Of a DNA stretch of 64,000 nucleotides, positions 1-64,000 are shown piece after piece (within the stretch, counting starts at the first letter, position 1; each line of letters starts with the position of its first letter). The stretch spans positions 2,976,001 through 3,040,000 of the forward strand of contig NZ_CP087710.1 of the NCBI RefSeq assembly GCF_020991065.1. The letters run 5' to 3'. The position numbers were made by a program, and so were the translations under genes. The notes below the pieces were generated by a model. The model did no database searches. It saw only the letters and a list, made by a program, of their open reading frames with translations, and was not told the origin of the DNA. The stretch comes from Nocardioides okcheonensis (GTDB taxonomy: Bacteria; Actinomycetota; Actinomycetes; Propionibacteriales; Nocardioidaceae).

Positions 1-223
1 AGCTGGGCCACGCGCCTGCGTCCGGCGGCTGTGTCGCCGTACATCGATCACACCCTTTCGTCGGTGGACGCCTACCCGTCCGGGCGGGCTCCCAAACGTC
101 GTCCCGAGGGGGACGATTCTCGCCGACCCGGCGTCGGCGTCCCACCGCACCCGTCGGGGGCCGAGGGGCGCCCGCGGGCCGATAGGATCGTGCCCACGAC
201 CAGTCCACCGGCGATGGCACGAG
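1..223. other. Upstream region without a recognised gene
   Basis: No convincing coding region is seen; long open frames here are shadows of GC-rich codon bias. A TAGGAT hexamer at 183-188 fits an actinobacterial -10 element. It would start a short leader of about 30 nt ahead of the GTG at 224. No clear -35 is visible. Confidence 0.4.
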
Positions 224-1747
224 GTGTCCGTGACGTTCGACGTCCACCAGCTCGACGCGTTCGTGCTGGTCGGTGCGGTCGTGACGCTGTCGGCGATCCT
301 CGCCGTGCGGGTCTCGGCGGTCGCCGGGCTCCCGTCGCTGCTGATCTACCTGCTGATCGGCGTGTTCCTCGGCGAGGGCGGGCCGTTCGCGATCCCGTTC
401 GACGACGCCCAGCTGGCCCATGCGCTCGGGTTCGGCGCGCTGGCGATCATCCTCGCCGAGGGCGGTCTGACGACCGACTGGCGCGAGATGCGTCCCAGCA
501 TCCGCCTCGGCGTCTCGCTCGCGACGATCGGGGTCGCGGTGTCGGTCGCGGTCGTCGCGGTCGGCGCCCACCTGCTGCTCGGCCTGCCGTGGGAGCTGGC
601 GATCCTGCTCGGGGCGATCTGCTCGCCCACCGACGCCGCCGCGGTCTTCTCGGTCCTCCGGGTCGTGCCGCTGCCCAAGCGGCTCACCGGGGCGCTCGAG
701 GCCGAGTCGGGCCTGAACGACGCCCCGACGGTCGTCCTGGTCGGCGTGATCTCCACCGGCGCGGCCGGGGAGGCCGGCCTGCTCGGGGTGGCCGGCACCA
801 TCGTCTTCGAGCTCGTGGCCGGCGGCCTGATCGGCGTGGTCTGCGGCGTCGCCGGCGCCTGGCTGATGCGCCGGGTCGCCCTGCCGTCCTCGGGCCTCTA
901 CCCCCTGGCCGTGATGAGCCTGGCCTTCACCGCCTACGGCGCCGCCGCGGGCGTCCACGCCTCCGGGTTCGCCGCGATCTACGTCGCGGCGCTGATCCTC
1001 GGCAACAGCGAGCTCCCGCACCGGGTCGCGACCAAGTCGTTCGCCGAGGGCGTGGCCTGGCTCGCCCAGATCGGCCTGTTCGTGATGCTCGGCCTGCTCC
1101 TGTCCCCGGGCCGGATCGACCTCACCACCGTCGTGCAGGCACTCGTGACCGGCCTGGTGCTCACCTTCGTGGCCCGACCGCTGTCGGTCGTCGTGAGCAG
1201 CGTGGTGCAGCGCATGGGCGTGCGCGACCTGGCCTTCATCTCGTGGGCCGGGCTGCGCGGGGCCGTCCCGATCGTGCTCGCCACCATCCCGCTGGCGGAG
1301 GGCGTGGACGGCGCCGACGACCTGTTCGACATCGTGTTCGTGATGGTCGTGGTCTACACGCTCCTGACCGGTCCCACGCTGCCCGCGGTCGCGCGTTGGC
1401 TGCGGGTCGCCCGGCGCTCGGAGCCGCGCGGGCTCGACGTCGAGGCCGCCCCGCTCGAGCGGGTGGCCGCCGACCTGCTGCAGGTGACGATCGCCCCGAC
1501 GTCGAAGATGCACGGGGTCGAGGTCGGCGAGCTGCGGCTGCCGGCCGGCGCGTCGGTCTCGCTGGTGATCCGCTCCGACGAGGTGCTGGTGCCGGAACGG
1601 CGCACGGTCCTGCGCTCGGGCGACGACCTGGTCGTCGTCACCCCCCGCAAGCAGCGCGAGGCCACCGAGGCGCGGCTGCGCCAGGTCTCGCAGCACGGCC
1701 GACTCGCCCGGTGGGCCGGGGAGCTGCGCCCGTTCGAGGGCGACTGA
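224..1747 (+). CDS. Monovalent cation/proton antiporter (CPA1, NhaP2/CvrA-like) with C-terminal RCK_C domain
   Basis: A 507-residue inner-membrane protein expected to exchange K+ or Na+ for H+ and so help control cytoplasmic cation content and pH. About twelve hydrophobic segments fill residues 10-390. Two family hallmarks are visible: SPTDAAAVFSVLR near residue 131 and ESGLNDAPTVV near 164, which carry the conserved Asp residues of the transport site. Residues about 410-500 are soluble and look like an RCK_C/TrkA-C domain (VTIAPTSKMHGVEVGEL, then DDLVVVTP), which in NhaP2-type proteins binds a nucleotide regulator. The GTG start gives the expected N terminus. It stands alone: the next gene lies on the other strand and ends close behind it. 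Na+ versus K+ preference cannot be read from sequence. Confidence 0.85.
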   Translation: MSVTFDVHQLDAFVLVGAVVTLSAILAVRVSAVAGLPSLLIYLLIGVFLGEGGPFAIPFDDAQLAHALGFGALAIILAEGGLTTDWREMRPSIRLGVSLATIGVAVSVAVVAVGAHLLLGLPWELAILLGAICSPTDAAAVFSVLRVVPLPKRLTGALEAESGLNDAPTVVLVGVISTGAAGEAGLLGVAGTIVFELVAGGLIGVVCGVAGAWLMRRVALPSSGLYPLAVMSLAFTAYGAAAGVHASGFAAIYVAALILGNSELPHRVATKSFAEGVAWLAQIGLFVMLGLLLSPGRIDLTTVVQALVTGLVLTFVARPLSVVVSSVVQRMGVRDLAFISWAGLRGAVPIVLATIPLAEGVDGADDLFDIVFVMVVVYTLLTGPTLPAVARWLRVARRSEPRGLDVEAAPLERVAADLLQVTIAPTSKMHGVEVGELRLPAGASVSLVIRSDEVLVPERRTVLRSGDDLVVVTPRKQREATEARLRQVSQHGRLARWAGELRPFEGD

Positions 1748-1773
1748 GCGAGGTCAGGCGGGGCCGGCGTCGG

Positions 1774-2277
1774 TCACTCGGCGCCGGTCGCCCGGCAGTA
1801 GGTGGCGGGAGCCTCCGCGACGACCGACTCGACCTGCTTGGTGCGCAGCGCCTTGAACTTCTCGCCGACCACGACGACCACGCCGTCGCCGAGCGCGTCG
1901 CCCGGCACGACCTTCGCCTTCTTGAACTGCTGGCGCACCAACTGGACGGCCGGGTTGGTGGCGTCGTCGGCCCAGATCTGGGTGGTGGCGGCCGGCTTCG
2001 GGGAGTCGCCGACGCCGCCCGCGACGAAGCCGCGCTCGACGAGCTCGGCGCTCGTCGACCCGGCGAGGCCGCTGCGCCCGCTGCCGTTGTAGACGCTCAC
2101 CACGACCTGGTCGCGGCGGACCTCGGCCCCGGCGTCGACGGAGGTGTCCTCGCAGATCGCGACGGGCTCGTCCTCGGGGAACGGCTCGGTGAACGCGGCC
2201 CACCCCCAGAGCGCGCCGACGAGCACGAGCAGCGCGAGCACGGCGAGGGTCAGCGCCGAGCGCAGCCCGGCGCTCAT
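1774..2277 (-). CDS. LytR C-terminal domain protein, single-pass membrane
   Basis: A protein of 167 residues read from the ATG at 2277. A hydrophobic segment follows the N terminus (residues about 8-26, TLAVLALLVLVGALWGWAAF), so the rest is probably extracytoplasmic. The body matches the LytR_C fold: VVVSVYNGSGRSGLAGSTSAEL, then a long stretch ending in VVVVVGEKFKAL. LytR_C domains occur in cell-envelope proteins, often fused to or near LCP ligases, but their exact role is not settled. The start overlaps the stop of the upstream gene as ATGA, so the two are translationally coupled. A longer open frame reaches 2391, but those residues are Arg-rich shadow. Confidence 0.75.
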   Translation of the reverse strand: MSAGLRSALTLAVLALLVLVGALWGWAAFTEPFPEDEPVAICEDTSVDAGAEVRRDQVVVSVYNGSGRSGLAGSTSAELVERGFVAGGVGDSPKPAATTQIWADDATNPAVQLVRQQFKKAKVVPGDALGDGVVVVVGEKFKALRTKQVESVVAEAPATYCRATGAE

Positions 2278-2594
2278 CCGGTCGCTCCCGCGTCGGCGTG
2301 GTGCACGCGGGCGTGCAGCACGCTGCGCTGCTGCAGGGCGGCGCGCAGCGCGCGGTGGAGGCCGTCCTCGAGGTAGAGGTCGCCGCGCCACGACACCACG
2401 TGCGCGAACAGGTCGCCGTAGAAGGTCGAGTCCTCGTCGAGGAGCGCGTCGAGCTGCAGCGTGTCCTTGGTGGTCACCAGCTCGTCGAGGCGGACCTGCC
2501 GCGGCGGCAGGTCAGCCCAGGCGCGGGAGGTCAGCCCGTGGTCGGGGTAGGGCCGGCCGACGCCCACCCGCTTGAAGATCACGCGAGCGATCAT
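2274..2594 (-). CDS. Conserved actinobacterial small protein
   Basis: A 106-residue soluble protein beginning MIARVIFKRVGVGRPYPDHG, with a conserved-looking core (RQVRLDELVTTKDTLQLDALL, DLYLEDGLHRALRAALQQR). The phrase LYLEDGLHRALRA resembles the substrate-binding motif of ParB-like domains. From memory, relatives in Nocardioides are sometimes labelled VapB-like antitoxin, but no toxin gene adjoins it, so that label should not be taken as function. It is the first gene of a two-gene unit with the LytR_C gene (ATGA overlap). It is divergent from the HerA-like gene starting at 2640, leaving a 45-bp shared promoter region. Confidence 0.6.
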   Translation of the reverse strand: MIARVIFKRVGVGRPYPDHGLTSRAWADLPPRQVRLDELVTTKDTLQLDALLDEDSTFYGDLFAHVVSWRGDLYLEDGLHRALRAALQQRSVLHARVHHADAGATG

Positions 2595-2639
2595 AACGAC
2601 GCCCTCGTCGGGCCCGCCGCCGCTGACTAGGCTCGCGCC

Positions 2640-4253
2640 ATGACGGAGACCCCCGAGGCCACGCCCGCCCCCTCCGGGAGCACGCCCGGCGCCACCGACC
2701 CGATCTCCGAGGCGGTCGCGGCGGGCTACCGCTTCGACGGCCCGGCGCTCGAGCTGGGCGGGCTGATGCTCGACGCCGAGACGCTGGGCGACGCCCGGAT
2801 CCGGATCCCGCTCGCCATGCTCAACCGGCACGGTCTGGTCGCCGGCGCCACCGGCACCGGCAAGACCAAGACCCTCCAGCTGCTCGCCGAGCAGCTCAGC
2901 GCCCAGGGCGTCCCGGTGTTCGCCGCCGACATCAAGGGCGACCTGTCGGGCCTGGGCGTGGCGGGCGAGCCGAGCGACAAGCTCTCCGCCCGCACCGCGA
3001 GCGTCGGACAGGAGTGGACCGCCACCGCGTTCCCCACCGAGCTCTACGCGATCGGCGGCCAGGGCACCGGCGTACCGGTCCGGGTGACGATGAGCGCCTT
3101 CGGCCCGACGCTGCTGGCCAAGGTCCTCGACCTCAACGAGACCCAGGAGTCCTCGCTGGGCCTGGTCTTCTACTACTGCGACTCCCACGGGCTGCCGCTG
3201 CTCGACCTCGCCGACCTGCGCGCGGTCCTGCAGTACCTCACCGCCGACGCCGCCGGGAAGGCCGAGCTCAAGACGATCGGCGGGCTGTCTCCCCAGACCG
3301 CCGGCGTCATCCTGCGCGAGCTGGTGGCGTTCGAGGCGCAGGGCGCCGACGTGTTCTTCGGGGAGCCGGAGTTCGACACCAAGGACTTCCTGCGCACCAC
3401 CGAGGACGGCCGCGGCATCATCAGCCTGCTGGAGCTGCCGAACCTGCAGGACCGTCCTGCGCTGTTCTCGACCTTCCTCATGTGGCTGCTCGCGGACCTC
3501 TTCCACGACCTGCCGGAGGAGGGTGACCTCGACAAGCCCAAGCTGGTCTTCTTCTTCGACGAGGCGCACCTGCTCTTCCACGACGCCTCCGACGCCTTCC
3601 TCGACCAGGTCGCCCAGACCGTCCGCCTGATCCGCTCGAAGGGCGTCGGCGTCTTCTTCGTGACCCAGTCGCCGACCGACGTCCCCGACGACGTGCTCGC
3701 CCAGCTCGGCTCGCGCGTGCAGCACCAGCTCCGCGCGCACACCCCCAACGACGCCAAGGCGCTGAAGGCGACCGTCAACACCTATCCCACGAGCGGCTAC
3801 GACGACCTCGCCCAGGTCCTCACCAGCCTGGGCATCGGCGAGGCCGTGGTCACCGTGATGAACGAGCGCGGTGCGCCCACCCCGGTCGCCTGGACCCGCC
3901 TGCGCGCCCCCGAGTCGCTGATGGACGCCGCCCCGGCCGAGGCGATGGCCGCCGCGGTCGCCGCCTCGCCCCTCACCCCGAAGTACGCCGAGGCGATCGA
4001 CCGCGAGTCGGCCCGCGAGCTGCTCGCGAAGAAGCTCGAGGAGGGCGCGCGCAAGGCGGCCGAGGACGCCCGGGTGCAGGAGATGGCCCGCGAGCAGAAG
4101 AACGAGCGGGTCACCACCGCCTCGCGGAAGAAGGCCGCGAAGGAGCAGGACTCGATGGTCGAGACGGTCGTGAAGTCGACCGCCTTCAAGGACTTCATGC
4201 GGACCGCCGCCCGCGAGATCGCGCGCGGGATGTTCAAGAGCGGCCGGCGGTAG
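2640..4253 (+). CDS. HerA-like ATPase/helicase, DUF853 (YjgR) family
   Basis: A 537-residue cytosolic P-loop ATPase. Walker A is GATGTGKT at residues 69-76 and Walker B is VFFFDEAHLLF near 302-312, followed by a sensor-like FFVTQSPTD. This is the FtsK/HerA branch of RecA-fold motors. The C terminus (about 450-520) is a charged helical region rich in Lys, Glu and Arg, ending in a short basic tail. DUF853 proteins are widespread and uncharacterised, though DNA translocation is plausible. A TAGGCT -10 hexamer at 2628-2633 ends six bases before the ATG, and no Shine-Dalgarno sequence is visible, so the mRNA is probably leaderless. Confidence 0.85.
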   Translation: MTETPEATPAPSGSTPGATDPISEAVAAGYRFDGPALELGGLMLDAETLGDARIRIPLAMLNRHGLVAGATGTGKTKTLQLLAEQLSAQGVPVFAADIKGDLSGLGVAGEPSDKLSARTASVGQEWTATAFPTELYAIGGQGTGVPVRVTMSAFGPTLLAKVLDLNETQESSLGLVFYYCDSHGLPLLDLADLRAVLQYLTADAAGKAELKTIGGLSPQTAGVILRELVAFEAQGADVFFGEPEFDTKDFLRTTEDGRGIISLLELPNLQDRPALFSTFLMWLLADLFHDLPEEGDLDKPKLVFFFDEAHLLFHDASDAFLDQVAQTVRLIRSKGVGVFFVTQSPTDVPDDVLAQLGSRVQHQLRAHTPNDAKALKATVNTYPTSGYDDLAQVLTSLGIGEAVVTVMNERGAPTPVAWTRLRAPESLMDAAPAEAMAAAVAASPLTPKYAEAIDRESARELLAKKLEEGARKAAEDARVQEMAREQKNERVTTASRKKAAKEQDSMVETVVKSTAFKDFMRTAAREIARGMFKSGRR

Positions 4254-4274
4254 GGCGCCAGCCGCCAGCCCGGG

Positions 4275-4412
4275 GAGCGGTGGCCCACCCACATTCCTGG
4301 CGCTGAAAGTGTGGCTCACGCACCGCCCGCCGGCGTGTCGGCGTACGACGCGCGCTCGAGCGGTGGCCCACCCACATTGCTGGCGCTGGAAGTGTGGCTC
4401 ACGCACCGCCCG
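4275..4412. repeat. Two direct copies of an imperfect-hairpin repeat between convergent genes
   Basis: A unit of about 55 bp starts at 4275 and again at 4358 (83-bp period). Each copy reads GAGCGGTGGCCCACCCACATT, a near-identical CTGGCGCTG segment, then AAGTGTGGCTCACGCACCGC. The outer parts of each copy are imperfectly complementary, so each could fold into a hairpin. The location between two convergent stop codons suits a bidirectional terminator or a dispersed intergenic repeat. Confidence 0.6.
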
Positions 4413-4439
4413 GCAGGGAGCGGGCGGCCCGCGGGCGGA

Positions 4440-7400
4440 TCACATCGTCGGGTCGAGCCAGGCGAGCTGGGCGGTCTGGGTGCCGCCGTCGCGGGTGACG
4501 ACGCGGGCGCGGCCCTCGGGGGCAGGCTGCGGACGCAGGTTGCCGATCAGCACGCCCTCGTCGCGCGGGCCCGAGAGCATGACGCCCGGCATCGCGAGGT
4601 CGCGCAGCGACTGGATGACCGGCTCGTAGAGCGCGCGCGACGCGCCACCGGTGCGGCGGGCGACCACGACGTGCAGGCCGACGTCGCGCGCCTGCGCCAT
4701 CAGCGGCTGGAGCGACGACACGGGTGAGGACTGCGCGGTCGCGACGAGGTCGTAGTCGTCGACGACCACGAACACCTCGGCGCCGGACCACCACGACCGG
4801 TTGCGCAGCTGCTCGGGCGTCACGTCGGGCCCGGGGATCCGGCCCTCGAGGTAGCTCGCGATGTCCTTGAGCGTGGGCGTCGCCTGCGTCGCGGACGTCA
4901 GGTAGTTGAGGAGGTACTCGTCGGGCACCTCGCCGAGCATCGAGCGGCGGTAGTCGACGAGGACGATCTGCGCCTCCTTGGGCGTCCGGGTCCGCATCAC
5001 CTCGTGGACGTACGCCCGCAGCAGCGCGCTCTTGCCGGACTGGCCGTCGCCGAAGACCAGCATGTGCGGCTCGGCGTCGACGTCGAGGCCGACCGGCGCG
5101 AGCTCCTTCTCGTTGATGCCGAGCAGGAGGTGCCGGGTCGGCAGCTGGCGGCGGACGGCGTCCTCGCGGATCGCCTCGAGGGTGACCTTCTCGGGCAGCA
5201 GGCGCAGCTTCGGGCCCTGCGGGCCGGTCCAGGCCGCGGCCACCTTGTCGATCAGGTCGTCGACGCCGTCGCCGAGGCTGTCGGGGTCGCCCTTGGCGTC
5301 GATGCGCGGCAGCGCGCCGAGGAAGTGCAGCTTCGACGGCACCAGGCCGCGGCCGGGACGCCCGACCGGCACCAGCGCCGCGACCTTGCGGTCGACCTCG
5401 GAGTCGAGCGGGTCACCGAGCCGCAGCTCGAGCTTGGAGCCGAAGACGTCGCGCATCGCGGCGCGGAAGTCCGCCCAGCGGGTCGAGGCGGTCACGATGT
5501 GGAGGCCGAAGGTCAGGCCGCGCGCGGCGAGCTGCTGGATCTCCATCTCGAGGTCGTCGAACTCCGCGCGCAGCGTGCTCCATCCGTCGATCACCAGGAA
5601 GACGTCGCCCCACCCGTCGTCGGCGCGGCCCTGGGCGCGACGCGACCGGTAGGTCTCGATCGAGTCGATGCCGTTCTGGCGGAAGTACGCCTCGCGGCGG
5701 TCGACGATGCCCTCGACCTCCGCCATCACGCGGCGCACGACGTCGGGCTCGGAGCGGGTCGCGACGCCGGACACGTGCGGCAGGCGGGTCAGCGGCGCGA
5801 ACGTGCCGCCGCCGAAGTCGAGGACGAAGAACTGCGACTCCAGCGGCGTGGTCACCAGCGCCATGCTGGTCACGATGGAGCGCAGCAGGGTGCTCTTGCC
5901 CGACCGGGGACCGCCGACGACGGCCACGTGGCCGGCGGCGCCGGTGAGGTTGAGCGTCATCGTGTCGCGGCGCTGCTCGCGCGGGCGGTCGACGGTGCCG
6001 AGCGGGATGACCAGGCCCGGCACGGAGCGCCACTGCGGCGAGGTGAGGCCGAGGTCGGGGTGCTCGACGAGGTCGGGCATGAGCTCGTCGAGGGTGTCGG
6101 GCACGTCGAGCGGCGGCAGCCAGACCTGATGGGCCTCCGGGCCCTGGCCGATCATCCGCTCCACGGCGATGTCGAGCAGCGACGGCTGCTCGCCCTGCTG
6201 TTGGACGGCCTGGGTCGGCGCGGGCGCCTCCTCGTCGTCGCGCAGCGGCTCGAGGGACTGCACCTCGGAGATCGTGAACGGGAGGATGCCGCGGATGACG
6301 CCGCCCTCGTCGCGGGCGACGCGGGTGCGGTTCGACGGCGGTCCGGAGACGTACGCCGCCTTGAACCGCAGCAGCGTCGACTGGTCGGGCTTGAGGTAGC
6401 CGAGGCCGGGGACGGCGGGCAGCTCGTAGGCGTCCGGGACGCCGAGGACCGCGCGGGACTCGCCGGCGGAGAAGGTGCGCAGGCCGACCCGGTAGGACAG
6501 GTGGGACTCCAGGCCGCGCAGCCGGCCCTCCTCCAGGCGCTGGGAGGCGAGCAGCAGGTGCAGTCCGAGCGAGCGGCCGAGGCGGCCGATCGCGACGAAC
6601 AGGTCGATGAACTCCGGCTTGGCCGACAGCATCTCGGAGAACTCGTCGACGACGATGAAGAGCGACGGCATCGGCTCGAGCGGCTCGCCGTTGGCGCGGG
6701 CCTTCTCGTAGTCGCGGACCGAGGCGTAGTTGCCGGCGTCGCGCAGCAGCTCCTGGCGGCGCGTCATCTCGCCCGACAGGGCGTCCTGCATGCGGTCGAC
6801 GAGGGTGAGCTCGTTGGCGAGGTTGGTGATGACGGCCGACACGTGCGGCATGTCGGCCATGCCGGCGAAGGTCGCGCCGCCCTTGAAGTCGACGAGCACC
6901 AGGTTGAGCTGCTCGGACGAGTGCGTCATCACCAGGCCGAGGACGAGCGTGCGGAGGAACTCCGACTTGCCGGAGCCCGTCGCGCCGATCACCAGGCCGT
7001 GCGGGCCCATGCCCTGCTGGGCGGACTCCTTGATGTCGAGGTGGATCAGGCCGCCGGAGTCGCCGATGCCGATCGGGACGCGCAGCCGGTCGCGGGCCGG
7101 TCGTGGCCGCCACGCGGTGGCCGGGTCGTAGGCGAAGATGTCGCCGAGGCCGAGCAGCTCCATGTGGTCGGGCGTGGTCGAGGTGATGTCGACGGTGCCG
7201 CCGGACGACGACGCCTCGGCGCTGGCGGTCTTGAGCGGCGCGATCCGGCGGGCGAACGCCTCCGCGGTCGCGAGGTCGCACTGGTCGGCGAGCGCCTTGA
7301 CCGGCTCGCCGCGCAGCCGCAGCGCGCGCACCGGGCGCTTGCCGAGCTCGTCGGGCCCGTCGACGAACTCCAGGCGCAGCCGGGTGGCGTCCTCGAGCTC

Positions 7401-8444
7401 GTCCCAGCGGCTGGGGAGGTCGAGGAGGGTGACGCCGTGCAGGCCGTCGGGCGGGACGATGTGGTTGCCGGGCGGCAGGTGGCCGCCGTCGATGACCAGC
7501 AGGATGTGCGGCGTGGCGGCGCGCTCGTCGGCGCCGAAGCGGGGGCGGTCGCTGAGGTCGGGCGGCAGCAGCGCACCGAGGTCGTCGAGCGACGTCGACA
7601 CCAGGCGCATCGGCCCGACCGCGTCGGACTCGCGCTGGCTCTGGGCGTGGGGGAGCCACTTGACCCAGTCCCAGTGGGTGAGGTTCTGCTCCGAGGACAG
7701 CACGGCGACGACCAGCTGGTCGGGGTTCTGGAACGCGGTGGCCGAGCAGATCATCGCGCGGGCGGTCGAGCGGACCTCCTCGGCGTCGCCGCACAGCTCG
7801 ATCCGGTCGAACGCGCGCAGGTCGATCGACGCCGGCAGGTTCGGCTGCAGCCGGTGCACCACGAGCAGCCGGTGGAGCGCGGAGGCCGCGGCCGGGTCGA
7901 CCTGGTCGACCGGCGCGCTCTCCGGCGGCACCAGCTCCAGCGAGAGCGGCTGCGCGCACAGGCCGTAGCGCACGTGCAGGAAGTTGTCGTCGGAGGCGGT
8001 GTGCTCCCACAGGCGGGTGCGGTCCTCGGCGAGCGAGGGGAGCGCCTCGGGCTCGGGGTGGTGCCAGTTGAGGGCGCGACGCTGCTGGTCGGCGGCCTCG
8101 CGGGCCACCTTGCGGATGTTGCTGAGGTAGCGGAGGTACTCGGTGCGCGAGCCCGTGACCTGCTGCGCGCGCTGCTTCCGCTGCCGGTCGATCTGCACGA
8201 TGATGAAGCCGAGGGTGGCGAAGAGGAACATGCCGGCGGCCAGGAAGCTGCGGCTCTTGTTCGCCCCGCCCATCGTCGCCACGAGCACGATCGAGCCGAG
8301 GCTGCCGAGCATCGGGATGGCGTTCATCAGCACGCCGCCGGCGCCCTCGCCCTCCTGGAGCTCAGGCGGGGGCTGCAGGACGATCTGCCCGCCCGGCATC
8401 TCCGGCTCGTCGAGCCGCTGCCCGCCACGCAATGTCGTGCTCAA
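4440..8444 (-). CDS. eccC: Type VII secretion ATPase EccC (fused EccCa-EccCb)
   Basis: A 1334-residue FtsK/SpoIIIE-type motor that powers ESX secretion at the inner membrane. Two hydrophobic segments (about 45-58 and 67-85) anchor the N terminus. Three ATPase modules follow, with Walker A at 487-494 (GATGSGKS), 844-851 (GGPRSGKS) and 1132-1139 (GDGQSGKS). The first also has VVDEFSEM as its Walker B region. This three-module single chain is the non-split EccC form. The TTG start is preceded by GGGGGACGAG. It is divergent from the eccD at 8562, and the shared 117 bp holds opposed -10-like hexamers. Next to eccD, eccB, mycP and two WXG100 genes, it defines a complete minimal ESX locus. Confidence 0.95.
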   Translation of the reverse strand: MSTTLRGGQRLDEPEMPGGQIVLQPPPELQEGEGAGGVLMNAIPMLGSLGSIVLVATMGGANKSRSFLAAGMFLFATLGFIIVQIDRQRKQRAQQVTGSRTEYLRYLSNIRKVAREAADQQRRALNWHHPEPEALPSLAEDRTRLWEHTASDDNFLHVRYGLCAQPLSLELVPPESAPVDQVDPAAASALHRLLVVHRLQPNLPASIDLRAFDRIELCGDAEEVRSTARAMICSATAFQNPDQLVVAVLSSEQNLTHWDWVKWLPHAQSQRESDAVGPMRLVSTSLDDLGALLPPDLSDRPRFGADERAATPHILLVIDGGHLPPGNHIVPPDGLHGVTLLDLPSRWDELEDATRLRLEFVDGPDELGKRPVRALRLRGEPVKALADQCDLATAEAFARRIAPLKTASAEASSSGGTVDITSTTPDHMELLGLGDIFAYDPATAWRPRPARDRLRVPIGIGDSGGLIHLDIKESAQQGMGPHGLVIGATGSGKSEFLRTLVLGLVMTHSSEQLNLVLVDFKGGATFAGMADMPHVSAVITNLANELTLVDRMQDALSGEMTRRQELLRDAGNYASVRDYEKARANGEPLEPMPSLFIVVDEFSEMLSAKPEFIDLFVAIGRLGRSLGLHLLLASQRLEEGRLRGLESHLSYRVGLRTFSAGESRAVLGVPDAYELPAVPGLGYLKPDQSTLLRFKAAYVSGPPSNRTRVARDEGGVIRGILPFTISEVQSLEPLRDDEEAPAPTQAVQQQGEQPSLLDIAVERMIGQGPEAHQVWLPPLDVPDTLDELMPDLVEHPDLGLTSPQWRSVPGLVIPLGTVDRPREQRRDTMTLNLTGAAGHVAVVGGPRSGKSTLLRSIVTSMALVTTPLESQFFVLDFGGGTFAPLTRLPHVSGVATRSEPDVVRRVMAEVEGIVDRREAYFRQNGIDSIETYRSRRAQGRADDGWGDVFLVIDGWSTLRAEFDDLEMEIQQLAARGLTFGLHIVTASTRWADFRAAMRDVFGSKLELRLGDPLDSEVDRKVAALVPVGRPGRGLVPSKLHFLGALPRIDAKGDPDSLGDGVDDLIDKVAAAWTGPQGPKLRLLPEKVTLEAIREDAVRRQLPTRHLLLGINEKELAPVGLDVDAEPHMLVFGDGQSGKSALLRAYVHEVMRTRTPKEAQIVLVDYRRSMLGEVPDEYLLNYLTSATQATPTLKDIASYLEGRIPGPDVTPEQLRNRSWWSGAEVFVVVDDYDLVATAQSSPVSSLQPLMAQARDVGLHVVVARRTGGASRALYEPVIQSLRDLAMPGVMLSGPRDEGVLIGNLRPQPAPEGRARVVTRDGGTQTAQLAWLDPTM

Positions 8445-8481
8445 CTCGTCCCCCAGTGCCCAGCCCGATGAAGTCGCGACG

Positions 8482-8517
8482 ATGATAGGTGTGCTCCTGC
8501 ACCCGCGCGACTACCCT
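8482..8517. promoter_or_regulatory. Divergent promoter region between eccC and eccD
   Basis: On the minus strand TATCAT (8487-8482) is a -10-like hexamer about 40 nt upstream of eccC. On the plus strand TACCCT (8512-8517) sits about 45 nt upstream of eccD. No clear -35 boxes are seen. Assignment is by hexamer resemblance only. Confidence 0.35.
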
Positions 8518-8561
8518 GCTGCGCAGAAGCGCCCGTCCCGATGCACGCGAAGGGGGAATCC

Positions 8562-9941
8562 GTGTCGGACGTCGCGATGTCCAGCCCTGCTGACGCGACC
8601 ATCGCCGTGAGCGTGCACGGCACGGCCGGCGTGCTCGACCTCGTCGTGCCGTCCGGCGCGACCTCCGTCGACGTCGCCCGCGAGTACGCCCGGCAGGCCG
8701 CGGAGACGGGGGAGGCCACCGGCATACCCCTGTTGCAGACCGCGCTCGGCGAGCGGCTCAACGCCTCCGTGGCCCTGCGCGACGCCGGGGTGCGCTCCGG
8801 TGACGTGCTGGTCGCCACGACCGGCGTCCACCGCCCGCGCCGGGCGACCCTGCTGGAGAAGGCCAAGAACGCGCCCGAGACCCCGGAGCTCGCGGCGACG
8901 ATCGCCGCGCTCGCCGCCGGGGCGGCCGCGCTCGCCGGGTGGTACGCCGCCGGCGCCGGCGACGACACCGCGCGCACCGTCGCCGTCGGGGTGCTGCTCG
9001 GCTGCGCGCTGGCCGGGGTGCTCCCGCTCGGCCGCCACGTGCAGCAGCGGGCGGCCGCGGCTCCCGCCTTCGCGGCCGCGGCGGGCTTCGCCGCGCTCTA
9101 CGAGCCCGGCGCCCACCTGCTCCCCGCGATCCTCGGGGCATCGGCGATGGCAGCGGCGGTCGTCGCCGGCATCGGCCGGGCCCTCGGCTCCGGCGCCGAG
9201 GAGGTCGCCACGGTCTGGATCGTCACGGGGCTCACCGTCTTCGCCTGCTGCGGCGTGACCGCTCTGCTCGGCTGGGACGCCCGCGTGGCGTGGACCCTCC
9301 TGCTGTTCCTGTCGATGATGGCCGCCCGGTTCGCACCGTCGCTGGCCGTCGACGTCCCCGACGAGGCGCTGCTCGACCTCGACCGGCTCGCCGTGACCGC
9401 CTGGTCGGCCCGCGACAGCGGCCGCGCCGGCCGGCGCGGGCGGATCGTCGTCGGCGCCGACGCGATGGAGCGCCTGGTCCGGCGGGCCTCGCGCATCGTC
9501 ACCGGCGCGTCGGTCGCGATCCTCGTCGTGGTGTCGGTCGCGAGCCCGCTGCTGCTGCACCGCGCCACCATCGACCTCGACCGGATCGGCGCGCGCTGCC
9601 TGGTGCTGTTCGCGGGCCTGTCGCTGCTGCTGGCCGCGCGCTCGTACCGCCACGTCGCCGCCCGCAACCTGCTGCGCCTCGCCGGCCTCGCCGCCCTCGC
9701 GTGGCTGGCCGCGTTCCTGGCCGTCGGACCGGGCGCCGACCAGCTCGGCACGGTCGTCTACGCAGCCGTCGCCCTGGGGGCGGTGGCGCTCGCCGCAGCC
9801 GTCGCCACCGGGCGCGGCTGGCGCTCGGTCTGGTGGTCGCGCCGTGCCGAGGTCGCCGAGTCCCTGTGCGGCAGCCTCGCCTTCGCCGCGGCGGTCGTCG
9901 CGGCCGGCGTCTTCCGCAGGCTGTGGGAATTGACGTCGTGA
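8562..9941 (+). CDS. eccD: Type VII secretion membrane protein EccD (first copy)
   Basis: A protein of 459 residues from the GTG at 8562, chosen because AGGGGGAA lies just upstream; an ATG at 8541 would lack such a site. Residues about 10-100 form a YukD/ubiquitin-like domain (IAVSVHGTAGVLDLVVPSG, then a VRSGDVLV-type turn). The remainder carries about eleven hydrophobic helices, the EccD channel-scaffold architecture. In solved mycobacterial ESX complexes EccD forms a dimer within each protomer. A second, clearly different EccD is encoded at 10876, so this locus could build a heterodimer or two alternative complexes. The two WXG100 genes follow on the same strand. Confidence 0.9.
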   Translation: MSDVAMSSPADATIAVSVHGTAGVLDLVVPSGATSVDVAREYARQAAETGEATGIPLLQTALGERLNASVALRDAGVRSGDVLVATTGVHRPRRATLLEKAKNAPETPELAATIAALAAGAAALAGWYAAGAGDDTARTVAVGVLLGCALAGVLPLGRHVQQRAAAAPAFAAAAGFAALYEPGAHLLPAILGASAMAAAVVAGIGRALGSGAEEVATVWIVTGLTVFACCGVTALLGWDARVAWTLLLFLSMMAARFAPSLAVDVPDEALLDLDRLAVTAWSARDSGRAGRRGRIVVGADAMERLVRRASRIVTGASVAILVVVSVASPLLLHRATIDLDRIGARCLVLFAGLSLLLAARSYRHVAARNLLRLAGLAALAWLAAFLAVGPGADQLGTVVYAAVALGAVALAAAVATGRGWRSVWWSRRAEVAESLCGSLAFAAAVVAAGVFRRLWELTS

Positions 9942-10083
9942 TGTTTAGGCCCGATCCGCTCGGGTAGATGCCACGTCAGCGCGGGGGGTCGGGACGTCTC
10001 CCCGGGCACCGGATCACCACCAGTGCACCACCAACACACACAGAATCTCGGTCGGTCCGACCGCCGAGGGACAAGGATCTTCC

Positions 10084-10395
10084 ATGAGCGAGATGTACGG
10101 CCAGACAGAGAAGGCGCTCTCCAAGGCGGCCGACTACGTCGACCAGGCCCGCGGCGACGTGAAGAACAAGTGCGGCGTCCTGTCCGGCAACATCCAGACG
10201 ATGATGGGTGGATGGGGCGGCCAGGGTGCCACCGCGTTCAACAACCTCATGATCGCGTGGGACCAGAAGCAGGAGACCATCCTCAAGGCCCTCGACCAGC
10301 TCGCCGCGTCGATGAAGGAGACCGAGCGCGACAACGTCTCGACCGACGAGAGCCAGTCCTCCGCCCACGCCAACCTCCAGGGCCGTCTCGGCTGA
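10084..10395 (+). CDS. WXG100 family ESX substrate (EsxB/EsxA-like), first
   Basis: A 103-residue helical hairpin protein with the turn motif WGG (MMGGWGGQGATAF, near residue 45), matching the W-x-G signature of WXG100 proteins. AAGGATC lies just upstream of the ATG. With the neighbouring WXG100 gene it probably forms a secreted heterodimer recognised by EccC. Which partner carries the export signal is not obvious: neither tail shows a textbook YxxxD/E. The short acidic C-terminal part (ETERDNVSTDESQSS) is extended compared with a typical EsxA. Confidence 0.9.
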   Translation: MSEMYGQTEKALSKAADYVDQARGDVKNKCGVLSGNIQTMMGGWGGQGATAFNNLMIAWDQKQETILKALDQLAASMKETERDNVSTDESQSSAHANLQGRLG

Positions 10396-10433
10396 CCGGC
10401 CGACACCGACTCGCACAGATCTAGGAGATCGAC

Positions 10434-10724
10434 ATGACTTTCGACGGAATCAAGGTCCAGCACGGCAGCCTCGACGCCGGTGCGGCCGACGTGATGAAGG
10501 CGGCCAAGGACATCGAGTCCCGCCTCGACCAGCTCGAGAACGAGCTCAACCCGCTGAAGAGCGACTGGAACGGTAACGCCAAGATGGCCTACGACCAGGC
10601 CAAGGCGAAGTGGGACCAGGCGATGCAGGAGATGACCCTGCTGCTCCAGCAGGCCAGCCAGGGCGTCGACGCGTCCAACCAGGAGTACAAGGCGGCCGAC
10701 GCGCGCGGCGCCAACCGCTTCTGA
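10434..10724 (+). CDS. WXG100 family ESX substrate, second
   Basis: A 96-residue protein with W-N-G (LKSDWNGNAKMAYDQAK, about residue 43) between two predicted helices, the WXG100 pattern. TAGGAGATC precedes the ATG. The 38-bp gap to the first WXG100 gene and the strong hairpin at 10741 indicate a bicistronic transcript that ends here, allowing the substrates to be expressed more highly than the membrane genes. EYKAADARGANRF forms the C-terminal tail. Confidence 0.9.
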   Translation: MTFDGIKVQHGSLDAGAADVMKAAKDIESRLDQLENELNPLKSDWNGNAKMAYDQAKAKWDQAMQEMTLLLQQASQGVDASNQEYKAADARGANRF

Positions 10725-10740
10725 GCACCACCCGTCCGTC

Positions 10741-10776
10741 CGAGGCCGGTCGTCCCTCCGGGGACGTCCGGCCTCG
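10741..10776 (+). terminator. Intrinsic terminator after the WXG100 pair
   Basis: CGAGGCCGG and the following bases pair with CCGGCCTCG across a TCCG loop, giving a 16-bp stem with one mismatch, followed by GGCCATTTT. It separates the substrate genes from eccD2-eccB-mycP. Confidence 0.8.
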
Positions 10777-10803
10777 GGCCATTTTCGGCGGGGCGAGATG
10801 GCC

Positions 10804-10809
10804 TAGGCT
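10804..10809 (+). promoter_or_regulatory. Probable -10 element for the eccD2-eccB-mycP operon
   Basis: TAGGCT fits the actinobacterial TAnnnT consensus and lies between the terminator at 10741 and eccD2 at 10876. It would give a 5' leader of about 60 nt containing the AGGGGGA ribosome binding site at 10862-10868. Confidence 0.4.
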
Positions 10810-10875
10810 GCTCCGCGTTCGGTGCGCCGACCGCGCGGGCGGACGCAGCACAAGCACTGTCAGGGGGAAACACCA

Positions 10876-12258
10876 ATGAGTCAGGGGTCCTCGGTCACCT
10901 CGGGCCTGGTCCGGGTGACCATCGCCTCGGGGTCCAGGCGCGTCGATCTCGTGCTGCCCGGCTCCATCCCGGTCGCCGAGCTCGTGCCGGAGCTGGCCCG
11001 GTCGGTGGGGCTGCTCGACGCCTCGACCGTCTACGGCGGCTACCGGCTGGTCACGCAGGAGGGCCGGGTGCTGGCCAACAACGCCGGCCTGACGATGCAG
11101 GGCATCGAGGATGGCGGCCTGCTCATGGTCAGCGCCGGCGTCGACGACCCCGCCCCCCGCGTCTACGACGACGTGGTCGAGGCGATGGCCGACGTCGTGG
11201 AGAACGAGCTGAAGCCCTGGGAGCCCGCCGCCGGACGGCGTACGGCACTGGGCGCGGGCAGCATCCTGCTCGGCCTCGGCGCGCTCGCGCTGCTGCTGCA
11301 GGGCGAGAGCCTGCTCGGCGGCGTCGTCGCGGCGGTCATCGCCGCGCTGCTCGTGGTGGGCGGCGTCGTCCTCGACCGCGCCCAGCAGGAGCCCGAGGCG
11401 GGCGTGGCGGTCTCGCTGCTCGCCGCGCTCTACGCCGCGGTCGCCGGGCTGCTGCTCGCGCCGGGCGACCTCCCCGCCTGGGCCTGGCCGCTGGAGGAGG
11501 AGTTCTTCACCCAGCCGATGCTCTTCGCCGGTCTCGGCACCCTCGCCGTCGGGCTGGTCGCGGTCGTCGGCCTCCAGCGCGGCCGCGCGCTCGTCATCCC
11601 CGCGATCGTGGTGGGTGCGGTGCTGCTGGCCAGCGCCCTGCTGATCCGGGTGACGTCGTTCGAGCCCGGAGCGGTCCTCACCGTGCTGCTCACCCTCGTC
11701 GTGCTCGCCGGCAGCGTCTTCCCGTGGCTGGCGCTCGGCGTGACCGGCACCAAGGTCGACCAGCTCTACTCGCTGCACGACATCACCGCCGACCCCGAGG
11801 ACATCGATCCCGACGAGGTCGCCGACGACGCGCGGGTGGGCCACGAGATCCTGCTCGCGGTCTCCGCCACGGTCGGCACCCTGCTGGTGCTGCTCGCGCC
11901 GTTCGCCGTCGACCGGGGCGTCGCCGGCACGGTCCTGGCTGCCGTGTGCTGCCTCGCCGTCATGTTCCGCACCCGGCAGTACCGCACCGGCTCCGAGGTC
12001 CTCGCCGGCCTCACCTCCGGGATCCTCGGCCTGGTCTCGGTCGCGGTGTCGATGCTGCTCATCCACGACGGCTGGCGCGCCGGCGCCGCGATCGGCCTCG
12101 CCGGCATCGGCGCCGTCCTGCTCGCGCTGACCCTCGTCCCCGCGTCCGCCTCGGTGCGGCGCGGCCGGATGGGCGACGTCGTCGAGACCCTCACGCTGCT
12201 CGCCCTGCTGCCGCTGATGGTGCTGGCCGCGGGCCTCGTCTCCGCCGTGGCGGGCTGA
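10876..12258 (+). CDS. eccD: Type VII secretion membrane protein EccD (second copy)
   Basis: A protein of 460 residues. The ATG at 10876 was chosen because AGGGGGA lies seven bases upstream. Residues 1-95 form a ubiquitin-like domain (RVTIASGSRRVDLVLPGSIPVAELVPEL), followed by a linker rich in acidic residues (VYDDVVEAMADVVENEL) and about eleven membrane helices. It shares architecture, but little obvious sequence, with the EccD at 8562. The next gene, eccB, starts just after its stop, so the two are cotranscribed and probably coupled. Because it sits with eccB and mycP it may be the main structural EccD. Confidence 0.9.
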   Translation: MSQGSSVTSGLVRVTIASGSRRVDLVLPGSIPVAELVPELARSVGLLDASTVYGGYRLVTQEGRVLANNAGLTMQGIEDGGLLMVSAGVDDPAPRVYDDVVEAMADVVENELKPWEPAAGRRTALGAGSILLGLGALALLLQGESLLGGVVAAVIAALLVVGGVVLDRAQQEPEAGVAVSLLAALYAAVAGLLLAPGDLPAWAWPLEEEFFTQPMLFAGLGTLAVGLVAVVGLQRGRALVIPAIVVGAVLLASALLIRVTSFEPGAVLTVLLTLVVLAGSVFPWLALGVTGTKVDQLYSLHDITADPEDIDPDEVADDARVGHEILLAVSATVGTLLVLLAPFAVDRGVAGTVLAAVCCLAVMFRTRQYRTGSEVLAGLTSGILGLVSVAVSMLLIHDGWRAGAAIGLAGIGAVLLALTLVPASASVRRGRMGDVVETLTLLALLPLMVLAAGLVSAVAG

Positions 12259-12261
12259 TCC

Positions 12262-13683
12262 GTGGCGACCAAGAAGGACCTCGTCGAGGCGCACGCCTTC
12301 AGCCGTCGCCGACTGGTGACCGCCTTCGTCTCGGGTGCCCCGGGCGGGCGTGAGGTGGAGCCGGTCCGCCCCGGCCGCGTGCTGATCGGCGGCGTCGCGC
12401 TGTCGGTGCTGCTGCTCGCCGGAGCGGCGATCGCCGGCTTCCTGCTCGGCCGCCCGCCGGCGCAGTGGCTCGACAAGGGCAGCTTCGTGATCTCGAAGGA
12501 CACCGGCGAGCAGTACGTCGTGCTCCGGGGTGGCGACGACCCGGAGCTCCAGCGGGTCCCCAACTACGTCTCCGCCCAGCTGCTGCTCGGCGACGCCGAG
12601 CTGACGCCCTACACGGTGCGCGACAAGTACATCCGCGGCGTCCCGCTCGGCCCCGACCTCGGCATCGAGGGCGCCCCCGCCGGGCTGCCCGCGGCCGAGG
12701 ACCTCGTCGACGACGGGTGGACCGCCTGCACGGCGGCCGACACCGGCATCCAGCTCGCCGTGCAGTCCCGGCCCGGGGTGGAGGACCTCGCCGGGTCGGC
12801 GTTCCTCGTCTCCTCCGACGGCGAGCAGTGGCTGATCGCCACCCAGCCCCCGGTCGGCACCGACCGCGGCCAGGCCTTCCGCTTCCCGATGCCGGCCGAC
12901 GCCACGCAGGCCTCGACCCTCGGCGTCGCGCTCGGCTTCGGCGCCACGCCGGTCGAGGTCGACCCGGACTGGCTCAACCTCTTCCCGCCGGGCGACCCGC
13001 TGGAGGCGGCCTCCTTCGGCGTCGACGCCACCGGCCAGCCGGTCACCTACTCCGGCGGCGACGTCGACCTGTCCGCCTACAGCATCGGTGACCTGCTGGT
13101 CACGACCGCGGGCGACTTCTTCCTCCTCGGCGACGAGGGCCCCCAGCAGCTCAGCCCGTTCGCCGGTCTGCTCTACGGCATCGTCGGCGGCCAGGCGTCG
13201 GAGATCCCGGGCCGGCCGTCGGCCCAGTTCGACGACCCGGACACCCCGCCCGAGTGGCCCGGCAGCGTGCCGACCGCCGTCGGCACCGGCGCCCTCTGCG
13301 CGGTGCTGCACCCCGAGGTCGGCCAGGAGCCCGAGGTCACCCTGGCGACCAACCCGACCGGCGCGGCCGACCCGAGCGGCATCGACCGCGGCAGCCACGA
13401 GGTCGACGTCGACCCGAGCGGTGGCGCGTACGTCCTGTCCGGAGCGGGCGAGGGCGCCGACGACGGCACCCGCTACGTCATCGACACGAAGGGCTCGAAG
13501 TACGCGCTGGTCGGCTCGGCCGTCCCGGGCTACATCGGCTACGGCGACGTCCAGCCGCCGCAGGTCTGGAGCGCGTGGCTCGGGTTCTTCGACCCCGGCG
13601 TCTCGCTGTCGACCAACAAGGCGCGCCGGCTGCCGGAGGACGCCCCGCCGCCGGACGACGCGTCCGCGGACGGAGGGTCGTGA
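12262..13683 (+). CDS. eccB: Type VII secretion protein EccB
   Basis: A 473-residue protein with a short cytosolic N terminus (MATKKDLVEAHAFSRRRL, the conserved EccB opening), one membrane helix at about 46-66 and a large extracytoplasmic domain. EccB is a core subunit that projects into the periplasm-like space and contacts mycosin. The extracellular part includes repeated short beta motifs and a pair of Cys residues (WTACTAA and GALCAVL), which in EccB form a disulfide. The GTG start lies four bases after the eccD2 stop, and the end overlaps the mycP start. Confidence 0.92.
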   Translation: MATKKDLVEAHAFSRRRLVTAFVSGAPGGREVEPVRPGRVLIGGVALSVLLLAGAAIAGFLLGRPPAQWLDKGSFVISKDTGEQYVVLRGGDDPELQRVPNYVSAQLLLGDAELTPYTVRDKYIRGVPLGPDLGIEGAPAGLPAAEDLVDDGWTACTAADTGIQLAVQSRPGVEDLAGSAFLVSSDGEQWLIATQPPVGTDRGQAFRFPMPADATQASTLGVALGFGATPVEVDPDWLNLFPPGDPLEAASFGVDATGQPVTYSGGDVDLSAYSIGDLLVTTAGDFFLLGDEGPQQLSPFAGLLYGIVGGQASEIPGRPSAQFDDPDTPPEWPGSVPTAVGTGALCAVLHPEVGQEPEVTLATNPTGAADPSGIDRGSHEVDVDPSGGAYVLSGAGEGADDGTRYVIDTKGSKYALVGSAVPGYIGYGDVQPPQVWSAWLGFFDPGVSLSTNKARRLPEDAPPPDDASADGGS

Positions 13684-14915
13684 CCCGCGCCCGCCTGCGC
13701 ACGGCGCTCGCGGCCGGGGTGGTGGCCGCTACGGTGCCCGCCTGGGCGTCACCGGCCCGTGCGGCCGAGGAGACGGCGCCGTGCTCGTCCGAGGAGATCC
13801 CCGGGTCCGAGCAGCTCGCCGACACCAAGGCCAAGGACAACCCCGTCTTCGACCGGATGCGCGTCGAGGACGCCCAGCGCCTCGCCACCGGCCGCGGCGC
13901 GAAGGTCGCGGTCATCGACAGCGGCGTACGCCCTCTCGAGGGGCTCGCGGCCACCGAGCTCGGCCCGGTCGCGGGCGCCTCGGGCGCGATCCTGTCCGGC
14001 CACGGCACCATCGTCGCCGGCCTCGTCGCGGGCCCGCGCGGCGTGGCGCCCGACGCGCAGGTCTTCAGCGTGAAGGTCTACGACAAGGAGACGGCCGACC
14101 CCACCCAGGGGGAGAAGGCGCTCACGTCCGGAGGGGTCGTCGCCGGCATCGAGGCGGTCCTCGCCGCCGACCGCCGCGAGGACTTCGACGTCGTCACCAT
14201 CTCGCTCGCCGTCGACCAGGCCGACCCCGCCCTCGAGGCCGCGGTCGCCCGGCTCGTCGCCACCGGCGCCGTCGTGGTCGCGGCGTCCGGCAACCGCGAG
14301 CCGGAGGGACCGCAGGACGCCCCCGGCTTCGACGGCACCGAGGGCAACGACGCCTCCGTGTTCCCGGCCGACTACCCGGGCGTGCTCGCGGTCAGCGCCG
14401 TGCCGCCGGAGGGCGCCGACCCGGTGACCTACGTGCTGCCCAACCTCGACACCGACGTTGCGGCCCCCACCGTGGGGGCGATCTCCTACAACGCGACCGG
14501 CCAGGTCTGCGCGACCACCGACGTCGCGACCTCCTGGGCGGCGGCCGAGGTCAGTGGCGTCCTGGCGCTGCTGCGCGAGCGGTTCCCGAGGGAGACCGCG
14601 GCCCAGCTCGTCGCCCGCCTCGAGGCCACCACGGAGGGGGCCGGCCTCACCACCGACCCGGACGTCCGCGACCCGTGGACCGGTTCCGGGGTGGTGCAGG
14701 CCTACGACGCCCTCACCCGCGAGCTGCGGCCGGGCCGGCAGGGCAAGGTGGAGACGACCCGACGCGCGCTGAGCCCCGACGCGCAGGCGCCGCCGGCCCC
14801 GGAGCCGGTCGACCTGTTCAGCACGCCCCGCGCGATGCTGCTGTGGTCCGGCCTCGGCGCCGGCTCGCTGCTGGCCCTGGCCGTCATGCTGCGACCGCTG
14901 CTGCGGCGCCGGTGA
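13680..14915 (+). CDS. mycP: Mycosin (MycP), subtilisin-like membrane-anchored protease
   Basis: A protein of 411 residues from the GTG at 13680, which overlaps the eccB stop as GTGA. Residues 1-29 are a signal peptide. The S8 catalytic residues are visible: Asp80 in VAVIDSGV, His108 in SGHGTIVAG and Ser285 in DVATSWAAAEVSG, with the oxyanion-hole Asn in AASGN at about 205. The Ser motif deviates from the usual GTSxAAP (ATSWAAA), as in some mycosins. A C-terminal helix (about 385-405) anchors the enzyme with an RRR stop. Mycosins cap and stabilise the ESX complex. Confidence 0.92.
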   Translation: MTRARLRTALAAGVVAATVPAWASPARAAEETAPCSSEEIPGSEQLADTKAKDNPVFDRMRVEDAQRLATGRGAKVAVIDSGVRPLEGLAATELGPVAGASGAILSGHGTIVAGLVAGPRGVAPDAQVFSVKVYDKETADPTQGEKALTSGGVVAGIEAVLAADRREDFDVVTISLAVDQADPALEAAVARLVATGAVVVAASGNREPEGPQDAPGFDGTEGNDASVFPADYPGVLAVSAVPPEGADPVTYVLPNLDTDVAAPTVGAISYNATGQVCATTDVATSWAAAEVSGVLALLRERFPRETAAQLVARLEATTEGAGLTTDPDVRDPWTGSGVVQAYDALTRELRPGRQGKVETTRRALSPDAQAPPAPEPVDLFSTPRAMLLWSGLGAGSLLALAVMLRPLLRRR

Positions 14916-14973
14916 CCGCTCCGCTGGGGGTGTTCCCCCGACGCCGCCGCAGCGGTCGTGGTGGAATCTCCGC

Positions 14974-16038
14974 ATGAGTGCCACCACGGAGGAGCCGGTC
15001 GCCGTCATCCTGGCCGGTGGCCAGGGATCGCGCCTGTGGCCGATCAGCCGCGACCGTCGACCGAAGCAGTTCCAGCCGGTCGTCGGCGGGCGCCCGCTGC
15101 TGACCGGCACCATCGAGCGGCTCAGCGAGATCGTCGACCCGGCGCGCATCCACGTCTCGACCCGCGCCCGGTTCGCCGATGCGGCCCGCGAGACGCTCGG
15201 ACCGGTGCCCCCGGAGAACCTGATCCTCGAGGAGGACCCGGCCGGACCGGCGACCGCGTTCGCGCTGAGCATCGCGACGCTCGCCCGCAGGTACGGCAAC
15301 GCTCCGGCGCTGATCGCGCCGTCCGACCACCTCATCACCGAGGACGAGGCCTTCAACCAGGCCTCGCGCGACATGCTCACCCAGCTCGACGACAGCCCCG
15401 AGTCGATGGTGGTGCTCGGCGCGAAGCCGACGGGCTTCGACGGCAGCCTCGGCTACATCCACACGCAGGGCGAGGGCGGTCCGGTCGAGGTGATCACGAG
15501 CTTCTACGAGAAGCCCGACCCGGCGACGATCGACGAGCTCGGCGACCAGGGCTCCCTCTACTGGAACACCGCCTGCTACGGCGTACGCGTCGCGAAGGCG
15601 TGCGACGCCTACCGGGCGGCGATGCCGCTCGTCTTCGACACCATCGAGCAGTTCGCCGCCGACCGTCCCGACGTCAACGGCTACCGCGGCGCGGCGATCG
15701 GCGGCCACGAGCTCTACCCGCTGCTCGCGGCCGGGATGGAGTGCCTCGTCGTCCCCCGTCACCTCGGCTGGAACGACATCGGCACCTGGAAGCGGCTCCA
15801 GCACGTCCTCGTCGAGCAGGGCCTGCACTCCATCGGTCCGGCGGTCCAGCTCGAGTGCGACGACATGCTCGTCGCCAGCATGGACGGCCGGCCGATCGTC
15901 ACGCTCGGCACCTCCGGCCTGGTGGTCGTCACCCACGACGACGCCGTGTACGTCCTCGACAAGCAGGGAGCGATGGGCGCGGGGCCCCTCGAGCACCTGC
16001 GCGCGCTGCTCGCCTCCGAGCGCGAAGACCTCCTCTGA
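14974..16038 (+). CDS. manC: Mannose-1-phosphate guanylyltransferase
   Basis: A 354-residue cytosolic nucleotidyltransferase making GDP-mannose from mannose-1-P and GTP. The signature VILAGGQGSRLWPISRDRRPKQF spans residues 10-32, and family features such as GYIHTQGEG and YEKPDPATI, a lysine-containing motif near 170, are present. It is the short, single-domain form without the C-terminal isomerase. GDP-mannose feeds mannosylated glycolipids and protein O-mannosylation in actinobacteria. A TGGAAT hexamer (14962-14967) ends six bases before the ATG, with no Shine-Dalgarno sequence, so the message may be leaderless. Confidence 0.88.
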   Translation: MSATTEEPVAVILAGGQGSRLWPISRDRRPKQFQPVVGGRPLLTGTIERLSEIVDPARIHVSTRARFADAARETLGPVPPENLILEEDPAGPATAFALSIATLARRYGNAPALIAPSDHLITEDEAFNQASRDMLTQLDDSPESMVVLGAKPTGFDGSLGYIHTQGEGGPVEVITSFYEKPDPATIDELGDQGSLYWNTACYGVRVAKACDAYRAAMPLVFDTIEQFAADRPDVNGYRGAAIGGHELYPLLAAGMECLVVPRHLGWNDIGTWKRLQHVLVEQGLHSIGPAVQLECDDMLVASMDGRPIVTLGTSGLVVVTHDDAVYVLDKQGAMGAGPLEHLRALLASEREDLL

Positions 16039-16077
16039 CCCCCACGTCGCTCGACACCCCCGAAGCCGAAGGAACCC

Positions 16078-17379
16078 ATGTCCCACGAGAACAGCCAGCA
16101 CATCGTCGTCGTCGGCACCAAGCCCGACATCATCAAGCAGGCGCCGATCTACCACGAGCTGCGCAACCGTGGCCACGACGTCGTGCTGTGCCACACCGGC
16201 CAGCACTACGACCACAACCTGTCGCAGTCGATGCTCGACGAGTTCGGCGTCCGCGAGGACATCAACCTCGAGGTGCGCGGCGGCGTCAACGACCTGGTCT
16301 CCGGGATCACCGCCAAGCTCGCGCTCTACCTCCGCGGCTTCGCCGAGCGCGGCGGCTTCCCGATCACCTACGTCCACGGCGACACCACGACCGCGATGGC
16401 CGGGTCGCTCGCCACGTTCGGCGAGCGCCAGGCGCTGGTCCACGTCGAGGCCGGCCTGCGCACCCTCTCGCCGAAGCCGGAGGTGCTGCGCGACTGGATG
16501 GAGCAGGGCGCCGACCTCGACTGGGCGTCGTTCCGCGAGCAGTCGCGCGACCGGGCGAGCTGGTCGCGCGGGAGCCGGGAGCCCTCGCCCGAGCAGTTCA
16601 ACACCCGCGTGTGCGACGCCGGCTCCGACCTGCACGCCGCGCCCGTCGAGCTCAACCGCGAGTTCCTCCTCGACGAGGGCTTCGCGCCCGCCGCCATCGA
16701 CGTCGTCGGCAACTCGGTCGTCGACGCGCTCGAGCAGGCGATCGCCGGCAGCGACAAGAACCAGGTGCTGGAGAAGTTCCCGCAGATGGGCGACGGGTCG
16801 TTCCTGCGCTTCTGCGTGCACCGCCGCGAGAACACCACCAACCGCGACCGGTTCAACCTGCTGATGGACGCCATGGAGTCCCTGCTCGAGCAGGGCCACC
16901 ACGTCCTGTTCATCCGCCTCCTCGGCACCGAGGCGGCCATCGACAACTTCGGTCGCCGGCAGTGGCTGGAGGACCTCGAGGCCCGCTACGGCGACGCGCT
17001 GATCTCGACGCCGGTGTGGGACAGCTACCTCGACGTGGTCGCCGCGATGTCGATGTGCGCCGTCATCGTCACCGACTCGGGCTCCATCGTGGAGGAGGCC
17101 AACGTGCTGCAGGTGCCGTGCGTGACGCTGCGCTTCGGCTCCGACCGGTCCGAGACGTTCCTCGCCGGCAGCAACTTCCTCGCCCCGCCCGTCGACCGCG
17201 GCCTGATGACCAGCGTCATCCACCACGTCTTCGAGCACCGCGCCGAGCTGTCCTGGGAGCGGGTCTACCCGGAGAAGGCGTCCGCGATGCTCGTCGACGC
17301 CGTCGAGCGCCGCCTCGACGAGGGCAGCCTGCTGATCTCGGAGGAGTGGCGCTACGGCCTCAAGGCGCAGGTGCGCTGA
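16078..17379 (+). CDS. wecB: UDP-N-acetylglucosamine 2-epimerase, non-hydrolysing
   Basis: A 433-residue cytosolic GT-B-fold enzyme interconverting UDP-GlcNAc and UDP-ManNAc for surface polysaccharide synthesis. Diagnostic motifs are GTKPDIIKQAP (15-25), HTGQHYDHN (about 38), HVEAGLR (about 122), PEQFNTRVCDAGSDLHAAP (about 170), HRRENT (about 245) and SDSGSIVEEA (about 330). It is longer than the usual 370-380 residues because about 50 residues separate EAGLR from the PEQFN motif. It follows manC by 40 bp and is probably cotranscribed. Confidence 0.88.
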   Translation: MSHENSQHIVVVGTKPDIIKQAPIYHELRNRGHDVVLCHTGQHYDHNLSQSMLDEFGVREDINLEVRGGVNDLVSGITAKLALYLRGFAERGGFPITYVHGDTTTAMAGSLATFGERQALVHVEAGLRTLSPKPEVLRDWMEQGADLDWASFREQSRDRASWSRGSREPSPEQFNTRVCDAGSDLHAAPVELNREFLLDEGFAPAAIDVVGNSVVDALEQAIAGSDKNQVLEKFPQMGDGSFLRFCVHRRENTTNRDRFNLLMDAMESLLEQGHHVLFIRLLGTEAAIDNFGRRQWLEDLEARYGDALISTPVWDSYLDVVAAMSMCAVIVTDSGSIVEEANVLQVPCVTLRFGSDRSETFLAGSNFLAPPVDRGLMTSVIHHVFEHRAELSWERVYPEKASAMLVDAVERRLDEGSLLISEEWRYGLKAQVR

Positions 17380-17404
17380 CCCGCACCGTCGACCGGAGAT
17401 GAGC

Positions 17405-17441
17405 GAGGCCCCGTGACACCGATGTCGGTGTCCGGGGCCTC
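17405..17441. terminator. Strong hairpin between wecB and tRNA-Ser
   Basis: GAGGCCCC-GTGACACCGA pairs with TCGGTGTC-CGGGGCCTC across a TG loop, a 17-bp stem with one bulged T. It lies between convergent transcripts and could terminate both. Confidence 0.75.
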
Positions 17442-17447
17442 GTCCGG

Positions 17448-17533
17448 CGGAGGTAGGGGGATTCGAACCCCCGAGGGCTATTAACCCAACCCGCTTTCCA
17501 AGCGAGCGCCATAGGCCACTAGGCGATACCTCC
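17448..17533 (-). tRNA. tRNA-Ser (anticodon GGA)
   Basis: On the minus strand the sequence opens GGAGGTATCGCCTAGTGGCC and closes with the complementary TACCTCC plus discriminator G. The anticodon loop reads CTTGGAAAG, giving GGA. A long variable arm (GGGTTGGGTTAATAGCCCTC) identifies the class II serine type, and the T arm reads GGTTCGAATCC. CCA is not encoded. Length is 86 nt. Confidence 0.95.
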
Positions 17534-17591
17534 GCGGCGGAGCCTACCGACTGCGCCCGGCGGCGGTGAAATCGCCCGGGTCGTCGCGGGT

Positions 17592-17621
17592 TTGGGGAGC
17601 CCGTCCCGGCTCGCCTAGACT
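17592..17621 (+). promoter_or_regulatory. Promoter of the SRP RNA
   Basis: TTGGGG (17592-17597) and TAGACT (17616-17621) are separated by 18 bp. The predicted start, about 17628, coincides with the first bases of the SRP RNA helix. Confidence 0.6.
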
Positions 17622-17627
17622 CCCGGC

Positions 17628-17715
17628 AACCCCCCACGCGGCGTCACCTCGCCCAATCCCCCAGGGCCGGAAGGCAGCAAGGGTCAGTGAGCTCTGACGG
17701 GTGCGTGGGGGGCCT
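17628..17715 (+). ncRNA. ffs: Signal recognition particle RNA, small bacterial type (4.5S)
   Basis: The universally conserved domain IV sequence (CAGGGCCGGAAGGCAGCAAG, 17662-17681) forms the Ffh-binding loop. The ends CCCCCCACGC (17630-17639) and GCGTGGGGGG (17703-17712) close the hairpin. The RNA pairs with Ffh to target nascent membrane proteins. It is followed by CCTTGTCTT and lies directly upstream of dnaX, an order common in actinobacteria. Confidence 0.93.
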
Positions 17716-17744
17716 TGTCTTATCCGCCGGTTAGGCTCCACGAC

Positions 17745-19925
17745 GTGGAGTCACCGCTCGCGTTGTATCGCCGCTACCGGCCCGAGACCTTCGAGGAGGT
17801 CATCGGGCAGGACCACGTCACCGAGCCGCTGCGGGCGGCGCTGGCGGCCAACCGGGTCAACCACGCGTACCTCTTCTCCGGCCCGCGCGGCTGCGGCAAG
17901 ACGACGTCGGCGCGGATCCTGGCCCGCGCGCTCAACTGCGCGAAGGCGCCGATCTCCGACCCGTGCGGCGAGTGCGACAGCTGCCGCGACCTCGCCCGCG
18001 GCGGCCCGGGCTCGATCGACGTGATCGAGATCGACGCGGCCTCCCACGGCGGCGTCGACGACGCGCGCGACCTGCGCGAGAAGGCGTTCTTCGCGCCTGT
18101 GCGCGACCGCTACAAGGTCTACATCATCGACGAGGCCCACATGGTGACCACGCAGGGCTTCAACGCCCTGCTCAAGCTCGTCGAGGAGCCGCCGCCCCAC
18201 CTGCGGTTCATCTTCGCCACCACCGAGCCCGACAAGGTGCTGCCGACGATCCGCTCGCGCACCCACCACTACCCGTTCCGGCTGATCCCGCCGCGCCTGC
18301 TCAGCGACTACCTCTCCCAGCTCGCCGGCGAGGAGGGTGTCGCCATCGAGTCGGCGGCGCTGCCGCTGGTGGTCCGCGCCGGCGCCGGCTCGGCCCGCGA
18401 CACGCTCTCGGTCCTCGACCAGCTGCTCGGCGGCGCCGGTCCCGAGGGCGTGACCCACAAGCTCGCCACCGACCTGCTCGGCTTCACCCCCGACGCGCTG
18501 CTCGACGAGGTCGTGGAGGCCTTCGCGTCGCGTGACGGCGGCACCGTCTTCTCCGTCGTCGACAAGGTCGTCGAGACCGGCCAGGACCCGCGCCGCTTCA
18601 CCGAGGACCTGCTGCGCCGGCTGCGCGACCTGGTCATCGTCACCGCCGTCCCCGACGCGCCGGCCACCGGCCTGATCGACGTCTCCGAGGACGCCGGCGA
18701 GCGCCTCGTCGCGCAGGCCGCGAGGTTCGGGGCGATCGAGCTCAGCCGGGCCGCCGACATCGTGGCCGCCGGGCTCACCGAGATGCGCGGCGCGACCGCG
18801 CCGCGGCTGCTCCTCGAGCTGCTCTGCGCCCGGGTCCTGCTGCCCGGCGCCGACCACACCTCCGACGGCGTGATGGCCCGCCTCGAGCGGCTCGAGCGGC
18901 GCCTCGACGTCACCGGCACCCCCGCCGCGGCCGCCCGCGAGGCGGCCGCTCCCGCAGCCCCGGCGCCGCTCCAGCCGCCGGCCCCGCAGTCCCTGCCCGT
19001 CCCGCCGGAGCAGCCCGCCGCCCGCGCCGACGAGCCGGCGCCGCCCCCGCCGGTGCCGACCTCGGCGCCGACCCCGGCCCCGGGCCACGACGCCGGGCCC
19101 CCGCCGCCGCCCCGATCCCCACCTCGGCGCCGACGTCGGCCCCGGCGCCCACGCCCGCCCCGGCGCCTGCGCCGCAGGTCGAGGAGCCGGCCGCGCCGGT
19201 CCAGCAGGACCAGCCGCCCGCGGCCAACCCCGCCGAGCAGCCGGTCGCCGCGCAGCCGGCCGGTCCGCGCGGCGGGCTGAGCCTGGTCGACGTACGCCGC
19301 CTGTGGCCCGACATCCTCGAGCAGACCAAGAACCGTCGCCGGCTCGCCTGGATGGTGCTGTCCCAGCACGCCCACGTCGTCGACGTCGACGGCACCCGGC
19401 TCACGGTCGGCTTCGCCAACGCCGGTGCCCGCGACTCGTTCGTCAACGGCGGCTGCGACGAGATCCTGCGCCAGGCCGCGATCGACGTCGTCGGGATGGA
19501 CTGGCGCGTCGAGTCGATCGTCGACCCGAGCGGCGCCGCCGCCCAGGAGCCGGTCGTGCGCCAGGCATCCAACCCCGCGGCCCAGCCCGTTGCGCCGGCC
19601 CCCGAGGGTCCCCCCGGCCAGCCGCAGCAGGAGGCGCCCGGCACGCCGCCCGACTGGGTGACCGGCACCGCGGCCCGTCGGAGGCCTCCCAGACGAGCCC
19701 GCCCGCCCCGCCCAGCCAGCCCGTCGTCTCCGCCGCACCCGCGCGCGAGGCGCTCGAGGCCGCCCGCGCCGGCGGCGCGCGAGCGGCCCGGTCGAGCCGG
19801 TGCGCTCGCCCGACGACGACGCCGACCCCGACGACCCCGACGCCGAGTCCGCGGCCCTCGACACCGAGTCGCTGCTGAGCCAGACCCTCGGCGCGCGGTT
19901 GATCGAGGAGATCCGCAACGACTGA
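17745..19925 (+). CDS. dnaX: DNA polymerase III gamma/tau subunit, frame disrupted in the C-terminal linker
   Basis: The clamp-loader AAA+ ATPase. From the GTG at 17745 the protein begins VESPLALYRRYRPETFEEVIGQ, with Walker A GPRGCGKTT, a four-Cys zinc module (CGECDSC and nearby), Walker B IIDEAH and sensor motif TTEPDKV. A TAGGCT -10 at 17732-17737 ends seven bases before the GTG, suggesting a leaderless start. The first frame runs only to a stop at 19280. The tau-like region (LSLVDVRRLWPDILEQTKNRRRLAWMVL) continues in the -1 frame. Two further -1 changes, near 19661-19680 and 19775-19790, are needed to reach the natural-looking end LGARLIEEIRND at 19925. All three lie in GC-rich runs of a Pro/Ala linker. 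Base-call errors are the likeliest cause, though the first could be programmed. Confidence 0.8.
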
Positions 19926-19964
19926 CCCGCCCGTCCGCCCACCCACCCTCACCCGGGAGATCCG

Positions 19965-20351
19965 ATGACCCAGAACCCCTTCGACGCCCTCGGCGGCGGC
20001 GGCTTCGACATGAACGCCCTCCTCGAGCAGGCCCAGCAGATGCAGCAGCAGCTCGAGCAGGCCCAGGCCGACCTCGCCCGGAAGACCGTCGACGGCACCG
20101 TCGCGGGTGGCGCCGTCACCGTGACCGCCAACGGCGTCGGCGAGCTCGTCGGCGTCTCGATCCGCACGGGCGAGTTCGACGGCACCGACCCCGACGACCT
20201 GTCCGACCTGTCCGACCTCATCGTCGCCGCCTACCGCGACGCCCGCGCCAAGTCCGAGGCGCTCGCCGGCGAGTCGCTCGGCCCGCTGACCGACGGCCTC
20301 GGCGGGGGTGGGGCCGGCGGGCTCGGCTTCCCGCCGCCGAGCCTGGGCTGA
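19965..20351 (+). CDS. YbaB/EbfC family nucleoid-associated protein
   Basis: A 128-residue protein whose core ([33 protein letters not shown], then [16 protein letters not shown]) is the YbaB DNA-binding dimer fold; Gly/Pro-rich tails flank it. In most bacteria this gene lies between dnaX and recR, as here. GGGAGATCCG precedes the ATG. It is thought to bind DNA non-specifically or with weak sequence preference and to organise the nucleoid. Confidence 0.92.
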
Positions 20352-20358
20352 GGCACCG

Positions 20359-20955
20359 TTGTACGAGGGTGTCGTCCAGGACCTGATCGACGAGCTGGGC
20401 CGGCTGCCCGGCGTGGGTCCCAAGAGCGCGCAGCGCATCGCGTTCCACCTGCTCCAGGCGGAGCCCACCGACGTGCGCCGGCTGGCGGACGTGCTGATCG
20501 AGGTCAAGGCCCGGGTGAAGTTCTGCTCGGTGTGCTTCAACGTCAGCGAGGACGAGCAGTGCCGGATCTGCCGTGACGCGCGGCGCGATCCGACCGTGCT
20601 GTGCGTGGTCGAGGAGTACAAGGACGTCGTCGCGATCGAGCGCACCCGCGAGTTCCGCGGCCGCTACCACGTCCTGGGCGGCGCGATCTCGCCGATCGAC
20701 GGCATCGGTCCCGACCAGCTCCACGTCAAGGAGCTGATGCCGCGGCTGGCCAGCGGCGAGGTCACCGAGGTCATCCTCGCCACCGACCCCAACCTCGAGG
20801 GCGAGGCCACCGCGACCTACCTCACACGCCTGTTGGCGCCCATGGGGTTGCGCGTGACCCGCCTGGCGAGTGGACTGCCAGTGGGTGGTGACCTCGAGTA
20901 CGCCGACGAGGTCACCCTCGGACGAGCTTTCGCCGGAAGGAGATCAGCACAATGA
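20359..20955 (+). CDS. recR: Recombination mediator RecR
   Basis: A protein of 198 residues. The TTG at 20359 is used because it gives the canonical N terminus (M)[31 protein letters not shown] with its helix-hairpin-helix. A zinc finger uses Cys56, Cys59, Cys68 and Cys71, and the Toprim domain follows ([13 protein letters not shown]). RecR works with RecO and RecF to load RecA at gaps. It begins seven bases after ybaB and overlaps the next gene by ATGA. Confidence 0.95.
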
Positions 20956-21533
20956 CCGAGGTCGAGGAGTCCCGCTTCGGCGAGCAGATCGCCGACTCCG
21001 TCGAGAGCTTCCTGCTCGCGCTGCGGGCGATCGCGCGCGAGGGCAACGGTGCGCAGGCGGTCTCGCTGCTGCTGCTGGAGATCAGCCAGGTCCTGCTGGC
21101 CGGTGCCCGGCTCGGCGCCCAGAACGACTTCTCGCCGCGCGAGGAGTACCAGCCCGACGTGGGCCCCGAGGCCGACATCGACGAGCTGCGGCTTCGGCTC
21201 GCCGAGATGCTCGGCGGCGTCGACGCGTACTCGTTCGTCTTCGACCCCTACGTGCCCGACCTGGTCGAGAGCCGGCTGTCCGACGACATGGCCTCGATCG
21301 CGATCGACCTCGAGAACGGCCTGCGCCACTTCCGCGCCGGCAACGTCGAGGAGGCGCTGTGGTGGTGGCAGTTCTCCTACGTCAACAGCTGGGGCAACCT
21401 CGCCGGCGCCGCGCTCAACGCGCTGCTCACGGTGGTGGCCCACGACCGCTTCGACACCGACTTCGAGGCCAACGCGGAGGCGGTCGCCGTCGCGGATGAG
21501 ATGCTCGACGGGCAGCTCGACCCGCGGCCGTAG
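20952..21533 (+). CDS. DUF5063 domain protein
   Basis: A 193-residue acidic, mostly helical protein of unknown function, typical of actinobacteria at this position between recR and lysC. A recognisable stretch is [27 protein letters not shown] near residues 137-163. Its start overlaps the recR stop (ATGA), so translation is coupled. No catalytic motif is visible. Confidence 0.8.
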
Positions 21534-21612
21534 ACTCGTCCCCGGACCTGCCGGCAACGGCGCCTGCGGGCGACCATCACCCGACCTCACCCGATTGTCG
21601 AGGGACAGAACC

Positions 21613-23936
<2,324 letters not shown>

Positions 23937-23946
23937 CCTGCGCCCC

Positions 23947-24016
23947 TTCAGCGATCCCCGGCTGACCGGGGATCGCTGAACTTGTCAGGCCGTGCACGCC
24001 CTGACAAGTTCAGCGA
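23947..24016. terminator. Two overlapping, mutually exclusive hairpins downstream of asd
   Basis: Hairpin 1: TTCAGCGATCCCCGG (23947-23961) pairs perfectly with CCGGGGATCGCTGAA (23966-23980). Hairpin 2: TCGCTGAACTTGTCAGG (23973-23989) pairs perfectly with CCTGACAAGTTCAGCGA (24000-24016). They share TCGCTGAA, so only one can form at a time. They lie between convergent genes and overlap the stop of the minus-strand gene, so they may be a terminator for each direction. Confidence 0.75.
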
Positions 24017-24573
24017 GAGCCTGACCGACTAGCCGCCTCGTGGTCGGAGGAGGCCAGCACCGCGGTGACCCACCACGCGGCGGCGTACGAGACGGCGCCG
24101 AGCAGCGGCAGCGCCAACGCCGCCCACGGCCCGTCGAGGACGTCGAGCAGCGCGACCAGCACCACCACCGCGGCGACGCCGACGGCGAGGACGCTGGTGG
24201 AGCCGCCGTCCGCCACGCCCAACGCGCGCAGCAGCAGGCTGCCGAGCCAGGCGAGCACGACGAGCACGGCGATCAGCGCGGGCAGACCGATCGCGCCGCC
24301 GCACGCCGACGTCCCGCGCACCGCCTCGCAGCCCGCACCGAGCAGCCGGCCGAGCAGGACCGCGGCGAGGCCGACGGCGAGCCCGACCAGCAGGGCAGCG
24401 GCGACGCCGGGGAGCGCGACGGCACGCGGGCGGCCTACGCGCTCGGGCTCGGGCGCAGGCGCTGGCTCGGGCGCGGGCTCCGACGCAGACCCGGCCGTAC
24501 GCCGCGGCCGCCGCAGCGAGAAGGACGGCATCTCCAGCGAGGGTCCGTCGTCGGGCTTCTCGGGGTCGGCCAT
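24010..24573 (-). CDS. Hypothetical membrane protein
   Basis: A 187-residue protein with a Pro/Glu/Ala-rich cytosolic N terminus (residues 1-50, including APEPAPAPEPE) and four hydrophobic segments (about 52-75, 93-117, 125-145 and 150-172). Two Cys (CEAVRGTSACGG) lie in the first loop and may form a disulfide. I do not recognise a family. It converges on asd. Confidence 0.55.
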   Translation of the reverse strand: MADPEKPDDGPSLEMPSFSLRRPRRTAGSASEPAPEPAPAPEPERVGRPRAVALPGVAAALLVGLAVGLAAVLLGRLLGAGCEAVRGTSACGGAIGLPALIAVLVVLAWLGSLLLRALGVADGGSTSVLAVGVAAVVVLVALLDVLDGPWAALALPLLGAVSYAAAWWVTAVLASSDHEAASRSGSR

Positions 24574-24617
24574 GGGGGCAGTGTGCCACCCGGGGGCGCC
24601 GGCGCCGGGGAGCGTCG

Positions 24618-25145
24618 TCAGCGGCCGCGGGCAGCCAGGGGGCGCAGCGCCGTCTCGGGGCGTCCCCCTTGCGCAGCCTCGTCGGCGGCGCGGTCGAAGG
24701 CGTCGCGCACCGCGTCGGGCTCCGCGAGCGTGCCCCGTTCGTCGGCGTCGTGGCCCAGGAGGTCGAGGAGGGCATGGAGGGCCGCGACCCGGTCGCGGGG
24801 ATAGCCGCCGCGGTTGTGGGCGTTGGCGGCGTGCTCGACGGTCCCGGCGGCGGTCTCGATCCTCAGCCCGACGTCGTCAGGGACCCCGGGCGTGAAGACG
24901 TCCAGGGCCGCACCGAGCAGCCCGAACGTCCAGCTGGCGACGGCCGGCCGTCGCCAGCGTGACACCTCGACCACGGCCTCCAGCCCGGTCACCTCCGACC
25001 AGGGGACCGTCGTCGGGTCGACGTCGAGGTCGTGCAGCACGACGCCGTCGGTCGTCAGCGCGATGCCGCGCCCGCCGGCCACCGGTGGCGCGCCGAGCCA
25101 CAGCCGTCCGTCCGCGACGGAGAGCGGGTGGGTGAGCGCGCTCAT
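24618..25145 (-). CDS. Hypothetical protein, PH-like N-terminal half
   Basis: A 175-residue soluble protein. The N-terminal half (GRLWLGAPPVAGGRGIALTT, VPWSEVTGLEAVVEVS) has the strand pattern of bacterial PH-like domains. The C-terminal half is helical and acidic. Function is unknown. The ATG overlaps the stop of the upstream serine hydrolase gene, so the two are coupled. Confidence 0.5.
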   Translation of the reverse strand: MSALTHPLSVADGRLWLGAPPVAGGRGIALTTDGVVLHDLDVDPTTVPWSEVTGLEAVVEVSRWRRPAVASWTFGLLGAALDVFTPGVPDDVGLRIETAAGTVEHAANAHNRGGYPRDRVAALHALLDLLGHDADERGTLAEPDAVRDAFDRAADEAAQGGRPETALRPLAARGR

Positions 25146-25999
25146 GCTCGCTCCTCGTGCAGAGACCGCAGGCCCATCGCGTCGATCTCGGGCGCCGGGT
25201 GACGGAGACCGTGGCAGACGGTCCAGCGCCCGGTCGACCGCGAGCCGCCCACGAACACGGCGGAGTCGCGGGTGGCGCCGTTGTGCCAGTCGACGCCGTC
25301 GATGTGCTGCCAGCCGAGCGGACGGGCGCCCCACGCGTCCCCGAGCAGGACCTGGCGTGCGAGCTCGCCGAGCGCCCGCGGGGTGGTCCACAGCCCGCCG
25401 GCGGGGGCGAACGGCCCGAGGTTCCACGTGGCCCGCGGCCGGCCCAACCGGTCGAGGGCGACCAGACGACGCGGCGCCGGTACGTCGTGCGCGAGCAGGA
25501 CCGCGTCGGGCAGGTCGAGCGGCTCGACCACCCGGGAGCGCACCGCCTCGACCCAGGGCTCGCCGGCCGCCGCGGCCAGCGCGGCCCCGAGGACGGCGTA
25601 GCCGAAGTTGGAGTACTCCTCCGCCGCTCCCGGGGTGGAGCGCACGTGGTCCGGCAGCGCCTGCACCAGGTGGGCGAACGCGGCCTCGTCGATCCGGGCG
25701 TAGGGGTCGCGCCGCCACCAGCGGACGCCCGGTGGCAGCCGCGGGAGCCCGGAGGTGTGCTCGACGAGGTGGCGCAGCGTGGGCACTGGGCCCGGACCCA
25801 CGTCGAGGTGGGCGCTGACCGGGTCGTCCATCGCGACCACGCCGGCAGCGACCAGGTGGTGCAGCAGGGCCGCGGTGAAGGTCTTGGTCACCGACCCGAT
25901 CTCGACGAACGCGTCGGGGCGGTGTCGCCCGGACACCTGCACCTCGGGCTCGCCGCGGTCGGAACCGCCGATCAGGATCACGTCCGGTGTCCGAGTCAT
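25142..25999 (-). CDS. Serine hydrolase, class C beta-lactamase-like
   Basis: A protein of 285 residues from the ATG at 25999, preceded by GGGGCGGAG. The active-site SxxK is SVTK (EIGSVTKTFTAAL, near residue 36), the second motif is YSN (EEYSNFGYAVLG) and a third-motif analogue is VCHGLR near the end. This is the AmpC/esterase-EstB superfamily. Without a signal peptide it is probably an intracellular esterase or peptidase rather than a true beta-lactamase. The C-terminal part is shorter than in typical members (about 350 residues). Confidence 0.75.
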   Translation of the reverse strand: MTRTPDVILIGGSDRGEPEVQVSGRHRPDAFVEIGSVTKTFTAALLHHLVAAGVVAMDDPVSAHLDVGPGPVPTLRHLVEHTSGLPRLPPGVRWWRRDPYARIDEAAFAHLVQALPDHVRSTPGAAEEYSNFGYAVLGAALAAAAGEPWVEAVRSRVVEPLDLPDAVLLAHDVPAPRRLVALDRLGRPRATWNLGPFAPAGGLWTTPRALGELARQVLLGDAWGARPLGWQHIDGVDWHNGATRDSAVFVGGSRSTGRWTVCHGLRHPAPEIDAMGLRSLHEERA

Positions 26000-26063
26000 C
26001 TCCGCCCCCTTGCTGGAGAAGCAGAACGCCGGACCTGCTGAGCAGGTCCGGCGATCCGGTGTG

Positions 26064-26137
26064 TCGGGCTGACAGGATTTGAACCTGCGGCCTCCTCGTC
26101 CCGAACGAGGCGCGCTACCAAGCTGCGCCACAGCCCG
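26064..26137 (-). tRNA. tRNA-Pro (anticodon CGG)
   Basis: On the minus strand the acceptor CGGGCTG pairs with CAGCCCG followed by discriminator A. The anticodon stem-loop CCTCG-TTCGGGA-CGAGG gives CGG. The T arm reads GGTTCAAATCC. CCA is not encoded. Length is 74 nt. Confidence 0.94.
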
Positions 26138-26215
26138 CCGCCCATGGTCGACAGGTCGATCATGGGCAACGCGAGCGAGCATACCGGAGCGGTCAGGCCG
26201 CCCCGAAATCGCCCC

Positions 26216-26839
26216 TCAGGCCCGGCGCGACAGGCTCAGGTGGACCACTCCGCTGGGCGCGGACACGGCCTCGATCGCGTACGTGTCCTCGAGCGCCTCG
26301 AGCCCGTCCCAGAGCCGGGTGCCGCGTCCGAGCACGATCGGGACGAGCGCGAGGTGGAGGTGGTCGACGAGCCCGGCGGCGACGAAGTCGCGCACGGTCG
26401 TGGCGCCGCCGCCGATGCGGACGTCGAGGTCGCCGGCCGCCTCCTGCGCGATGGCCAGCGCGTCGGGGAGCGACGTGCTGAGGAAGTGGAACGTGGTGCC
26501 GCCGGCCATCTCGATCGGCTCGCGCGGACGGTGGGTGAGGACGTAGGTCGGGGTGTGGAACGGCGGCTCGTCGCCCCACCAGCCGCGCCAGTCGGGGTCG
26601 TCCTGCCAGCCGGGCGGGCCGAACTTGTTCGCGCCCATGATCTCGGCGCCGAAGCCGACGTCGTACTGGCGGCCGAAGAGCGCGTCGACGCCGTCCGGCG
26701 CTCCGGGCTGCCAGGTGGCGAAGCGCCAGTCGTGGAGCTTCGTGCCGGCGTGGCCGAAGGGCGCCTCGAGGGACTGCGGCTCGCCCGCGCCGAAGCCGTC
26801 GAGGGAGAGGGCGAAGTTGGTGACGCGGACGCGGGGCAC
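26216..26839 (-). CDS. Dihydrofolate reductase/RibD-C family protein
   Basis: A 207-residue protein with the DHFR-like opening RVTNFALSLDGFGAG and the NADPH-binding segment DVRIGGGATTVRDFVAAGLVDHLHLALVPIVLGRG (about residues 139-173), typical of the RibD C-terminal domain family. These stand-alone reductases are common in actinobacteria. The substrate is unknown, and its biosynthetic partners are not adjacent. The N terminus lacks the deaminase domain of RibD. Confidence 0.82.
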   Translation of the reverse strand: MPRVRVTNFALSLDGFGAGEPQSLEAPFGHAGTKLHDWRFATWQPGAPDGVDALFGRQYDVGFGAEIMGANKFGPPGWQDDPDWRGWWGDEPPFHTPTYVLTHRPREPIEMAGGTTFHFLSTSLPDALAIAQEAAGDLDVRIGGGATTVRDFVAAGLVDHLHLALVPIVLGRGTRLWDGLEALEDTYAIEAVSAPSGVVHLSLSRRA

Positions 26840-26857
26840 GGGTCTCCTCGAGGTGGG

Positions 26858-27796
26858 TCAGTCGGTGCGGGCGGTGAGGGTCAGCAGCGTCGCCTCGGGC
26901 CGGCAGGCGACCCGGAAGCGGACGTACGGGTTGGTGCCGAGGCCGGCGGACACGTGCAGCCACGCCGAGCCGGGGTCGCCCGGCGCGGAGTCGGCCGGGT
27001 GGCGGTGCAGGCCGCGGGCCCGCGCGGGCTCGATGTCGCAGTTGGTGGTGAGGGCCCGACCGCGACCGTCGAGGGTCGGCACGCAGACCTGCCCGCCGTG
27101 GGTGTGGCCGGCGATGACCGCGTCCCAGCCGTCGGCGGCGAACTGGTCGAGCACCCGGAGGTACGGCGCGTGCGTCACCGCGAGCCGCAGGTCGGCCGTC
27201 GGGTCGGCCGGGCCGGCGACGCGCGGCAGGTCGTCGTACTCCAGGTGCGGGTCGTCGACGCCGACGAACGCGATCCGGGTGCCGCCGACGGTCAGCGAGC
27301 CGAAGCCGTTGGTGAGGTCGAGCCAGCCCGCGCGGCCGAAGCGCTCCTTGAGCTCGGGCCACGGCAGCTGGGGCGTCGACGTGTTGCGGCGACCGGTGTC
27401 GGGCAGCAGGTAGCGCAGCGGGTTGCGCAGGCCGGGGGAGTAGTAGTCGTTGGAGCCGAGGACGAAGACGCCCGGGACGTCGAGCAGGCCGCCGAGCGCG
27501 TCGACCACGACCGGCACCGAGCGCATGTGGGACAGGTTGTCGCCGGTGTCGACCACCAGGTCGGGCTCCAGCGCCGCCAGCCCGCGCAGCCACTCCTGCT
27601 TGGCGCGCTGGTCGGGCGCCATGTGGATGTCGCTGAGGTGGAGCACCTTCAGCGGGGCGTGCCCGGCGGGGAGCAGCGGCACCGTCACCCGGCGCAGCGT
27701 GTACTGCCGGGCCTCCCAGGCGGCGTACGCCGCGAGGCCGGCGCCGGCGGCCGCCCCCAGGGTCGCCGTGCGGCGCAGAACTGGGAGGAGGGGCAT
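26858..27796 (-). CDS. Metallophosphoesterase (Rv3683-like)
   Basis: A 312-residue calcineurin-like phosphoesterase with an N-terminal membrane helix (about 8-24). Metal-binding motifs are LSDIHMAP (about 53), VDTGDNLSH (about 80), GSNDYY (about 111, in place of GNHD), THAPY (about 200) and AGHTHGGQV (about 220). GSNDYY replaces the usual His by Asp, a variation seen in some relatives. The location next to yqeY, ponA, wblA and two ArsA-like ATPases matches Rv3683-Rv3679 in M. tuberculosis. Its substrate is unknown. Confidence 0.82.
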   Translation of the reverse strand: MPLLPVLRRTATLGAAAGAGLAAYAAWEARQYTLRRVTVPLLPAGHAPLKVLHLSDIHMAPDQRAKQEWLRGLAALEPDLVVDTGDNLSHMRSVPVVVDALGGLLDVPGVFVLGSNDYYSPGLRNPLRYLLPDTGRRNTSTPQLPWPELKERFGRAGWLDLTNGFGSLTVGGTRIAFVGVDDPHLEYDDLPRVAGPADPTADLRLAVTHAPYLRVLDQFAADGWDAVIAGHTHGGQVCVPTLDGRGRALTTNCDIEPARARGLHRHPADSAPGDPGSAWLHVSAGLGTNPYVRFRVACRPEATLLTLTARTD

Positions 27797-27821
27797 GCGG
27801 CAAGGCTGCCACAATGGGCCC

Positions 27822-28280
27822 ATGAGTGCTCTCAAGGACCGTCTCCGCGCCGACCTCACCACCGCCATCAAGGCGCGTGACGAGCTGCGCTCCTCGACGC
27901 TGCGGATGGTGCTGACCGCCATCACCAACGCCGAGGTCGCCGGCAAGGAGGCCCGCGAGCTCTCCGACGACGACATCATCGGCGTGCTGTCGACCGAGGC
28001 GAAGCGGCGCCGCGAGGCCGCCGTCGCCTTCACCGACGGCGGCCGCGCCGAGATGGCGGCCAAGGAGGCCGCCGAGGGCGAGGTGATCGCCGACTACCTC
28101 CCCGCCCAGCTCAGCGAGGCGGAGATCGCCGACCTCGTGACGGCCGCGATCGAGCAGACCGGCGCCGCCGGTGAGGGGATGCGCGCGATGGGCAAGGTGA
28201 TGGGCGTGGTGACCCCGCAGGTCAAGGGTCGCGCCGACGGCGGCACCGTCGCCGCGGAGGTCCGCAAGCAGCTCGGCTGA
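27822..28280 (+). CDS. GatB/YqeY domain protein
   Basis: A 152-residue helical protein of the YqeY family (LKDRLRADLTTAIKARDELRSSTLRMVLTAI, then AEGEVIADYLPAQLSEAEI), related to the tail domain of the GatB amidotransferase subunit. It may act in tRNA-linked metabolism, but the function is not established. A CACAAT hexamer ends six bases before the ATG, and no ribosome binding site is seen, indicating leaderless transcription. Confidence 0.85.
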   Translation: MSALKDRLRADLTTAIKARDELRSSTLRMVLTAITNAEVAGKEARELSDDDIIGVLSTEAKRRREAAVAFTDGGRAEMAAKEAAEGEVIADYLPAQLSEAEIADLVTAAIEQTGAAGEGMRAMGKVMGVVTPQVKGRADGGTVAAEVRKQLG

Positions 28281-28297
28281 ACGGGCCGGGCCGGCGC

Positions 28298-28315
28298 CCG
28301 GGGCGTCAGCCCCGG
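28298..28315. terminator. Short hairpin between convergent yqeY and ponA genes
   Basis: CCGGGGC pairs with GCCCCGG across GTCA. It overlaps the stop of the penicillin-binding protein gene. The stem is short and lacks a T tract, so it is a weak candidate. Confidence 0.4.
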
Positions 28316-30645
28316 CCGCCGCGTCCCTTGCCGCGTCCCTTGCCGCCGCCGTTGTTGGCGGGCGGGACGGAGCCGGTGGAGGTGTAGAGGGTGACGGTGT
28401 CGCCGCTGCTCAGCGAGGTGCCGGGCTCGGGCGAGGTGTAGGCCACCAGGCCCTGCCCCGTCTCCGAGCTGACCTCGCCGCCGTTGGCGACGACGAAGCC
28501 GGAGCCCTCCAGCGTCGCGGTCGCGGCCTCGACGCTCTGGCCCGACACGTCGGGCACGCTGGTCAGCACGCCGGCGATCTCGTCGCCGGGCGGGGCCTGG
28601 AAGTCCTCGTAGGGGATCTTGGAGGAGACCGCGGCCATCGCGTCGCCCCAGACCGGCCCGGCGAAGCCGGATCCGGACGCGGAGTAGATGGGCTGTCCTC
28701 CGATGACCTGTCCCTCGAGCTCGAGCCACTGGCCCTCGCCGTTGGCGCCGGCGATCATCGCGGCGGCCGCGAGGTTCGGCGTGTAGCCGACGAACCACAC
28801 CGACCGGCCGTCGTTGGTCGTGCCGGTCTTGCCGGCCGAGGGCTTGTCGATCTGGAGCGCCGAGCCGAAGCCGCCCTCCATGACCCCGCGCAGGATGTCG
28901 TTGACCGCGTCCGCCGTGGCGCCCGGCATGACCTGCTCGCACTGCGAGGTGAACTGCTTGAGCGGCTGGCCGTCCGAGTCGAGCACCTCGGTCACCGGCC
29001 GCGGGTCGCAGTGGAGGCCGCGCGCGGCGAAGGTGGCGTAGGCCTGGGCCATGGTCAGCGGGTCGACGTCGGAGACGCCGAGGATCCACGACGGCACCTG
29101 CTGGGCCTGCGGCACGTCGACGCCCATGGCGTCGGCCAGCGCCAGCGGCTCGCACATGCCGGTGCGGGTCTCGAGCTGGGCGAAGAAGGTGTTCACCGAG
29201 TTCTGGGTGCCGGTGTAGAGGTTGTAGGTGCCGAAGCCGGTGGAGTTCTGCGGGTCCCAGCCGTTGCCGTCACCGGCGTAGGGGCCGTCGCAGGTCTCGA
29301 AGTCGGAGTCGTCGAAGTGCATGGTCTGCGGCGAGTTGATGCTGGTGCTCAGCGGGATGCCCTGGTTGATCGCCGAGGCGAGCACGAACGCCTTGAACGT
29401 CGAGCCGGCCTGGAAGCCGTTGGCGTCGCCGTACTCCTTGGGGACCACGTAGTTGAGGTAGGTCTGGCCGGCCGCCTTGTCCTTGCCCATCGGGCGCGAC
29501 TGGGCCAGCGCCCGGACGTCACCGGTGCCGGGCTCGACCATCGCCAGGCCGCCGATCGCCTGGTCGGTGGGGTAGACGTGGCTGGAGACCGACTCGTCGG
29601 CGGCCTTCTGCATGTCGAGGTCGATCGTGGTCTTGATGGTGAGGCCGCCGTTGTTGAGCGTGCGGCGGCGCTCCTTGACCGTGTCGCCGAGGACCGGGTC
29701 CTTCAGCAGCCAGTTGACGACGTAGTCGCAGAAGAACGGTGCCTGCGACTGCTGGCAGCCGTTGGGCGACGTCTCGATCTTCAGGGTCTTCGCGATCGGC
29801 CGCTTCTTGAGCCGCTCGGCCTTCTTCTCGGTCAGCACGCCGAGCTGGGCGAGCCGGTCGAGGACGACGTTGCGACGGCTCTCGGCGCGCTCGGGGTTGT
29901 CGACCGGGTCGTAGCCGACCGGGTTCTTCACCAGGCCGGCGAGGGTGGCCGACTCGAGCAGGTTGAGGTCCTTGGCGTTCTTGGAGAAGAAGTGGCGCGC
30001 GGCGGACTGGACGCCGAAGGCGCCGTCGCCGAAGTAGGCGATGTTGAGGTAGCGCTCGAGGATCCAGTCCTTGGAGTGGTTCTTCTCGAACGCGATGGCG
30101 TAGCGCAGCTCGCGGATCTTGCGCGCGTAGGTCTCCTCGGTCGCGGCCTTGCGCTCCTCCTCGGTCTCCGCCTGGTAGAGCAGGGTCTGCTTCACCATCT
30201 GCTGGGTGATCGACGAGCCGCCCTGGACCGAGCCGCCGTTGGCCTGGTTGGTGATGAACGCGCGCAGCGTGCCCTTGAGGTCGAGCGCGCCGTGCTCGTA
30301 GAAGCGGTAGTCCTCGATCGCGACGATCGCCTTCACCATCGGCCGGGAGATCGAGCTCAGCGGGACGTTGATCCGGTTCTGGTCGTAGAGCGAGGCGATG
30401 ACCTCGCCGTTGGCGTCGACGATGGTGGTCTTCTGCGACAGGTCCTTCGCCTCGAGCGACTCGGGCAGGTTGACCATGCCCTTGGACACGTCCTTGGCCG
30501 CCACTCCGACCAGCCCCGCGAAGGGGATGGCGAGGCAGGCGGTGAGGACGCCCATGACGACCGCGACGGCCGCCATCACCGCGAGGTGGGAGGCGATCCG
30601 GCCGGTCTCGGGACGTCCGGGACGGCGCGCAGGAGACGAAGGCAT
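28306..30645 (-). CDS. ponA2: Bifunctional penicillin-binding protein, PonA2-like, with PASTA domain
   Basis: A protein of 779 residues from the ATG at 30645. TACTCT ends seven bases upstream, so the message is probably leaderless. One membrane helix (about 20-48) is followed by a GT51 glycosyltransferase (catalytic EDYRF at 111-115 and GGSSITQQ at 142-149). The transpeptidase then shows STFK (415-418), SVN (483-485) and KTGT (606-609). One PASTA repeat (about 690-755) and a Gly/Arg/Lys-rich tail end the protein. It polymerises and crosslinks peptidoglycan. Divergence from the WblA gene matches the ponA2-whiB4 order of mycobacteria. Confidence 0.93.
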   Translation of the reverse strand: MPSSPARRPGRPETGRIASHLAVMAAVAVVMGVLTACLAIPFAGLVGVAAKDVSKGMVNLPESLEAKDLSQKTTIVDANGEVIASLYDQNRINVPLSSISRPMVKAIVAIEDYRFYEHGALDLKGTLRAFITNQANGGSVQGGSSITQQMVKQTLLYQAETEEERKAATEETYARKIRELRYAIAFEKNHSKDWILERYLNIAYFGDGAFGVQSAARHFFSKNAKDLNLLESATLAGLVKNPVGYDPVDNPERAESRRNVVLDRLAQLGVLTEKKAERLKKRPIAKTLKIETSPNGCQQSQAPFFCDYVVNWLLKDPVLGDTVKERRRTLNNGGLTIKTTIDLDMQKAADESVSSHVYPTDQAIGGLAMVEPGTGDVRALAQSRPMGKDKAAGQTYLNYVVPKEYGDANGFQAGSTFKAFVLASAINQGIPLSTSINSPQTMHFDDSDFETCDGPYAGDGNGWDPQNSTGFGTYNLYTGTQNSVNTFFAQLETRTGMCEPLALADAMGVDVPQAQQVPSWILGVSDVDPLTMAQAYATFAARGLHCDPRPVTEVLDSDGQPLKQFTSQCEQVMPGATADAVNDILRGVMEGGFGSALQIDKPSAGKTGTTNDGRSVWFVGYTPNLAAAAMIAGANGEGQWLELEGQVIGGQPIYSASGSGFAGPVWGDAMAAVSSKIPYEDFQAPPGDEIAGVLTSVPDVSGQSVEAATATLEGSGFVVANGGEVSSETGQGLVAYTSPEPGTSLSSGDTVTLYTSTGSVPPANNGGGKGRGKGRGGRG

Positions 30646-30838
30646 GGGCCCCAGAGTACGTGGCCGCGCCCATACCACCTGAATCCGACGCGTGTGGCCG
30701 CCTAGTCCGATCGGACTATGCGAATTGAGCCACTTGACCCTGACGCGACCCCGGAGGATTCGTTTACTTTTCTTCAAGAGTCAGGGATGGCCGCTATGGG
30801 GGCGGCCAGTCGGCTCACAGAAGATGTGGGGAACTGAT

Positions 30839-31126
30839 ATGTGGGTCGAGGACTGGGCATCGCGTGCCGCATGCAAGGGTGACACGCCCGACGCTCTCTT
30901 CGTGCGAGGCGCGGAGCAGAACAAGGCCAAGCAGGTCTGCGCCGGGTGCCCCGTGCGCACCGAGTGCCTCGCCGAGGCGCTGGACAACCAGATCGAGTGG
31001 GGTGTCTGGGGCGGCATGACCGAGCGGGAGCGCCGCGCGCTGCTCCGCCGCCGCCCGGGCTCGTCGTGGCGCAGCATCCTCGAGACCGCGCGTACCAAGG
31101 TCGAGAGCCCCTCCGTCAACGCCTGA
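30839..31126 (+). CDS. wblA: WhiB-family iron-sulfur regulator, WblA/WhiB4-like
   Basis: A 95-residue protein. Four Cys (12, 34, 37, 43) would hold the 4Fe-4S cluster, in the pattern AACKG...QVCAGCPVRTEC. The GVWGG turn (55-59) and basic ERERRALLRRR follow. The extended end SSWRSILETAR matches WblA of Streptomyces and WhiB4 of mycobacteria, a redox-responsive regulator of development and antioxidant genes. The surrounding synteny supports that subgroup. The start ATG lies after GGGGAACTG. The 193 bp upstream, shared with ponA2, holds a TTGACC sequence at 30734, but a matching -10 is unclear. Confidence 0.9.
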   Translation: MWVEDWASRAACKGDTPDALFVRGAEQNKAKQVCAGCPVRTECLAEALDNQIEWGVWGGMTERERRALLRRRPGSSWRSILETARTKVESPSVNA

Positions 31127-31135
31127 GCCACGACT

Positions 31136-31192
31136 GGGCCCTGACCGGGCCCTGACCGGGCTCCGTCTGGTCTCCGTCTGGTCTCCGTCTGG
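31136..31192. repeat. Short tandem repeats between convergent genes
   Basis: Two copies of GGGCCCTGACC are followed by three copies of an 11-bp unit CTCCGTCTGGT (31161-31192, the last incomplete). They fill the gap between wblA and the ArsA-like gene. They look like slippage repeats. No hairpin with a T tract is seen. Confidence 0.6.
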
Positions 31193-31197
31193 CTGGG

Positions 31198-32352
31198 CTA
31201 GCCCTGCCGGGCGAGCCGCTCGCCGATCGTCCGCAGGCTGTCGAGGTCGTGGACGTCGCCGGCCAGGGCCGGGACGACCGCCGTCGGCACCGCCGGGTGC
31301 GAGGCGGCGAAGCGCTCGCGCAGGTGTCGCTCGCGCTCGATGATCCGGACGCGGTCGGCGTGCAGGCGCAGCAGCCCCGCCGACAGCGACGCCGCGTCGG
31401 CGGCCGCGAGCCGGTCGGCCGCGGCGATGGCCTCCTCGGCCGACAGCGTCGTGCGGGTGTCGGGCGTGACCCGGTTGACCACCAGCCCCGCGAGGGGCAT
31501 GGCGTCGTCGGTGAGCCGGTCCACGAAGTACGCCGCCTCGCGGAGCGCGTCGGGCTCCGGCGCGGCGACCACCACGAACGCGGCGCCGTCGGCCTGGAGC
31601 AGCGCGAAAGTCTGGTCGGCCCGCTGGCGGAACCCGCCGAAGAGCGTGTCGAACGCGGCCACGAAGGTCTGCATGTCGCGCAGCACCTGCGCGCCGAGCA
31701 CCTTGGTCAGCGCGTTGGTCACCACCGACAGCCCGGCCGTCATCAGCCGTGCCGGTCCCTTGGCCGGCGCGAGCAGCAGCCGGATGAAGCGCCCGTCGAG
31801 GAAGCTCGAGAGCCGCTCGGGGGCGTCGAGGAAGTCGAGCGCGGAGCGCGACGGCGGGGTGTCGACGACGATCAGGTCGTAGGTCCCGTCGGCCTGCGCC
31901 TGGCGGTGGAGCTGGCCGAGCTTCTCCATCGCCATGTACTCCTGCGTCCCGGCGAACGAGCTCGACAGCGCGACGTAGAACGGGTTGTCCAGGATCTGGC
32001 GCGCCTTCTCCGGGCTGGCCTGGCTCTCGACCACCTCGTCGAAGGTGCGCTTCATGTCGAGCATCATCGCGTCGAGCGAGCCGCCCGACCGGCCCCGCTT
32101 CGGGCGTACGCCGGCGACGGGGCGCGGCGTGTTGTCGAGCTGCTCGATGCCCATCGCCTGGGCCAGCCGGCGGGCCGGGTCGATGGTGAGCACGACGACC
32201 TTGCGGCCACGCTCGGCGGCGCGAAGCGCGAGCGCCGCGGACGTCGTGGTCTTGCCGACGCCGCCGGAGCCGCAGCACACGATGATGCCGGTGCCGCGGT
32301 CGTCGACGAGCGCGTCGACGTCGAGGAGGGGGGTCGTGGCGGAGCGCGTCAT
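31198..32352 (-). CDS. ArsA/GET3-like ATPase, second gene of pair
   Basis: A 384-residue cytosolic P-loop ATPase with the deviant Walker A GSGGVGKTT (28-36), switch region VVLTIDPARRLAQ and VVDTPPSRSALDF. It is the counterpart of Rv3679/Rv3680, annotated as anion-transporting ATPases although the mycobacterial proteins are not arsenic pumps. Its start overlaps the upstream partner, suggesting an obligate heteromeric complex. The C-terminal half is helical. Confidence 0.85.
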   Translation of the reverse strand: MTRSATTPLLDVDALVDDRGTGIIVCCGSGGVGKTTTSAALALRAAERGRKVVVLTIDPARRLAQAMGIEQLDNTPRPVAGVRPKRGRSGGSLDAMMLDMKRTFDEVVESQASPEKARQILDNPFYVALSSSFAGTQEYMAMEKLGQLHRQAQADGTYDLIVVDTPPSRSALDFLDAPERLSSFLDGRFIRLLLAPAKGPARLMTAGLSVVTNALTKVLGAQVLRDMQTFVAAFDTLFGGFRQRADQTFALLQADGAAFVVVAAPEPDALREAAYFVDRLTDDAMPLAGLVVNRVTPDTRTTLSAEEAIAAADRLAAADAASLSAGLLRLHADRVRIIERERHLRERFAASHPAVPTAVVPALAGDVHDLDSLRTIGERLARQG

Positions 32353-33353
32353 GCCATGCCCTGCTTCCGGAGCAGCTGGGCGAGCTCGACGAGCGCGCCG
32401 CGGTCGATGCCGCCGGCGATCCGCGGCAGCTCGTAGGTGGGCAGGCCCTCCTCGGCGACCAGCGCGCGCTGCTCGTCCTCGAGCCGGCGGCGTACGGCGT
32501 GGTCGCGGGCCTCGTCGACCAGGGACTCGACGAGCTCGGCGTCGACGTCGACCTTCGCGCGGGAGAGGTCGGAGGCCACCTCGGTCGGGTCGACCCGGTC
32601 CTCGCGGACCTGGGCGAGCGCGCCGGGGCTGAGGTCGCGGGGTCGGACCAGGTTGACGACGAGGCCGCCGACCGGGAGGCCGGCGTCGCGCAGCTCGGCG
32701 ATGCCGTCGGAGGTCTCCTGCACCGGCATCTCCTCGAGCAGCGTGACAAGGTGGACGGCCGTGCGCGGGGAGCGCAGCAGCTCCATCACCTTGTCGGCCT
32801 GGCTCTTGACCGGGCCGACCTTCGCGAGGCCGGCGAGCTCGGAGTTGACGCCGAGGAACTGGCAGATCCGCCCGGTCGGGGGCGCGTCGAGCACCACCGT
32901 GTCGTAGGTGATCTGGTCCTTGCCGCGGGTGCCGCGCGGGCGCTGCACCGCCTCGTAGACCTTGCCGGTGAGCAGCACGTCGCGCACGCCGGGGGCGATG
33001 GTGGTGGCGAAGTCGATGACGCCGAAGCGGTCGAGCGCCTTCCCGGCGCGGCCGAGCCGGTAGTACATCGCGAGGTACTCCAGCAGCGCCGACTCCGGGT
33101 CGATGTGGAGCGCGTGGACCTGGCCGGCGCGGCCGGTGTCGTCGGGGGCGCCCTTGGAGATCCGGCGCTCCTCGTAGGGCAGCGGGTCGACGTCGAACAT
33201 CCGGGCGATGCCCTGGCGGCCCTCGACCTCGCACAGCAGCACGTTGCGGCCCGAGGTGGCGAGCGCCATCGCGAGGGCGGCGGCCACGGTCGACTTGCCG
33301 GTCCCGCCCTTGCCGGTCACCACGTGGAGGCGCACCTTCGGCCAGTCGCTCAC
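32349..33353 (-). CDS. ArsA/GET3-like ATPase, first gene of pair
   Basis: A protein of 334 residues from the GTG at 33353; TACGCT (33365-33360) ends six bases before it, so the mRNA is probably leaderless. The Walker A GKGGTGKS spans 14-21, and YDTVVLDAPPTGRICQFL carries the switch II region. It pairs with the second ATPase through a four-base overlap. Both lie convergent with wblA, as in mycobacteria. Its cargo or client is unknown. Confidence 0.85.
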   Translation of the reverse strand: MSDWPKVRLHVVTGKGGTGKSTVAAALAMALATSGRNVLLCEVEGRQGIARMFDVDPLPYEERRISKGAPDDTGRAGQVHALHIDPESALLEYLAMYYRLGRAGKALDRFGVIDFATTIAPGVRDVLLTGKVYEAVQRPRGTRGKDQITYDTVVLDAPPTGRICQFLGVNSELAGLAKVGPVKSQADKVMELLRSPRTAVHLVTLLEEMPVQETSDGIAELRDAGLPVGGLVVNLVRPRDLSPGALAQVREDRVDPTEVASDLSRAKVDVDAELVESLVDEARDHAVRRRLEDEQRALVAEEGLPTYELPRIAGGIDRGALVELAQLLRKQGMA

Positions 33354-33453
33354 GGGCCCAGCGTAGGGGGTGGCTCCACGCACATCCGGGGCCCCGAACT
33401 GTGGCCCCGGGGCACACAGTGGCGCCAGTCACACGACCGTTAGGGTCTGCGGC

Positions 33454-34293
33454 ATGGACAAAGTGGTCACCTCGGCGGCCGAGGCTGTCGCCGACATCCC
33501 GGACGGCGCCACGATCGCCGTCGGAGGCTTCGGACTGTGCGGCATCCCGTCGGTCCTCATCGACGCGCTGCTGGAGGCCGGCACCACCGACCTGCAGGCG
33601 GTGTCGAACAACTGCGGCGTGGACGAGTGGGGGCTGGGGCGGCTGCTGTTCGCCAAGCGCCTGCGGCGGATGATCTCCTCCTACGTGGGGGAGAACAAGG
33701 AGTTCGCGCGGCAGTACCTCTCCGGCGAGCTCGAGGTCGAGCTGACCCCGCAGGGCACGCTGGCCGAGCGGATGCGGGCCGGCGGCTCGGGCATCCCCGG
33801 CTTCTACACCGCGACCGGCGTCGGCACCCAGGTCGCCGAGGGCGGCCTGCCGTGGAAGTACGACACCGAGGGCAACGTCATCGTCTCCTCGCCGCCGAAG
33901 GAGACCAAGGTCTTCGCGACGGCCGAGGGCGAGAGGGAGTACGTCCTCGAGGAGGCGATCGTCGCCGACTTCGGGCTGGTGCGGGCCTGGAAGGGCGACC
34001 GCCACGGCAACCTCGTCTTCCGCGACTCCGCGCGCAACTTCAACCCGCTGGCCGCGATGTGCGGCCGGGTCACGATCGCCGAGGTCGAGCACCTCGTCGA
34101 GCCCGGCGAGCTGGACCCCAACGAGGTCCACACGCCCGGCGTCTTCGTGCAGCGGGTCGTCGAGCTGACGCCCGAGCAGGCCGCGGACAAGCGGATCGAG
34201 AAGGTCACCACGCGGCCGCGGCCCGACTCGGGCTCGGACTCGTCGGAGGACGCGCTGGTGGACGACGCGGCGACGCACGGACTGGGAGGCTGA
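33454..34293 (+). CDS. scoA: 3-oxoacid CoA-transferase subunit A
   Basis: A 279-residue alpha subunit moving CoA from succinyl-CoA to acetoacetate or a related acid. The conserved glycine-rich segment [16 protein letters not shown] is at about 21-36, and [15 protein letters not shown] lies near 112. The C-terminal tail ([17 protein letters not shown]) is unusually acidic and probably disordered. TAGGGT (33441-33446) ends seven bases before the ATG, so a leaderless transcript is likely. scoB starts two bases after its stop. Confidence 0.92.
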
Positions 34294-34294
34294 C

Positions 34295-34963
34295 ATGAGC
34301 TGGACGCGTGAGGAGATGGCCGCGCGGGCGGCCTCGGAGCTCAAGGACGGGTCGTACGTCAACCTCGGCATCGGGCTGCCGACGCTCGTGCCGAACTACG
34401 TCGCGGACGACGTGGAGCTGGTGCTGCAGAGCGAGAACGGAATCCTCGGCGTGGGGGCGTACCCCTTCGAGGGCGAGGAGGACCCCGACCTGATCAACGC
34501 GGGCAAGGAGACGGTGACCCTGCGCAAGGGCGCGTCGTTCTTCGACTCCGCGCAGTCGTTTGGGATGATCCGCGGCGGCAAGATCGACGCCGCGATCCTC
34601 GGCGCGATGCAGGTCTCGGTCAACGGCGACATCGCCAACTGGATGATCCCCGGCAAGATGGTCAAGGGCATGGGCGGCGCGATGGACCTGGTCCACGGCG
34701 CCAAGCGCGTGATCGTGCTGATGGAGCACACCGCCAAGGACGGCTCGCTGAAGATCCTCGACGAGTGCGACCTGCCCTACACCGGCAAGCGCGTCGTGCA
34801 GCGGATCATCACCGACCTCGCGGTCATCGACGTGATCGACCCGACCACCGGCGAGGTCGCGCCGTCGGGCACGCTCGGCGACCGGGTGCTCAAGCTGGTC
34901 GAGCTCGCGCCCGGTGTCACCGAGGACGAGGTGCGGGAGAAGACGGGTCCCGAGCTGCACTGA
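34295..34963 (+). CDS. scoB: 3-oxoacid CoA-transferase subunit B
   Basis: A 222-residue beta subunit. It contains the catalytic glutamate that forms the CoA thioester in [10 protein letters not shown] (near residue 47), and the opening [15 protein letters not shown] matches the family. It acts with ScoA in ketone-body or branched-acid catabolism. It is translated from the same message as scoA. Confidence 0.93.
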
Positions 34964-34981
34964 GTCGTTCGTTCTCTGCTG

Positions 34982-35037
34982 CGGAAGTCCCCGGATATCC
35001 GGGGACTTCCGTGCTTTGCACCCGAGATCTCGGGTGC
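34982..35037 (+). terminator. Two consecutive hairpins after scoB
   Basis: CGGAAGTCCCCGGAT (34982-34996) is perfectly followed by its complement to 35011, a 30-bp palindrome without a loop. A second palindrome, GCACCCGAGA/TCTCGGGTGC, spans 35018-35037. The first is likely to terminate scoAB. Either could also act on the convergent gene. Confidence 0.6.
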
Positions 35038-35072
35038 GAACCACGAGAGCCGGGTGCGAAGGACCGTCGCGG

Positions 35073-36086
35073 TCAGTCCGGGCGGCGTACCCCGTCGCCG
35101 GTGAAGTGCTCCTCGAGACGCCGGTACGACTCCTCGTCGAGCGTCCCGTGCGGGTCGTCGAGGATCGCGTCCTGGACGTGCACCCGGGCGTGGTCGTAGA
35201 GCGGTGCGCCGATGGCGTACGGCAGATGGCGCGCGTACCACTTCGGGAAGGTGCGCGCGCCGAGGTGCTGCAGGAAGCGGGCGATGATGCCCGGGCGGCC
35301 GCGGCGTACCCAGAAGCCGACGATCCGCCCGAGCAGGACGGAGACGGCGATCGCCAGCGCCATCACGGTGAGGGTCGAGGCGATCTCGTCTGACGCGAAG
35401 TTGTCGGTGAGCGTGAAGAAGTTGCCGTAGTAGACCGGGATCAGGACGTCGACCTGCTCCTTGAACGGCTCGACCTGCTCGGCCACCTCGGCCAGCCGGC
35501 GGATGGAGTCGAGGTCGGGGCGGGCGTCGTAGGCGTTGCCGACGTGGCCGATCGCCTCGCGCACGTTGTTGAAAGTGCCCTGGATGCCGTCGAACTCCAG
35601 CACGTCGCGCGCCCGGCCGACCTCGTCGTACGTCGTCTCGATCGAGCCGAGCGTCTGCAGGCTCTCGTCGGCCTGACGCTGGAGCTCGGCCTCGGGGAGC
35701 GTGTGCTCGTTGAGGTAGGTGACTGCCGCCTGGATCTCCTCGCGGTGGTCGAGGACGTAGCGGGCCTGGTGGTACTTGTCGGCGAGGTTGGGCACGGCCC
35801 GGATCGCGTCGCCGGCCTTGCCGCTCGCGGTCTCGGAGTCGCTGAGCGCGACGCTCAGCGCTGCACCCGCACCGTACGCCTTGATGAGCCACTCCAGGAC
35901 CGACCCGAGCAGCAGGCGGCCGAGCTCCAGGCGCTTGCGGAGGGCGGAGAGCTCGGGCGGGGGCACGGGGGAATGGTGCCTCGGCTCGCGCGGCTGGCTT
36001 TGGTGCTCGTCGATGGGCGTGGGGTGTGTCGGCGGAAGTTCACCCTGAGGGGTGGCGGAGTGAGGCTGGAGGGCGGGCGCGCGCAC
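35073..36086 (-). CDS. Hypothetical membrane-anchored protein with helical middle region
   Basis: Up to 337 residues. The first 40 are Pro/His-rich and may not be translated; a GTG at 35966 (VPPPELSALRKRL) is an alternative start. A hydrophobic segment lies at about 57-80. A long charged helical region, probably coiled coil (about 88-215), follows. A strong membrane helix (about 238-260, STLTVMALAIAVSVLLGRIVGFWV) precedes a basic cytosolic tail ending in a short acidic stretch. I recognise no family. It borders the low-GC insert. Confidence 0.5.
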   Translation of the reverse strand: MRAPALQPHSATPQGELPPTHPTPIDEHQSQPREPRHHSPVPPPELSALRKRLELGRLLLGSVLEWLIKAYGAGAALSVALSDSETASGKAGDAIRAVPNLADKYHQARYVLDHREEIQAAVTYLNEHTLPEAELQRQADESLQTLGSIETTYDEVGRARDVLEFDGIQGTFNNVREAIGHVGNAYDARPDLDSIRRLAEVAEQVEPFKEQVDVLIPVYYGNFFTLTDNFASDEIASTLTVMALAIAVSVLLGRIVGFWVRRGRPGIIARFLQHLGARTFPKWYARHLPYAIGAPLYDHARVHVQDAILDDPHGTLDEESYRRLEEHFTGDGVRRPD

Positions 36087-36355
36087 CTACTGCAATCCGC
36101 CCAGAATGACGCAACCGCGCGGTGCCGAGCTGCTCGATGACCGCGAGCCCAGAGAGTACTTTGCGTTCCGACGAACTCGAGGTGCGGTATTCACGCCGTC
36201 TCTGAGGCCACAGCGAAGGTAGACCGCTCCCGGCCGCATTCACCCGAAATGCCGAACTTCAGCTGCAAGCGACCATAAACTCCCGTCTGTGTTGACAGAG
36301 CGCGCAGGGCGGACCTGCTCGCGCGCCCGTTTCGGTCACGCTCGGGGGACCTGCC
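36087..36355. other. Left edge of the lower-GC insert; hamA promoter region
   Basis: Composition becomes visibly more AT-rich from about 36140. No gene is seen. TAAACT (36276-36281) fits a -10 hexamer, and TTGACA occurs at 36292-36297 without an obvious matching -10. The hamA GTG at 36356 is preceded by CGGGGGAC. No tRNA or clear attachment repeat is visible. Confidence 0.45.
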
Positions 36356-37327
36356 GTGTCAGAGATTCCTGAACGGCTTCGCGAACAGGGCGTCGATGAG
36401 TGGCTTGTCGATGCAGTAGACGCGATGGCCCGAGGACGCCCCGAGAACCTGGCTGGCCTCCTCGTCGCAGTAGGTGAGCCGGTAGTTCACGAGGGCACCC
36501 GTACGACCTGCCGCACCCACTTCGTTGTGAAGGACGGGAACGGTAGGCCTCGCATCGAGAAGCTGGCCGACCGCCTGGCCCAGAAGGCGGTGGACTACTG
36601 CATCCCTCGAAGCCGCATCAACGATGCCTTGACCGAGATGCTAGAGACGGGGTCCGCCGCGGGCTTCACCCGACTGTCGGACGAGGCCCGTAGCCTCTTC
36701 ACGAAGCTGAGCAAGTCAGGTGAGGGCGGGGAGCTGCTCCTCTACACGCTGCTGGAGGTGGTGCTGCGCATCCCCCAGATTCTGTGCAAGATGCCGCTCA
36801 AGACCAGCAGTCAGATGCACGTTCACGGAAGCGATGGCATCCACGGCAAGGTCTTGCCGAACGGGAATCTGGCCTTGTACTGGGGAGAATCCAAACTGCA
36901 CGCCACCCCGAAGTCAGCTATCGACTCCTGTTTCGAGAGCATCGCTCCCTTCTTGGCCGAGGGCATGGACGGGGCAGCCAAGCGCGACCTGTACCTGATC
37001 CGCGACAACCTCGACGCCGGGGCCGAGGAGGTCACGGCGGCGCTGATCCGGTACTTCGGCGATGAAACCGAGGAGTCGGCGAAGGTCGAGGTTCGGGCGG
37101 GCTGCCTTGTCGGTTTCGACCTCGGCGACTACCCCAATCCGTTTGATGAGAGCGGCGAAGCCGTGAGTGCGGCTGCCCAGGAGGCGATCGACGCGTGGCA
37201 CGAAAGGATCAAGGAACGCGTGACGAACCATGAGCTCGTTTCATTCGAGATGGAGGTCTTCTGTGTGCCTGTCCCGTCCGTTGAATCTTTCCGAGACGCT
37301 CTTCGCCAGCGGCTGGAACTGAAGTGA
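36356..37327 (+). CDS. hamA: Hachiman defence nuclease HamA (DUF1837)
   Basis: A protein of 323 residues from a GTG start. It carries the DUF1837 core: GEGGELLLYTLLEVVLRIPQILCKMPLKTSS, MHVHGSDGIHG and LALYWGESKLH. These hold a PD-(D/E)XK-type active site, probably Asp160 with Glu178-Ser-Lys180, and Glu125 ahead of it. Published work on Hachiman shows that HamA is a nuclease held inactive by HamB until the helicase senses damaged or invading DNA; it then degrades DNA and causes abortive infection. hamB overlaps its stop by four bases. Codon use is less GC-biased than in the flanking genes, a sign of transfer. Confidence 0.88.
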   Translation: MSEIPERLREQGVDEWLVDAVDAMARGRPENLAGLLVAVGEPVVHEGTRTTCRTHFVVKDGNGRPRIEKLADRLAQKAVDYCIPRSRINDALTEMLETGSAAGFTRLSDEARSLFTKLSKSGEGGELLLYTLLEVVLRIPQILCKMPLKTSSQMHVHGSDGIHGKVLPNGNLALYWGESKLHATPKSAIDSCFESIAPFLAEGMDGAAKRDLYLIRDNLDAGAEEVTAALIRYFGDETEESAKVEVRAGCLVGFDLGDYPNPFDESGEAVSAAAQEAIDAWHERIKERVTNHELVSFEMEVFCVPVPSVESFRDALRQRLELK

Positions 37328-39885
37328 CGGCCGAGTCCCTCGAAGCAGTCGTTCTTGGTTCGACCAAGTTCCGCAACACGCTGGCCAAGCTCGCGAGAGA
37401 CGCCGTTGCGGCGGATCTTCCGGCGATTCGTCCATTCGTCAACGGAGAAGAGGTCGATTGGTCTTTCGCTCTGCTCTGCAGCAGTGCCTTGACCGCAGCC
37501 CCTCATCACAGCGGCCAGGAAGCCGCCCTGCGGGTCGCCCACAGCTGCCTAGCCAGCGATACCGATGAAGCGCTCCGTGGGGCTGCAGTGGTAATCCTGG
37601 AAAGGCTCGGCAATCGCCAGTCGCTCAACCTCGCCGCGAAGCGCGGGATAGTCGAAGCGGACGCCTGGGCGGAGACGCCTGGCCCCCTGCAGCAGGACGT
37701 TATTCGGCGAAGGCTTGAGCTGACGATTCCTACGAAGGCGAACGGCGAGGTGGAGGCGAATGCCTTTCAGCGTCAATTTTGGTCGGCGGCGACAAACTCG
37801 CGGTGGCTAAGTATCTCGGCTCCGACTTCAGCCGGTAAGTCATTCATTGTGAAGCGTTGGATTGAGGATCAGGCCTCGCGTGCAGATGAGTTTAAGGCGG
37901 TGTACGTAGTCCCGACTCGCGCACTAATCGAGGAGGTTAGCCTCGACCTGATCGCTGACTTTGGGACCTCGGTCCGAGTGCACACGATGCCGTGGGATTC
38001 AGAGATCGGCCAGGACTCAAAGGAGGTGTTTGTGCTGACGCAGGAGCGACTGCATCTGCTTCAGCAGCGGGTTCCTTCGTTTGCGCCAAGCCTCGTGTTC
38101 ATTGACGAAGCGCAGAAGTTCGATGACGGCTCGCGTGGTGTCCTCCTTCAGCAAGTTTTGGACGAGACCGCTCGCCGGGCGCCCGAAGCTCAGGTGATTT
38201 TCGCGAGTCCCATGACTTCGAACCCGGAGATACTGCTGGCGGGAGCTCCGGGAGACGCGCGTGCCACTGCATTGGACAGCCAGGCGGTTACGGTCAATCA
38301 GAATCTTCTCGTCGCGAATCAGGTGCCGTACAAGCCGCGCGAGTGGACACTCAGCCTCTCGGTCAACGGAGAGTTGGACAGCTGCGGGACCTTCGAGCTC
38401 CCTGCCCGGCCAACACCGGCCAGCAAGCGTTTGCCCCTCATTGCGGTCACCCTCGGCGGCCTGCGGTCAGGCAATGTCGTCTATGTCAATGGAGCGGCGG
38501 ACGCGGAAAAGGCTGCTAAGCAGATCTACGAGGCGCTCGGGGACGATGCAGACATGTCCCAGGACGAGGACATAGCTGCTCTCCGGGAGCTCGCGATAAC
38601 TGCCGTTCACCCTCAGTACGCGCTTGAGGAGGCCCTGCAACGTGGGGTCGCGTTCCACTACGGCAACATGCCGTTGCTCCTGAAGAGTGAGATTGAGCGC
38701 CTCTTCAAAGAGGAGAAGCTTCGTTACCTGGTGTGCACGAGCACCCTGTTGGAAGGGGTGAACCTTCCATGCAAGAACTTGTTCGTGCGGGGTCCGCGAA
38801 AGGGCCGCGGCAACGTGATGTCGGCTGCCGATTTCTGGAATCTTGCAGGTCGTGCGGGACGCTGGGGAAAGGAGTTTCAAGGCAATATCGTGTGTGTCGA
38901 CACGAACGACACGCAGCAGTGGCCCAGTCCGCCGACGTCCAGAGTGCGTCAGCCGATTGCTCGCGCAAGTGACAAGGTGTTCAAGGAGCTGAGCGGTCTT
39001 GCTGCATACATCGAGGCCGACACGCCAGTCGAGATGAGCCGTGAGGCGCCGATACTTGAGCCAGTTCTAAGCCTTCTGGCCTCGCGGGTGGCGCGCGGGG
39101 ACGCGGTGTCGTCAATCGTCGGTGTTGCGGTAGACGCTGATGAGGCCGAAGCTTTAGAGGCTTCGATTGCTGACGCACTCCAAGCGATCACGTATCCTCC
39201 GGAGTTGATCGAGCGGCATGCCGGGATCAGTCCTTTGTCGATGCAGCGGCTCCTGACGTCCTTTGCCGACTATCCAGATCCTGTCGACCTCGTACTTCCG
39301 CCCCCGGAAAGTCCAGATGCGGCAGAGAGCTACGTTCGAGCGATTGCGAAGGTAAACCGCGAGCTGGGCGGGGACTGGGGCCCCGAGGGTCGGCAATTTC
39401 AGCTCTCAATCCTGATCACGCAGTGGATGAGAGGCATGCCATTATCGAGGCTGATTAGCAATCGCCTCACCTATGCGAGGCAGGTGAAAAACTCGAACAT
39501 CCCGGGCGTGATTCGTGGCGTGATGTCGGACGTCGAACAGATCGCCCGCTTCCAGGCGCCCAAATACCTAGCCTGCTACCAGGACCTGCTCCGTTTCCAC
39601 GCGGAACAGGTCGGCTCCCCGCTGGTGGAGGACGAGACCTTCGATGTGAGCATGATGCTGGAGCTGGGGGTCTCTCGACCGACTGAAGTCGCCTTGATGG
39701 CGTTGGGCCTCTCGCGCACGACGACGATTGCCGTATCGGAGCTGATCATCGAGGACGACCTCGCGCCGCACCAGGCGTTAGATTGGCTACAGCGACAAGA
39801 CGTCGACGCGTTGGCTCTTCCCACGCTTGTGAGGCGGGAGGTTCGAAACCGGCTCGACGCCGAGGGGCGGCGCGGGCTTTTGTGA
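37324..39885 (+). CDS. hamB: Hachiman helicase HamB
   Basis: An 853-residue superfamily 2 helicase. Motifs are Walker A APTSAGKSF (166-174), Ia VVPTRALI (195-202), Walker B/motif II FIDEAQ (259-264), V CTSTLLEGVNLP (471-482) and VI NLAGRAGRWG (506-515). The N-terminal 130 residues are helical and the C-terminal 300 are helical and of unknown fold, as expected for HamB. It is the ATP-dependent sensor that restrains and then releases HamA. Rare TTA and CTA codons appear near the end (e.g. 39778). A four-base overlap couples it to hamA. Confidence 0.9.
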   Translation: MTAESLEAVVLGSTKFRNTLAKLARDAVAADLPAIRPFVNGEEVDWSFALLCSSALTAAPHHSGQEAALRVAHSCLASDTDEALRGAAVVILERLGNRQSLNLAAKRGIVEADAWAETPGPLQQDVIRRRLELTIPTKANGEVEANAFQRQFWSAATNSRWLSISAPTSAGKSFIVKRWIEDQASRADEFKAVYVVPTRALIEEVSLDLIADFGTSVRVHTMPWDSEIGQDSKEVFVLTQERLHLLQQRVPSFAPSLVFIDEAQKFDDGSRGVLLQQVLDETARRAPEAQVIFASPMTSNPEILLAGAPGDARATALDSQAVTVNQNLLVANQVPYKPREWTLSLSVNGELDSCGTFELPARPTPASKRLPLIAVTLGGLRSGNVVYVNGAADAEKAAKQIYEALGDDADMSQDEDIAALRELAITAVHPQYALEEALQRGVAFHYGNMPLLLKSEIERLFKEEKLRYLVCTSTLLEGVNLPCKNLFVRGPRKGRGNVMSAADFWNLAGRAGRWGKEFQGNIVCVDTNDTQQWPSPPTSRVRQPIARASDKVFKELSGLAAYIEADTPVEMSREAPILEPVLSLLASRVARGDAVSSIVGVAVDADEAEALEASIADALQAITYPPELIERHAGISPLSMQRLLTSFADYPDPVDLVLPPPESPDAAESYVRAIAKVNRELGGDWGPEGRQFQLSILITQWMRGMPLSRLISNRLTYARQVKNSNIPGVIRGVMSDVEQIARFQAPKYLACYQDLLRFHAEQVGSPLVEDETFDVSMMLELGVSRPTEVALMALGLSRTTTIAVSELIIEDDLAPHQALDWLQRQDVDALALPTLVRREVRNRLDAEGRRGLL

Positions 39886-40031
39886 CTCTTAGCGGTTGGG
39901 AGACCCAGGGGGCCGCACTAACCCGCGGGCCCGCGGGCTTGCTGGTCGCAAGACCTGACGCACCCTTGTGATACCTACAGGCCGACGTGCATGCCGTCTC
40001 GCGGTCATTACTCACGAGAAGGAGCAAACCT

Positions 40032-40712
40032 ATGGTCAAGCCAATAAGCCTGCCTAGCATAACTTTCCCTACCCAGAAGGCCGCTCTTGAGTACTTCAGG
40101 GGCATCCTTTACCGCTACGAGATAGGTGACAGCGTGTCAGATCCGGTTCACGACACGATGTTGCGAGAACTCGCTGACCGGCATCCCGATGCTACGGAGA
40201 AGATCGGCGTTGGGATCTCCGAGTTCTTCATCGATAGGACCGACGCGGGCGATTACGGCTATGTCTCGGCGGCCTCCCGGGGGATCTGGATCCGGCGCAT
40301 CGACGACAGCGTTGTTGACTGGAGCTATCAGACTGCCATTAAGAAGCCCGGGATGAGAACCAGTTTCAAGGATGCTCTCCGGCTAGCTGTCAACGACAGG
40401 CGAGTGGCCCTGCGGGATGCTGCGTTCGCCGCCGGCACGGTGCGTTGTGCCCTGACGGGAGCACTGATCCCCACCAAGGCCGAGGCCGACGTCATCTATC
40501 GGGATCCGCGCTGGAATGAGATCGTCGAAGACTTCGTCGCGACCCTGGGAGGGTGGAGCAAAGTCGAGACTAACTCTGGCTTCGGGCAGATCGCTGTTGG
40601 CGGCCGGATTACTGACCCCAGAGTCTTGGCTTCATGGCTCGAACACTGGGACCACTATGCCAATCCGATCCTTGTGATGAAGGATGAAGGGGGCCGCGGC
40701 TCCCGGTCCTGA
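40032..40712 (+). CDS. DUF3223 (DCL-type) protein with possible degenerate HNH tail
   Basis: A protein of 226 residues from the ATG at 40032, preceded by GAGAAGGAGC. Residues about 8-110 match the DUF3223/DCL pattern: FPTQKAALEYFRGILYRYEIG, HPDATEKIGVGISEFFI, RGIWIRRIDDSVVDWSYQ. DCL domains occur in plant plastid proteins needed for rRNA processing and in the tail of plant Pol V, and in bacteria in accessory regions, so a nucleic-acid role is possible. The C-terminal half (VRCALTGALIPTKAEADVIYRD) resembles the CxxTGE...HVDH segment of HNH-linked homologues but lacks the His residues. It lies 146 bp after hamB on the same strand in the lower-GC segment. Confidence 0.65.
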   Translation: MVKPISLPSITFPTQKAALEYFRGILYRYEIGDSVSDPVHDTMLRELADRHPDATEKIGVGISEFFIDRTDAGDYGYVSAASRGIWIRRIDDSVVDWSYQTAIKKPGMRTSFKDALRLAVNDRRVALRDAAFAAGTVRCALTGALIPTKAEADVIYRDPRWNEIVEDFVATLGGWSKVETNSGFGQIAVGGRITDPRVLASWLEHWDHYANPILVMKDEGGRGSRS

Positions 40713-40805
40713 AGTGAGAGGACTAAGACTCACGCAAGCGCTGCTGGTTCAGCGTCGACGAGCAGGATGCCGTTAAGTAGAGGCCTTGGACCCTGATGAG
40801 GAAGC

Positions 40806-41798
40806 ATGCCTGACGACGACGGTGCCCGACAGTTCTGGGCATCGGGCCTGCTAGGCCAGCCCGACGTCCCGCCGAGCTATCAGAAGCTACATCAGGAGGA
40901 GCACTGGCGGGGCATCTCCGACAAGTCGCCGAGCTGGGAGAACGCATTCGAGCATTCCAACGACCCACTGCTCGACGACCTGTGGAAGAAGGTGCTTGCT
41001 CTCGCGCCTCCGCACCTCGCGAACGCGCTATCGGGGACGTTCATAGTGAAGCGTCAAGATTGGGAGTCCCAGGCGTCAACCTGGGCATCACCTCACCACT
41101 TTGCTGGAGCGATTATTGACTTCCATGTGGGCTTCTCGGATGCAACCGTCCAATTCGCTACCTTCTTCGAACGTGTGAGGGATCCCAGCGCAACGCCTTT
41201 CAGGGTTGCCGACGATGCCCGCCGCATGGCCTATGTGGCGGAGTTGTGGCGCGAGACTGGCGAGGTTTATGTCGGCGACTACGGCTACGAAGGTGAGGAC
41301 TTGACCAGCCATTCAGTCGCGCTGTCTTTGCTCGCAGACGTCTGGTGCCTAGCACACGAGGGAGCCCACCGCCTGCTCGGGCACGTGGACGGCATCCCAC
41401 GAGTTGTGGATGACGAACTTGAAGTGCTGTTGGGCGACCTGGCGGACGCCTTCAGCGAGACCGGGGGTCAAGAACTTGAGGCGGACGCGCTCGCGACTCT
41501 GTTGCTGCGCGGCCAGGATCCGTTCGACGCACGCAGCCAGTCCGCCTTCGAAGCTTGCTTGGGCGCGCACCTTGCGCTCAATACGCTCAGACTGGGTGAT
41601 CCGCAATCAGATCGCGGCGACGATGATCATCCTCCGATCGACCGCCGACTTGCCCTCAACTTGAAGTTTCAAGAGCGCCTGACGGGCGGAGACTACGCAA
41701 GCGCGGTACGTGCGGACGTCGAGCGGGCAGCAGGTATCGTCGAAGCAACAATCCGGGCGGCAACAGCGCTTGAAGCCGACCAAGACAAGCAACGATAG
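40806..41798 (+). CDS. Soluble HEXXH zinc metallopeptidase (M48/Lit-like)
   Basis: A 330-residue protein without signal peptide or membrane helices. The zinc motif is HEGAH (184-188) in VWCLAHEGAHRLLGHVDG. A likely third ligand and the ExEADxxA signature follow at 223-230 (ELEADALA). HPPIDRR near 275-281 resembles the substrate-side motif of M48 peptidases. M48 enzymes are usually membrane-bound; a cytosolic member within a defence island recalls Lit-type phage-exclusion proteases, which cleave a host factor on infection. No such substrate can be named here. It starts 93 bp after the DUF3223 gene on the same strand. Confidence 0.6.
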   Translation: MPDDDGARQFWASGLLGQPDVPPSYQKLHQEEHWRGISDKSPSWENAFEHSNDPLLDDLWKKVLALAPPHLANALSGTFIVKRQDWESQASTWASPHHFAGAIIDFHVGFSDATVQFATFFERVRDPSATPFRVADDARRMAYVAELWRETGEVYVGDYGYEGEDLTSHSVALSLLADVWCLAHEGAHRLLGHVDGIPRVVDDELEVLLGDLADAFSETGGQELEADALATLLLRGQDPFDARSQSAFEACLGAHLALNTLRLGDPQSDRGDDDHPPIDRRLALNLKFQERLTGGDYASAVRADVERAAGIVEATIRAATALEADQDKQR

Positions 41799-41814
41799 GT
41801 GGTTCTGGACGCGT

Positions 41815-41837
41815 CCATCGATCGTCTTCATCGATGG
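41815..41837 (+). terminator. Hairpin at the right end of the defence island
   Basis: CCATCGAT pairs with ATCGATGG across CGTCTTC, followed by GATCGTTTCCCTT. It lies just after the metallopeptidase gene. Confidence 0.45.
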
Positions 41838-41986
41838 GATCGTTTCCCTTCCGAGCAGGAGCTCTGGCGAGGATGCTCAACTCATCTGCGTCCTTCCGCC
41901 GCGGAACGGGTCGGCCGTACGCCGGCTCGAGCTCTGATCGCCCAGCGGCTGCCTAGCCCATTCCGCCGCCTTTGCCCCACCGCCAC

Positions 41987-43471
41987 CTACGCCACGTAGA
42001 TGTCCACGCCCGGCGGCGCCTCGAAGATCATCCGCGCCTCCTCCGGGTGGATCGGGTGGGTTCCGGTGTGGTCGACGAGGAAGCTCAGCCCGCTCGGGCT
42101 GAGCCAGACGTAGCGTCCCTCGCCGCACTGGCGCGATCGGAAGCCCGCGTGGGTCTTCCAGCGGTGGTGGCGGCGGCCGAGGGGGCCGGAGTTGTGGGAG
42201 CCGGTCTGGTCCGGCGGGGGATCTCGGCCCTCGTCGCCGTGGTCGTAGGGAGTGGGGTGGTCCAGGTCGACGCTGCGGCTGGTCGAGGTGGCGAAGGGCC
42301 AGTAGTCGCCGACGTTGACGAGGTGGACCTGGTCGCGCAGTGACTCGGGGTGCTCGTAGGCCGTGTAGCGGACGCGGCCGGAGAGGTCCTTGACCGGCTG
42401 GACCTTGAGGTCGTGGCGGCGGAGGAGCTCGGCCAGCTGGGTCAGGGTGACCGGGCCGAGGCCCTCGACCCGCACCACGCCGTCCTTGGCGTGGAGCGCG
42501 GCCTCGTGGAGGTGGACGTGGAGGACCGCCTTCGGCGCCAGCGGCCGGAGGTCGAGGGAGCGCAGCGCCTCGAGGAGGTCGGCCGGGAAGGCGAGGGTTC
42601 GCGACATCGCGCGTGCGGACGGCTCGTCCGGCTCGGGCTCGCCGTCGGACTCGGCGGCGCCAGCCATCGGCGCGGGCTCGGCATCCGCAGCAGCCCCGTC
42701 CTCCGTGTGCTCCAGCAGCAGCGCGAACAGCTCCGCCGGCCGCGCCAGCCAGCCGAAGGCGATCGCGCGGAGCTCGTCGGGGTGGGCCTCGGGGTGGCGC
42801 GGCGCGATGATCTCGGCGACGCGGTGGACGACGGCGTCGACGGCCGCGGCGCCGCCGGCCTCGAGGCGGGCGATCAGGGTGCGCAGGCCGTACTCGTCCG
42901 TGCGGCCCAGACCGACGTACCGCCGACGGCGCTCGGCCTCGCGGCGCTCCTCGTGGAGCTCGGTGTCGGCCTCGATCACCTTCGCCTCCGCGACCGCGAG
43001 CACCCGCCCGGCGCCCTCGCTGGCGATCATCCGCGAGACGGCCCGGTCGACCAGGCCGACCCGGTCGCGCGCGAGGTGGCGCGACATCCGCGCGACCTTG
43101 CGGGCCACCCACACCTCGCACTCGCCGCGCCGGCACACCGCCCACGTCAGCGGCAGCCGGTGCTCGAGGTCGAGCACGTCGGCCAGCGCGTTCTGCGTCG
43201 ACGTCGCGCTCGCCCCGCGCGCCCACGCGATCTCGCCGAGGCAGAAGTCCTGCACGCCGGGCGTGCCGTCGCCGCCGACCTGGCGCAGCACGTTGCCCGT
43301 GCGGCGCGCGACGTGGCCGTCCGGGCCCTCGGTCGGGTCGCTCGAGTGGAGCCCCGCCCACGCCGACAGCACCTCCAGCCCGCGCACATCGGCCAGCCGG
43401 CTCTCCCGCTGCGCCTCGGTCGCCGCGGCCAGCAGGGCCGCGGCGTCGAGGTCGATGAGAGCTCCGGTCAT
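41987..43471 (-). CDS. DUF222 (13E12-type) HNH endonuclease
   Basis: A 494-residue protein. The N-terminal DUF222 domain (about 20-240) is followed by a variable acidic linker (about 255-290, EDGAAADAEPAPM and so on). The C-terminal HNH nuclease reads SVDLDHPTPYDHG, TGSHNSGPLGRRHHRWKTHAGF (about 405-455). Actinobacterial genomes carry many such proteins, often in variable regions. Their role is unproven and mobility is suspected. It is back at high GC, so the foreign insert ends before it. Confidence 0.85.
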   Translation of the reverse strand: MTGALIDLDAAALLAAATEAQRESRLADVRGLEVLSAWAGLHSSDPTEGPDGHVARRTGNVLRQVGGDGTPGVQDFCLGEIAWARGASATSTQNALADVLDLEHRLPLTWAVCRRGECEVWVARKVARMSRHLARDRVGLVDRAVSRMIASEGAGRVLAVAEAKVIEADTELHEERREAERRRRYVGLGRTDEYGLRTLIARLEAGGAAAVDAVVHRVAEIIAPRHPEAHPDELRAIAFGWLARPAELFALLLEHTEDGAAADAEPAPMAGAAESDGEPEPDEPSARAMSRTLAFPADLLEALRSLDLRPLAPKAVLHVHLHEAALHAKDGVVRVEGLGPVTLTQLAELLRRHDLKVQPVKDLSGRVRYTAYEHPESLRDQVHLVNVGDYWPFATSTSRSVDLDHPTPYDHGDEGRDPPPDQTGSHNSGPLGRRHHRWKTHAGFRSRQCGEGRYVWLSPSGLSFLVDHTGTHPIHPEEARMIFEAPPGVDIYVA

Positions 43472-43596
43472 GCCCCCATTCTAGAGAACCCCACCGACAC
43501 TCTGACCTGCACGAACGACATCTGTGGACACCCGATTCGAACAGATGAACCAGTCAGACCGAAGCCCACAGGGGACGGATCGGTGATACTCCCACC

Positions 43597-43842
43597 GTGC
43601 GTCATCTGTGGTGGGTCCTGGGAGCGGTCCTCGTCGGCGTCGGCCTCGCGGTCGCCCTGTCCTCCTCGCCCGGGCAGACCGACTACGGCTGGTTCGCCTA
43701 CGCCCCGTCGACCGACGACATCCTGAGCGGTGGGTCCGTGTGGGTCGTCTCGCGGGCGCAGGTGGCGGGCCTCGCGGTCGCGGTCGTCGGCCTGGTGGCC
43801 TTGGCAACGGGAGTCGGCTTCCGCCTCGGCCGCCGCCGCTAG
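43597..43842 (+). CDS. Small two-helix membrane protein
   Basis: An 81-residue protein from a GTG start. Hydrophobic helices at about 4-22 and 56-76 flank a short loop with aromatic residues (DYGWFAYAPSTDD). An RRR tail follows. No family is recognised. GATACT (43585-43590) ends six bases before the GTG, so the mRNA is probably leaderless. Confidence 0.55.
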   Translation: MRHLWWVLGAVLVGVGLAVALSSSPGQTDYGWFAYAPSTDDILSGGSVWVVSRAQVAGLAVAVVGLVALATGVGFRLGRRR

Positions 43843-43847
43843 CGACG

Positions 43848-45362
<1,515 letters not shown>

Positions 45363-45367
45363 GCGTG

Positions 45368-45494
45368 GCTCCGCAAGGTTCGCTGTTCGCTGTCAGGGCA
45401 GGCGAGGGCGACGGGCCGGGCGCGGACGGAGGTCCGGCGCGGCTCGTCAGCGGGTGCGGAGCTTGAGCGTCGCGGTGGGCACGGCGCCACGGTA
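45368..45494 (-). promoter_or_regulatory. Predicted translational attenuator of the ABC-F gene
   Basis: The ABC-F Shine-Dalgarno sequence TGCGGAGC (45375-45368) is perfectly complementary to GCTCCGCA (45462-45455) inside an upstream leader ORF. A -10-like TACCGT (45494-45489) lies six bases before the leader GTG. A GC-rich spacer with a small hairpin (CGGAC/GTCCG) separates the two. A ribosome stalled in the leader would cover the anti-Shine-Dalgarno bases and open the ABC-F start. Confidence 0.55.
45447..45482 (-). CDS. Leader peptide MPTATLKLRTR upstream of ABC-F gene
   Basis: An 11-codon ORF from GTG 45482 to TGA 45449-45447. Residues 7-9 are Lys-Leu-Arg and 9-11 are Arg-Thr-Arg, both fitting the +X(+) motif at which macrolide-bound ribosomes arrest in Erm leader peptides. 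With codon 8 in the P site the ribosome would cover the anti-Shine-Dalgarno segment. No Shine-Dalgarno sequence precedes it, and a -10 hexamer just upstream suggests a leaderless start. Confidence 0.5.
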   Translation of the reverse strand: MPTATLKLRTR

Positions 45495-45526
45495 GACGAG
45501 GGCGGCGTCGCGGCTCGACGGGTTTT

Positions 45527-46153
45527 TCAGGCCTCGCCCGGCGGCAGCGGTCCCACGAGGTAGGCGTCGACCTCGACGCCGAGCCCCCACATCGACCCGC
45601 CGCCGAGGGTGAAGCGGGCGGACGGCCAGCCCAGGCGCGCGATCTCCGCCTCCCACGTCTTGCGGGCCCGCGCGGCCACGGCCTCGGCGGAGCCCTCCCG
45701 GTCGAGGGCGGCCCGGATCCCGGCTGCGTGCTTCACGACGTGCTCGCGCAGGTGCTCCGGGACGGCGCCGTCGACGTGGGTGACCAGCGCGAGGAGGCAG
45801 GCCGAGCCCTCGGGGGCCAGCGCCGACATCTTGAGCCCGTTGGCCACCAGCTCGGCCAGGTGCCCGGTCCGCGACGTGGCGCCCAGCAGGTCGAAGGCGT
45901 ACATCGCCTTCGCCTCGACCTGCAGGACCGGCGTCTCACCGGCCAGGACGGCGATGTCGGCCCGGCGCCACCCGCGGGCGACGACGTGGGCCTCGCCGAG
46001 CTCCTGCTGGAGCCGCCACGCGAGCCGGTCGCGGACGGGCTGGCCGGCCGTGCCGGTGAGCGCGAGGTAGGCCAGCTCGTCCGCGTCGAAGTCCGCGGAG
46101 AGGGAGGCGAGCGTCGTGGCGAGGGCGCCGACGACCGAGGGGCTGGCTGCCAT
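45527..46153 (-). CDS. Hypothetical protein with possible PD-(D/E)XK motif
   Basis: A 208-residue soluble protein from the ATG at 46153 (a GTG at 46168 is also open). RADIAVLAGETPVLQVEAKAM (about residues 64-84) has the D...ExK spacing of PD-(D/E)XK nuclease folds, and a glycine-rich end (FTLGGGSMWGLGVEVDAYLVG) follows. The overall protein is small and has no helicase or methylase partner. Function is unknown. It lies upstream of the ABC-F leader on the same strand, separated by a likely new promoter. Confidence 0.5.
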   Translation of the reverse strand: MAASPSVVGALATTLASLSADFDADELAYLALTGTAGQPVRDRLAWRLQQELGEAHVVARGWRRADIAVLAGETPVLQVEAKAMYAFDLLGATSRTGHLAELVANGLKMSALAPEGSACLLALVTHVDGAVPEHLREHVVKHAAGIRAALDREGSAEAVAARARKTWEAEIARLGWPSARFTLGGGSMWGLGVEVDAYLVGPLPPGEA

Positions 46154-46251
46154 GGGCCCATCGAACACCGCCGCGAGGTCGGTCGGGAAGACCGTCGGAC
46201 CCGCGACGCCACGCGGACGGGTCGTGGGGAGCGGGCGTCCCGTGTGTTATG

Positions 46252-46268
46252 TGTAGTAACCCACTACA
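46252..46268 (+). promoter_or_regulatory. Inverted repeat upstream of ssuD
   Basis: TGTAGT-AACCC-ACTACA is a 6-bp inverted repeat with a 5-bp centre, ending eight bases before the ATG at 46276. Its position suits a repressor site or the promoter itself. Confidence 0.4.
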
Positions 46269-46275
46269 GATAAGC

Positions 46276-47355
46276 ATGAAGCGCCCGCGTCGCATGGAAT
46301 TCCTCTGGTACATCCCCAACCAGGTCGCCCCGGGCCACCGGTCGGACACGACCACCGAGGGGCACAACAGCCTCGAGCGGCTGACCGGCCTCGCCCGGCT
46401 CGTCGAGGACCACGGCTGGGGCGGCGCCCTCATCGGCACCGGCTGGAAGCGGCCCGACACCTTCACGGTCGCGACCGCCCTCACCGCCGCCACCACGACC
46501 TTCAACCCGCTGATCGCCATCCGTCCGGGCTACTGGACGCCGGCGCACTTCGCCTCCTCCGCGGCCACGCTCGACCAGCTCAGCGGCGGGCGGGTGAAGG
46601 TCAACGTGGTGAGCGGCCCGGACCACCAGCCGCAGTACGGCGACGACGAGGGCGACCAGGCGCAGCGCTACGCCCGGACCCGCGAGTTCATGCGGCTGGT
46701 CCGGCGCTACTGGACCGAGGACGACATCACCTTCGAGGGCGAGCACTACCACGCGCACGGCGCGACGCTGGAGCACAAGCCCGTCGCCCGGGAGGGCCGC
46801 CCGCACCCCAAGCTCTACTTCGGCGGCGCCTCGGAGGCCGCGCAGCGCACCGCCGCCGCCGAGGCCGACGTCCAGCTCTTCTGGGGCGAGCCGCTCGACG
46901 GCGTCGCCGCCCGCATCGACCACCTCCGCACCCTCAGCGAGGAGGTCGGCCGCGACCTCCCGCCGCTCGAGTTCGGCCTGCGGATCACCACCCTGGTGCG
47001 CGACACGACCGAGGAGGCCTGGGTCGACGCCGAGGCCAAGGTCGCCGCGATGGCCGCCGGGCGCGACGAGTGGTTCGTCGACCCCGACCGCCGGGTCGCC
47101 GTCGGCCAGCAGCGGCTGCTCGACCTCGCGGAGCAGGGCGACGTCCTCGACGACTGCCTCTACACCGCTCCCGGCCGGGTCGGTGGCGGCGGCGCCGGCA
47201 CGACCTGGCTGGTCGGCTCGCCCGACGACGTGGCCAAGGCGCTGCGCCGCTACGCCGACCTCGGCGTCACCCACTTCGTGCTCAGCGACACGCCGTACGA
47301 GCGCGAGATCGTCCGCGTCGGCGACTCGCTGCTCCCGCTGCTCCGCTCCGCCTGA
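46276..47355 (+). CDS. ssuD: FMNH2-dependent alkanesulfonate monooxygenase-like (LLM family)
   Basis: A 359-residue bacterial luciferase-like enzyme. MEFLWYIPNQVAPGHRSD opens like SsuD (an ATG at 46294 would start exactly there). LIAIRPGYWTPAHFASSAATLDQLSGGRVKVNVVSG and GASEAAQRTAAAEADVQLFWGEP are family blocks. It would cleave sulfonates to sulfite and aldehyde using reduced flavin from a separate reductase, not seen nearby. Neighbours encode a sulfonate-type ABC importer, which supports the assignment. Confidence 0.85.
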   Translation: MKRPRRMEFLWYIPNQVAPGHRSDTTTEGHNSLERLTGLARLVEDHGWGGALIGTGWKRPDTFTVATALTAATTTFNPLIAIRPGYWTPAHFASSAATLDQLSGGRVKVNVVSGPDHQPQYGDDEGDQAQRYARTREFMRLVRRYWTEDDITFEGEHYHAHGATLEHKPVAREGRPHPKLYFGGASEAAQRTAAAEADVQLFWGEPLDGVAARIDHLRTLSEEVGRDLPPLEFGLRITTLVRDTTEEAWVDAEAKVAAMAAGRDEWFVDPDRRVAVGQQRLLDLAEQGDVLDDCLYTAPGRVGGGGAGTTWLVGSPDDVAKALRRYADLGVTHFVLSDTPYEREIVRVGDSLLPLLRSA

Positions 47356-47410
47356 GGGGTGGCAGGTCCCGGTGGCAGGAAGTCCCTGCCGTCCAAAAGG
47401 CGAGTAAGTC

Positions 47411-47428
47411 AACTAACTCAGTTTAGTT
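47411..47428 (+). promoter_or_regulatory. AT-rich inverted repeat upstream of ssuA
   Basis: AACTAA-CTCAGT-TTAGTT lies 32 bp upstream of ssuA in an AT-rich patch unusual for this genome. It is a candidate operator for sulfur-responsive control. No regulator gene is nearby. Confidence 0.4.
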
Positions 47429-47460
47429 TGGATGTCCCACCCCATGAAGGAGCTTCCCTG

Positions 47461-48540
47461 ATGTCACGACGAGGGCCCCGCCCCCTGGCGTTCCGCAGCC
47501 CCCTGACCCGCACCGTCCTGCTGGCCACCGTCGGCCTCGCCGCGCTCTCCGGTTGCGGCGGCCAGGACGCCGGCCCGCGCCTCGAGCTGACCGCGGCCCT
47601 GCCCGACGCCCCGGCCGACGGCACCGTCCTCCGGGTCGGCGACCCGGCCACCCAGGTCGCGCTGGAGACCTCCGGCCTGATCGACGACCTCGACGTCGAG
47701 GTCGAGTGGGCCAACATCACCGGCGGCCCCAAGACGCTCGAGGCCTTCCGCGCCGACGCCATCGACATCGGCTCGGTCGCCGACATCCCGCCGCTCTTCG
47801 CACACTGGACCGGCACCGACGTCCGCGTCGTCGCCGCCCGCGAGACCGTCGACCCGATGGAGCACCCGACCTACGAGCTCGGTGTCGCGCCCGGCGTCGA
47901 CGTCTCCTCGATCGAGGACCTGAAGGGCAAGAAGATCGCCTACAGCCCCGGCCAGGCCCAGGGCGCGCTCGTGCTCAACGTGCTGCGCGAGGCCGGCCTC
48001 ACCCAGGACGACGTCGAGCTCGTCGAGATGCAGAGCGTCGACGACGCGTTCTCCGTGGCGCTCGCCGGCAAGCAGGTCGACGTCGCCCCGCTCGGCCAGT
48101 CGCTGGTGAAGACCTACCTCGCGAAGTACGAGCGCGACGGCGCCACCACGATCGCGCCGGGCGTGCGCGACGACGCCTGGACGCTCTACACCCCGACCGA
48201 GGTCCTCGAGGACGCCGACAAGGCGGCCGCGATCAAGGACTACGTCGCCGTCTGGGCCGAGGCCCAGGAGTGGATCTCCAGCCACCCCGACGAGTTCGCC
48301 CAGGCCTACTACGTCGACCACGAGGGCCTCTCGGAGGAGGACGCGGACTACGTCGTCGAGGCGCTCGGCGAGTTCACCGTCCCGACGAGCTGGGACGACT
48401 TCATCGCGCGCCACCAGGAGACCGCCGACACCCTCGCCGAGGAGCAGGGCCACGACCCGGTCGACGTGGAGACGCTCTACGACCGGCGCTACGAGAAGGC
48501 CATCGCCGCCGCGCTCGACGGGAAGGAGGCGGGCTCGTGA
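47461..48540 (+). CDS. ssuA: Sulfonate ABC transporter substrate-binding lipoprotein
   Basis: A 359-residue secreted lipoprotein. The signal sequence ends in the lipobox LSGC with Cys32. The body matches SsuA/TauA/NrtA binding proteins (TLEAFRADAIDIGSVADIPPLFAHW, then DLKGKKIAYSPGQAQGALVLNVLREAGL). GAAGGAGC precedes the ATG. It would capture an organosulfonate and deliver it to SsuC/SsuB. The exact ligand is not predictable. Confidence 0.88.
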   Translation: MSRRGPRPLAFRSPLTRTVLLATVGLAALSGCGGQDAGPRLELTAALPDAPADGTVLRVGDPATQVALETSGLIDDLDVEVEWANITGGPKTLEAFRADAIDIGSVADIPPLFAHWTGTDVRVVAARETVDPMEHPTYELGVAPGVDVSSIEDLKGKKIAYSPGQAQGALVLNVLREAGLTQDDVELVEMQSVDDAFSVALAGKQVDVAPLGQSLVKTYLAKYERDGATTIAPGVRDDAWTLYTPTEVLEDADKAAAIKDYVAVWAEAQEWISSHPDEFAQAYYVDHEGLSEEDADYVVEALGEFTVPTSWDDFIARHQETADTLAEEQGHDPVDVETLYDRRYEKAIAAALDGKEAGS

Positions 48541-49370
48541 CCACGCTGACCGCCTCCCGCCCCGTCGTCGCCGCCGATGACGTACGTCCCGTGCGGCGCC
48601 GGCTCGGCCCCGGCGACCCGATCCGGTTCAGCGGCCTGATCGGCATCGCCGTCCTGCTCGCCGCCTGGGTCGTCGGGTCGGCCACCGGGCTGCTCGACGA
48701 GCGCAACCTCAGCGCGCCGTGGACCGTCGTCGCGACGGCCGAGACCCTCATCGAGAACGGCCGGCTTCAGGAGAGCCTGGTCACCTCCGGCATCCGCGCC
48801 GCGCTGGGCCTCGGCCTCGGCGTCGCGGTCGGCACCGTCCTGGCGCTCATCTCGGGCCTCTCGCGGATCGGCGAGTCGCTCATCGACGGGCCGATCCAGG
48901 TCAAGCGCTCGATCCCCACGCTGGCGCTGATCCCGCTGCTGATCCTGTGGCTCGGCATCGGCGAGCCGATGAAGGTCATCACCATCGCGCTGGCCGTCTT
49001 CGTGCCGATCTACATCCACACCCACAACGGCCTGCGCACCATCGAGGGGCGCTACGCCGAGCTGGCCGAGACCCTCGACGTCAGCCGCGCCGAGTTCATC
49101 CGCCACGTGGTGCTGCCCGGCGCCATGCCCGGCTTCCTGCTCGGCCTGCGCTTCGCGGTGACCTCGTCGCTGCTCGCGCTCGTCGTCGTGGAGGTCATCA
49201 ACGCCACGAGCGGGATCGGCCACATGATCACGCTCGCGTCCAACTACGGGCAGACCGACATCATCGTCGTCGGCCTAGTCGTCTACGCACTGCTCGGCGT
49301 CACCGCCGACGCGGTCGTCCGTCTCATCGAGAGGAAGGCACTGTCATGGCGTCGCACACTGGCGAGCTGA
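48537..49370 (+). CDS. ssuC: Sulfonate ABC transporter permease
   Basis: A protein of 277 residues. The GTG at 48537 overlaps the ssuA stop. About six membrane helices and the EAA-type cytoplasmic loop (ELAETLDVSRAEFIRHVVLPGAMPGFLLGLR, about 175-206) identify a binding-protein-dependent permease of the SsuC/TauC family. It is translationally coupled to ssuA, and ssuB overlaps its end by 25 bp. Confidence 0.9.
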   Translation: MTTLTASRPVVAADDVRPVRRRLGPGDPIRFSGLIGIAVLLAAWVVGSATGLLDERNLSAPWTVVATAETLIENGRLQESLVTSGIRAALGLGLGVAVGTVLALISGLSRIGESLIDGPIQVKRSIPTLALIPLLILWLGIGEPMKVITIALAVFVPIYIHTHNGLRTIEGRYAELAETLDVSRAEFIRHVVLPGAMPGFLLGLRFAVTSSLLALVVVEVINATSGIGHMITLASNYGQTDIIVVGLVVYALLGVTADAVVRLIERKALSWRRTLAS

Positions 49371-50143
49371 CCCCGCAGACCGGGCCCGCGGTCCGGGTCG
49401 AGGGCCTGCACCGCAGCTTCAACGAGGCGGGTGGCGTGCTCAACGGCCTCGACCTCGACATCGCCCCCGGCGAGTTCGTCGCGCTCCTCGGGCGCAGCGG
49501 CTCCGGCAAGTCCACCCTGCTGCGGGCGCTGGCCGGCCTCGACCGCGGGGTCGCCGGCCACGGCCGGGTCCTCGTCCCGGAGAAGGTGTCGGTCGTCTTC
49601 CAGGACTCGCGCCTCCTGCCGTGGAAGCGGGTCCTCGACAACGTCACCCTCGGCCTGCGCTCCGCCGACGCCGCCGAGCGCGGCTCGCAGGCACTCGCCG
49701 AGGTGGGCCTGGCCGGGCGGGAGAAGGCCTGGCCGCACGAGCTCTCGGGCGGTGAGCAGCAGCGCGCGTCGCTGGCCCGCTCGCTGGTCCGCGACCCCGA
49801 GCTGCTGCTCGCCGACGAGCCGTTCGGGGCGCTCGACGCCCTGACCCGGATCCGGATGCACACCCTGCTGCGCAACCTCTGCGAGGTCCACCAGCCCGCC
49901 GTGCTGCTGGTCACCCACGACGTCGACGAGGCGATCGTGCTGGCCGACCGGGTCATCGTGCTCGACGGCGGCGTGGTGCGCCACGACGCACGGATCGACC
50001 TCGGCGCCCGCCGCTCGCAGGCCGACCCGGCGTTCGCCCGGCTGCGCGCGCAGCTGCTGACCGAGCTCGGCGTCGAGGACGACCACGACGCGGCACCCGG
50101 CCGGCACTCCGACGTACGCCTCGGCGAGAGGGCGGCCTCGTGA
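49346..50143 (+). CDS. ssuB: Sulfonate ABC transporter ATP-binding protein
   Basis: A 265-residue ATPase. Walker A is GRSGSGKST (49-57), the Q-loop VFQDSRLLPW, signature LSGGEQQRASLARSLV, Walker B LLLADEPFGALD and H-loop LVTHDVDEA. It drives the SsuC permease. The start lies inside the ssuC gene, and its stop overlaps the next monooxygenase start, so the operon continues. Confidence 0.9.
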   Translation: MASHTGELTPQTGPAVRVEGLHRSFNEAGGVLNGLDLDIAPGEFVALLGRSGSGKSTLLRALAGLDRGVAGHGRVLVPEKVSVVFQDSRLLPWKRVLDNVTLGLRSADAAERGSQALAEVGLAGREKAWPHELSGGEQQRASLARSLVRDPELLLADEPFGALDALTRIRMHTLLRNLCEVHQPAVLLVTHDVDEAIVLADRVIVLDGGVVRHDARIDLGARRSQADPAFARLRAQLLTELGVEDDHDAAPGRHSDVRLGERAAS

Positions 50144-51483
50144 CCCGTCAGATCCACCTGAACCTCTTCATCTACCCCGACGGCCACCACGAGGCCGCCT
50201 GGCGGCGACCGGAGTCGCAGCCCGAGCGGATCACCGACATCACCTACTACCAGGAGCTCGCGCGGCGCGCGGAGGACGCGAAGTTCGACGCGGTCTTCTT
50301 CGCCGACGGGCCGGCGCTGGCGGAGAACATCAGGTACGCCGCGCGCGGCGGGCTGGAGCCGATCACCAAGATGACCGCGATCGCCGCGGCCACCGAGCGG
50401 ATCGGCGTGATCGGGACGTCGTCGACGACCTACAACGAGCCCTACAACCTGGCCCGGCAGTTCGCCTCGCTCGACCACCTCAGCAACGGCCGGGTCGGGT
50501 GGAACATCGTCACCACCTCCTCGGCCGGGGCCGCGCACAACTTCGGCCTCGACGCCCACCCGGCCCACGCCCAGCGCTACGAGCGCGCCGAGGAGTTCCT
50601 CGACGTCGTCACCAAGCTCTGGGACAGCTGGGAGGACGACGCCGTCCTCGCCGACCGCGAGAGCGGGATCTACGCCGACACCGACAAGATCCACCGCATC
50701 GACCACGAGGGCGAGCACTTCTCGGTGGCCGGCCCGCTCAACGCGCCGCGCTCGCCGCAGGGCCGTCCGGTCTACGTCCAGGCCGGCTCCTCGCCGGACG
50801 GGCGGGCCTTCGCGGCCCGCTGGGCGGAGGCGATCTTCACCGCCCACCAGACCCTGGAGAACGCCCAGGAGTTCTACGCCGACATCAAGGCGCGGGCCCG
50901 GGCCCAGGGACGCAACCCCGACCAGCTCAAGGTGCTGCCCGGCATCAGCCCGTTCATCGGGTCGACCGCCGCCGAGGCCCGTGCGCTCGAGGAGTCGTTC
51001 AACGACCTCACCCAGCCGGCGTACTCGCTGCGCCAGCTGAGCAACCTCGTCGGCGTCGACCTCGCGTCCTACGACATCGACGGGCCGTTCCCGACCGAGG
51101 TCGTGGCGCCCGTCGGCGACCGCGCGTTCCACAGCCGCTCCCAGCTCGTGCTCGACATCGTCGCGCGGGAGAACCCGACGATCCGCCAGCTGTGCCACAA
51201 GCTCGCCGGCGGCCGCGGCCACCGCGTGGTGGCCGGCACCCCGGTCGACATCGCCGACACGATCCAGGAGTGGGCCGAGCAGGGCGCCGCCGACGGCTTC
51301 AACGTGATGCCGCCGTGGCTGCCCGGAGGCATCGACGTCTTCATCGACGAGGTCGTGCCGATCCTGCGCAGCCGCGGGTTGTTCCGCGAGGAGTACACAG
51401 GAAGCACCCTGCGCGACCACCTCGGGCTCGACCGCCCGGCCAGCCAGTACGCCCCGACCCCTGTCCAGGAGAAGACCGCATGA
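50140..51483 (+). CDS. LLM flavin monooxygenase, NtaA/SnaA/DszA family
   Basis: A 447-residue enzyme from a GTG start. The opening RQIHLNLFIYPDGHHEAAWRRP and the core VFFADGPAL, IGVIGTSSTTYNEPYNLARQFASLDHLSNGRVGWNIVTT and YVQAGSSPDGRAFAARWAEAIF are typical of the DszA/NtaA/SnaA group. These oxidise sulfones, aminopolycarboxylates or dimethyl sulfide with FMNH2. Within this operon an organosulfur substrate is likely. It is coupled to ssuB and to the reductase after it. Confidence 0.85.
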   Translation: MTRQIHLNLFIYPDGHHEAAWRRPESQPERITDITYYQELARRAEDAKFDAVFFADGPALAENIRYAARGGLEPITKMTAIAAATERIGVIGTSSTTYNEPYNLARQFASLDHLSNGRVGWNIVTTSSAGAAHNFGLDAHPAHAQRYERAEEFLDVVTKLWDSWEDDAVLADRESGIYADTDKIHRIDHEGEHFSVAGPLNAPRSPQGRPVYVQAGSSPDGRAFAARWAEAIFTAHQTLENAQEFYADIKARARAQGRNPDQLKVLPGISPFIGSTAAEARALEESFNDLTQPAYSLRQLSNLVGVDLASYDIDGPFPTEVVAPVGDRAFHSRSQLVLDIVARENPTIRQLCHKLAGGRGHRVVAGTPVDIADTIQEWAEQGAADGFNVMPPWLPGGIDVFIDEVVPILRSRGLFREEYTGSTLRDHLGLDRPASQYAPTPVQEKTA

Positions 51484-52526
51484 GCTTCGAGCACTACCGT
51501 CCGCTCGGCCGCACCGGCGTCCAGGTCAGCCCGCTGACCCTCGGCGCGATGATGTTCGGCGCGTGGGGCAATCCCGACCACGACGCCTCGATCGCGATCA
51601 TCCACCGCGCCCTCGACGCCGGGATCAACGTCATCGACACCGCCGACGTCTACGCCCGCGGCGAGTCGGAGGAGATCGTCGGCAAGGCGCTGCAGGCCCG
51701 CAAGGGCAGCCGCGACGACGTCTTCCTCGCGACCAAGTTCCACGGCAACATGCACGACGACGACCCCAACCAGGCCGGCAACTCGCGGCGCTGGATCATC
51801 CGCGAGGTCGAGCACTCGCTGCGCCGGCTCCAGGTCGACCACATCGACCTCTACCAGGTCCACCGGCCGCGCCCGGAGGTCGACGTCGACGAGACCCTCG
51901 GCGCGCTGACCGACCTCGTGCGCCAGGGCAAGATCCGCTACATCGGCACCTCGACCTTCCTGCCCTCGCAGGTCGTCGAGGCGCAGTGGGTGGCCGAGAA
52001 GCGGCAGCGCGAGCGGCCGGTGACCGAGCAGCCGCCCTACTCGATCCTCGCCCGCGAGGTGGAGCGCGACATCCTGCCGACCGCCCAGAAGCACGGCCTC
52101 GGCGTGCTGCCGTGGAGCCCGCTCGCGGGAGGCTGGCTGTCGGGTCGCTACCGCCGCGGCGAGTCCCCGTCGGCGACCTCGAGCCGCCTGCAGCGCCAGC
52201 CCGCGCGGCACGACCCCGACGCCCCGGAGAACAAGCTCAAGCTCGAGGCGGTGCACCAGCTGCAGGACCTCGCCGACGAGGCCGGGCTGTCGCTGATCCA
52301 CCTCGCGCTCGGCTTCGTGCTCGCCCACCCGGCGGTGTCGTCGGCCATCATCGGCCCGCGCACCCTCGAGCAGCTCGAGTCGCAGCTCGGGGTGGAGAAG
52401 GTCGTGCTGCCGGCCGACGTGCTCGACCGGATCGACGAGATCGTGCCGCCCGGCACGACGATCAACGAGGCGGACAAGGGCTACGCCCCGCCCGCGCTCG
52501 TCGACGCCTCGCTGCGGCGCCGCTGA
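51480..52526 (+). CDS. Aldo/keto reductase
   Basis: A 348-residue TIM-barrel NADPH oxidoreductase. Catalytic residues are visible as Asp and Tyr in DTADVYARGESEE (about 51-63), Lys in ATKFHG (about 80) and His in YQVHRPRP (about 127). The cofactor segment IIGPRTLEQLESQLG is near 290-304. It could reduce the aldehyde released by sulfonate cleavage. ATG overlaps the preceding stop. Confidence 0.88.
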   Translation: MSFEHYRPLGRTGVQVSPLTLGAMMFGAWGNPDHDASIAIIHRALDAGINVIDTADVYARGESEEIVGKALQARKGSRDDVFLATKFHGNMHDDDPNQAGNSRRWIIREVEHSLRRLQVDHIDLYQVHRPRPEVDVDETLGALTDLVRQGKIRYIGTSTFLPSQVVEAQWVAEKRQRERPVTEQPPYSILAREVERDILPTAQKHGLGVLPWSPLAGGWLSGRYRRGESPSATSSRLQRQPARHDPDAPENKLKLEAVHQLQDLADEAGLSLIHLALGFVLAHPAVSSAIIGPRTLEQLESQLGVEKVVLPADVLDRIDEIVPPGTTINEADKGYAPPALVDASLRRR

Positions 52527-52545
52527 CCCCGTCGCAGCACCTCAC

Positions 52546-52577
52546 GGCGGCGCCCACCCGGGAGGGTGGGCGCCGCT
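52546..52577 (+). terminator. Terminator of the sulfonate operon
   Basis: GCGGCGCCCACCC pairs with GGGTGGGCGCCGC across a GGGA loop (13 bp). A weak T-containing tail (TGTGACG) follows. Confidence 0.65.
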
Positions 52578-52666
52578 GTGACGTGGCTCTCGTCGGGGAA
52601 CATCGCGTGGCTCCACGTCGCTGAACAGGTCGTACAGACCTCAACCAGATGGAGGCACCACGTCCC

Positions 52667-53755
52667 ATGAGCCGTGCATTCGAGTCCCTCGCCGTCGGTC
52701 CCTGGAAGCTGCCGCAGCGCTTCGTGATGGCGCCGCTGACCCGCAACCGCGCGGGTGAGGGCAACGCCCCGACCGGTCTCAACGCCGAGTACTACGCGCA
52801 GCGCGCGGGCGCCGGGCTGATCATCACCGAGGGCATCGCCCCCAGCCACGTCGGCCAGGGCTACCTGGACGTGCCGGGGCTCTACACCGACGAGCAGGTC
52901 GCCGGCTGGCGCCAGGTCGCCGACGCCGTCCACGCCCGCGACGGCGTGATCGTCGCCCAGCTCATGCACGCGGGCCGGATCGCCCACGCCGACAACAAGG
53001 ACGGCGTCGAGACCGTCGCCCCCAGCGCCGTGCAGGCGCCCGGCGAGATGGTCACCGCCGACGGCGGCAAGCCGCACGACGTCCCGCGCGCCGTGGAGAC
53101 CGACGAGGTCGCCGGCCTGGTCGCCGACTACGTCACCGCCGCCCGCAACGCGGTCGCGGCCGGGCTCGACGGCGTCGAGGTCCACGCGGCCAACGGCTAC
53201 CTCGGCCACCAGTTCCTCGACCCGACGGTCAACCAGCGCGACGACGTCTACGGCGGCTCGCCGGAGAACCGGGCCCGCTTCGTCATCGAGGTCGTCACGG
53301 CCGTCGCCGAGGCGATCGGCGCCGAGCGGGTCGGGCTGCGGCTGAGCCCCGCCCACCAGTTCAACGGCATCGGCGAGGAGATCAACGCCGACCTCACCGC
53401 CACCTACCGCGCCGTCGTCGACGCGGTGTCGCCGCTCGGCCTGGCCTACCTGAGCCTGCTCGCCAGCCCGCTCGAGCCGCTCGAGACGCTGGTGCGCGAC
53501 CTGCGCGAGCGCTTCGACGGCGTCGTGCTGCTCAACGACGGCTTCGGTGACGTCACCTCGCTCGAGTCGGTCGAGAAGCTGCTCGAGACCGGTCTCGCCG
53601 ACGCCGTGGTCGTGGGCCGCCCGTTCCTGGCCAACCCCGACCTCGCCGAGCGCTGGCGCGAGGGGGCCGAGCTCAACGAGCCGAACCCCGACACCTTCTA
53701 CGGTGGCGGCGCCGAGGGCTACACCGACTACCCCACCCTCGACCAGGCCTCCTGA
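52667..53755 (+). CDS. Old yellow enzyme family alkene reductase
   Basis: A protein of 362 residues. The ATG at 52667 follows GGAGG; an ATG at 52649 would precede that site. FMN motifs are APLTRNRAGEGNAPTGLNAEYYAQRAGAGLIITEG (22-56), VHAANGYLGHQFLDPTVNQRDDVYGGSPENRARF (about 175-208) and ADAVVVGRPFLANPDL near the end. The His-Ala-Ala-Asn block holds the substrate-binding residues. It reduces activated C=C bonds with NAD(P)H. It has its own leader and is separate from the sulfonate operon. Confidence 0.92.
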   Translation: MSRAFESLAVGPWKLPQRFVMAPLTRNRAGEGNAPTGLNAEYYAQRAGAGLIITEGIAPSHVGQGYLDVPGLYTDEQVAGWRQVADAVHARDGVIVAQLMHAGRIAHADNKDGVETVAPSAVQAPGEMVTADGGKPHDVPRAVETDEVAGLVADYVTAARNAVAAGLDGVEVHAANGYLGHQFLDPTVNQRDDVYGGSPENRARFVIEVVTAVAEAIGAERVGLRLSPAHQFNGIGEEINADLTATYRAVVDAVSPLGLAYLSLLASPLEPLETLVRDLRERFDGVVLLNDGFGDVTSLESVEKLLETGLADAVVVGRPFLANPDLAERWREGAELNEPNPDTFYGGGAEGYTDYPTLDQAS

Positions 53756-53761
53756 GGCCGG

Positions 53762-55123
53762 TCAGGACGTACGCGTCCGCGCCGCCGCCGCGACCCCGAG
53801 CACGCTGAGGGTCGCGGCGGCGGCGAACACCGCGAGGAACGGGTCGAGCCCGGCCCGGTCGGAGGTCGCGAAGACCGCGCCCGCCGCCGAGAGCGCGATC
53901 GCCGCACCGAGCGAGTCGGCGATCGACAGCGCCGAGGAGTTGAAGCCGCGGTCGCGGTCGGTGGAGGCCTCCAGCATCGCCACGCCGGTGCGCGGGTAGG
54001 CGAACCCCATCCCGGCGCCGGCCAGGACGTACGCCGCCGCCGGCAGCACCGCCGACGGACGTGACCCGGCGTCCAGGGCCAGGACGGTGAGGGCGAGCGC
54101 GCCCACGCCGACGAGCACGAGCGAGGTGCCCACGAGCATCGCGCGGGTGTGCGAGACCCGCTCCCCGAACCGCGACTGGAGCTGGCTCGAGGCCGCCCAC
54201 ACGACGCCCACGCAGGTCAGCGCGATGCCCGCGCGCCCGGCGGTGAGGTCCCAGTGGTCCTGCAGGACGTAGACGATGTAGGCCTCGGCGCAGAAGAACA
54301 CGGCGCTGAGCAGGCCGCGCGTCGCGATCACCGCCGGCAGCCCGCGCTGCAGGCGCCTGCTGCCGCGCGGGAGCAGCCGGCCGAGCGCGACCCACACCAG
54401 CGCGAGCGCGGCGAGCGCCCCCAGTGCCGTGAGACCGGTGGCCGAGCCCAGCAGCTCGAGGACGAGCACCGCGACCGCGCCGACGACGGCCCACCAGAGC
54501 CGGCTGCGCGGCGTCGCGTCGCCTTCCTCCGGAGTGTCGAGGCCGCGGAGCGCGGGTGCGAGCAGCGCCAGCGCGACGACGACCAGCGCCACCGCCCCGA
54601 GGAAGACCCATCGCCAGCTCCACGTGGTGGCGACGAACGCAGCCAGGCCCGGCCCGAACAGCGCCGGCAGCACCCAGGCGGCGGCGAACGAGGCGAACAC
54701 CGCCGGCCGCAGCGGCGCGGGGTAGACCAGACCCACCACGACGTAGAGCCCCACCGTCAGCGCCCCGCCGCCAAGGCCCTGCAGCACCCGGCCGACGAGC
54801 AGCGCCTCCATCGACGGCGCCAGCCCGCACACCAGCAGCCCCGTGCTGAAGAGCGCCAGCGAGGCGAGCAGCGGGACGACGGGACCGCTGCGGTCGCTCC
54901 ACGTCCCTGCGGCGACCATCCCGACCACCCCGCTGGCCAGCGGCGCGGCGAACGCGAGGGCGTAGAGGCCCAGGCCGTCGAGGTCGCGCGCGACCGTCGG
55001 CATGACGGTCGCGACCGCCATCGCCTCGAAGGCGACGAAGGCGATCAGGCCGAACATCGCCACGGTGGTCGCGGCGTAGGCGGGGGAGAGGATCCGCTCG
55101 CGCGGCGTCGTGGTGGTGGTCAC
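53762..55123 (-). CDS. MFS drug-efflux type transporter
   Basis: A 453-residue membrane protein with about twelve to fourteen helices. The first loop reads AAGTWSDRSGPVV, the motif A region of the Major Facilitator Superfamily, and VGRVLQGLGGGAL matches motif B of proton-driven drug exporters. The GTG start lies seven bases after a -10 hexamer and so is probably leaderless. The promoter has a SoxR/MerR-like operator, which suggests induction by redox-cycling or metal compounds. Confidence 0.85.
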   Translation of the reverse strand: MTTTTTPRERILSPAYAATTVAMFGLIAFVAFEAMAVATVMPTVARDLDGLGLYALAFAAPLASGVVGMVAAGTWSDRSGPVVPLLASLALFSTGLLVCGLAPSMEALLVGRVLQGLGGGALTVGLYVVVGLVYPAPLRPAVFASFAAAWVLPALFGPGLAAFVATTWSWRWVFLGAVALVVVALALLAPALRGLDTPEEGDATPRSRLWWAVVGAVAVLVLELLGSATGLTALGALAALALVWVALGRLLPRGSRRLQRGLPAVIATRGLLSAVFFCAEAYIVYVLQDHWDLTAGRAGIALTCVGVVWAASSQLQSRFGERVSHTRAMLVGTSLVLVGVGALALTVLALDAGSRPSAVLPAAAYVLAGAGMGFAYPRTGVAMLEASTDRDRGFNSSALSIADSLGAAIALSAAGAVFATSDRAGLDPFLAVFAAAATLSVLGVAAAARTRTS

Positions 55124-55130
55124 TGCCCCG

Positions 55131-55161
55131 ACGGTAGGACCTCAGGTGCACCTGAGGTCAA
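55131..55161 (-). promoter_or_regulatory. MerR/SoxR-like promoter with perfect operator palindrome
   Basis: On the minus strand, TTGACC (-35, 55161-55156) and TACCGT (-10, 55136-55131) are 19 bp apart, the overlong spacing that MerR-type activators correct by twisting DNA. A perfect 22-bp palindrome (GACCTCAGGTG with its complement, 55138-55159) fills the spacer. Its core CCTCAGGTGCACCTGAGG differs from the enterobacterial SoxR box at four positions. The MFS start is seven bases downstream. Confidence 0.7.
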
Positions 55162-55199
55162 CCGAGGGCGCACGGAATATCCCGCGGGGGCCGGGCGCT

Positions 55200-56267
55200 G
55201 TGCAGACAGTGACTTCCGCTGCTTCGTCCTCCCCGCTCGCCCTCTCGGTCCTCGACCTCGTCCCGGTCCGCAGCGACCAGGCCACCGGTGACGCCATCGC
55301 CGCGTCGCGCCGCCTCGCGCAGGTCGCCGACGAGCTCGGCTACCGCCGCTACTGGGTCGCCGAGCACCACAACATGCCGGCCGTGGCGGCGACGAACCCG
55401 CCGGTCCTGATCGCGATGCTGGCCTCCGCCACCGAGCGGATCCGCGTCGGCTCCGGCGGCGTGATGCTGCCCAACCACGCGCCGCTGGTCGTCGCCGAGC
55501 AGTTCGCGCTCCTCGAGGCCGCCTTCCCGGGCCGCATCGACCTCGGCATCGGCCGCGCGCCCGGCACCGACCCGCTGACCCGCTACGTCCTGCGCGGCGG
55601 CAGCGCCGAGTCGGCCGACGACGCCGTCGCCCGCTTCCCCGAGTACGTCGACGACATCCGCACGCTGATGTCGCCCGAGGGCGTCGAGGTGCAGGTCGGT
55701 CCGCGCCGCCAGCCGCTGCACGCGACCCCGAGCGCGCGGAGCCTGGCCACCATGTGGCTGCTCGGCTCGTCGGACTACTCCGCCCGCCTCGCCGCCGAGA
55801 AGGGCCTGCCCTACGTCTTCGCGCACCACTTCGCCGGCCAGGGCACCGCGGAGGCGATCGAGCTCTACCGCTCCACCTACCGGCCCTCGCCCGAGCACCC
55901 GGAGCCGCGGACCTTCCTCACCGCCAACGCGGTCGTGGCCGGGACGGAGGAGGAGGCGCGCCGCCTCGCGCTGCCCAACGTGCAGCAGATGCTGGCGCTG
56001 CGCACCGGCGGCCCGCTGCGCCCGCAGCGCCTCGTCGAGGAGGCGGAGGCCGTCGAGATGACGCCCGACCAGGTCGGGTTCGGCCGGGCGATGAGCAACC
56101 GCTGGGTCGTCGGCTCGCCCGAGCAGGCCCGCACGCAGCTGGCCGACCTGGCCGCGACCTACGGCGTCGACGAGGTGATGGTGCACCCGGTCGCCGGCGC
56201 CTGGACCGGCACCGACGTCACCGCCGCCCCGACGCGCGAGGAGACGCTGCGGCTGCTGGCCGCCTGA
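55200..56267 (+). CDS. LLM class oxidoreductase (MsnO8/luciferase-like)
   Basis: A protein of 355 residues from the GTG at 55200 (a GTG at 55209 is possible). The block LGYRRYWVAEHHNMPAVAATNPPVLIAMLASATERIRVGSGGVMLPNHAPLVVAEQFALLEAAFPGRIDLGIGRAPG is diagnostic of this branch. It needs reduced flavin, and its substrate is unknown. It diverges from the MFS gene, so the SoxR-like operator could influence both. Confidence 0.87.
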   Translation: MQTVTSAASSSPLALSVLDLVPVRSDQATGDAIAASRRLAQVADELGYRRYWVAEHHNMPAVAATNPPVLIAMLASATERIRVGSGGVMLPNHAPLVVAEQFALLEAAFPGRIDLGIGRAPGTDPLTRYVLRGGSAESADDAVARFPEYVDDIRTLMSPEGVEVQVGPRRQPLHATPSARSLATMWLLGSSDYSARLAAEKGLPYVFAHHFAGQGTAEAIELYRSTYRPSPEHPEPRTFLTANAVVAGTEEEARRLALPNVQQMLALRTGGPLRPQRLVEEAEAVEMTPDQVGFGRAMSNRWVVGSPEQARTQLADLAATYGVDEVMVHPVAGAWTGTDVTAAPTREETLRLLAA

Positions 56268-56292
56268 GCCCTGCGGCCCGGGTGGGCGGCGG

Positions 56293-56688
56293 TCAGTGCC
56301 GCTCCTCGAGCCCGACCGCCTCGCGGAGGTTGTCGGCGGCCTCGCGCAGGTCGGGGTCGTCGGCGGCGCGCGAGTCCATCAGCGCCGCCAGCGCCTCCGC
56401 CAGCACGTTGAGCTTCTCCTGCATCGCCTCGTTGTGGCGGCGTCCGGCGTTCTCCAGCAGGACCAGCAGCAGCAGCGACAGCACGCCGCCGAACGTGTGG
56501 ATGGCGAGCTCCCACTTGGTGGTGCTCTTCCAGAGCGGGAAGCTCGCCGCCCAGATCACCACGACCGCCACGACGACCGCGAAGAACGGCGCCCGGCTGA
56601 TGGTGTTGGTGGACACCTCGACGAACTTCTCGAACGGGTCGAGGCCGTCCTTCTTCTCCCGGCTCTCGGCCGCCTCGCTGCGCTCCAT
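56293..56688 (-). CDS. Low-affinity iron permease family protein
   Basis: A 131-residue protein with two membrane helices (about 35-52 and 63-80) and charged ends, matching the short bacterial members of the Fet4-like family (FPLWKSTTKWELAIHTFGGVLSLLLLVLLENAGRRHNEAMQEKLN). Iron transport has been shown for the fungal protein, not for these short bacterial versions. The C terminus is an acidic helix. It stands alone. Confidence 0.78.
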   Translation of the reverse strand: MERSEAAESREKKDGLDPFEKFVEVSTNTISRAPFFAVVVAVVVIWAASFPLWKSTTKWELAIHTFGGVLSLLLLVLLENAGRRHNEAMQEKLNVLAEALAALMDSRAADDPDLREAADNLREAVGLEERH

Positions 56689-56753
56689 GACGGGAGGCTA
56701 GCGGCGCGGGGGTGTCGGCGTCCTCACCCCCGCGCCACTCCCGCGCCACCGGC

Positions 56754-59168
56754 TCAGTCGAGCGCGAGCCCCGCGGCCGGCGCGACCCGGGCCGCCTTCC
56801 GGGCGGGCAGCACGCAGGCGGCCAGCCCGGCGAGCGCGGCGACGAGGGCGACGCCCCCGACCTGCAGCACCGGCACGGTCAGCGCGGCGTCGTCCACGAC
56901 GCCGGCGATCAGCACCTGCACGCCGACCCACGCGAAGACCAGCCCGAGCGCCACGCCCATCGCGGTCGCGACGGCCGAGAGCAGCAGGCCCTCGGTCGCC
57001 ATCGCCCGGCGCAGCTGCCGGCGGGTCAGCCCCATCGCCCGCAGCAGGGCGTTCTCCCGGCCGCGCTCGAGCACGGACAGGCCGAGCGTGTTGGCGATGC
57101 CGACCAGCGCGATGACGATCGCGATCGCCAGCAGGCCGACCACCGCGCCGGTGAGGACGTCGACCTGCAGGACGCCCCACGCCCGCTGGGAGTAGCCGCC
57201 ATCGAGCCCGGCGCCCGACGCCCCGGCCAGCGCCGCCAGGTCGCCGCGGAGGTCCTCGGCGTCGGCCCCGTCGGCGGCGCGCACCCACAGCGCGGTCACC
57301 TGCGTCTCGGGGGCGAGCGCCGCCAGCGTGGTGGCCGAGACGACGCCGGCGCGGCCCCAGCCGTTGGCCGGCTGCACGTCGAGGGTGCGCTCGCGCCCCG
57401 CGACGGTGACCACGACCTCGTGGTCGTCCCACACCCGGTCGCCCAGCCGGCGCGGCAGCTCGTCGATGACGTCGTAGGGCAGCAGCAGCACGCCGTCGCG
57501 GGGGCTGAGGTCGTCGGGGCCGCGGACGGCGCCCACCCGGCCCGCCGTGCCGACGATCGGCACCTCGACGCCGCCGATGGTGGCGGTGGTGCCGTCGAGG
57601 GCGTCCACCGACGCCACGTCCGGCAGCGCCTCGGCGCGCGCCGCCAGGTCCGCCGCGAGCGGCTGGTCGACCGCCGTCACCGTGGCGTCGAGCGGGTAGT
57701 CGCGGTCCAGCTCCCCGTCGAGCCCGGCCCGTGACGACGCGAGGCCGGTCAGGACGGCGGTGGTGAGGGTGACGCCGACCAGGAGGGACGCGGCCGTGGT
57801 CGCCGTACGCCGCGGGTTGCGCACCGCGTTGCCGGTCGCCAGCCGCCGGACCGGCCCGTCGCCGGCGAGGCGGCCCACGACCCGGATCAGCCGCGGCACG
57901 AGCACCGGCCCGAGCAGCAGCACCCCGAGGAAGGTGACCGTCCCGCCGGCGAGCATCACGGGCAGGGTGGTGGTGGCGACCGCGACGGCCAGCAGGCCCG
58001 TGCCGCCCACGAGGCACAGCGTCGCGAGCGCCAGCCGGACGCGGCCGGCGGCCGAGCGGACGTCGACGCCGGTGTCGGGGCGCAGCGCCGCCAGCGGGGC
58101 GACCCGGGTCGCGGCACGCGTCGGGAGCCACGCGGCGAGCAGCGTCACCACGACCCCGACCGCGAAGCCGCCCCCGGTCCACAGCGGGTCGAGCGAGGCC
58201 GGCCCCATGTCGGAGAACCAGCGGCGGACGAGGGCGACCAGCCCGGCGCCGACGACCGCTCCGGCGACCACGCCGGCGGCCGACGCGACCAGGCCGAGGA
58301 CGAGCGCCTCGAGCCGGACCGCGCGCCGCAGCTGGCGGCGGGTCACCCCGACGCAGCGCAGCAGCGCGAAGTCGCGCTGGCGCTGGGCGAAGAGGATCGC
58401 GAACGTGTTGGCGATGACCATCACCCCGACGAACAGCGCGATCGCGACGAACATCAGCGCCATGACCGAGAGCACGTCGACCCCGCGGGTGATCTCGGCC
58501 TGGCGCGCGGCCACCCACGCGTCGGCGTCCTCGACGCTCGCGTCGGGGGCGACGGCCTCGGCCTGCGCGGCGGTGCCGCCCCAGGCGACGGCGTCGATCC
58601 ACAGCGAGCCGCGCAGCCGGCGCAGGTCCTGCCACGGGACGTAGAGCGAGGCGCCGAGGGCCGGCGGGCTGTCGACGGTGCCGACGACCTCGACGTCCGT
58701 GGCCGCGGCGCCGGAGCCGACGCGCAGCACGTCGCCGATCTCGACGCCGCTGCTCTTGGCCTTGTTGACGTCGGCCAGCGCCTCGCCGGGAGCGGTCGGG
58801 AAGCGGCCCGCCTCGAGGTCCTGCCACTGCAGGTCGGGGTCGAGGGACGCCTCGGCGACGTCCGCGGACGCCGTCAGCTGGACGCCGTCGCGGGTGACCT
58901 GCTCCATCGCGTAGCCCAGCCCGAGCGCGGGCACACCGTCCTCGGCGGCCCGGTCGAGCAGCCGCTGCGCCTGCCGCTGGTTGACGAGGGTCACCACGCG
59001 GTCGACCGCGGCGACGGGTGCACCGACGTCGGCGGTGAGGCCGGCACGGGTGGCTCCGGTGAGCATCCCGGTGACCACGACGAAGGCGACGCCGATGACG
59101 ACGGCTAGCGCGGCGGCGACGTAGCGCCGGGTGTGGTGGCGCAGCGAGGCCAGCAGAACGGCGCGCAT
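56754..59168 (-). CDS. ABC transporter permease, FtsX/MacB-like, fused double unit
   Basis: An 804-residue protein with two FtsX domains in one chain. An N-terminal helix (about 18-38) precedes a large extracytoplasmic region and three helices (about 235-370). A second unit with another extracytoplasmic domain follows, ending in helices near 680-800. ANTFAILFAQRQRDFALLRCVGVTRRQLRR and its later echo ANTLGLSVLERGRENALLRAMGLTRRQLRRAM are the conserved coupling loops. It probably exports lipids, peptides or drugs, driven by the adjacent ATPase. The start overlaps that gene's stop. Confidence 0.88.
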   Translation of the reverse strand: MRAVLLASLRHHTRRYVAAALAVVIGVAFVVVTGMLTGATRAGLTADVGAPVAAVDRVVTLVNQRQAQRLLDRAAEDGVPALGLGYAMEQVTRDGVQLTASADVAEASLDPDLQWQDLEAGRFPTAPGEALADVNKAKSSGVEIGDVLRVGSGAAATDVEVVGTVDSPPALGASLYVPWQDLRRLRGSLWIDAVAWGGTAAQAEAVAPDASVEDADAWVAARQAEITRGVDVLSVMALMFVAIALFVGVMVIANTFAILFAQRQRDFALLRCVGVTRRQLRRAVRLEALVLGLVASAAGVVAGAVVGAGLVALVRRWFSDMGPASLDPLWTGGGFAVGVVVTLLAAWLPTRAATRVAPLAALRPDTGVDVRSAAGRVRLALATLCLVGGTGLLAVAVATTTLPVMLAGGTVTFLGVLLLGPVLVPRLIRVVGRLAGDGPVRRLATGNAVRNPRRTATTAASLLVGVTLTTAVLTGLASSRAGLDGELDRDYPLDATVTAVDQPLAADLAARAEALPDVASVDALDGTTATIGGVEVPIVGTAGRVGAVRGPDDLSPRDGVLLLPYDVIDELPRRLGDRVWDDHEVVVTVAGRERTLDVQPANGWGRAGVVSATTLAALAPETQVTALWVRAADGADAEDLRGDLAALAGASGAGLDGGYSQRAWGVLQVDVLTGAVVGLLAIAIVIALVGIANTLGLSVLERGRENALLRAMGLTRRQLRRAMATEGLLLSAVATAMGVALGLVFAWVGVQVLIAGVVDDAALTVPVLQVGGVALVAALAGLAACVLPARKAARVAPAAGLALD

Positions 59169-59914
59169 CAGGCGCCCCGTCCACGCAGCGCGGCGACGAG
59201 CTCGTCCTGGCCCGGCTCGGTGAGGTGGGCGGTGACGGAGCCGTCGTGGATGACGACGACGTCGTCGGCGTAGGCCGCCGCGTCGAGCTCGTGGGTGACC
59301 ATCACGACGGTCATCCCGAGCTCGCGCACCGAGCGGCGCAGGTGGCCGAGGACCTCGGCGCTGGCCTCGCTGTCGAGGTTGCCGGTCGGCTCGTCGGCGA
59401 AGACGATGTCGGGCCGGGTGACCAGCGCGCGGGCGATGGCGACGCGCTGCTGCTGGCCGCCCGAGAGCTGGCTGGGCAGGTGTCCGAGGCGGTCCGCGAG
59501 GCCGAGCACGCCGACGACCTCGTCGTAGCGCTCGCGGTCGACGTCGCGCCCGGCGAGCTCGAGGGGGAGCACGATGTTCTGGCCCGCGGTGAGCATCGGC
59601 AGCAGGTTGAAGGCCTGGAAGACGAAGCCGATGTGCTCGCGGCGGAACAGCGTGAGCGCGGTGTCGTCGAGGCCGGACAGGTCGCGCCCGGCCACCGAGA
59701 CGGAGCCGGAGGTGGCGGCGTCGAGCCCGGCCAGGCAGTGCATGAGGGTCGACTTGCCGGACCCGCTCGGGCCCATGATCGCGGTGAACCGGCCGGCGGG
59801 GACGTCGAGGTCGACGCCGCGCAGCGCGTGGACGGCGCTGTCGCCGCTGCCGTAGGTGCGGGTGAGGCCGCGGGCGGAGGCGGCCGTACGGGTCTGGAGA
59901 GGTGTCGTGGTCAT
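59168..59914 (-). CDS. ABC transporter ATP-binding protein, LolD/MacB-like
   Basis: A 248-residue ATPase. Walker A is GPSGSGKST (48-56), Q-loop FVFQAFNLLPMLTAGQNIVLPLELAG, signature LSGGQQQRVAIARAL, Walker B IVFADEPTGNLDS and H-loop VMVTHELDAA. The Q-loop block and TGNLDS are typical of the LolD/FtsE/MacB branch that pairs with FtsX-type permeases. Its permease follows, overlapping by one base. Confidence 0.9.
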   Translation of the reverse strand: MTTTPLQTRTAASARGLTRTYGSGDSAVHALRGVDLDVPAGRFTAIMGPSGSGKSTLMHCLAGLDAATSGSVSVAGRDLSGLDDTALTLFRREHIGFVFQAFNLLPMLTAGQNIVLPLELAGRDVDRERYDEVVGVLGLADRLGHLPSQLSGGQQQRVAIARALVTRPDIVFADEPTGNLDSEASAEVLGHLRRSVRELGMTVVMVTHELDAAAYADDVVVIHDGSVTAHLTEPGQDELVAALRGRGA

Positions 59915-60181
59915 GGGGACAACGCTCGTCGTCGGCGGCTCCCGGGGCGTCGGCCCGCAGCACGGACCCGGCGTACGGCCGTGGGGTGACTGGGCGCGAC
60001 GGCGTACGACCGGGGGAGGACGGCTAGGTGTCGCACCTCATGAGGTTGTTGACACGGGCGACGTCCGGGTCTGGCCGATGTCCGGTCGACGGCAGAGTGG
60101 GAGACCGCTGTGCTCCCCCAGGGCGGGTGCAGCCCCCTTCAGCGCATGTGCGGCGGATGTGGCCCTGCATCGGCAGGCGGA
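59915..60181. other. Intergenic region at the left edge of the mobile zone, with repeat copy D
   Basis: No gene is supported. GCCGATGTCCGG at 60074-60085 matches the core of the repeat family found at 61621, 62661 and 63712. TTGACA at 60052 lacks a convincing -10. Confidence 0.4.
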
Positions 60182-61444
60182 TTCAGGCGGTGGTCGCAAC
60201 ACCAGGCGGTTCGGACTCTCCGGACAGTAGCGCGTCGAGGGTTTCGGCAGGAGTGCGCCACTTCAGGGTCTTGCGTGGTCGGCGGTTCAGTTGAGCGGCG
60301 ATGTTGTCGAGCATCCCGGGGCCGTAGAAACTCAGGTCGGCACCCTTGGGCAGGTACTGACGCAGCAGCCCGTTGGTGTTCTCGTTGCTGCCTCGCTGCC
60401 AGGGCGAGTGTGGGTCGCAGAAGTAGATGTCGAGTCCGGTCGCCTCGGCGATCTGGACGTGGTTGGCCATCTCGCTGCCCTGGTCCCAGGTCAGCGAGAC
60501 TCGCAGCTGCTCAGGCAGCGTCGCCATCTTCGCGACCATCGCTTCCTGCACGATGTCGGCGCTGTGGCCACCAGGCAGGTGGAGCAGCATCACGAACCGG
60601 GTTGTCCGTTCGACCAGCGTGCCCACCGCCGACCCCGACTGGGCCGAGCCGAGGATCAGGTCGCCTTCCCAGTGCCCGGGCACAGCGCGGTCCTCGACCT
60701 CGGCGGGGCGTTCGCTGATCATCACCATCTCGGCGAACCGTTCGCGCCGCTGGTCACTCTTGCGGTGGGGCTTGCGTACGGTCCTGCCGGTGCGCAGGTG
60801 CTTGGCCAGCTCGCGCTTGAGCGCACCGCGGCTCTGGACGTAGAGCGACTGGTAGATCGTCTCGTGCGACACCCACATCTCCGGATCGTCGGGGAAGTCC
60901 TCGCGCAGTCGTCGGGCGATCTGCTCGGGACTGTGGTCATCGACCAGTCTGGACTGCACCTCGTCGCGCAGCCGGTCGTTGGTCGCCAGCCGCGCCTGTT
61001 TCGGGCGCAGAGCCTGGCGATCGGCATCGGCCTGTGCCGTCGATGCCCGGTACTCCAGCCGACGTCGGGCGGGGCGTTTGCCATGGTGCTGGACGCGTCG
61101 CAGCTCGCGACTGATCGTCGAGGGCGAGCGATCGAGCTCTCGGGCGATCTCTCGCACTCCCGCACCGCGCACGCGTAGCAGCGCGATCTCCTCGCGCTCG
61201 GCGAACGACAAGCTCCTCGAGCGACGACCCGAGCCGATCGGGGGCATCACGCCGCCACGCTCGTTGAACCACCTGTTGCCCGTCCTGCGCGTCACATTCA
61301 CAGCCACCGCAGCATCTTCGTGCGACGAACCTCGACGAATCTCAGCCCAGAACCGGGCAACCGTCTCGGCCGGCGGTCTCGGCCGCCCTCCACGTGCCTG
61401 CATACCAACACCTCGATAATCAGGTGTTGCGATCACCCACTGAA
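60182..61444 (-). mobile_element. IS30-family insertion sequence
   Basis: Terminal inverted repeats of 22 bp flank the transposase gene. The left end (60182-60203) reads TTCAGGCGGTGGTCGCAACA plus CC. The right end (61444-61423, complement) reads TTCAGTGGGTGATCGCAACA plus CC. They agree at 19 of 22 positions. The left repeat overlaps the 3' end of the transposase gene. No target duplication is evident (GGA left, CCC right), so the ends may be off by a few bases or the flanks may have changed. Confidence 0.75.
60183..61403 (-). CDS. IS30-family transposase
   Basis: A protein of 406 residues from the ATG at 61403. A helix-turn-helix (SFAEREEIALLRVRGAGVREIARELDRSPSTISRELRR, about 65-103) binds the ends. 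The DDE catalytic core shows HWEGDLI, TWDQGSEMANH and NENTNGLLRQYLPKG. The reading frame is intact, so the element may be active. It lies between copies D and A of the regional repeat. Confidence 0.93.
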   Translation of the reverse strand: MQARGGRPRPPAETVARFWAEIRRGSSHEDAAVAVNVTRRTGNRWFNERGGVMPPIGSGRRSRSLSFAEREEIALLRVRGAGVREIARELDRSPSTISRELRRVQHHGKRPARRRLEYRASTAQADADRQALRPKQARLATNDRLRDEVQSRLVDDHSPEQIARRLREDFPDDPEMWVSHETIYQSLYVQSRGALKRELAKHLRTGRTVRKPHRKSDQRRERFAEMVMISERPAEVEDRAVPGHWEGDLILGSAQSGSAVGTLVERTTRFVMLLHLPGGHSADIVQEAMVAKMATLPEQLRVSLTWDQGSEMANHVQIAEATGLDIYFCDPHSPWQRGSNENTNGLLRQYLPKGADLSFYGPGMLDNIAAQLNRRPRKTLKWRTPAETLDALLSGESEPPGVATTA

Positions 61445-61620
61445 CCCAAGGCACCTTCGAGGGCGACAACCGCCGCACGTGCGGCGCCGGTGCAGCAGCC
61501 TCGTACACGTGTCCGAGATCTTGCCCTCGAGCTGCTGGGCGAAGGGCGACAAGTCAGACACGTGTGCCCGAACGGGCAGCACGCGACCCTTCACGTACGG
61601 ACCTGCTGCGATCCGAACGC
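61445..61620. other. Gap between IS30 and repeat A
   Basis: No gene is seen. TGCCCG-AA-CGGGCA near 61566-61579 forms a short hairpin. Confidence 0.35.
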
Positions 61621-61640
61621 CCGCTCATGCCGATGAGCGG
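61621..61640. repeat. Regional repeat, copy A
   Basis: CCGCTCATGCCGATG (61621-61635) is identical to the complement of copy C. Unlike the others, it continues as AGCGG and forms an 8-bp hairpin CCGCTCAT/ATGAGCGG. Confidence 0.5.
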
Positions 61641-61652
61641 TCGTCGACGTGA

Positions 61653-62132
61653 CTATCGCCCGGCGGCCACCTCGGCGGCCACCCGCGCGGACTCTGCCGC
61701 CATGTCGCCGCTGACCCGTCGCGCCGAGATGTCCCTCGCCAGCGCCTCCACCACTTCGTCATGGAACGCGAGGAAGTAGTGGTTGAGGCGGTCCCACGTG
61801 GCGTCAGAGTGGTAGTCGTGGACTGAGTTGATTCGACGGTGCTCTTCGAGCCATGGCGAGTCGTGGACGACGTGGGCCTCGTAGAACGAGAGACCCCTTC
61901 CCCAGAACGGGTGCCCGTGCAGAACCTCATCGTTTGGATGCCCCATCCGGATGTTCGAGCAGCCCTCGAAGCGGATCTCGATGACGTGCTCGCCCTCACC
62001 CGTTGCCAGAGACTCGTAGCAGAGCACGATCGCGCTGCGAGCACCCGCAACGAGCATCGGCAACGGCGCACCGGCGTCCCACTTCAGGCCCAGATCGAGG
62101 ACTTCCACCTGGGCTCGATGCTTCATGGCCAC
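61653..62132 (-). CDS. Hypothetical protein
   Basis: A 159-residue soluble protein (start at 62132; an in-frame ATG lies two codons in). Distinctive stretch: CSNIRMGHPNDEVLHGHPFWGRGLSFYEAHVVHDSPWLEEH (about 57-97), followed by a helical end. The GHPNDE and GHP motifs with several His look like a conserved family, but I cannot name it. It lies within the repeat-delimited mobile zone. Confidence 0.55.
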   Translation of the reverse strand: MAMKHRAQVEVLDLGLKWDAGAPLPMLVAGARSAIVLCYESLATGEGEHVIEIRFEGCSNIRMGHPNDEVLHGHPFWGRGLSFYEAHVVHDSPWLEEHRRINSVHDYHSDATWDRLNHYFLAFHDEVVEALARDISARRVSGDMAAESARVAAEVAAGR

Positions 62133-62246
62133 AGGGTTCCACGGATACGGGGCGCGTCACGCGGATACCGCTCCTATGCCGCGATCAGGTCGCCCGAACA
62201 TGCCGAGTTTCCCTACTTGGTGCCACGGCTGGGCCATCATGGCTGG

Positions 62247-62627
62247 ATGACCGCTTCCTGGCTGGGGGAATGGCCAGACCACAACTGGCAGGCGTGGGAC
62301 TACACCGTCAGTCACGCCCAACTGCATCTCCGAGGGGTACCCCACGACGACGCCAGCGGTCCGTGCATCGAGTTGCTGTTCAAGCCCGTGTACCGACTTG
62401 CCACCTCCACGATGAGTTGGTCCGGACTCCGGCTTGGCCTTCGGCGGGTCACGCCAGAGGGACAGGGTGTCTTCTTCCTCGTGAGCACGGACTCGTTCGG
62501 CCGTCATTCCGGCCACGGCGTCATCAGGGCAGGCTCTGCCCACGCGGCAAAGGCTGGTCTGCGGTACTCAGAGTCTGTCTTCGACAGGGACGTCGAGTGG
62601 CAGACGCTCTGGTCCAGTGCTGTGTGA
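62247..62627 (+). CDS. Hypothetical protein
   Basis: A protein of 126 residues from the ATG at 62247 (GTG 62220 in frame would lengthen it). It is aromatic-rich (TASWLGEWPDHNWQAWDYTVSHAQLHL) with a regular strand pattern (GLRLGLRRVTPEGQGVFFLVSTDSF). No family recognised. It is divergent from the 61653 gene. An overlapping minus-strand frame looks like shadow. Confidence 0.4.
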   Translation: MTASWLGEWPDHNWQAWDYTVSHAQLHLRGVPHDDASGPCIELLFKPVYRLATSTMSWSGLRLGLRRVTPEGQGVFFLVSTDSFGRHSGHGVIRAGSAHAAKAGLRYSESVFDRDVEWQTLWSSAV

Positions 62628-62660
62628 CGGGCGCACGCACCTGCCGCGACCTGTGCGCCA

Positions 62661-62682
62661 GCTCATGCCGATGTCCGGACGC
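62661..62682. repeat. Regional repeat, copy B
   Basis: GCTCATGCCGATGTCCGGAC plus GC (22 bp), the exact inverted complement of copy C at 63712-63733. It lies 50 bp upstream of the 62732 gene. Confidence 0.7.
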
Positions 62683-62731
62683 CCGCGTACGGTGCTGCCA
62701 TCTGCGGTGAGGGTGAGGGGAGGTAGCCGTT

Positions 62732-63130
62732 GTGGGTGAGGAGACGAAGGTCCGTCATGACGCCATCTCACCAACGCGGTTACTCATCGGGGCTGGTCTG
62801 ATGGGCGGCTTCTACCTCGCTCTGCCCTGGTTGATGTTCGGCGGCGCGTCCGTGAGCGGTTGGCTTCTCCTCGGCTCCGCGCTGGTGGGTGCTGCGGTCG
62901 GTGCGTCGCTGGGCGCCATGGAGTCCAGGCGACCTGCGAGGCGCCGCCGAGCGCGTAGGCTGGCAGGGTCTACCGGCGCATTCGTGGTCGGAACCACGGG
63001 GAGTGCGCTGCTTCTTGGTCGGTTCCTCGACGCGTCAAGCGTTCCGTGGATCCTTCTGGGAATGGTCGCCCTCACCACCGGAGCAGCGGCTCGCGCAAGG
63101 GTGGCGCCGGAACAGGCAAGCTCCCGGTAG
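62732..63130 (+). CDS. Hypothetical small membrane protein
   Basis: A 132-residue protein from a GTG start, preceded by GGGGAGG. Four hydrophobic segments (about 18-35, 42-60, 80-97 and 104-120) and a basic middle loop (ESRRPARRRRARR). No family recognised. It is flanked by inverted repeats B and C. Confidence 0.5.
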   Translation: MGEETKVRHDAISPTRLLIGAGLMGGFYLALPWLMFGGASVSGWLLLGSALVGAAVGASLGAMESRRPARRRRARRLAGSTGAFVVGTTGSALLLGRFLDASSVPWILLGMVALTTGAAARARVAPEQASSR

Positions 63131-63263
63131 GCGCACGCAACAATCTCTCCCGGGTTGCATGGACGCACCGGCGGGATTGCCTCCCAGCGCTTCTCCCACC
63201 TTGCGGTGGAACCCGTCCTTTGCTCCTGCCTGCCGGGATGGCCACGATTGCCCTACGCACTCC

Positions 63264-63336
63264 CAACGCCCGGATCTGCCGCGATCAGCTCGAGCTCATT
63301 GCGGCAGATCCGGACGTTACTGCGACGCTCGGCCGT
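63264..63336. terminator. Long imperfect hairpin between convergent genes
   Basis: CGGATCTGCCGC pairs with GCGGCAGATCCG across an 18-base loop. Outer bases (CCAACG and CGTTAC) extend the pairing imperfectly. It overlaps the stop of the 63317 gene. A bidirectional terminator is most likely; the layout also faintly recalls an attC site. Confidence 0.4.
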
Positions 63337-63682
63337 CGGTGACGAGGTCGAGCCATGTGGCCGCCTCGCGGGCGGCTTGTTCGATCGAGTCCACCTCAGC
63401 GATCAGCCCACTGGGCGGCCCAATGGACATCCCGGTCTCGCGCCCTCGGATGCCGTCATCCCAGTTGAGGTAGGCGGGACTCCGCCCGGCGACCAGTTCG
63501 GTTCCATCAAAATCGACGCGCCACGTCGCCAACATCTGGCCGTCGACGATGTCGTCGTACGACACAGTCATCCACAGCGAGCCGTCAGCGTCGGCGTGGT
63601 ACCAGTCCTGTGCCCCCGGGATGAGTTCCGCGAGACGCTTGAAGAAGGCCACCTCGTCAGGGGTCGGTGCTGCATCACGCAT
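63317..63682 (-). CDS. Hypothetical protein
   Basis: A 121-residue acidic soluble protein (EVAFFKRLAELIPGAQDWYHADADGSLWMTVSYDD) with a strand-rich middle (MLATWRVDFDGTELVAGRSPAYLNWDDG) and a helical end. No family recognised. Lies between repeats B and C. Confidence 0.5.
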   Translation of the reverse strand: MRDAAPTPDEVAFFKRLAELIPGAQDWYHADADGSLWMTVSYDDIVDGQMLATWRVDFDGTELVAGRSPAYLNWDDGIRGRETGMSIGPPSGLIAEVDSIEQAAREAATWLDLVTDGRASQ

Positions 63683-63711
63683 GAGGGGCAGTGTTGCAGC
63701 GGTGTCGACGC

Positions 63712-63733
63712 GCGTCCGGACATCGGCATGAGC
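63712..63733. repeat. Regional repeat, copy C (inverted)
   Basis: The exact complement of copy B over 22 bp, extended by CGG to match copy A. It ends eight bases from the integrase stop codon at 63742. Confidence 0.7.
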
Positions 63734-63741
63734 GGATGTCG

Positions 63742-64000
63742 TCAGGTGGCTGAGGCCATGAAGGCGGCCAGGATGTAGTTGGGGTGGCGGTCGAGGTTGT
63801 TGCGAGCTCGGTCGTAGCGCATGGTGGTGCGGGGGTCGGCGTGGCGGGCGGCGACCTGGACGTCGCGGAGGTCGACGCCGGCGTCGAGCATGGTGGTGAC
63901 GAAGGTGTGGCGGAGCATGTGTGGGTGCATGCGGGCGGTGGTGACGTTCGCGGACCGGGCGAGTGCTCTGAGTCGTCGGGTGGCGGCGTGACGGTCCATG
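63742..64000 (-). CDS. Tyrosine recombinase/integrase, C-terminal part (truncated by window edge)
   Basis: Only the C-terminal ~85 residues lie in the window; the gene continues beyond 64000. Catalytic-domain motifs are visible: HMLRHTFVTTMLDAGVDLRDVQ (HxxR box), ARHADPRTTMRY (His and the nucleophilic Tyr) and DRARNNLDRHPNYILAAFM. It is a phage- or cassette-type site-specific recombinase. Its 3' end abuts repeat copy C, a likely recognition site. Confidence 0.85.
   Translation of the reverse strand, partial: MDRHAATRRLRALARSANVTTARMHPHMLRHTFVTTMLDAGVDLRDVQVAARHADPRTTMRYDRARNNLDRHPNYILAAFMASAT

Follow-up and report, generated by a model that had tools for sequence, protein, structure and literature searches.

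A conserved candidate leader peptide upstream of an ABC-F gene in Nocardioides okcheonensis and its relatives

On the minus strand of the 64,000-nucleotide stretch of Nocardioides okcheonensis DNA analysed here (the window), an open reading frame (ORF) of only 11 codons precedes a gene for an ABC-F ATPase, and the question that this locus raises is whether so short an ORF controls the gene behind it. A sequence-only reading had proposed that it does so as a drug-sensing leader peptide, and its statements about coordinates and bases proved right: the ORF (GTG CCC ACC GCG ACG CTC AAG CTC CGC ACC CGC TGA, 45482-45447) ends exactly 84 nt before the ABC-F GTG at 45362, and its codons around Leu8-Arg9 contain GCTCCGCA, the exact 8-nt complement of TGCGGAGC around the ABC-F Shine-Dalgarno (SD) sequence (Table 1). 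We found that the leader is conserved and carries an arrest-type motif, that its codons hide the SD in the window, and that a computed ribosome footprint relieves this masking. We therefore consider it likely that the ORF encodes a drug-sensing leader peptide and that macrolide- or ketolide-type stalling on it controls ABC-F translation, behind a WhiB7-type promoter.

According to this proposal, transcription from the WhiB7/WblC-type promoter would start at or next to the leader GTG and, to judge from the promoter spacing, ribosomes would load directly on the 5′ end of the transcript. In the absence of drug the leader would be read through, and folding and comparison suggest that the ABC-F SD would then be hidden through pairing with codons 7-10. 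If a drug of the macrolide or ketolide type is present, a ribosome would be expected to stall at Lys7-Leu8 with Arg9 waiting; by covering the anti-SD it would open the SD and allow synthesis of the ABC-F protein, which may in turn clear or protect ribosomes. Under this stress, WhiB7 would presumably make the transcript more abundant.

Table 1. Elements of the leader region and the downstream gene, with their coordinates in the window.
Feature	Position	Strand	Remarks
A-rich element AAAAAC, WhiB7/WblC-like	45522..45527	-	one mismatch to GAAAWY; 3 bp before the -35 element
-35 element TCGAGC	45513..45518	-	consensus TKGMNN, one mismatch in four specified bases; 18 bp from the -10 element
-10 element TACCGT (TANNNT)	45489..45494	-	6 nt before the leader GTG
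Leader ORF MPTATLKLRTR	45447..45482	-	GTG start, 11 codons, TGA stop; conserved leader with RLR/KLR motif
Anti-SD arm GCTCCGCA	45455..45462	-	third base of Lys7 to first base of Thr10; partner of the SD in the MFE fold (P 0.88)
Predicted stall site	Leu8 CTC 45461-45459; Arg9 CGC 45458-45456	-	Leu8 in the P site, Arg9 in the A site, by analogy with ErmDL (PMC8298421)
GC-rich hairpin GCCGCGCCGGAC..GTCCGCGCCCGGC	45415..45443	-	from folding; in the spacer between leader and SD; corresponding hairpin in the closest homologue, L002
SD arm TGCGGAGC	45368..45375	-	includes GGAG (45372-45369); 6-nt spacer to the ABC-F start
ABC-F ATPase, 504 aa	43848..45362	-	GTG start; nearest NCBIfam models TlrC/CarA/OleB/SrmB and general ribosome-protection ABC-F

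The ABC-F gene and its promoter

The window ABC-F scores below the curated cut-offs of both of its nearest NCBIfam models (266.7 against 800 bits for TlrC/CarA/OleB/SrmB and 266.1 against 380 bits for ribo_prot_ABC_F), and is for this reason not filed as a known resistance ABC-F; four ABC-F relatives also fall below these cut-offs. The names among its best 120 matches are mostly generic (ABC-F or ATP-binding cassette), with a few macrolide transport system ATP-binding/permease proteins, and the nearest named proteins among them come from Nocardioides, for example N. nanhaiensis (66%). Actinobacterial ABC-F groups AAF1-5 have been predicted to be resistance factors (PMC6723617), and both the regulation and the kinship of the window ABC-F point that way. 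In an alignment with its relatives, the window protein and five others (P0002, P0013, P0022, P0030 and P0034) lack about 40-45 residues between the NBD2 Q-loop and signature motif that five longer relatives possess, and the NBD2 helical subdomain of these six shorter proteins looks truncated with Walker A and B kept.

The promoter ahead of the leader, which the sequence-only reading did not mention, resembles the published WblC consensus, which reads GAAAWY, 3 bp, TKGMNN, 16-19 bp, TANNNT (PMC7157823). The window promoter, AAAAAC-CCG-TCGAGC-18-TACCGT, has 2 mismatches out of 10, and that of the closest homologue, L002, has only 1, its A-rich element GAAAAC being an exact fit to GAAAWY. Across the 51 loci compared below, the mean is 2.73 mismatches out of 10 as compared to 5.56 in shuffled sequences; 22 of the 51 have at most 2 mismatches, a level reached by 0.41% of shuffles, and 29 have 3 to 6. 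Aligning 53 loci places an A-rich block at about -32 to -29 from the -10 element and a weak -35 around -24, while the TANNNT-N6/7 arrangement (53/55 loci) is itself the pattern by which leaders were searched. By its sequence, then, the promoter is of the WhiB7/WblC type, and WhiB7 binding is predicted. The window element AAAAAC overlaps the stop codon of an upstream ORF of 213 aa on the same strand (45527-46168, minus), which has no Pfam or NCBIfam match at E 0.001 and the end of which, by eye, also lies upstream in L002. There are four Whib-domain matches in the genome, one of which, L168, combines a Wbl domain with the hook RPRGRPRK. We take this hook to mark WhiB7, going beyond the AT-hook named in papers, and on this assumption a WhiB7 protein is present in the genome. 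A Whib-domain protein without RPRGRPRK is encoded inside the window (30854-31042, plus).

In Streptomyces lividans the mean distance from -10 element to transcription start site (TSS) is 6.3 nt, and 17% of transcripts are leaderless (PMC8079986). Because the spacing from the -10 element to the window GTG matches this distance, and because the 6 nt before the GTG (GGCGCC) hold no SD, the leader ORF is most simply read as leaderless, with a predicted transcript start at the GTG. Some relatives show, by eye, a GGAG two nt before the leader ATG, which is too close to the ATG to be a usual SD. In one homologous locus, L080, TATCGT-N6-ATG falls directly on the apparent ABC-F start, 72-84 nt before the aligned start and with an A-rich element upstream (by eye); the main ORF of this locus is itself apparently leaderless.

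Conservation and classes of the leader peptide

Homologous loci were defined by an E-value limit alone. Of 215 genomes from the genus, 21 (the window's own included) have a close ABC-F homologue at E <= 1e-100; with a limit of E <= 1e-95 the order gave 24 among 391 genomes and the class 25 among 394, in sets that overlap. The gene is therefore patchy, with roughly a tenth of the genus genomes having it. Together these searches led to 55 distinct loci, made up of 21 genus loci, L005, 10 further ones from the order and 23 further ones from the class; in these we looked, no more than 300 nt ahead of the aligned start, for TANNNT followed after 6 or 7 nt by an ATG or GTG that opens an ORF of 5-22 codons. 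A script found this pattern in 53 of the 55 loci, while shuffled sequences give 0.011 per locus. A 54th leader, in L053 (TAGGGT-N6-ATG, peptide MHYFYFL), was missed by the script because the contig ends early and was recognized by hand, and no leader was found in L080. Since the pattern was first noticed in the genus set and L005, the 33 loci from the order and class provide a fair test; here the script recovered 31 leaders, or 32 with L053. Conservation was a test that the leader-peptide interpretation could have failed. Instead, it is supported by a short ORF in 54 of 55 homologous loci, in the same place relative to the promoter and upstream of a resistance-type gene.

As a control, 25 other ABC-F loci were searched, of which three have the pattern, with peptides that resemble the YFL leaders described below, and four other ABC-type places in the same genome (35 matches in total) gave no leader by the same pattern. 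A scan of named genomes, for which the best 80 matches were listed, mostly distant ABC-Fs, revealed the pattern in at least 13 of the 77 scanned; among the matches listed, L081, from a Nesterenkonia MAG, has the same leader peptide as L072, and several pattern matches in non-actinobacteria look like chance. No Rfam family reached its gathering score in the leader region. One of the homologues, L032, has an internal TGA in its ABC-F frame and may therefore be a broken or misassembled copy.

For comparisons between leaders we used 51 loci, dropping the near-identical L036 and L038 and leaving L053 and L080 outside. A simple pattern divides these into 23 RLR, 25 YFL and 3 KPW leaders, where the RLR class takes in L050, L058, L059 and L072 and every leader that is neither RLR nor KPW counts as YFL. 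All but two of the 23 RLR-class leaders, L050 (MCGIASMKLWTRR) and L059 (MYRGTASAMRPWTRA), contain RLR or KLR (21/23), written with four different codons for the first residue, four for Leu and three for the last Arg. Thus, a motif known from ErmDL recurs at a conserved place in the peptide. The sequence-only reading had named two arrest motifs in the window leader, and the second of these fared less well than KLR: RTR occurs in only 4 of the 23 (L001, L002, L031 and L032). The YFL leaders are 6-8 residues long, as in MHLYFL and MQYLFFL; their penultimate residue is F or Y in 25/25, and the final one is Leu in 22/25. The KPW leaders of L033, L034 and L035 (near-copies L036 and L038) read MCCYAKKPWSSR, MTFCAKPWFVR and MSFCAKPWFVR.

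On a tree of the 51 ABC-F proteins, built by a quick method and unsure in its placement of several long-branched rows (L044-L047, L072), the YFL class forms one side of a branch with SH-aLRT 99, and the KPW class forms one side of a branch with support 71 among RLR rows. Two class changes suffice on this tree, the minimum possible for three classes, and therefore the type of sensor follows the gene tree. Short ORFs in the same promoter arrangement were also seen before other ABC-F genes (L106, L151, L116, L088, L006, L011 and L013), with the peptides MSTPRVS, MSTPRIS, MASPRIS, MGSLIFL, MHYLFFV, MAFYHYL and MASYFYL, which suggests that there are more leader families behind similar promoters.

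Masking of the ribosome-binding site and its relief

In the window the pairing between leader and SD has a probability of 0.88, as compared to a mean of 0.19 over 30 shuffles, and the region as a whole folds far more strongly than shuffled sequences (z -3.77, 0/200). The complement itself is less telling. Among 5000 dinucleotide-shuffled leaders, 1.16% have an 8-nt stretch complementary to part of the 18 nt directly preceding the start, and the same 8-nt match is present in 132 of 18276 36-nt pieces taken at every 7th position of the 64 kb on both strands. When the same peptide was recoded synonymously with local codon usage, 125 of 400 versions reached an 8-nt complement and 78 of 400 equalled the window's footprint relief. 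The 8-mer by itself is weak against chance because an anti-SD readily results when KLRT is written in GC-rich codons; taken alone, it is only moderately unlikely and not decisive. The assertion that motif and pairing coincide in a way hard to explain by chance thus goes too far where the 8-mer by itself is concerned; the comparison with other loci, 54/55 of which have the leader, carries more weight.

The effect of a stalled ribosome was modelled as the difference that a ribosome-sized mask, placed on the codon of the predicted stall, makes to the free energy of opening the SD, in 51 loci with 20 shuffles each. In the window the computed cost falls from 11.6 kcal/mol to 5.3 with the leader footprint, a relief of 6.2 kcal/mol where shuffles average 0.4 (0/20), and this relief peaks when the footprint lies over the leader. 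This agrees with the earlier suggestion that a stall at Leu8-Arg9 would unmask the SD; in computation, a stalled ribosome alters the structure that hides it. With KLR at residues 7-9, GCTCCGCA spanning these codons, relief by the footprint and a predicted stall, the window leader corresponds to an ErmDL-type +X+ leader.

Across the loci this behaviour is widespread and depends on class. At least 90% of shuffles were beaten in 34 of 51 loci, namely 13/23 RLR, 21/25 YFL and 0/3 KPW (leaving 10/23, 4/25 and 3/3 that fall short), in a comparison for which ten ABC-F starts were set by hand, eight of them among the 51, and the doubtful starts of L045, L047, L066 and L072 were kept. Mean relief was 2.64 kcal/mol for RLR, 4.71 for YFL and -0.33 for KPW, with shuffle means of 0.05, 0.19 and 0.4, respectively, and three of the RLR-class passes (L037, L039 and L058) are weak, with less than 2 kcal/mol. 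In a scan of the mask along 12 loci, the 11 RLR and YFL examples had their relief mainly over the leader and directly behind it, a few of them with smaller second peaks, and the KPW locus L033 had its largest relief downstream of the leader. The KPW SDs are strongly hidden, and a footprint on the leader fails to open them in the model (0/3). All 10 RLR-class loci that fail have spacers of 98-168 nt, longer than the 84 nt of the window; since 11 of the 13 that pass also exceed 84 nt, spacer length alone is not decisive, and an indirect switch through extra hairpins is possible in the failing loci.

Whether the pairing is kept in orthologues has a divided answer: it recurs in many loci, but it is absent in some and its register varies. 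L031, L032 and L061 build the helix from the same R-L-R codons as the window, while in many others it lies at other leader codons. The idea of a pairing conserved in register was accordingly dropped, and because the leader arm sits at different codons we regard the pairing as conserved in function, not in register. Leaders were also swapped between loci of one class, and in full folds a locus's own leader performed better, at 0.548 against 0.439 within YFL (8/20000 permutations as good) and 0.432 against 0.333 within RLR (526/20000), although these values, like the footprint statistics, ignore kinship among loci, which are not independent sequences. Swaps scored by duplex energy gave 1/5000 for all classes together, which mostly reflects the difference between classes, and were weak within class (RLR 517, YFL 71 and KPW 1658 of 5000).

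These results bear on the strongest rival explanation, in which the leader does sense a drug and the switch is mainly transcriptional, through Rho-dependent or pausing-based attenuation rather than SD masking. Attenuation of ABC-F genes is often transcriptional, as described for lmrC, vgaA, msrD, vmlR and vgaL (PMC12421871; also PMC8546547, PMC10314930), the spacer here is C-rich by eye, and the KPW loci, where the footprint brings no SD relief, would fit such a switch. An intrinsic-terminator attenuator of the msrD or lmrC type was rejected, as a U-tract hairpin between leader and gene was looked for on the minus strand and not found; indeed, between 45300 and 45620 the minus strand has no terminator-like site, and one lies on the plus strand at 45506-45520. 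Because SD opening is moreover footprint-dependent in two thirds of the loci by the 90% criterion (34/51) and a leader pairs better with its own SD than swapped leaders do, we judge a mainly transcriptional switch unlikely.

Known leader systems and meaning for the ABC-F family

The closest parallel to the window leader is ErmDL, in which RLR is critical for telithromycin-dependent arrest; with erythromycin it is not critical, a point against the proposed mechanism (PMC8298421). Both are short leaders with an Arg-Leu-Arg (+X+) motif and a resistance-type gene downstream, and the stall at the Leu codon before the second Arg is predicted here by analogy. They differ in that ErmDL controls the methyltransferase gene ermD while the target in the window is an actinobacterial ABC-F, and in that the window leader is predicted to be leaderless, with the arrest codons themselves forming the anti-SD. 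MsrDL (MYLIFM) of msrD is likewise a leader peptide that controls an ABC-F (PMC10314930). The YFL relatives resemble it in length, in their hydrophobic and aromatic make-up and in ending directly at the stop codon, whereas the window leader belongs to the RLR class and lacks the intrinsic terminator at which msrD is attenuated. The Streptomyces proteins LmrC, Are5sc and TiaA (PMC8546547, PMC12421871) are also actinobacterial ABC-Fs under uORF attenuation. However, they belong to the ARE5 subfamily, have the uORFs MLV and MVGDDDISG with premature terminators shown or predicted, and are induced by lincosamide, streptogramin A and pleuromutilin. Similarly, cplR combines an ABC-F, a uORF and a sequestered SD, and translational attenuation suffices for its repression (PMC10201436); it differs in being clostridial, in its uORF MR(I/M), and in having the SD within a terminator hairpin downstream of the uORF.

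Leaderless leader peptides are known from S. lividans, where a short ORF has its start codon as TSS; these, by contrast, answer to amino acids and precede genes for biosynthesis, transport or tRNA ligases (PMC8079986). A real leader that senses arginine or leucine supply, or general translation stress, and not a macrolide-type drug, might accordingly be imagined for the window. This seems improbable given that the leaders are short and free of runs of one amino acid, that RLR is a known ketolide/macrolide arrest motif and the YFL class resembles MYLIFM, and that the controlled gene encodes an ABC-F and not a biosynthesis enzyme.

The promoter invites another comparison, as WhiB7/WblC promoters share the AT-rich element 3 bp before the -35 and the TANNNT -10 (PMC7157823, PMC10727445), and the WhiB7-dependent MAB_2355c is likewise an ABC-F, conferring macrolide resistance (PMC8373217). 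WhiB7 control in the window is a prediction, and the word 'leader' is absent from the main text of PMC8373217. If the promoter alone mattered, the small ORF would be a by-product of a leaderless start site, as might be argued from L080, which by eye keeps such a promoter directly on its apparent ABC-F start without a leader; we find this very improbable, since the peptide motifs are conserved with varied codons, the leader classes follow the gene tree and SD opening is footprint-dependent. A P of about 0.01 for the 8-nt complement by itself, and its frequency among synonymous leaders, speak for chance association of a random small ORF with a random GC-rich complement, but in our judgement chance has a negligible share; it was dropped as a full explanation because the leader is conserved in 54/55 homologous loci against about 1% expected.

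With control by a drug-sensing leader peptide as the preferred reading, a wider picture emerges. In the literature cited here, leader-controlled ABC-F genes are known from Firmicutes and from Streptomyces ARE5 genes (PMC8546547, PMC12421871), and our searches of open-licence PubMed Central papers showed no description of the window's leader family. The combination of a leaderless leader, a WhiB7-like promoter, arrest codons serving as anti-SD and an exchange of sensor classes within one family appears to be new. We are inclined, by a small degree, to see one ABC-F family in which a WhiB7-type promoter fires onto a leaderless leader with arrest codons as anti-SD, the sensor having been exchanged between the RLR, YFL and KPW types, and thus an independent actinobacterial reinvention of two macrolide-sensor types of Firmicutes. 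The RLR type would then act as ErmDL does, and the MsrDL-like YFL type would arrest at termination.

If this is true, a sensor of the macrolide type controls, in a share of actinobacteria (25/394 class genomes), an ABC-F gene not yet recognized by curated models as a resistance gene, and control would come in two layers, WhiB7 setting the amount of transcript and the leader its translation. In this family, sensor class, SD complement and ABC-F would have evolved together, giving natural variants on which the relation of leader sequence to inducing drug could be tested directly, a follow-up asked for in PMC10201436.

Elsewhere in the window, an alkanesulfonate monooxygenase-like gene, below equivalog cut-offs, starts a stretch on the plus strand (46249-50143) that continues with ORFs resembling, from their translations alone, substrate-binding, permease and ATPase proteins, and which is perhaps a cluster for sulfonate uptake and use. 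A bacterial small SRP RNA lies at 17625-17722 (plus), and two tRNA genes lie at 17448-17533 and 26064-26137 (both minus).
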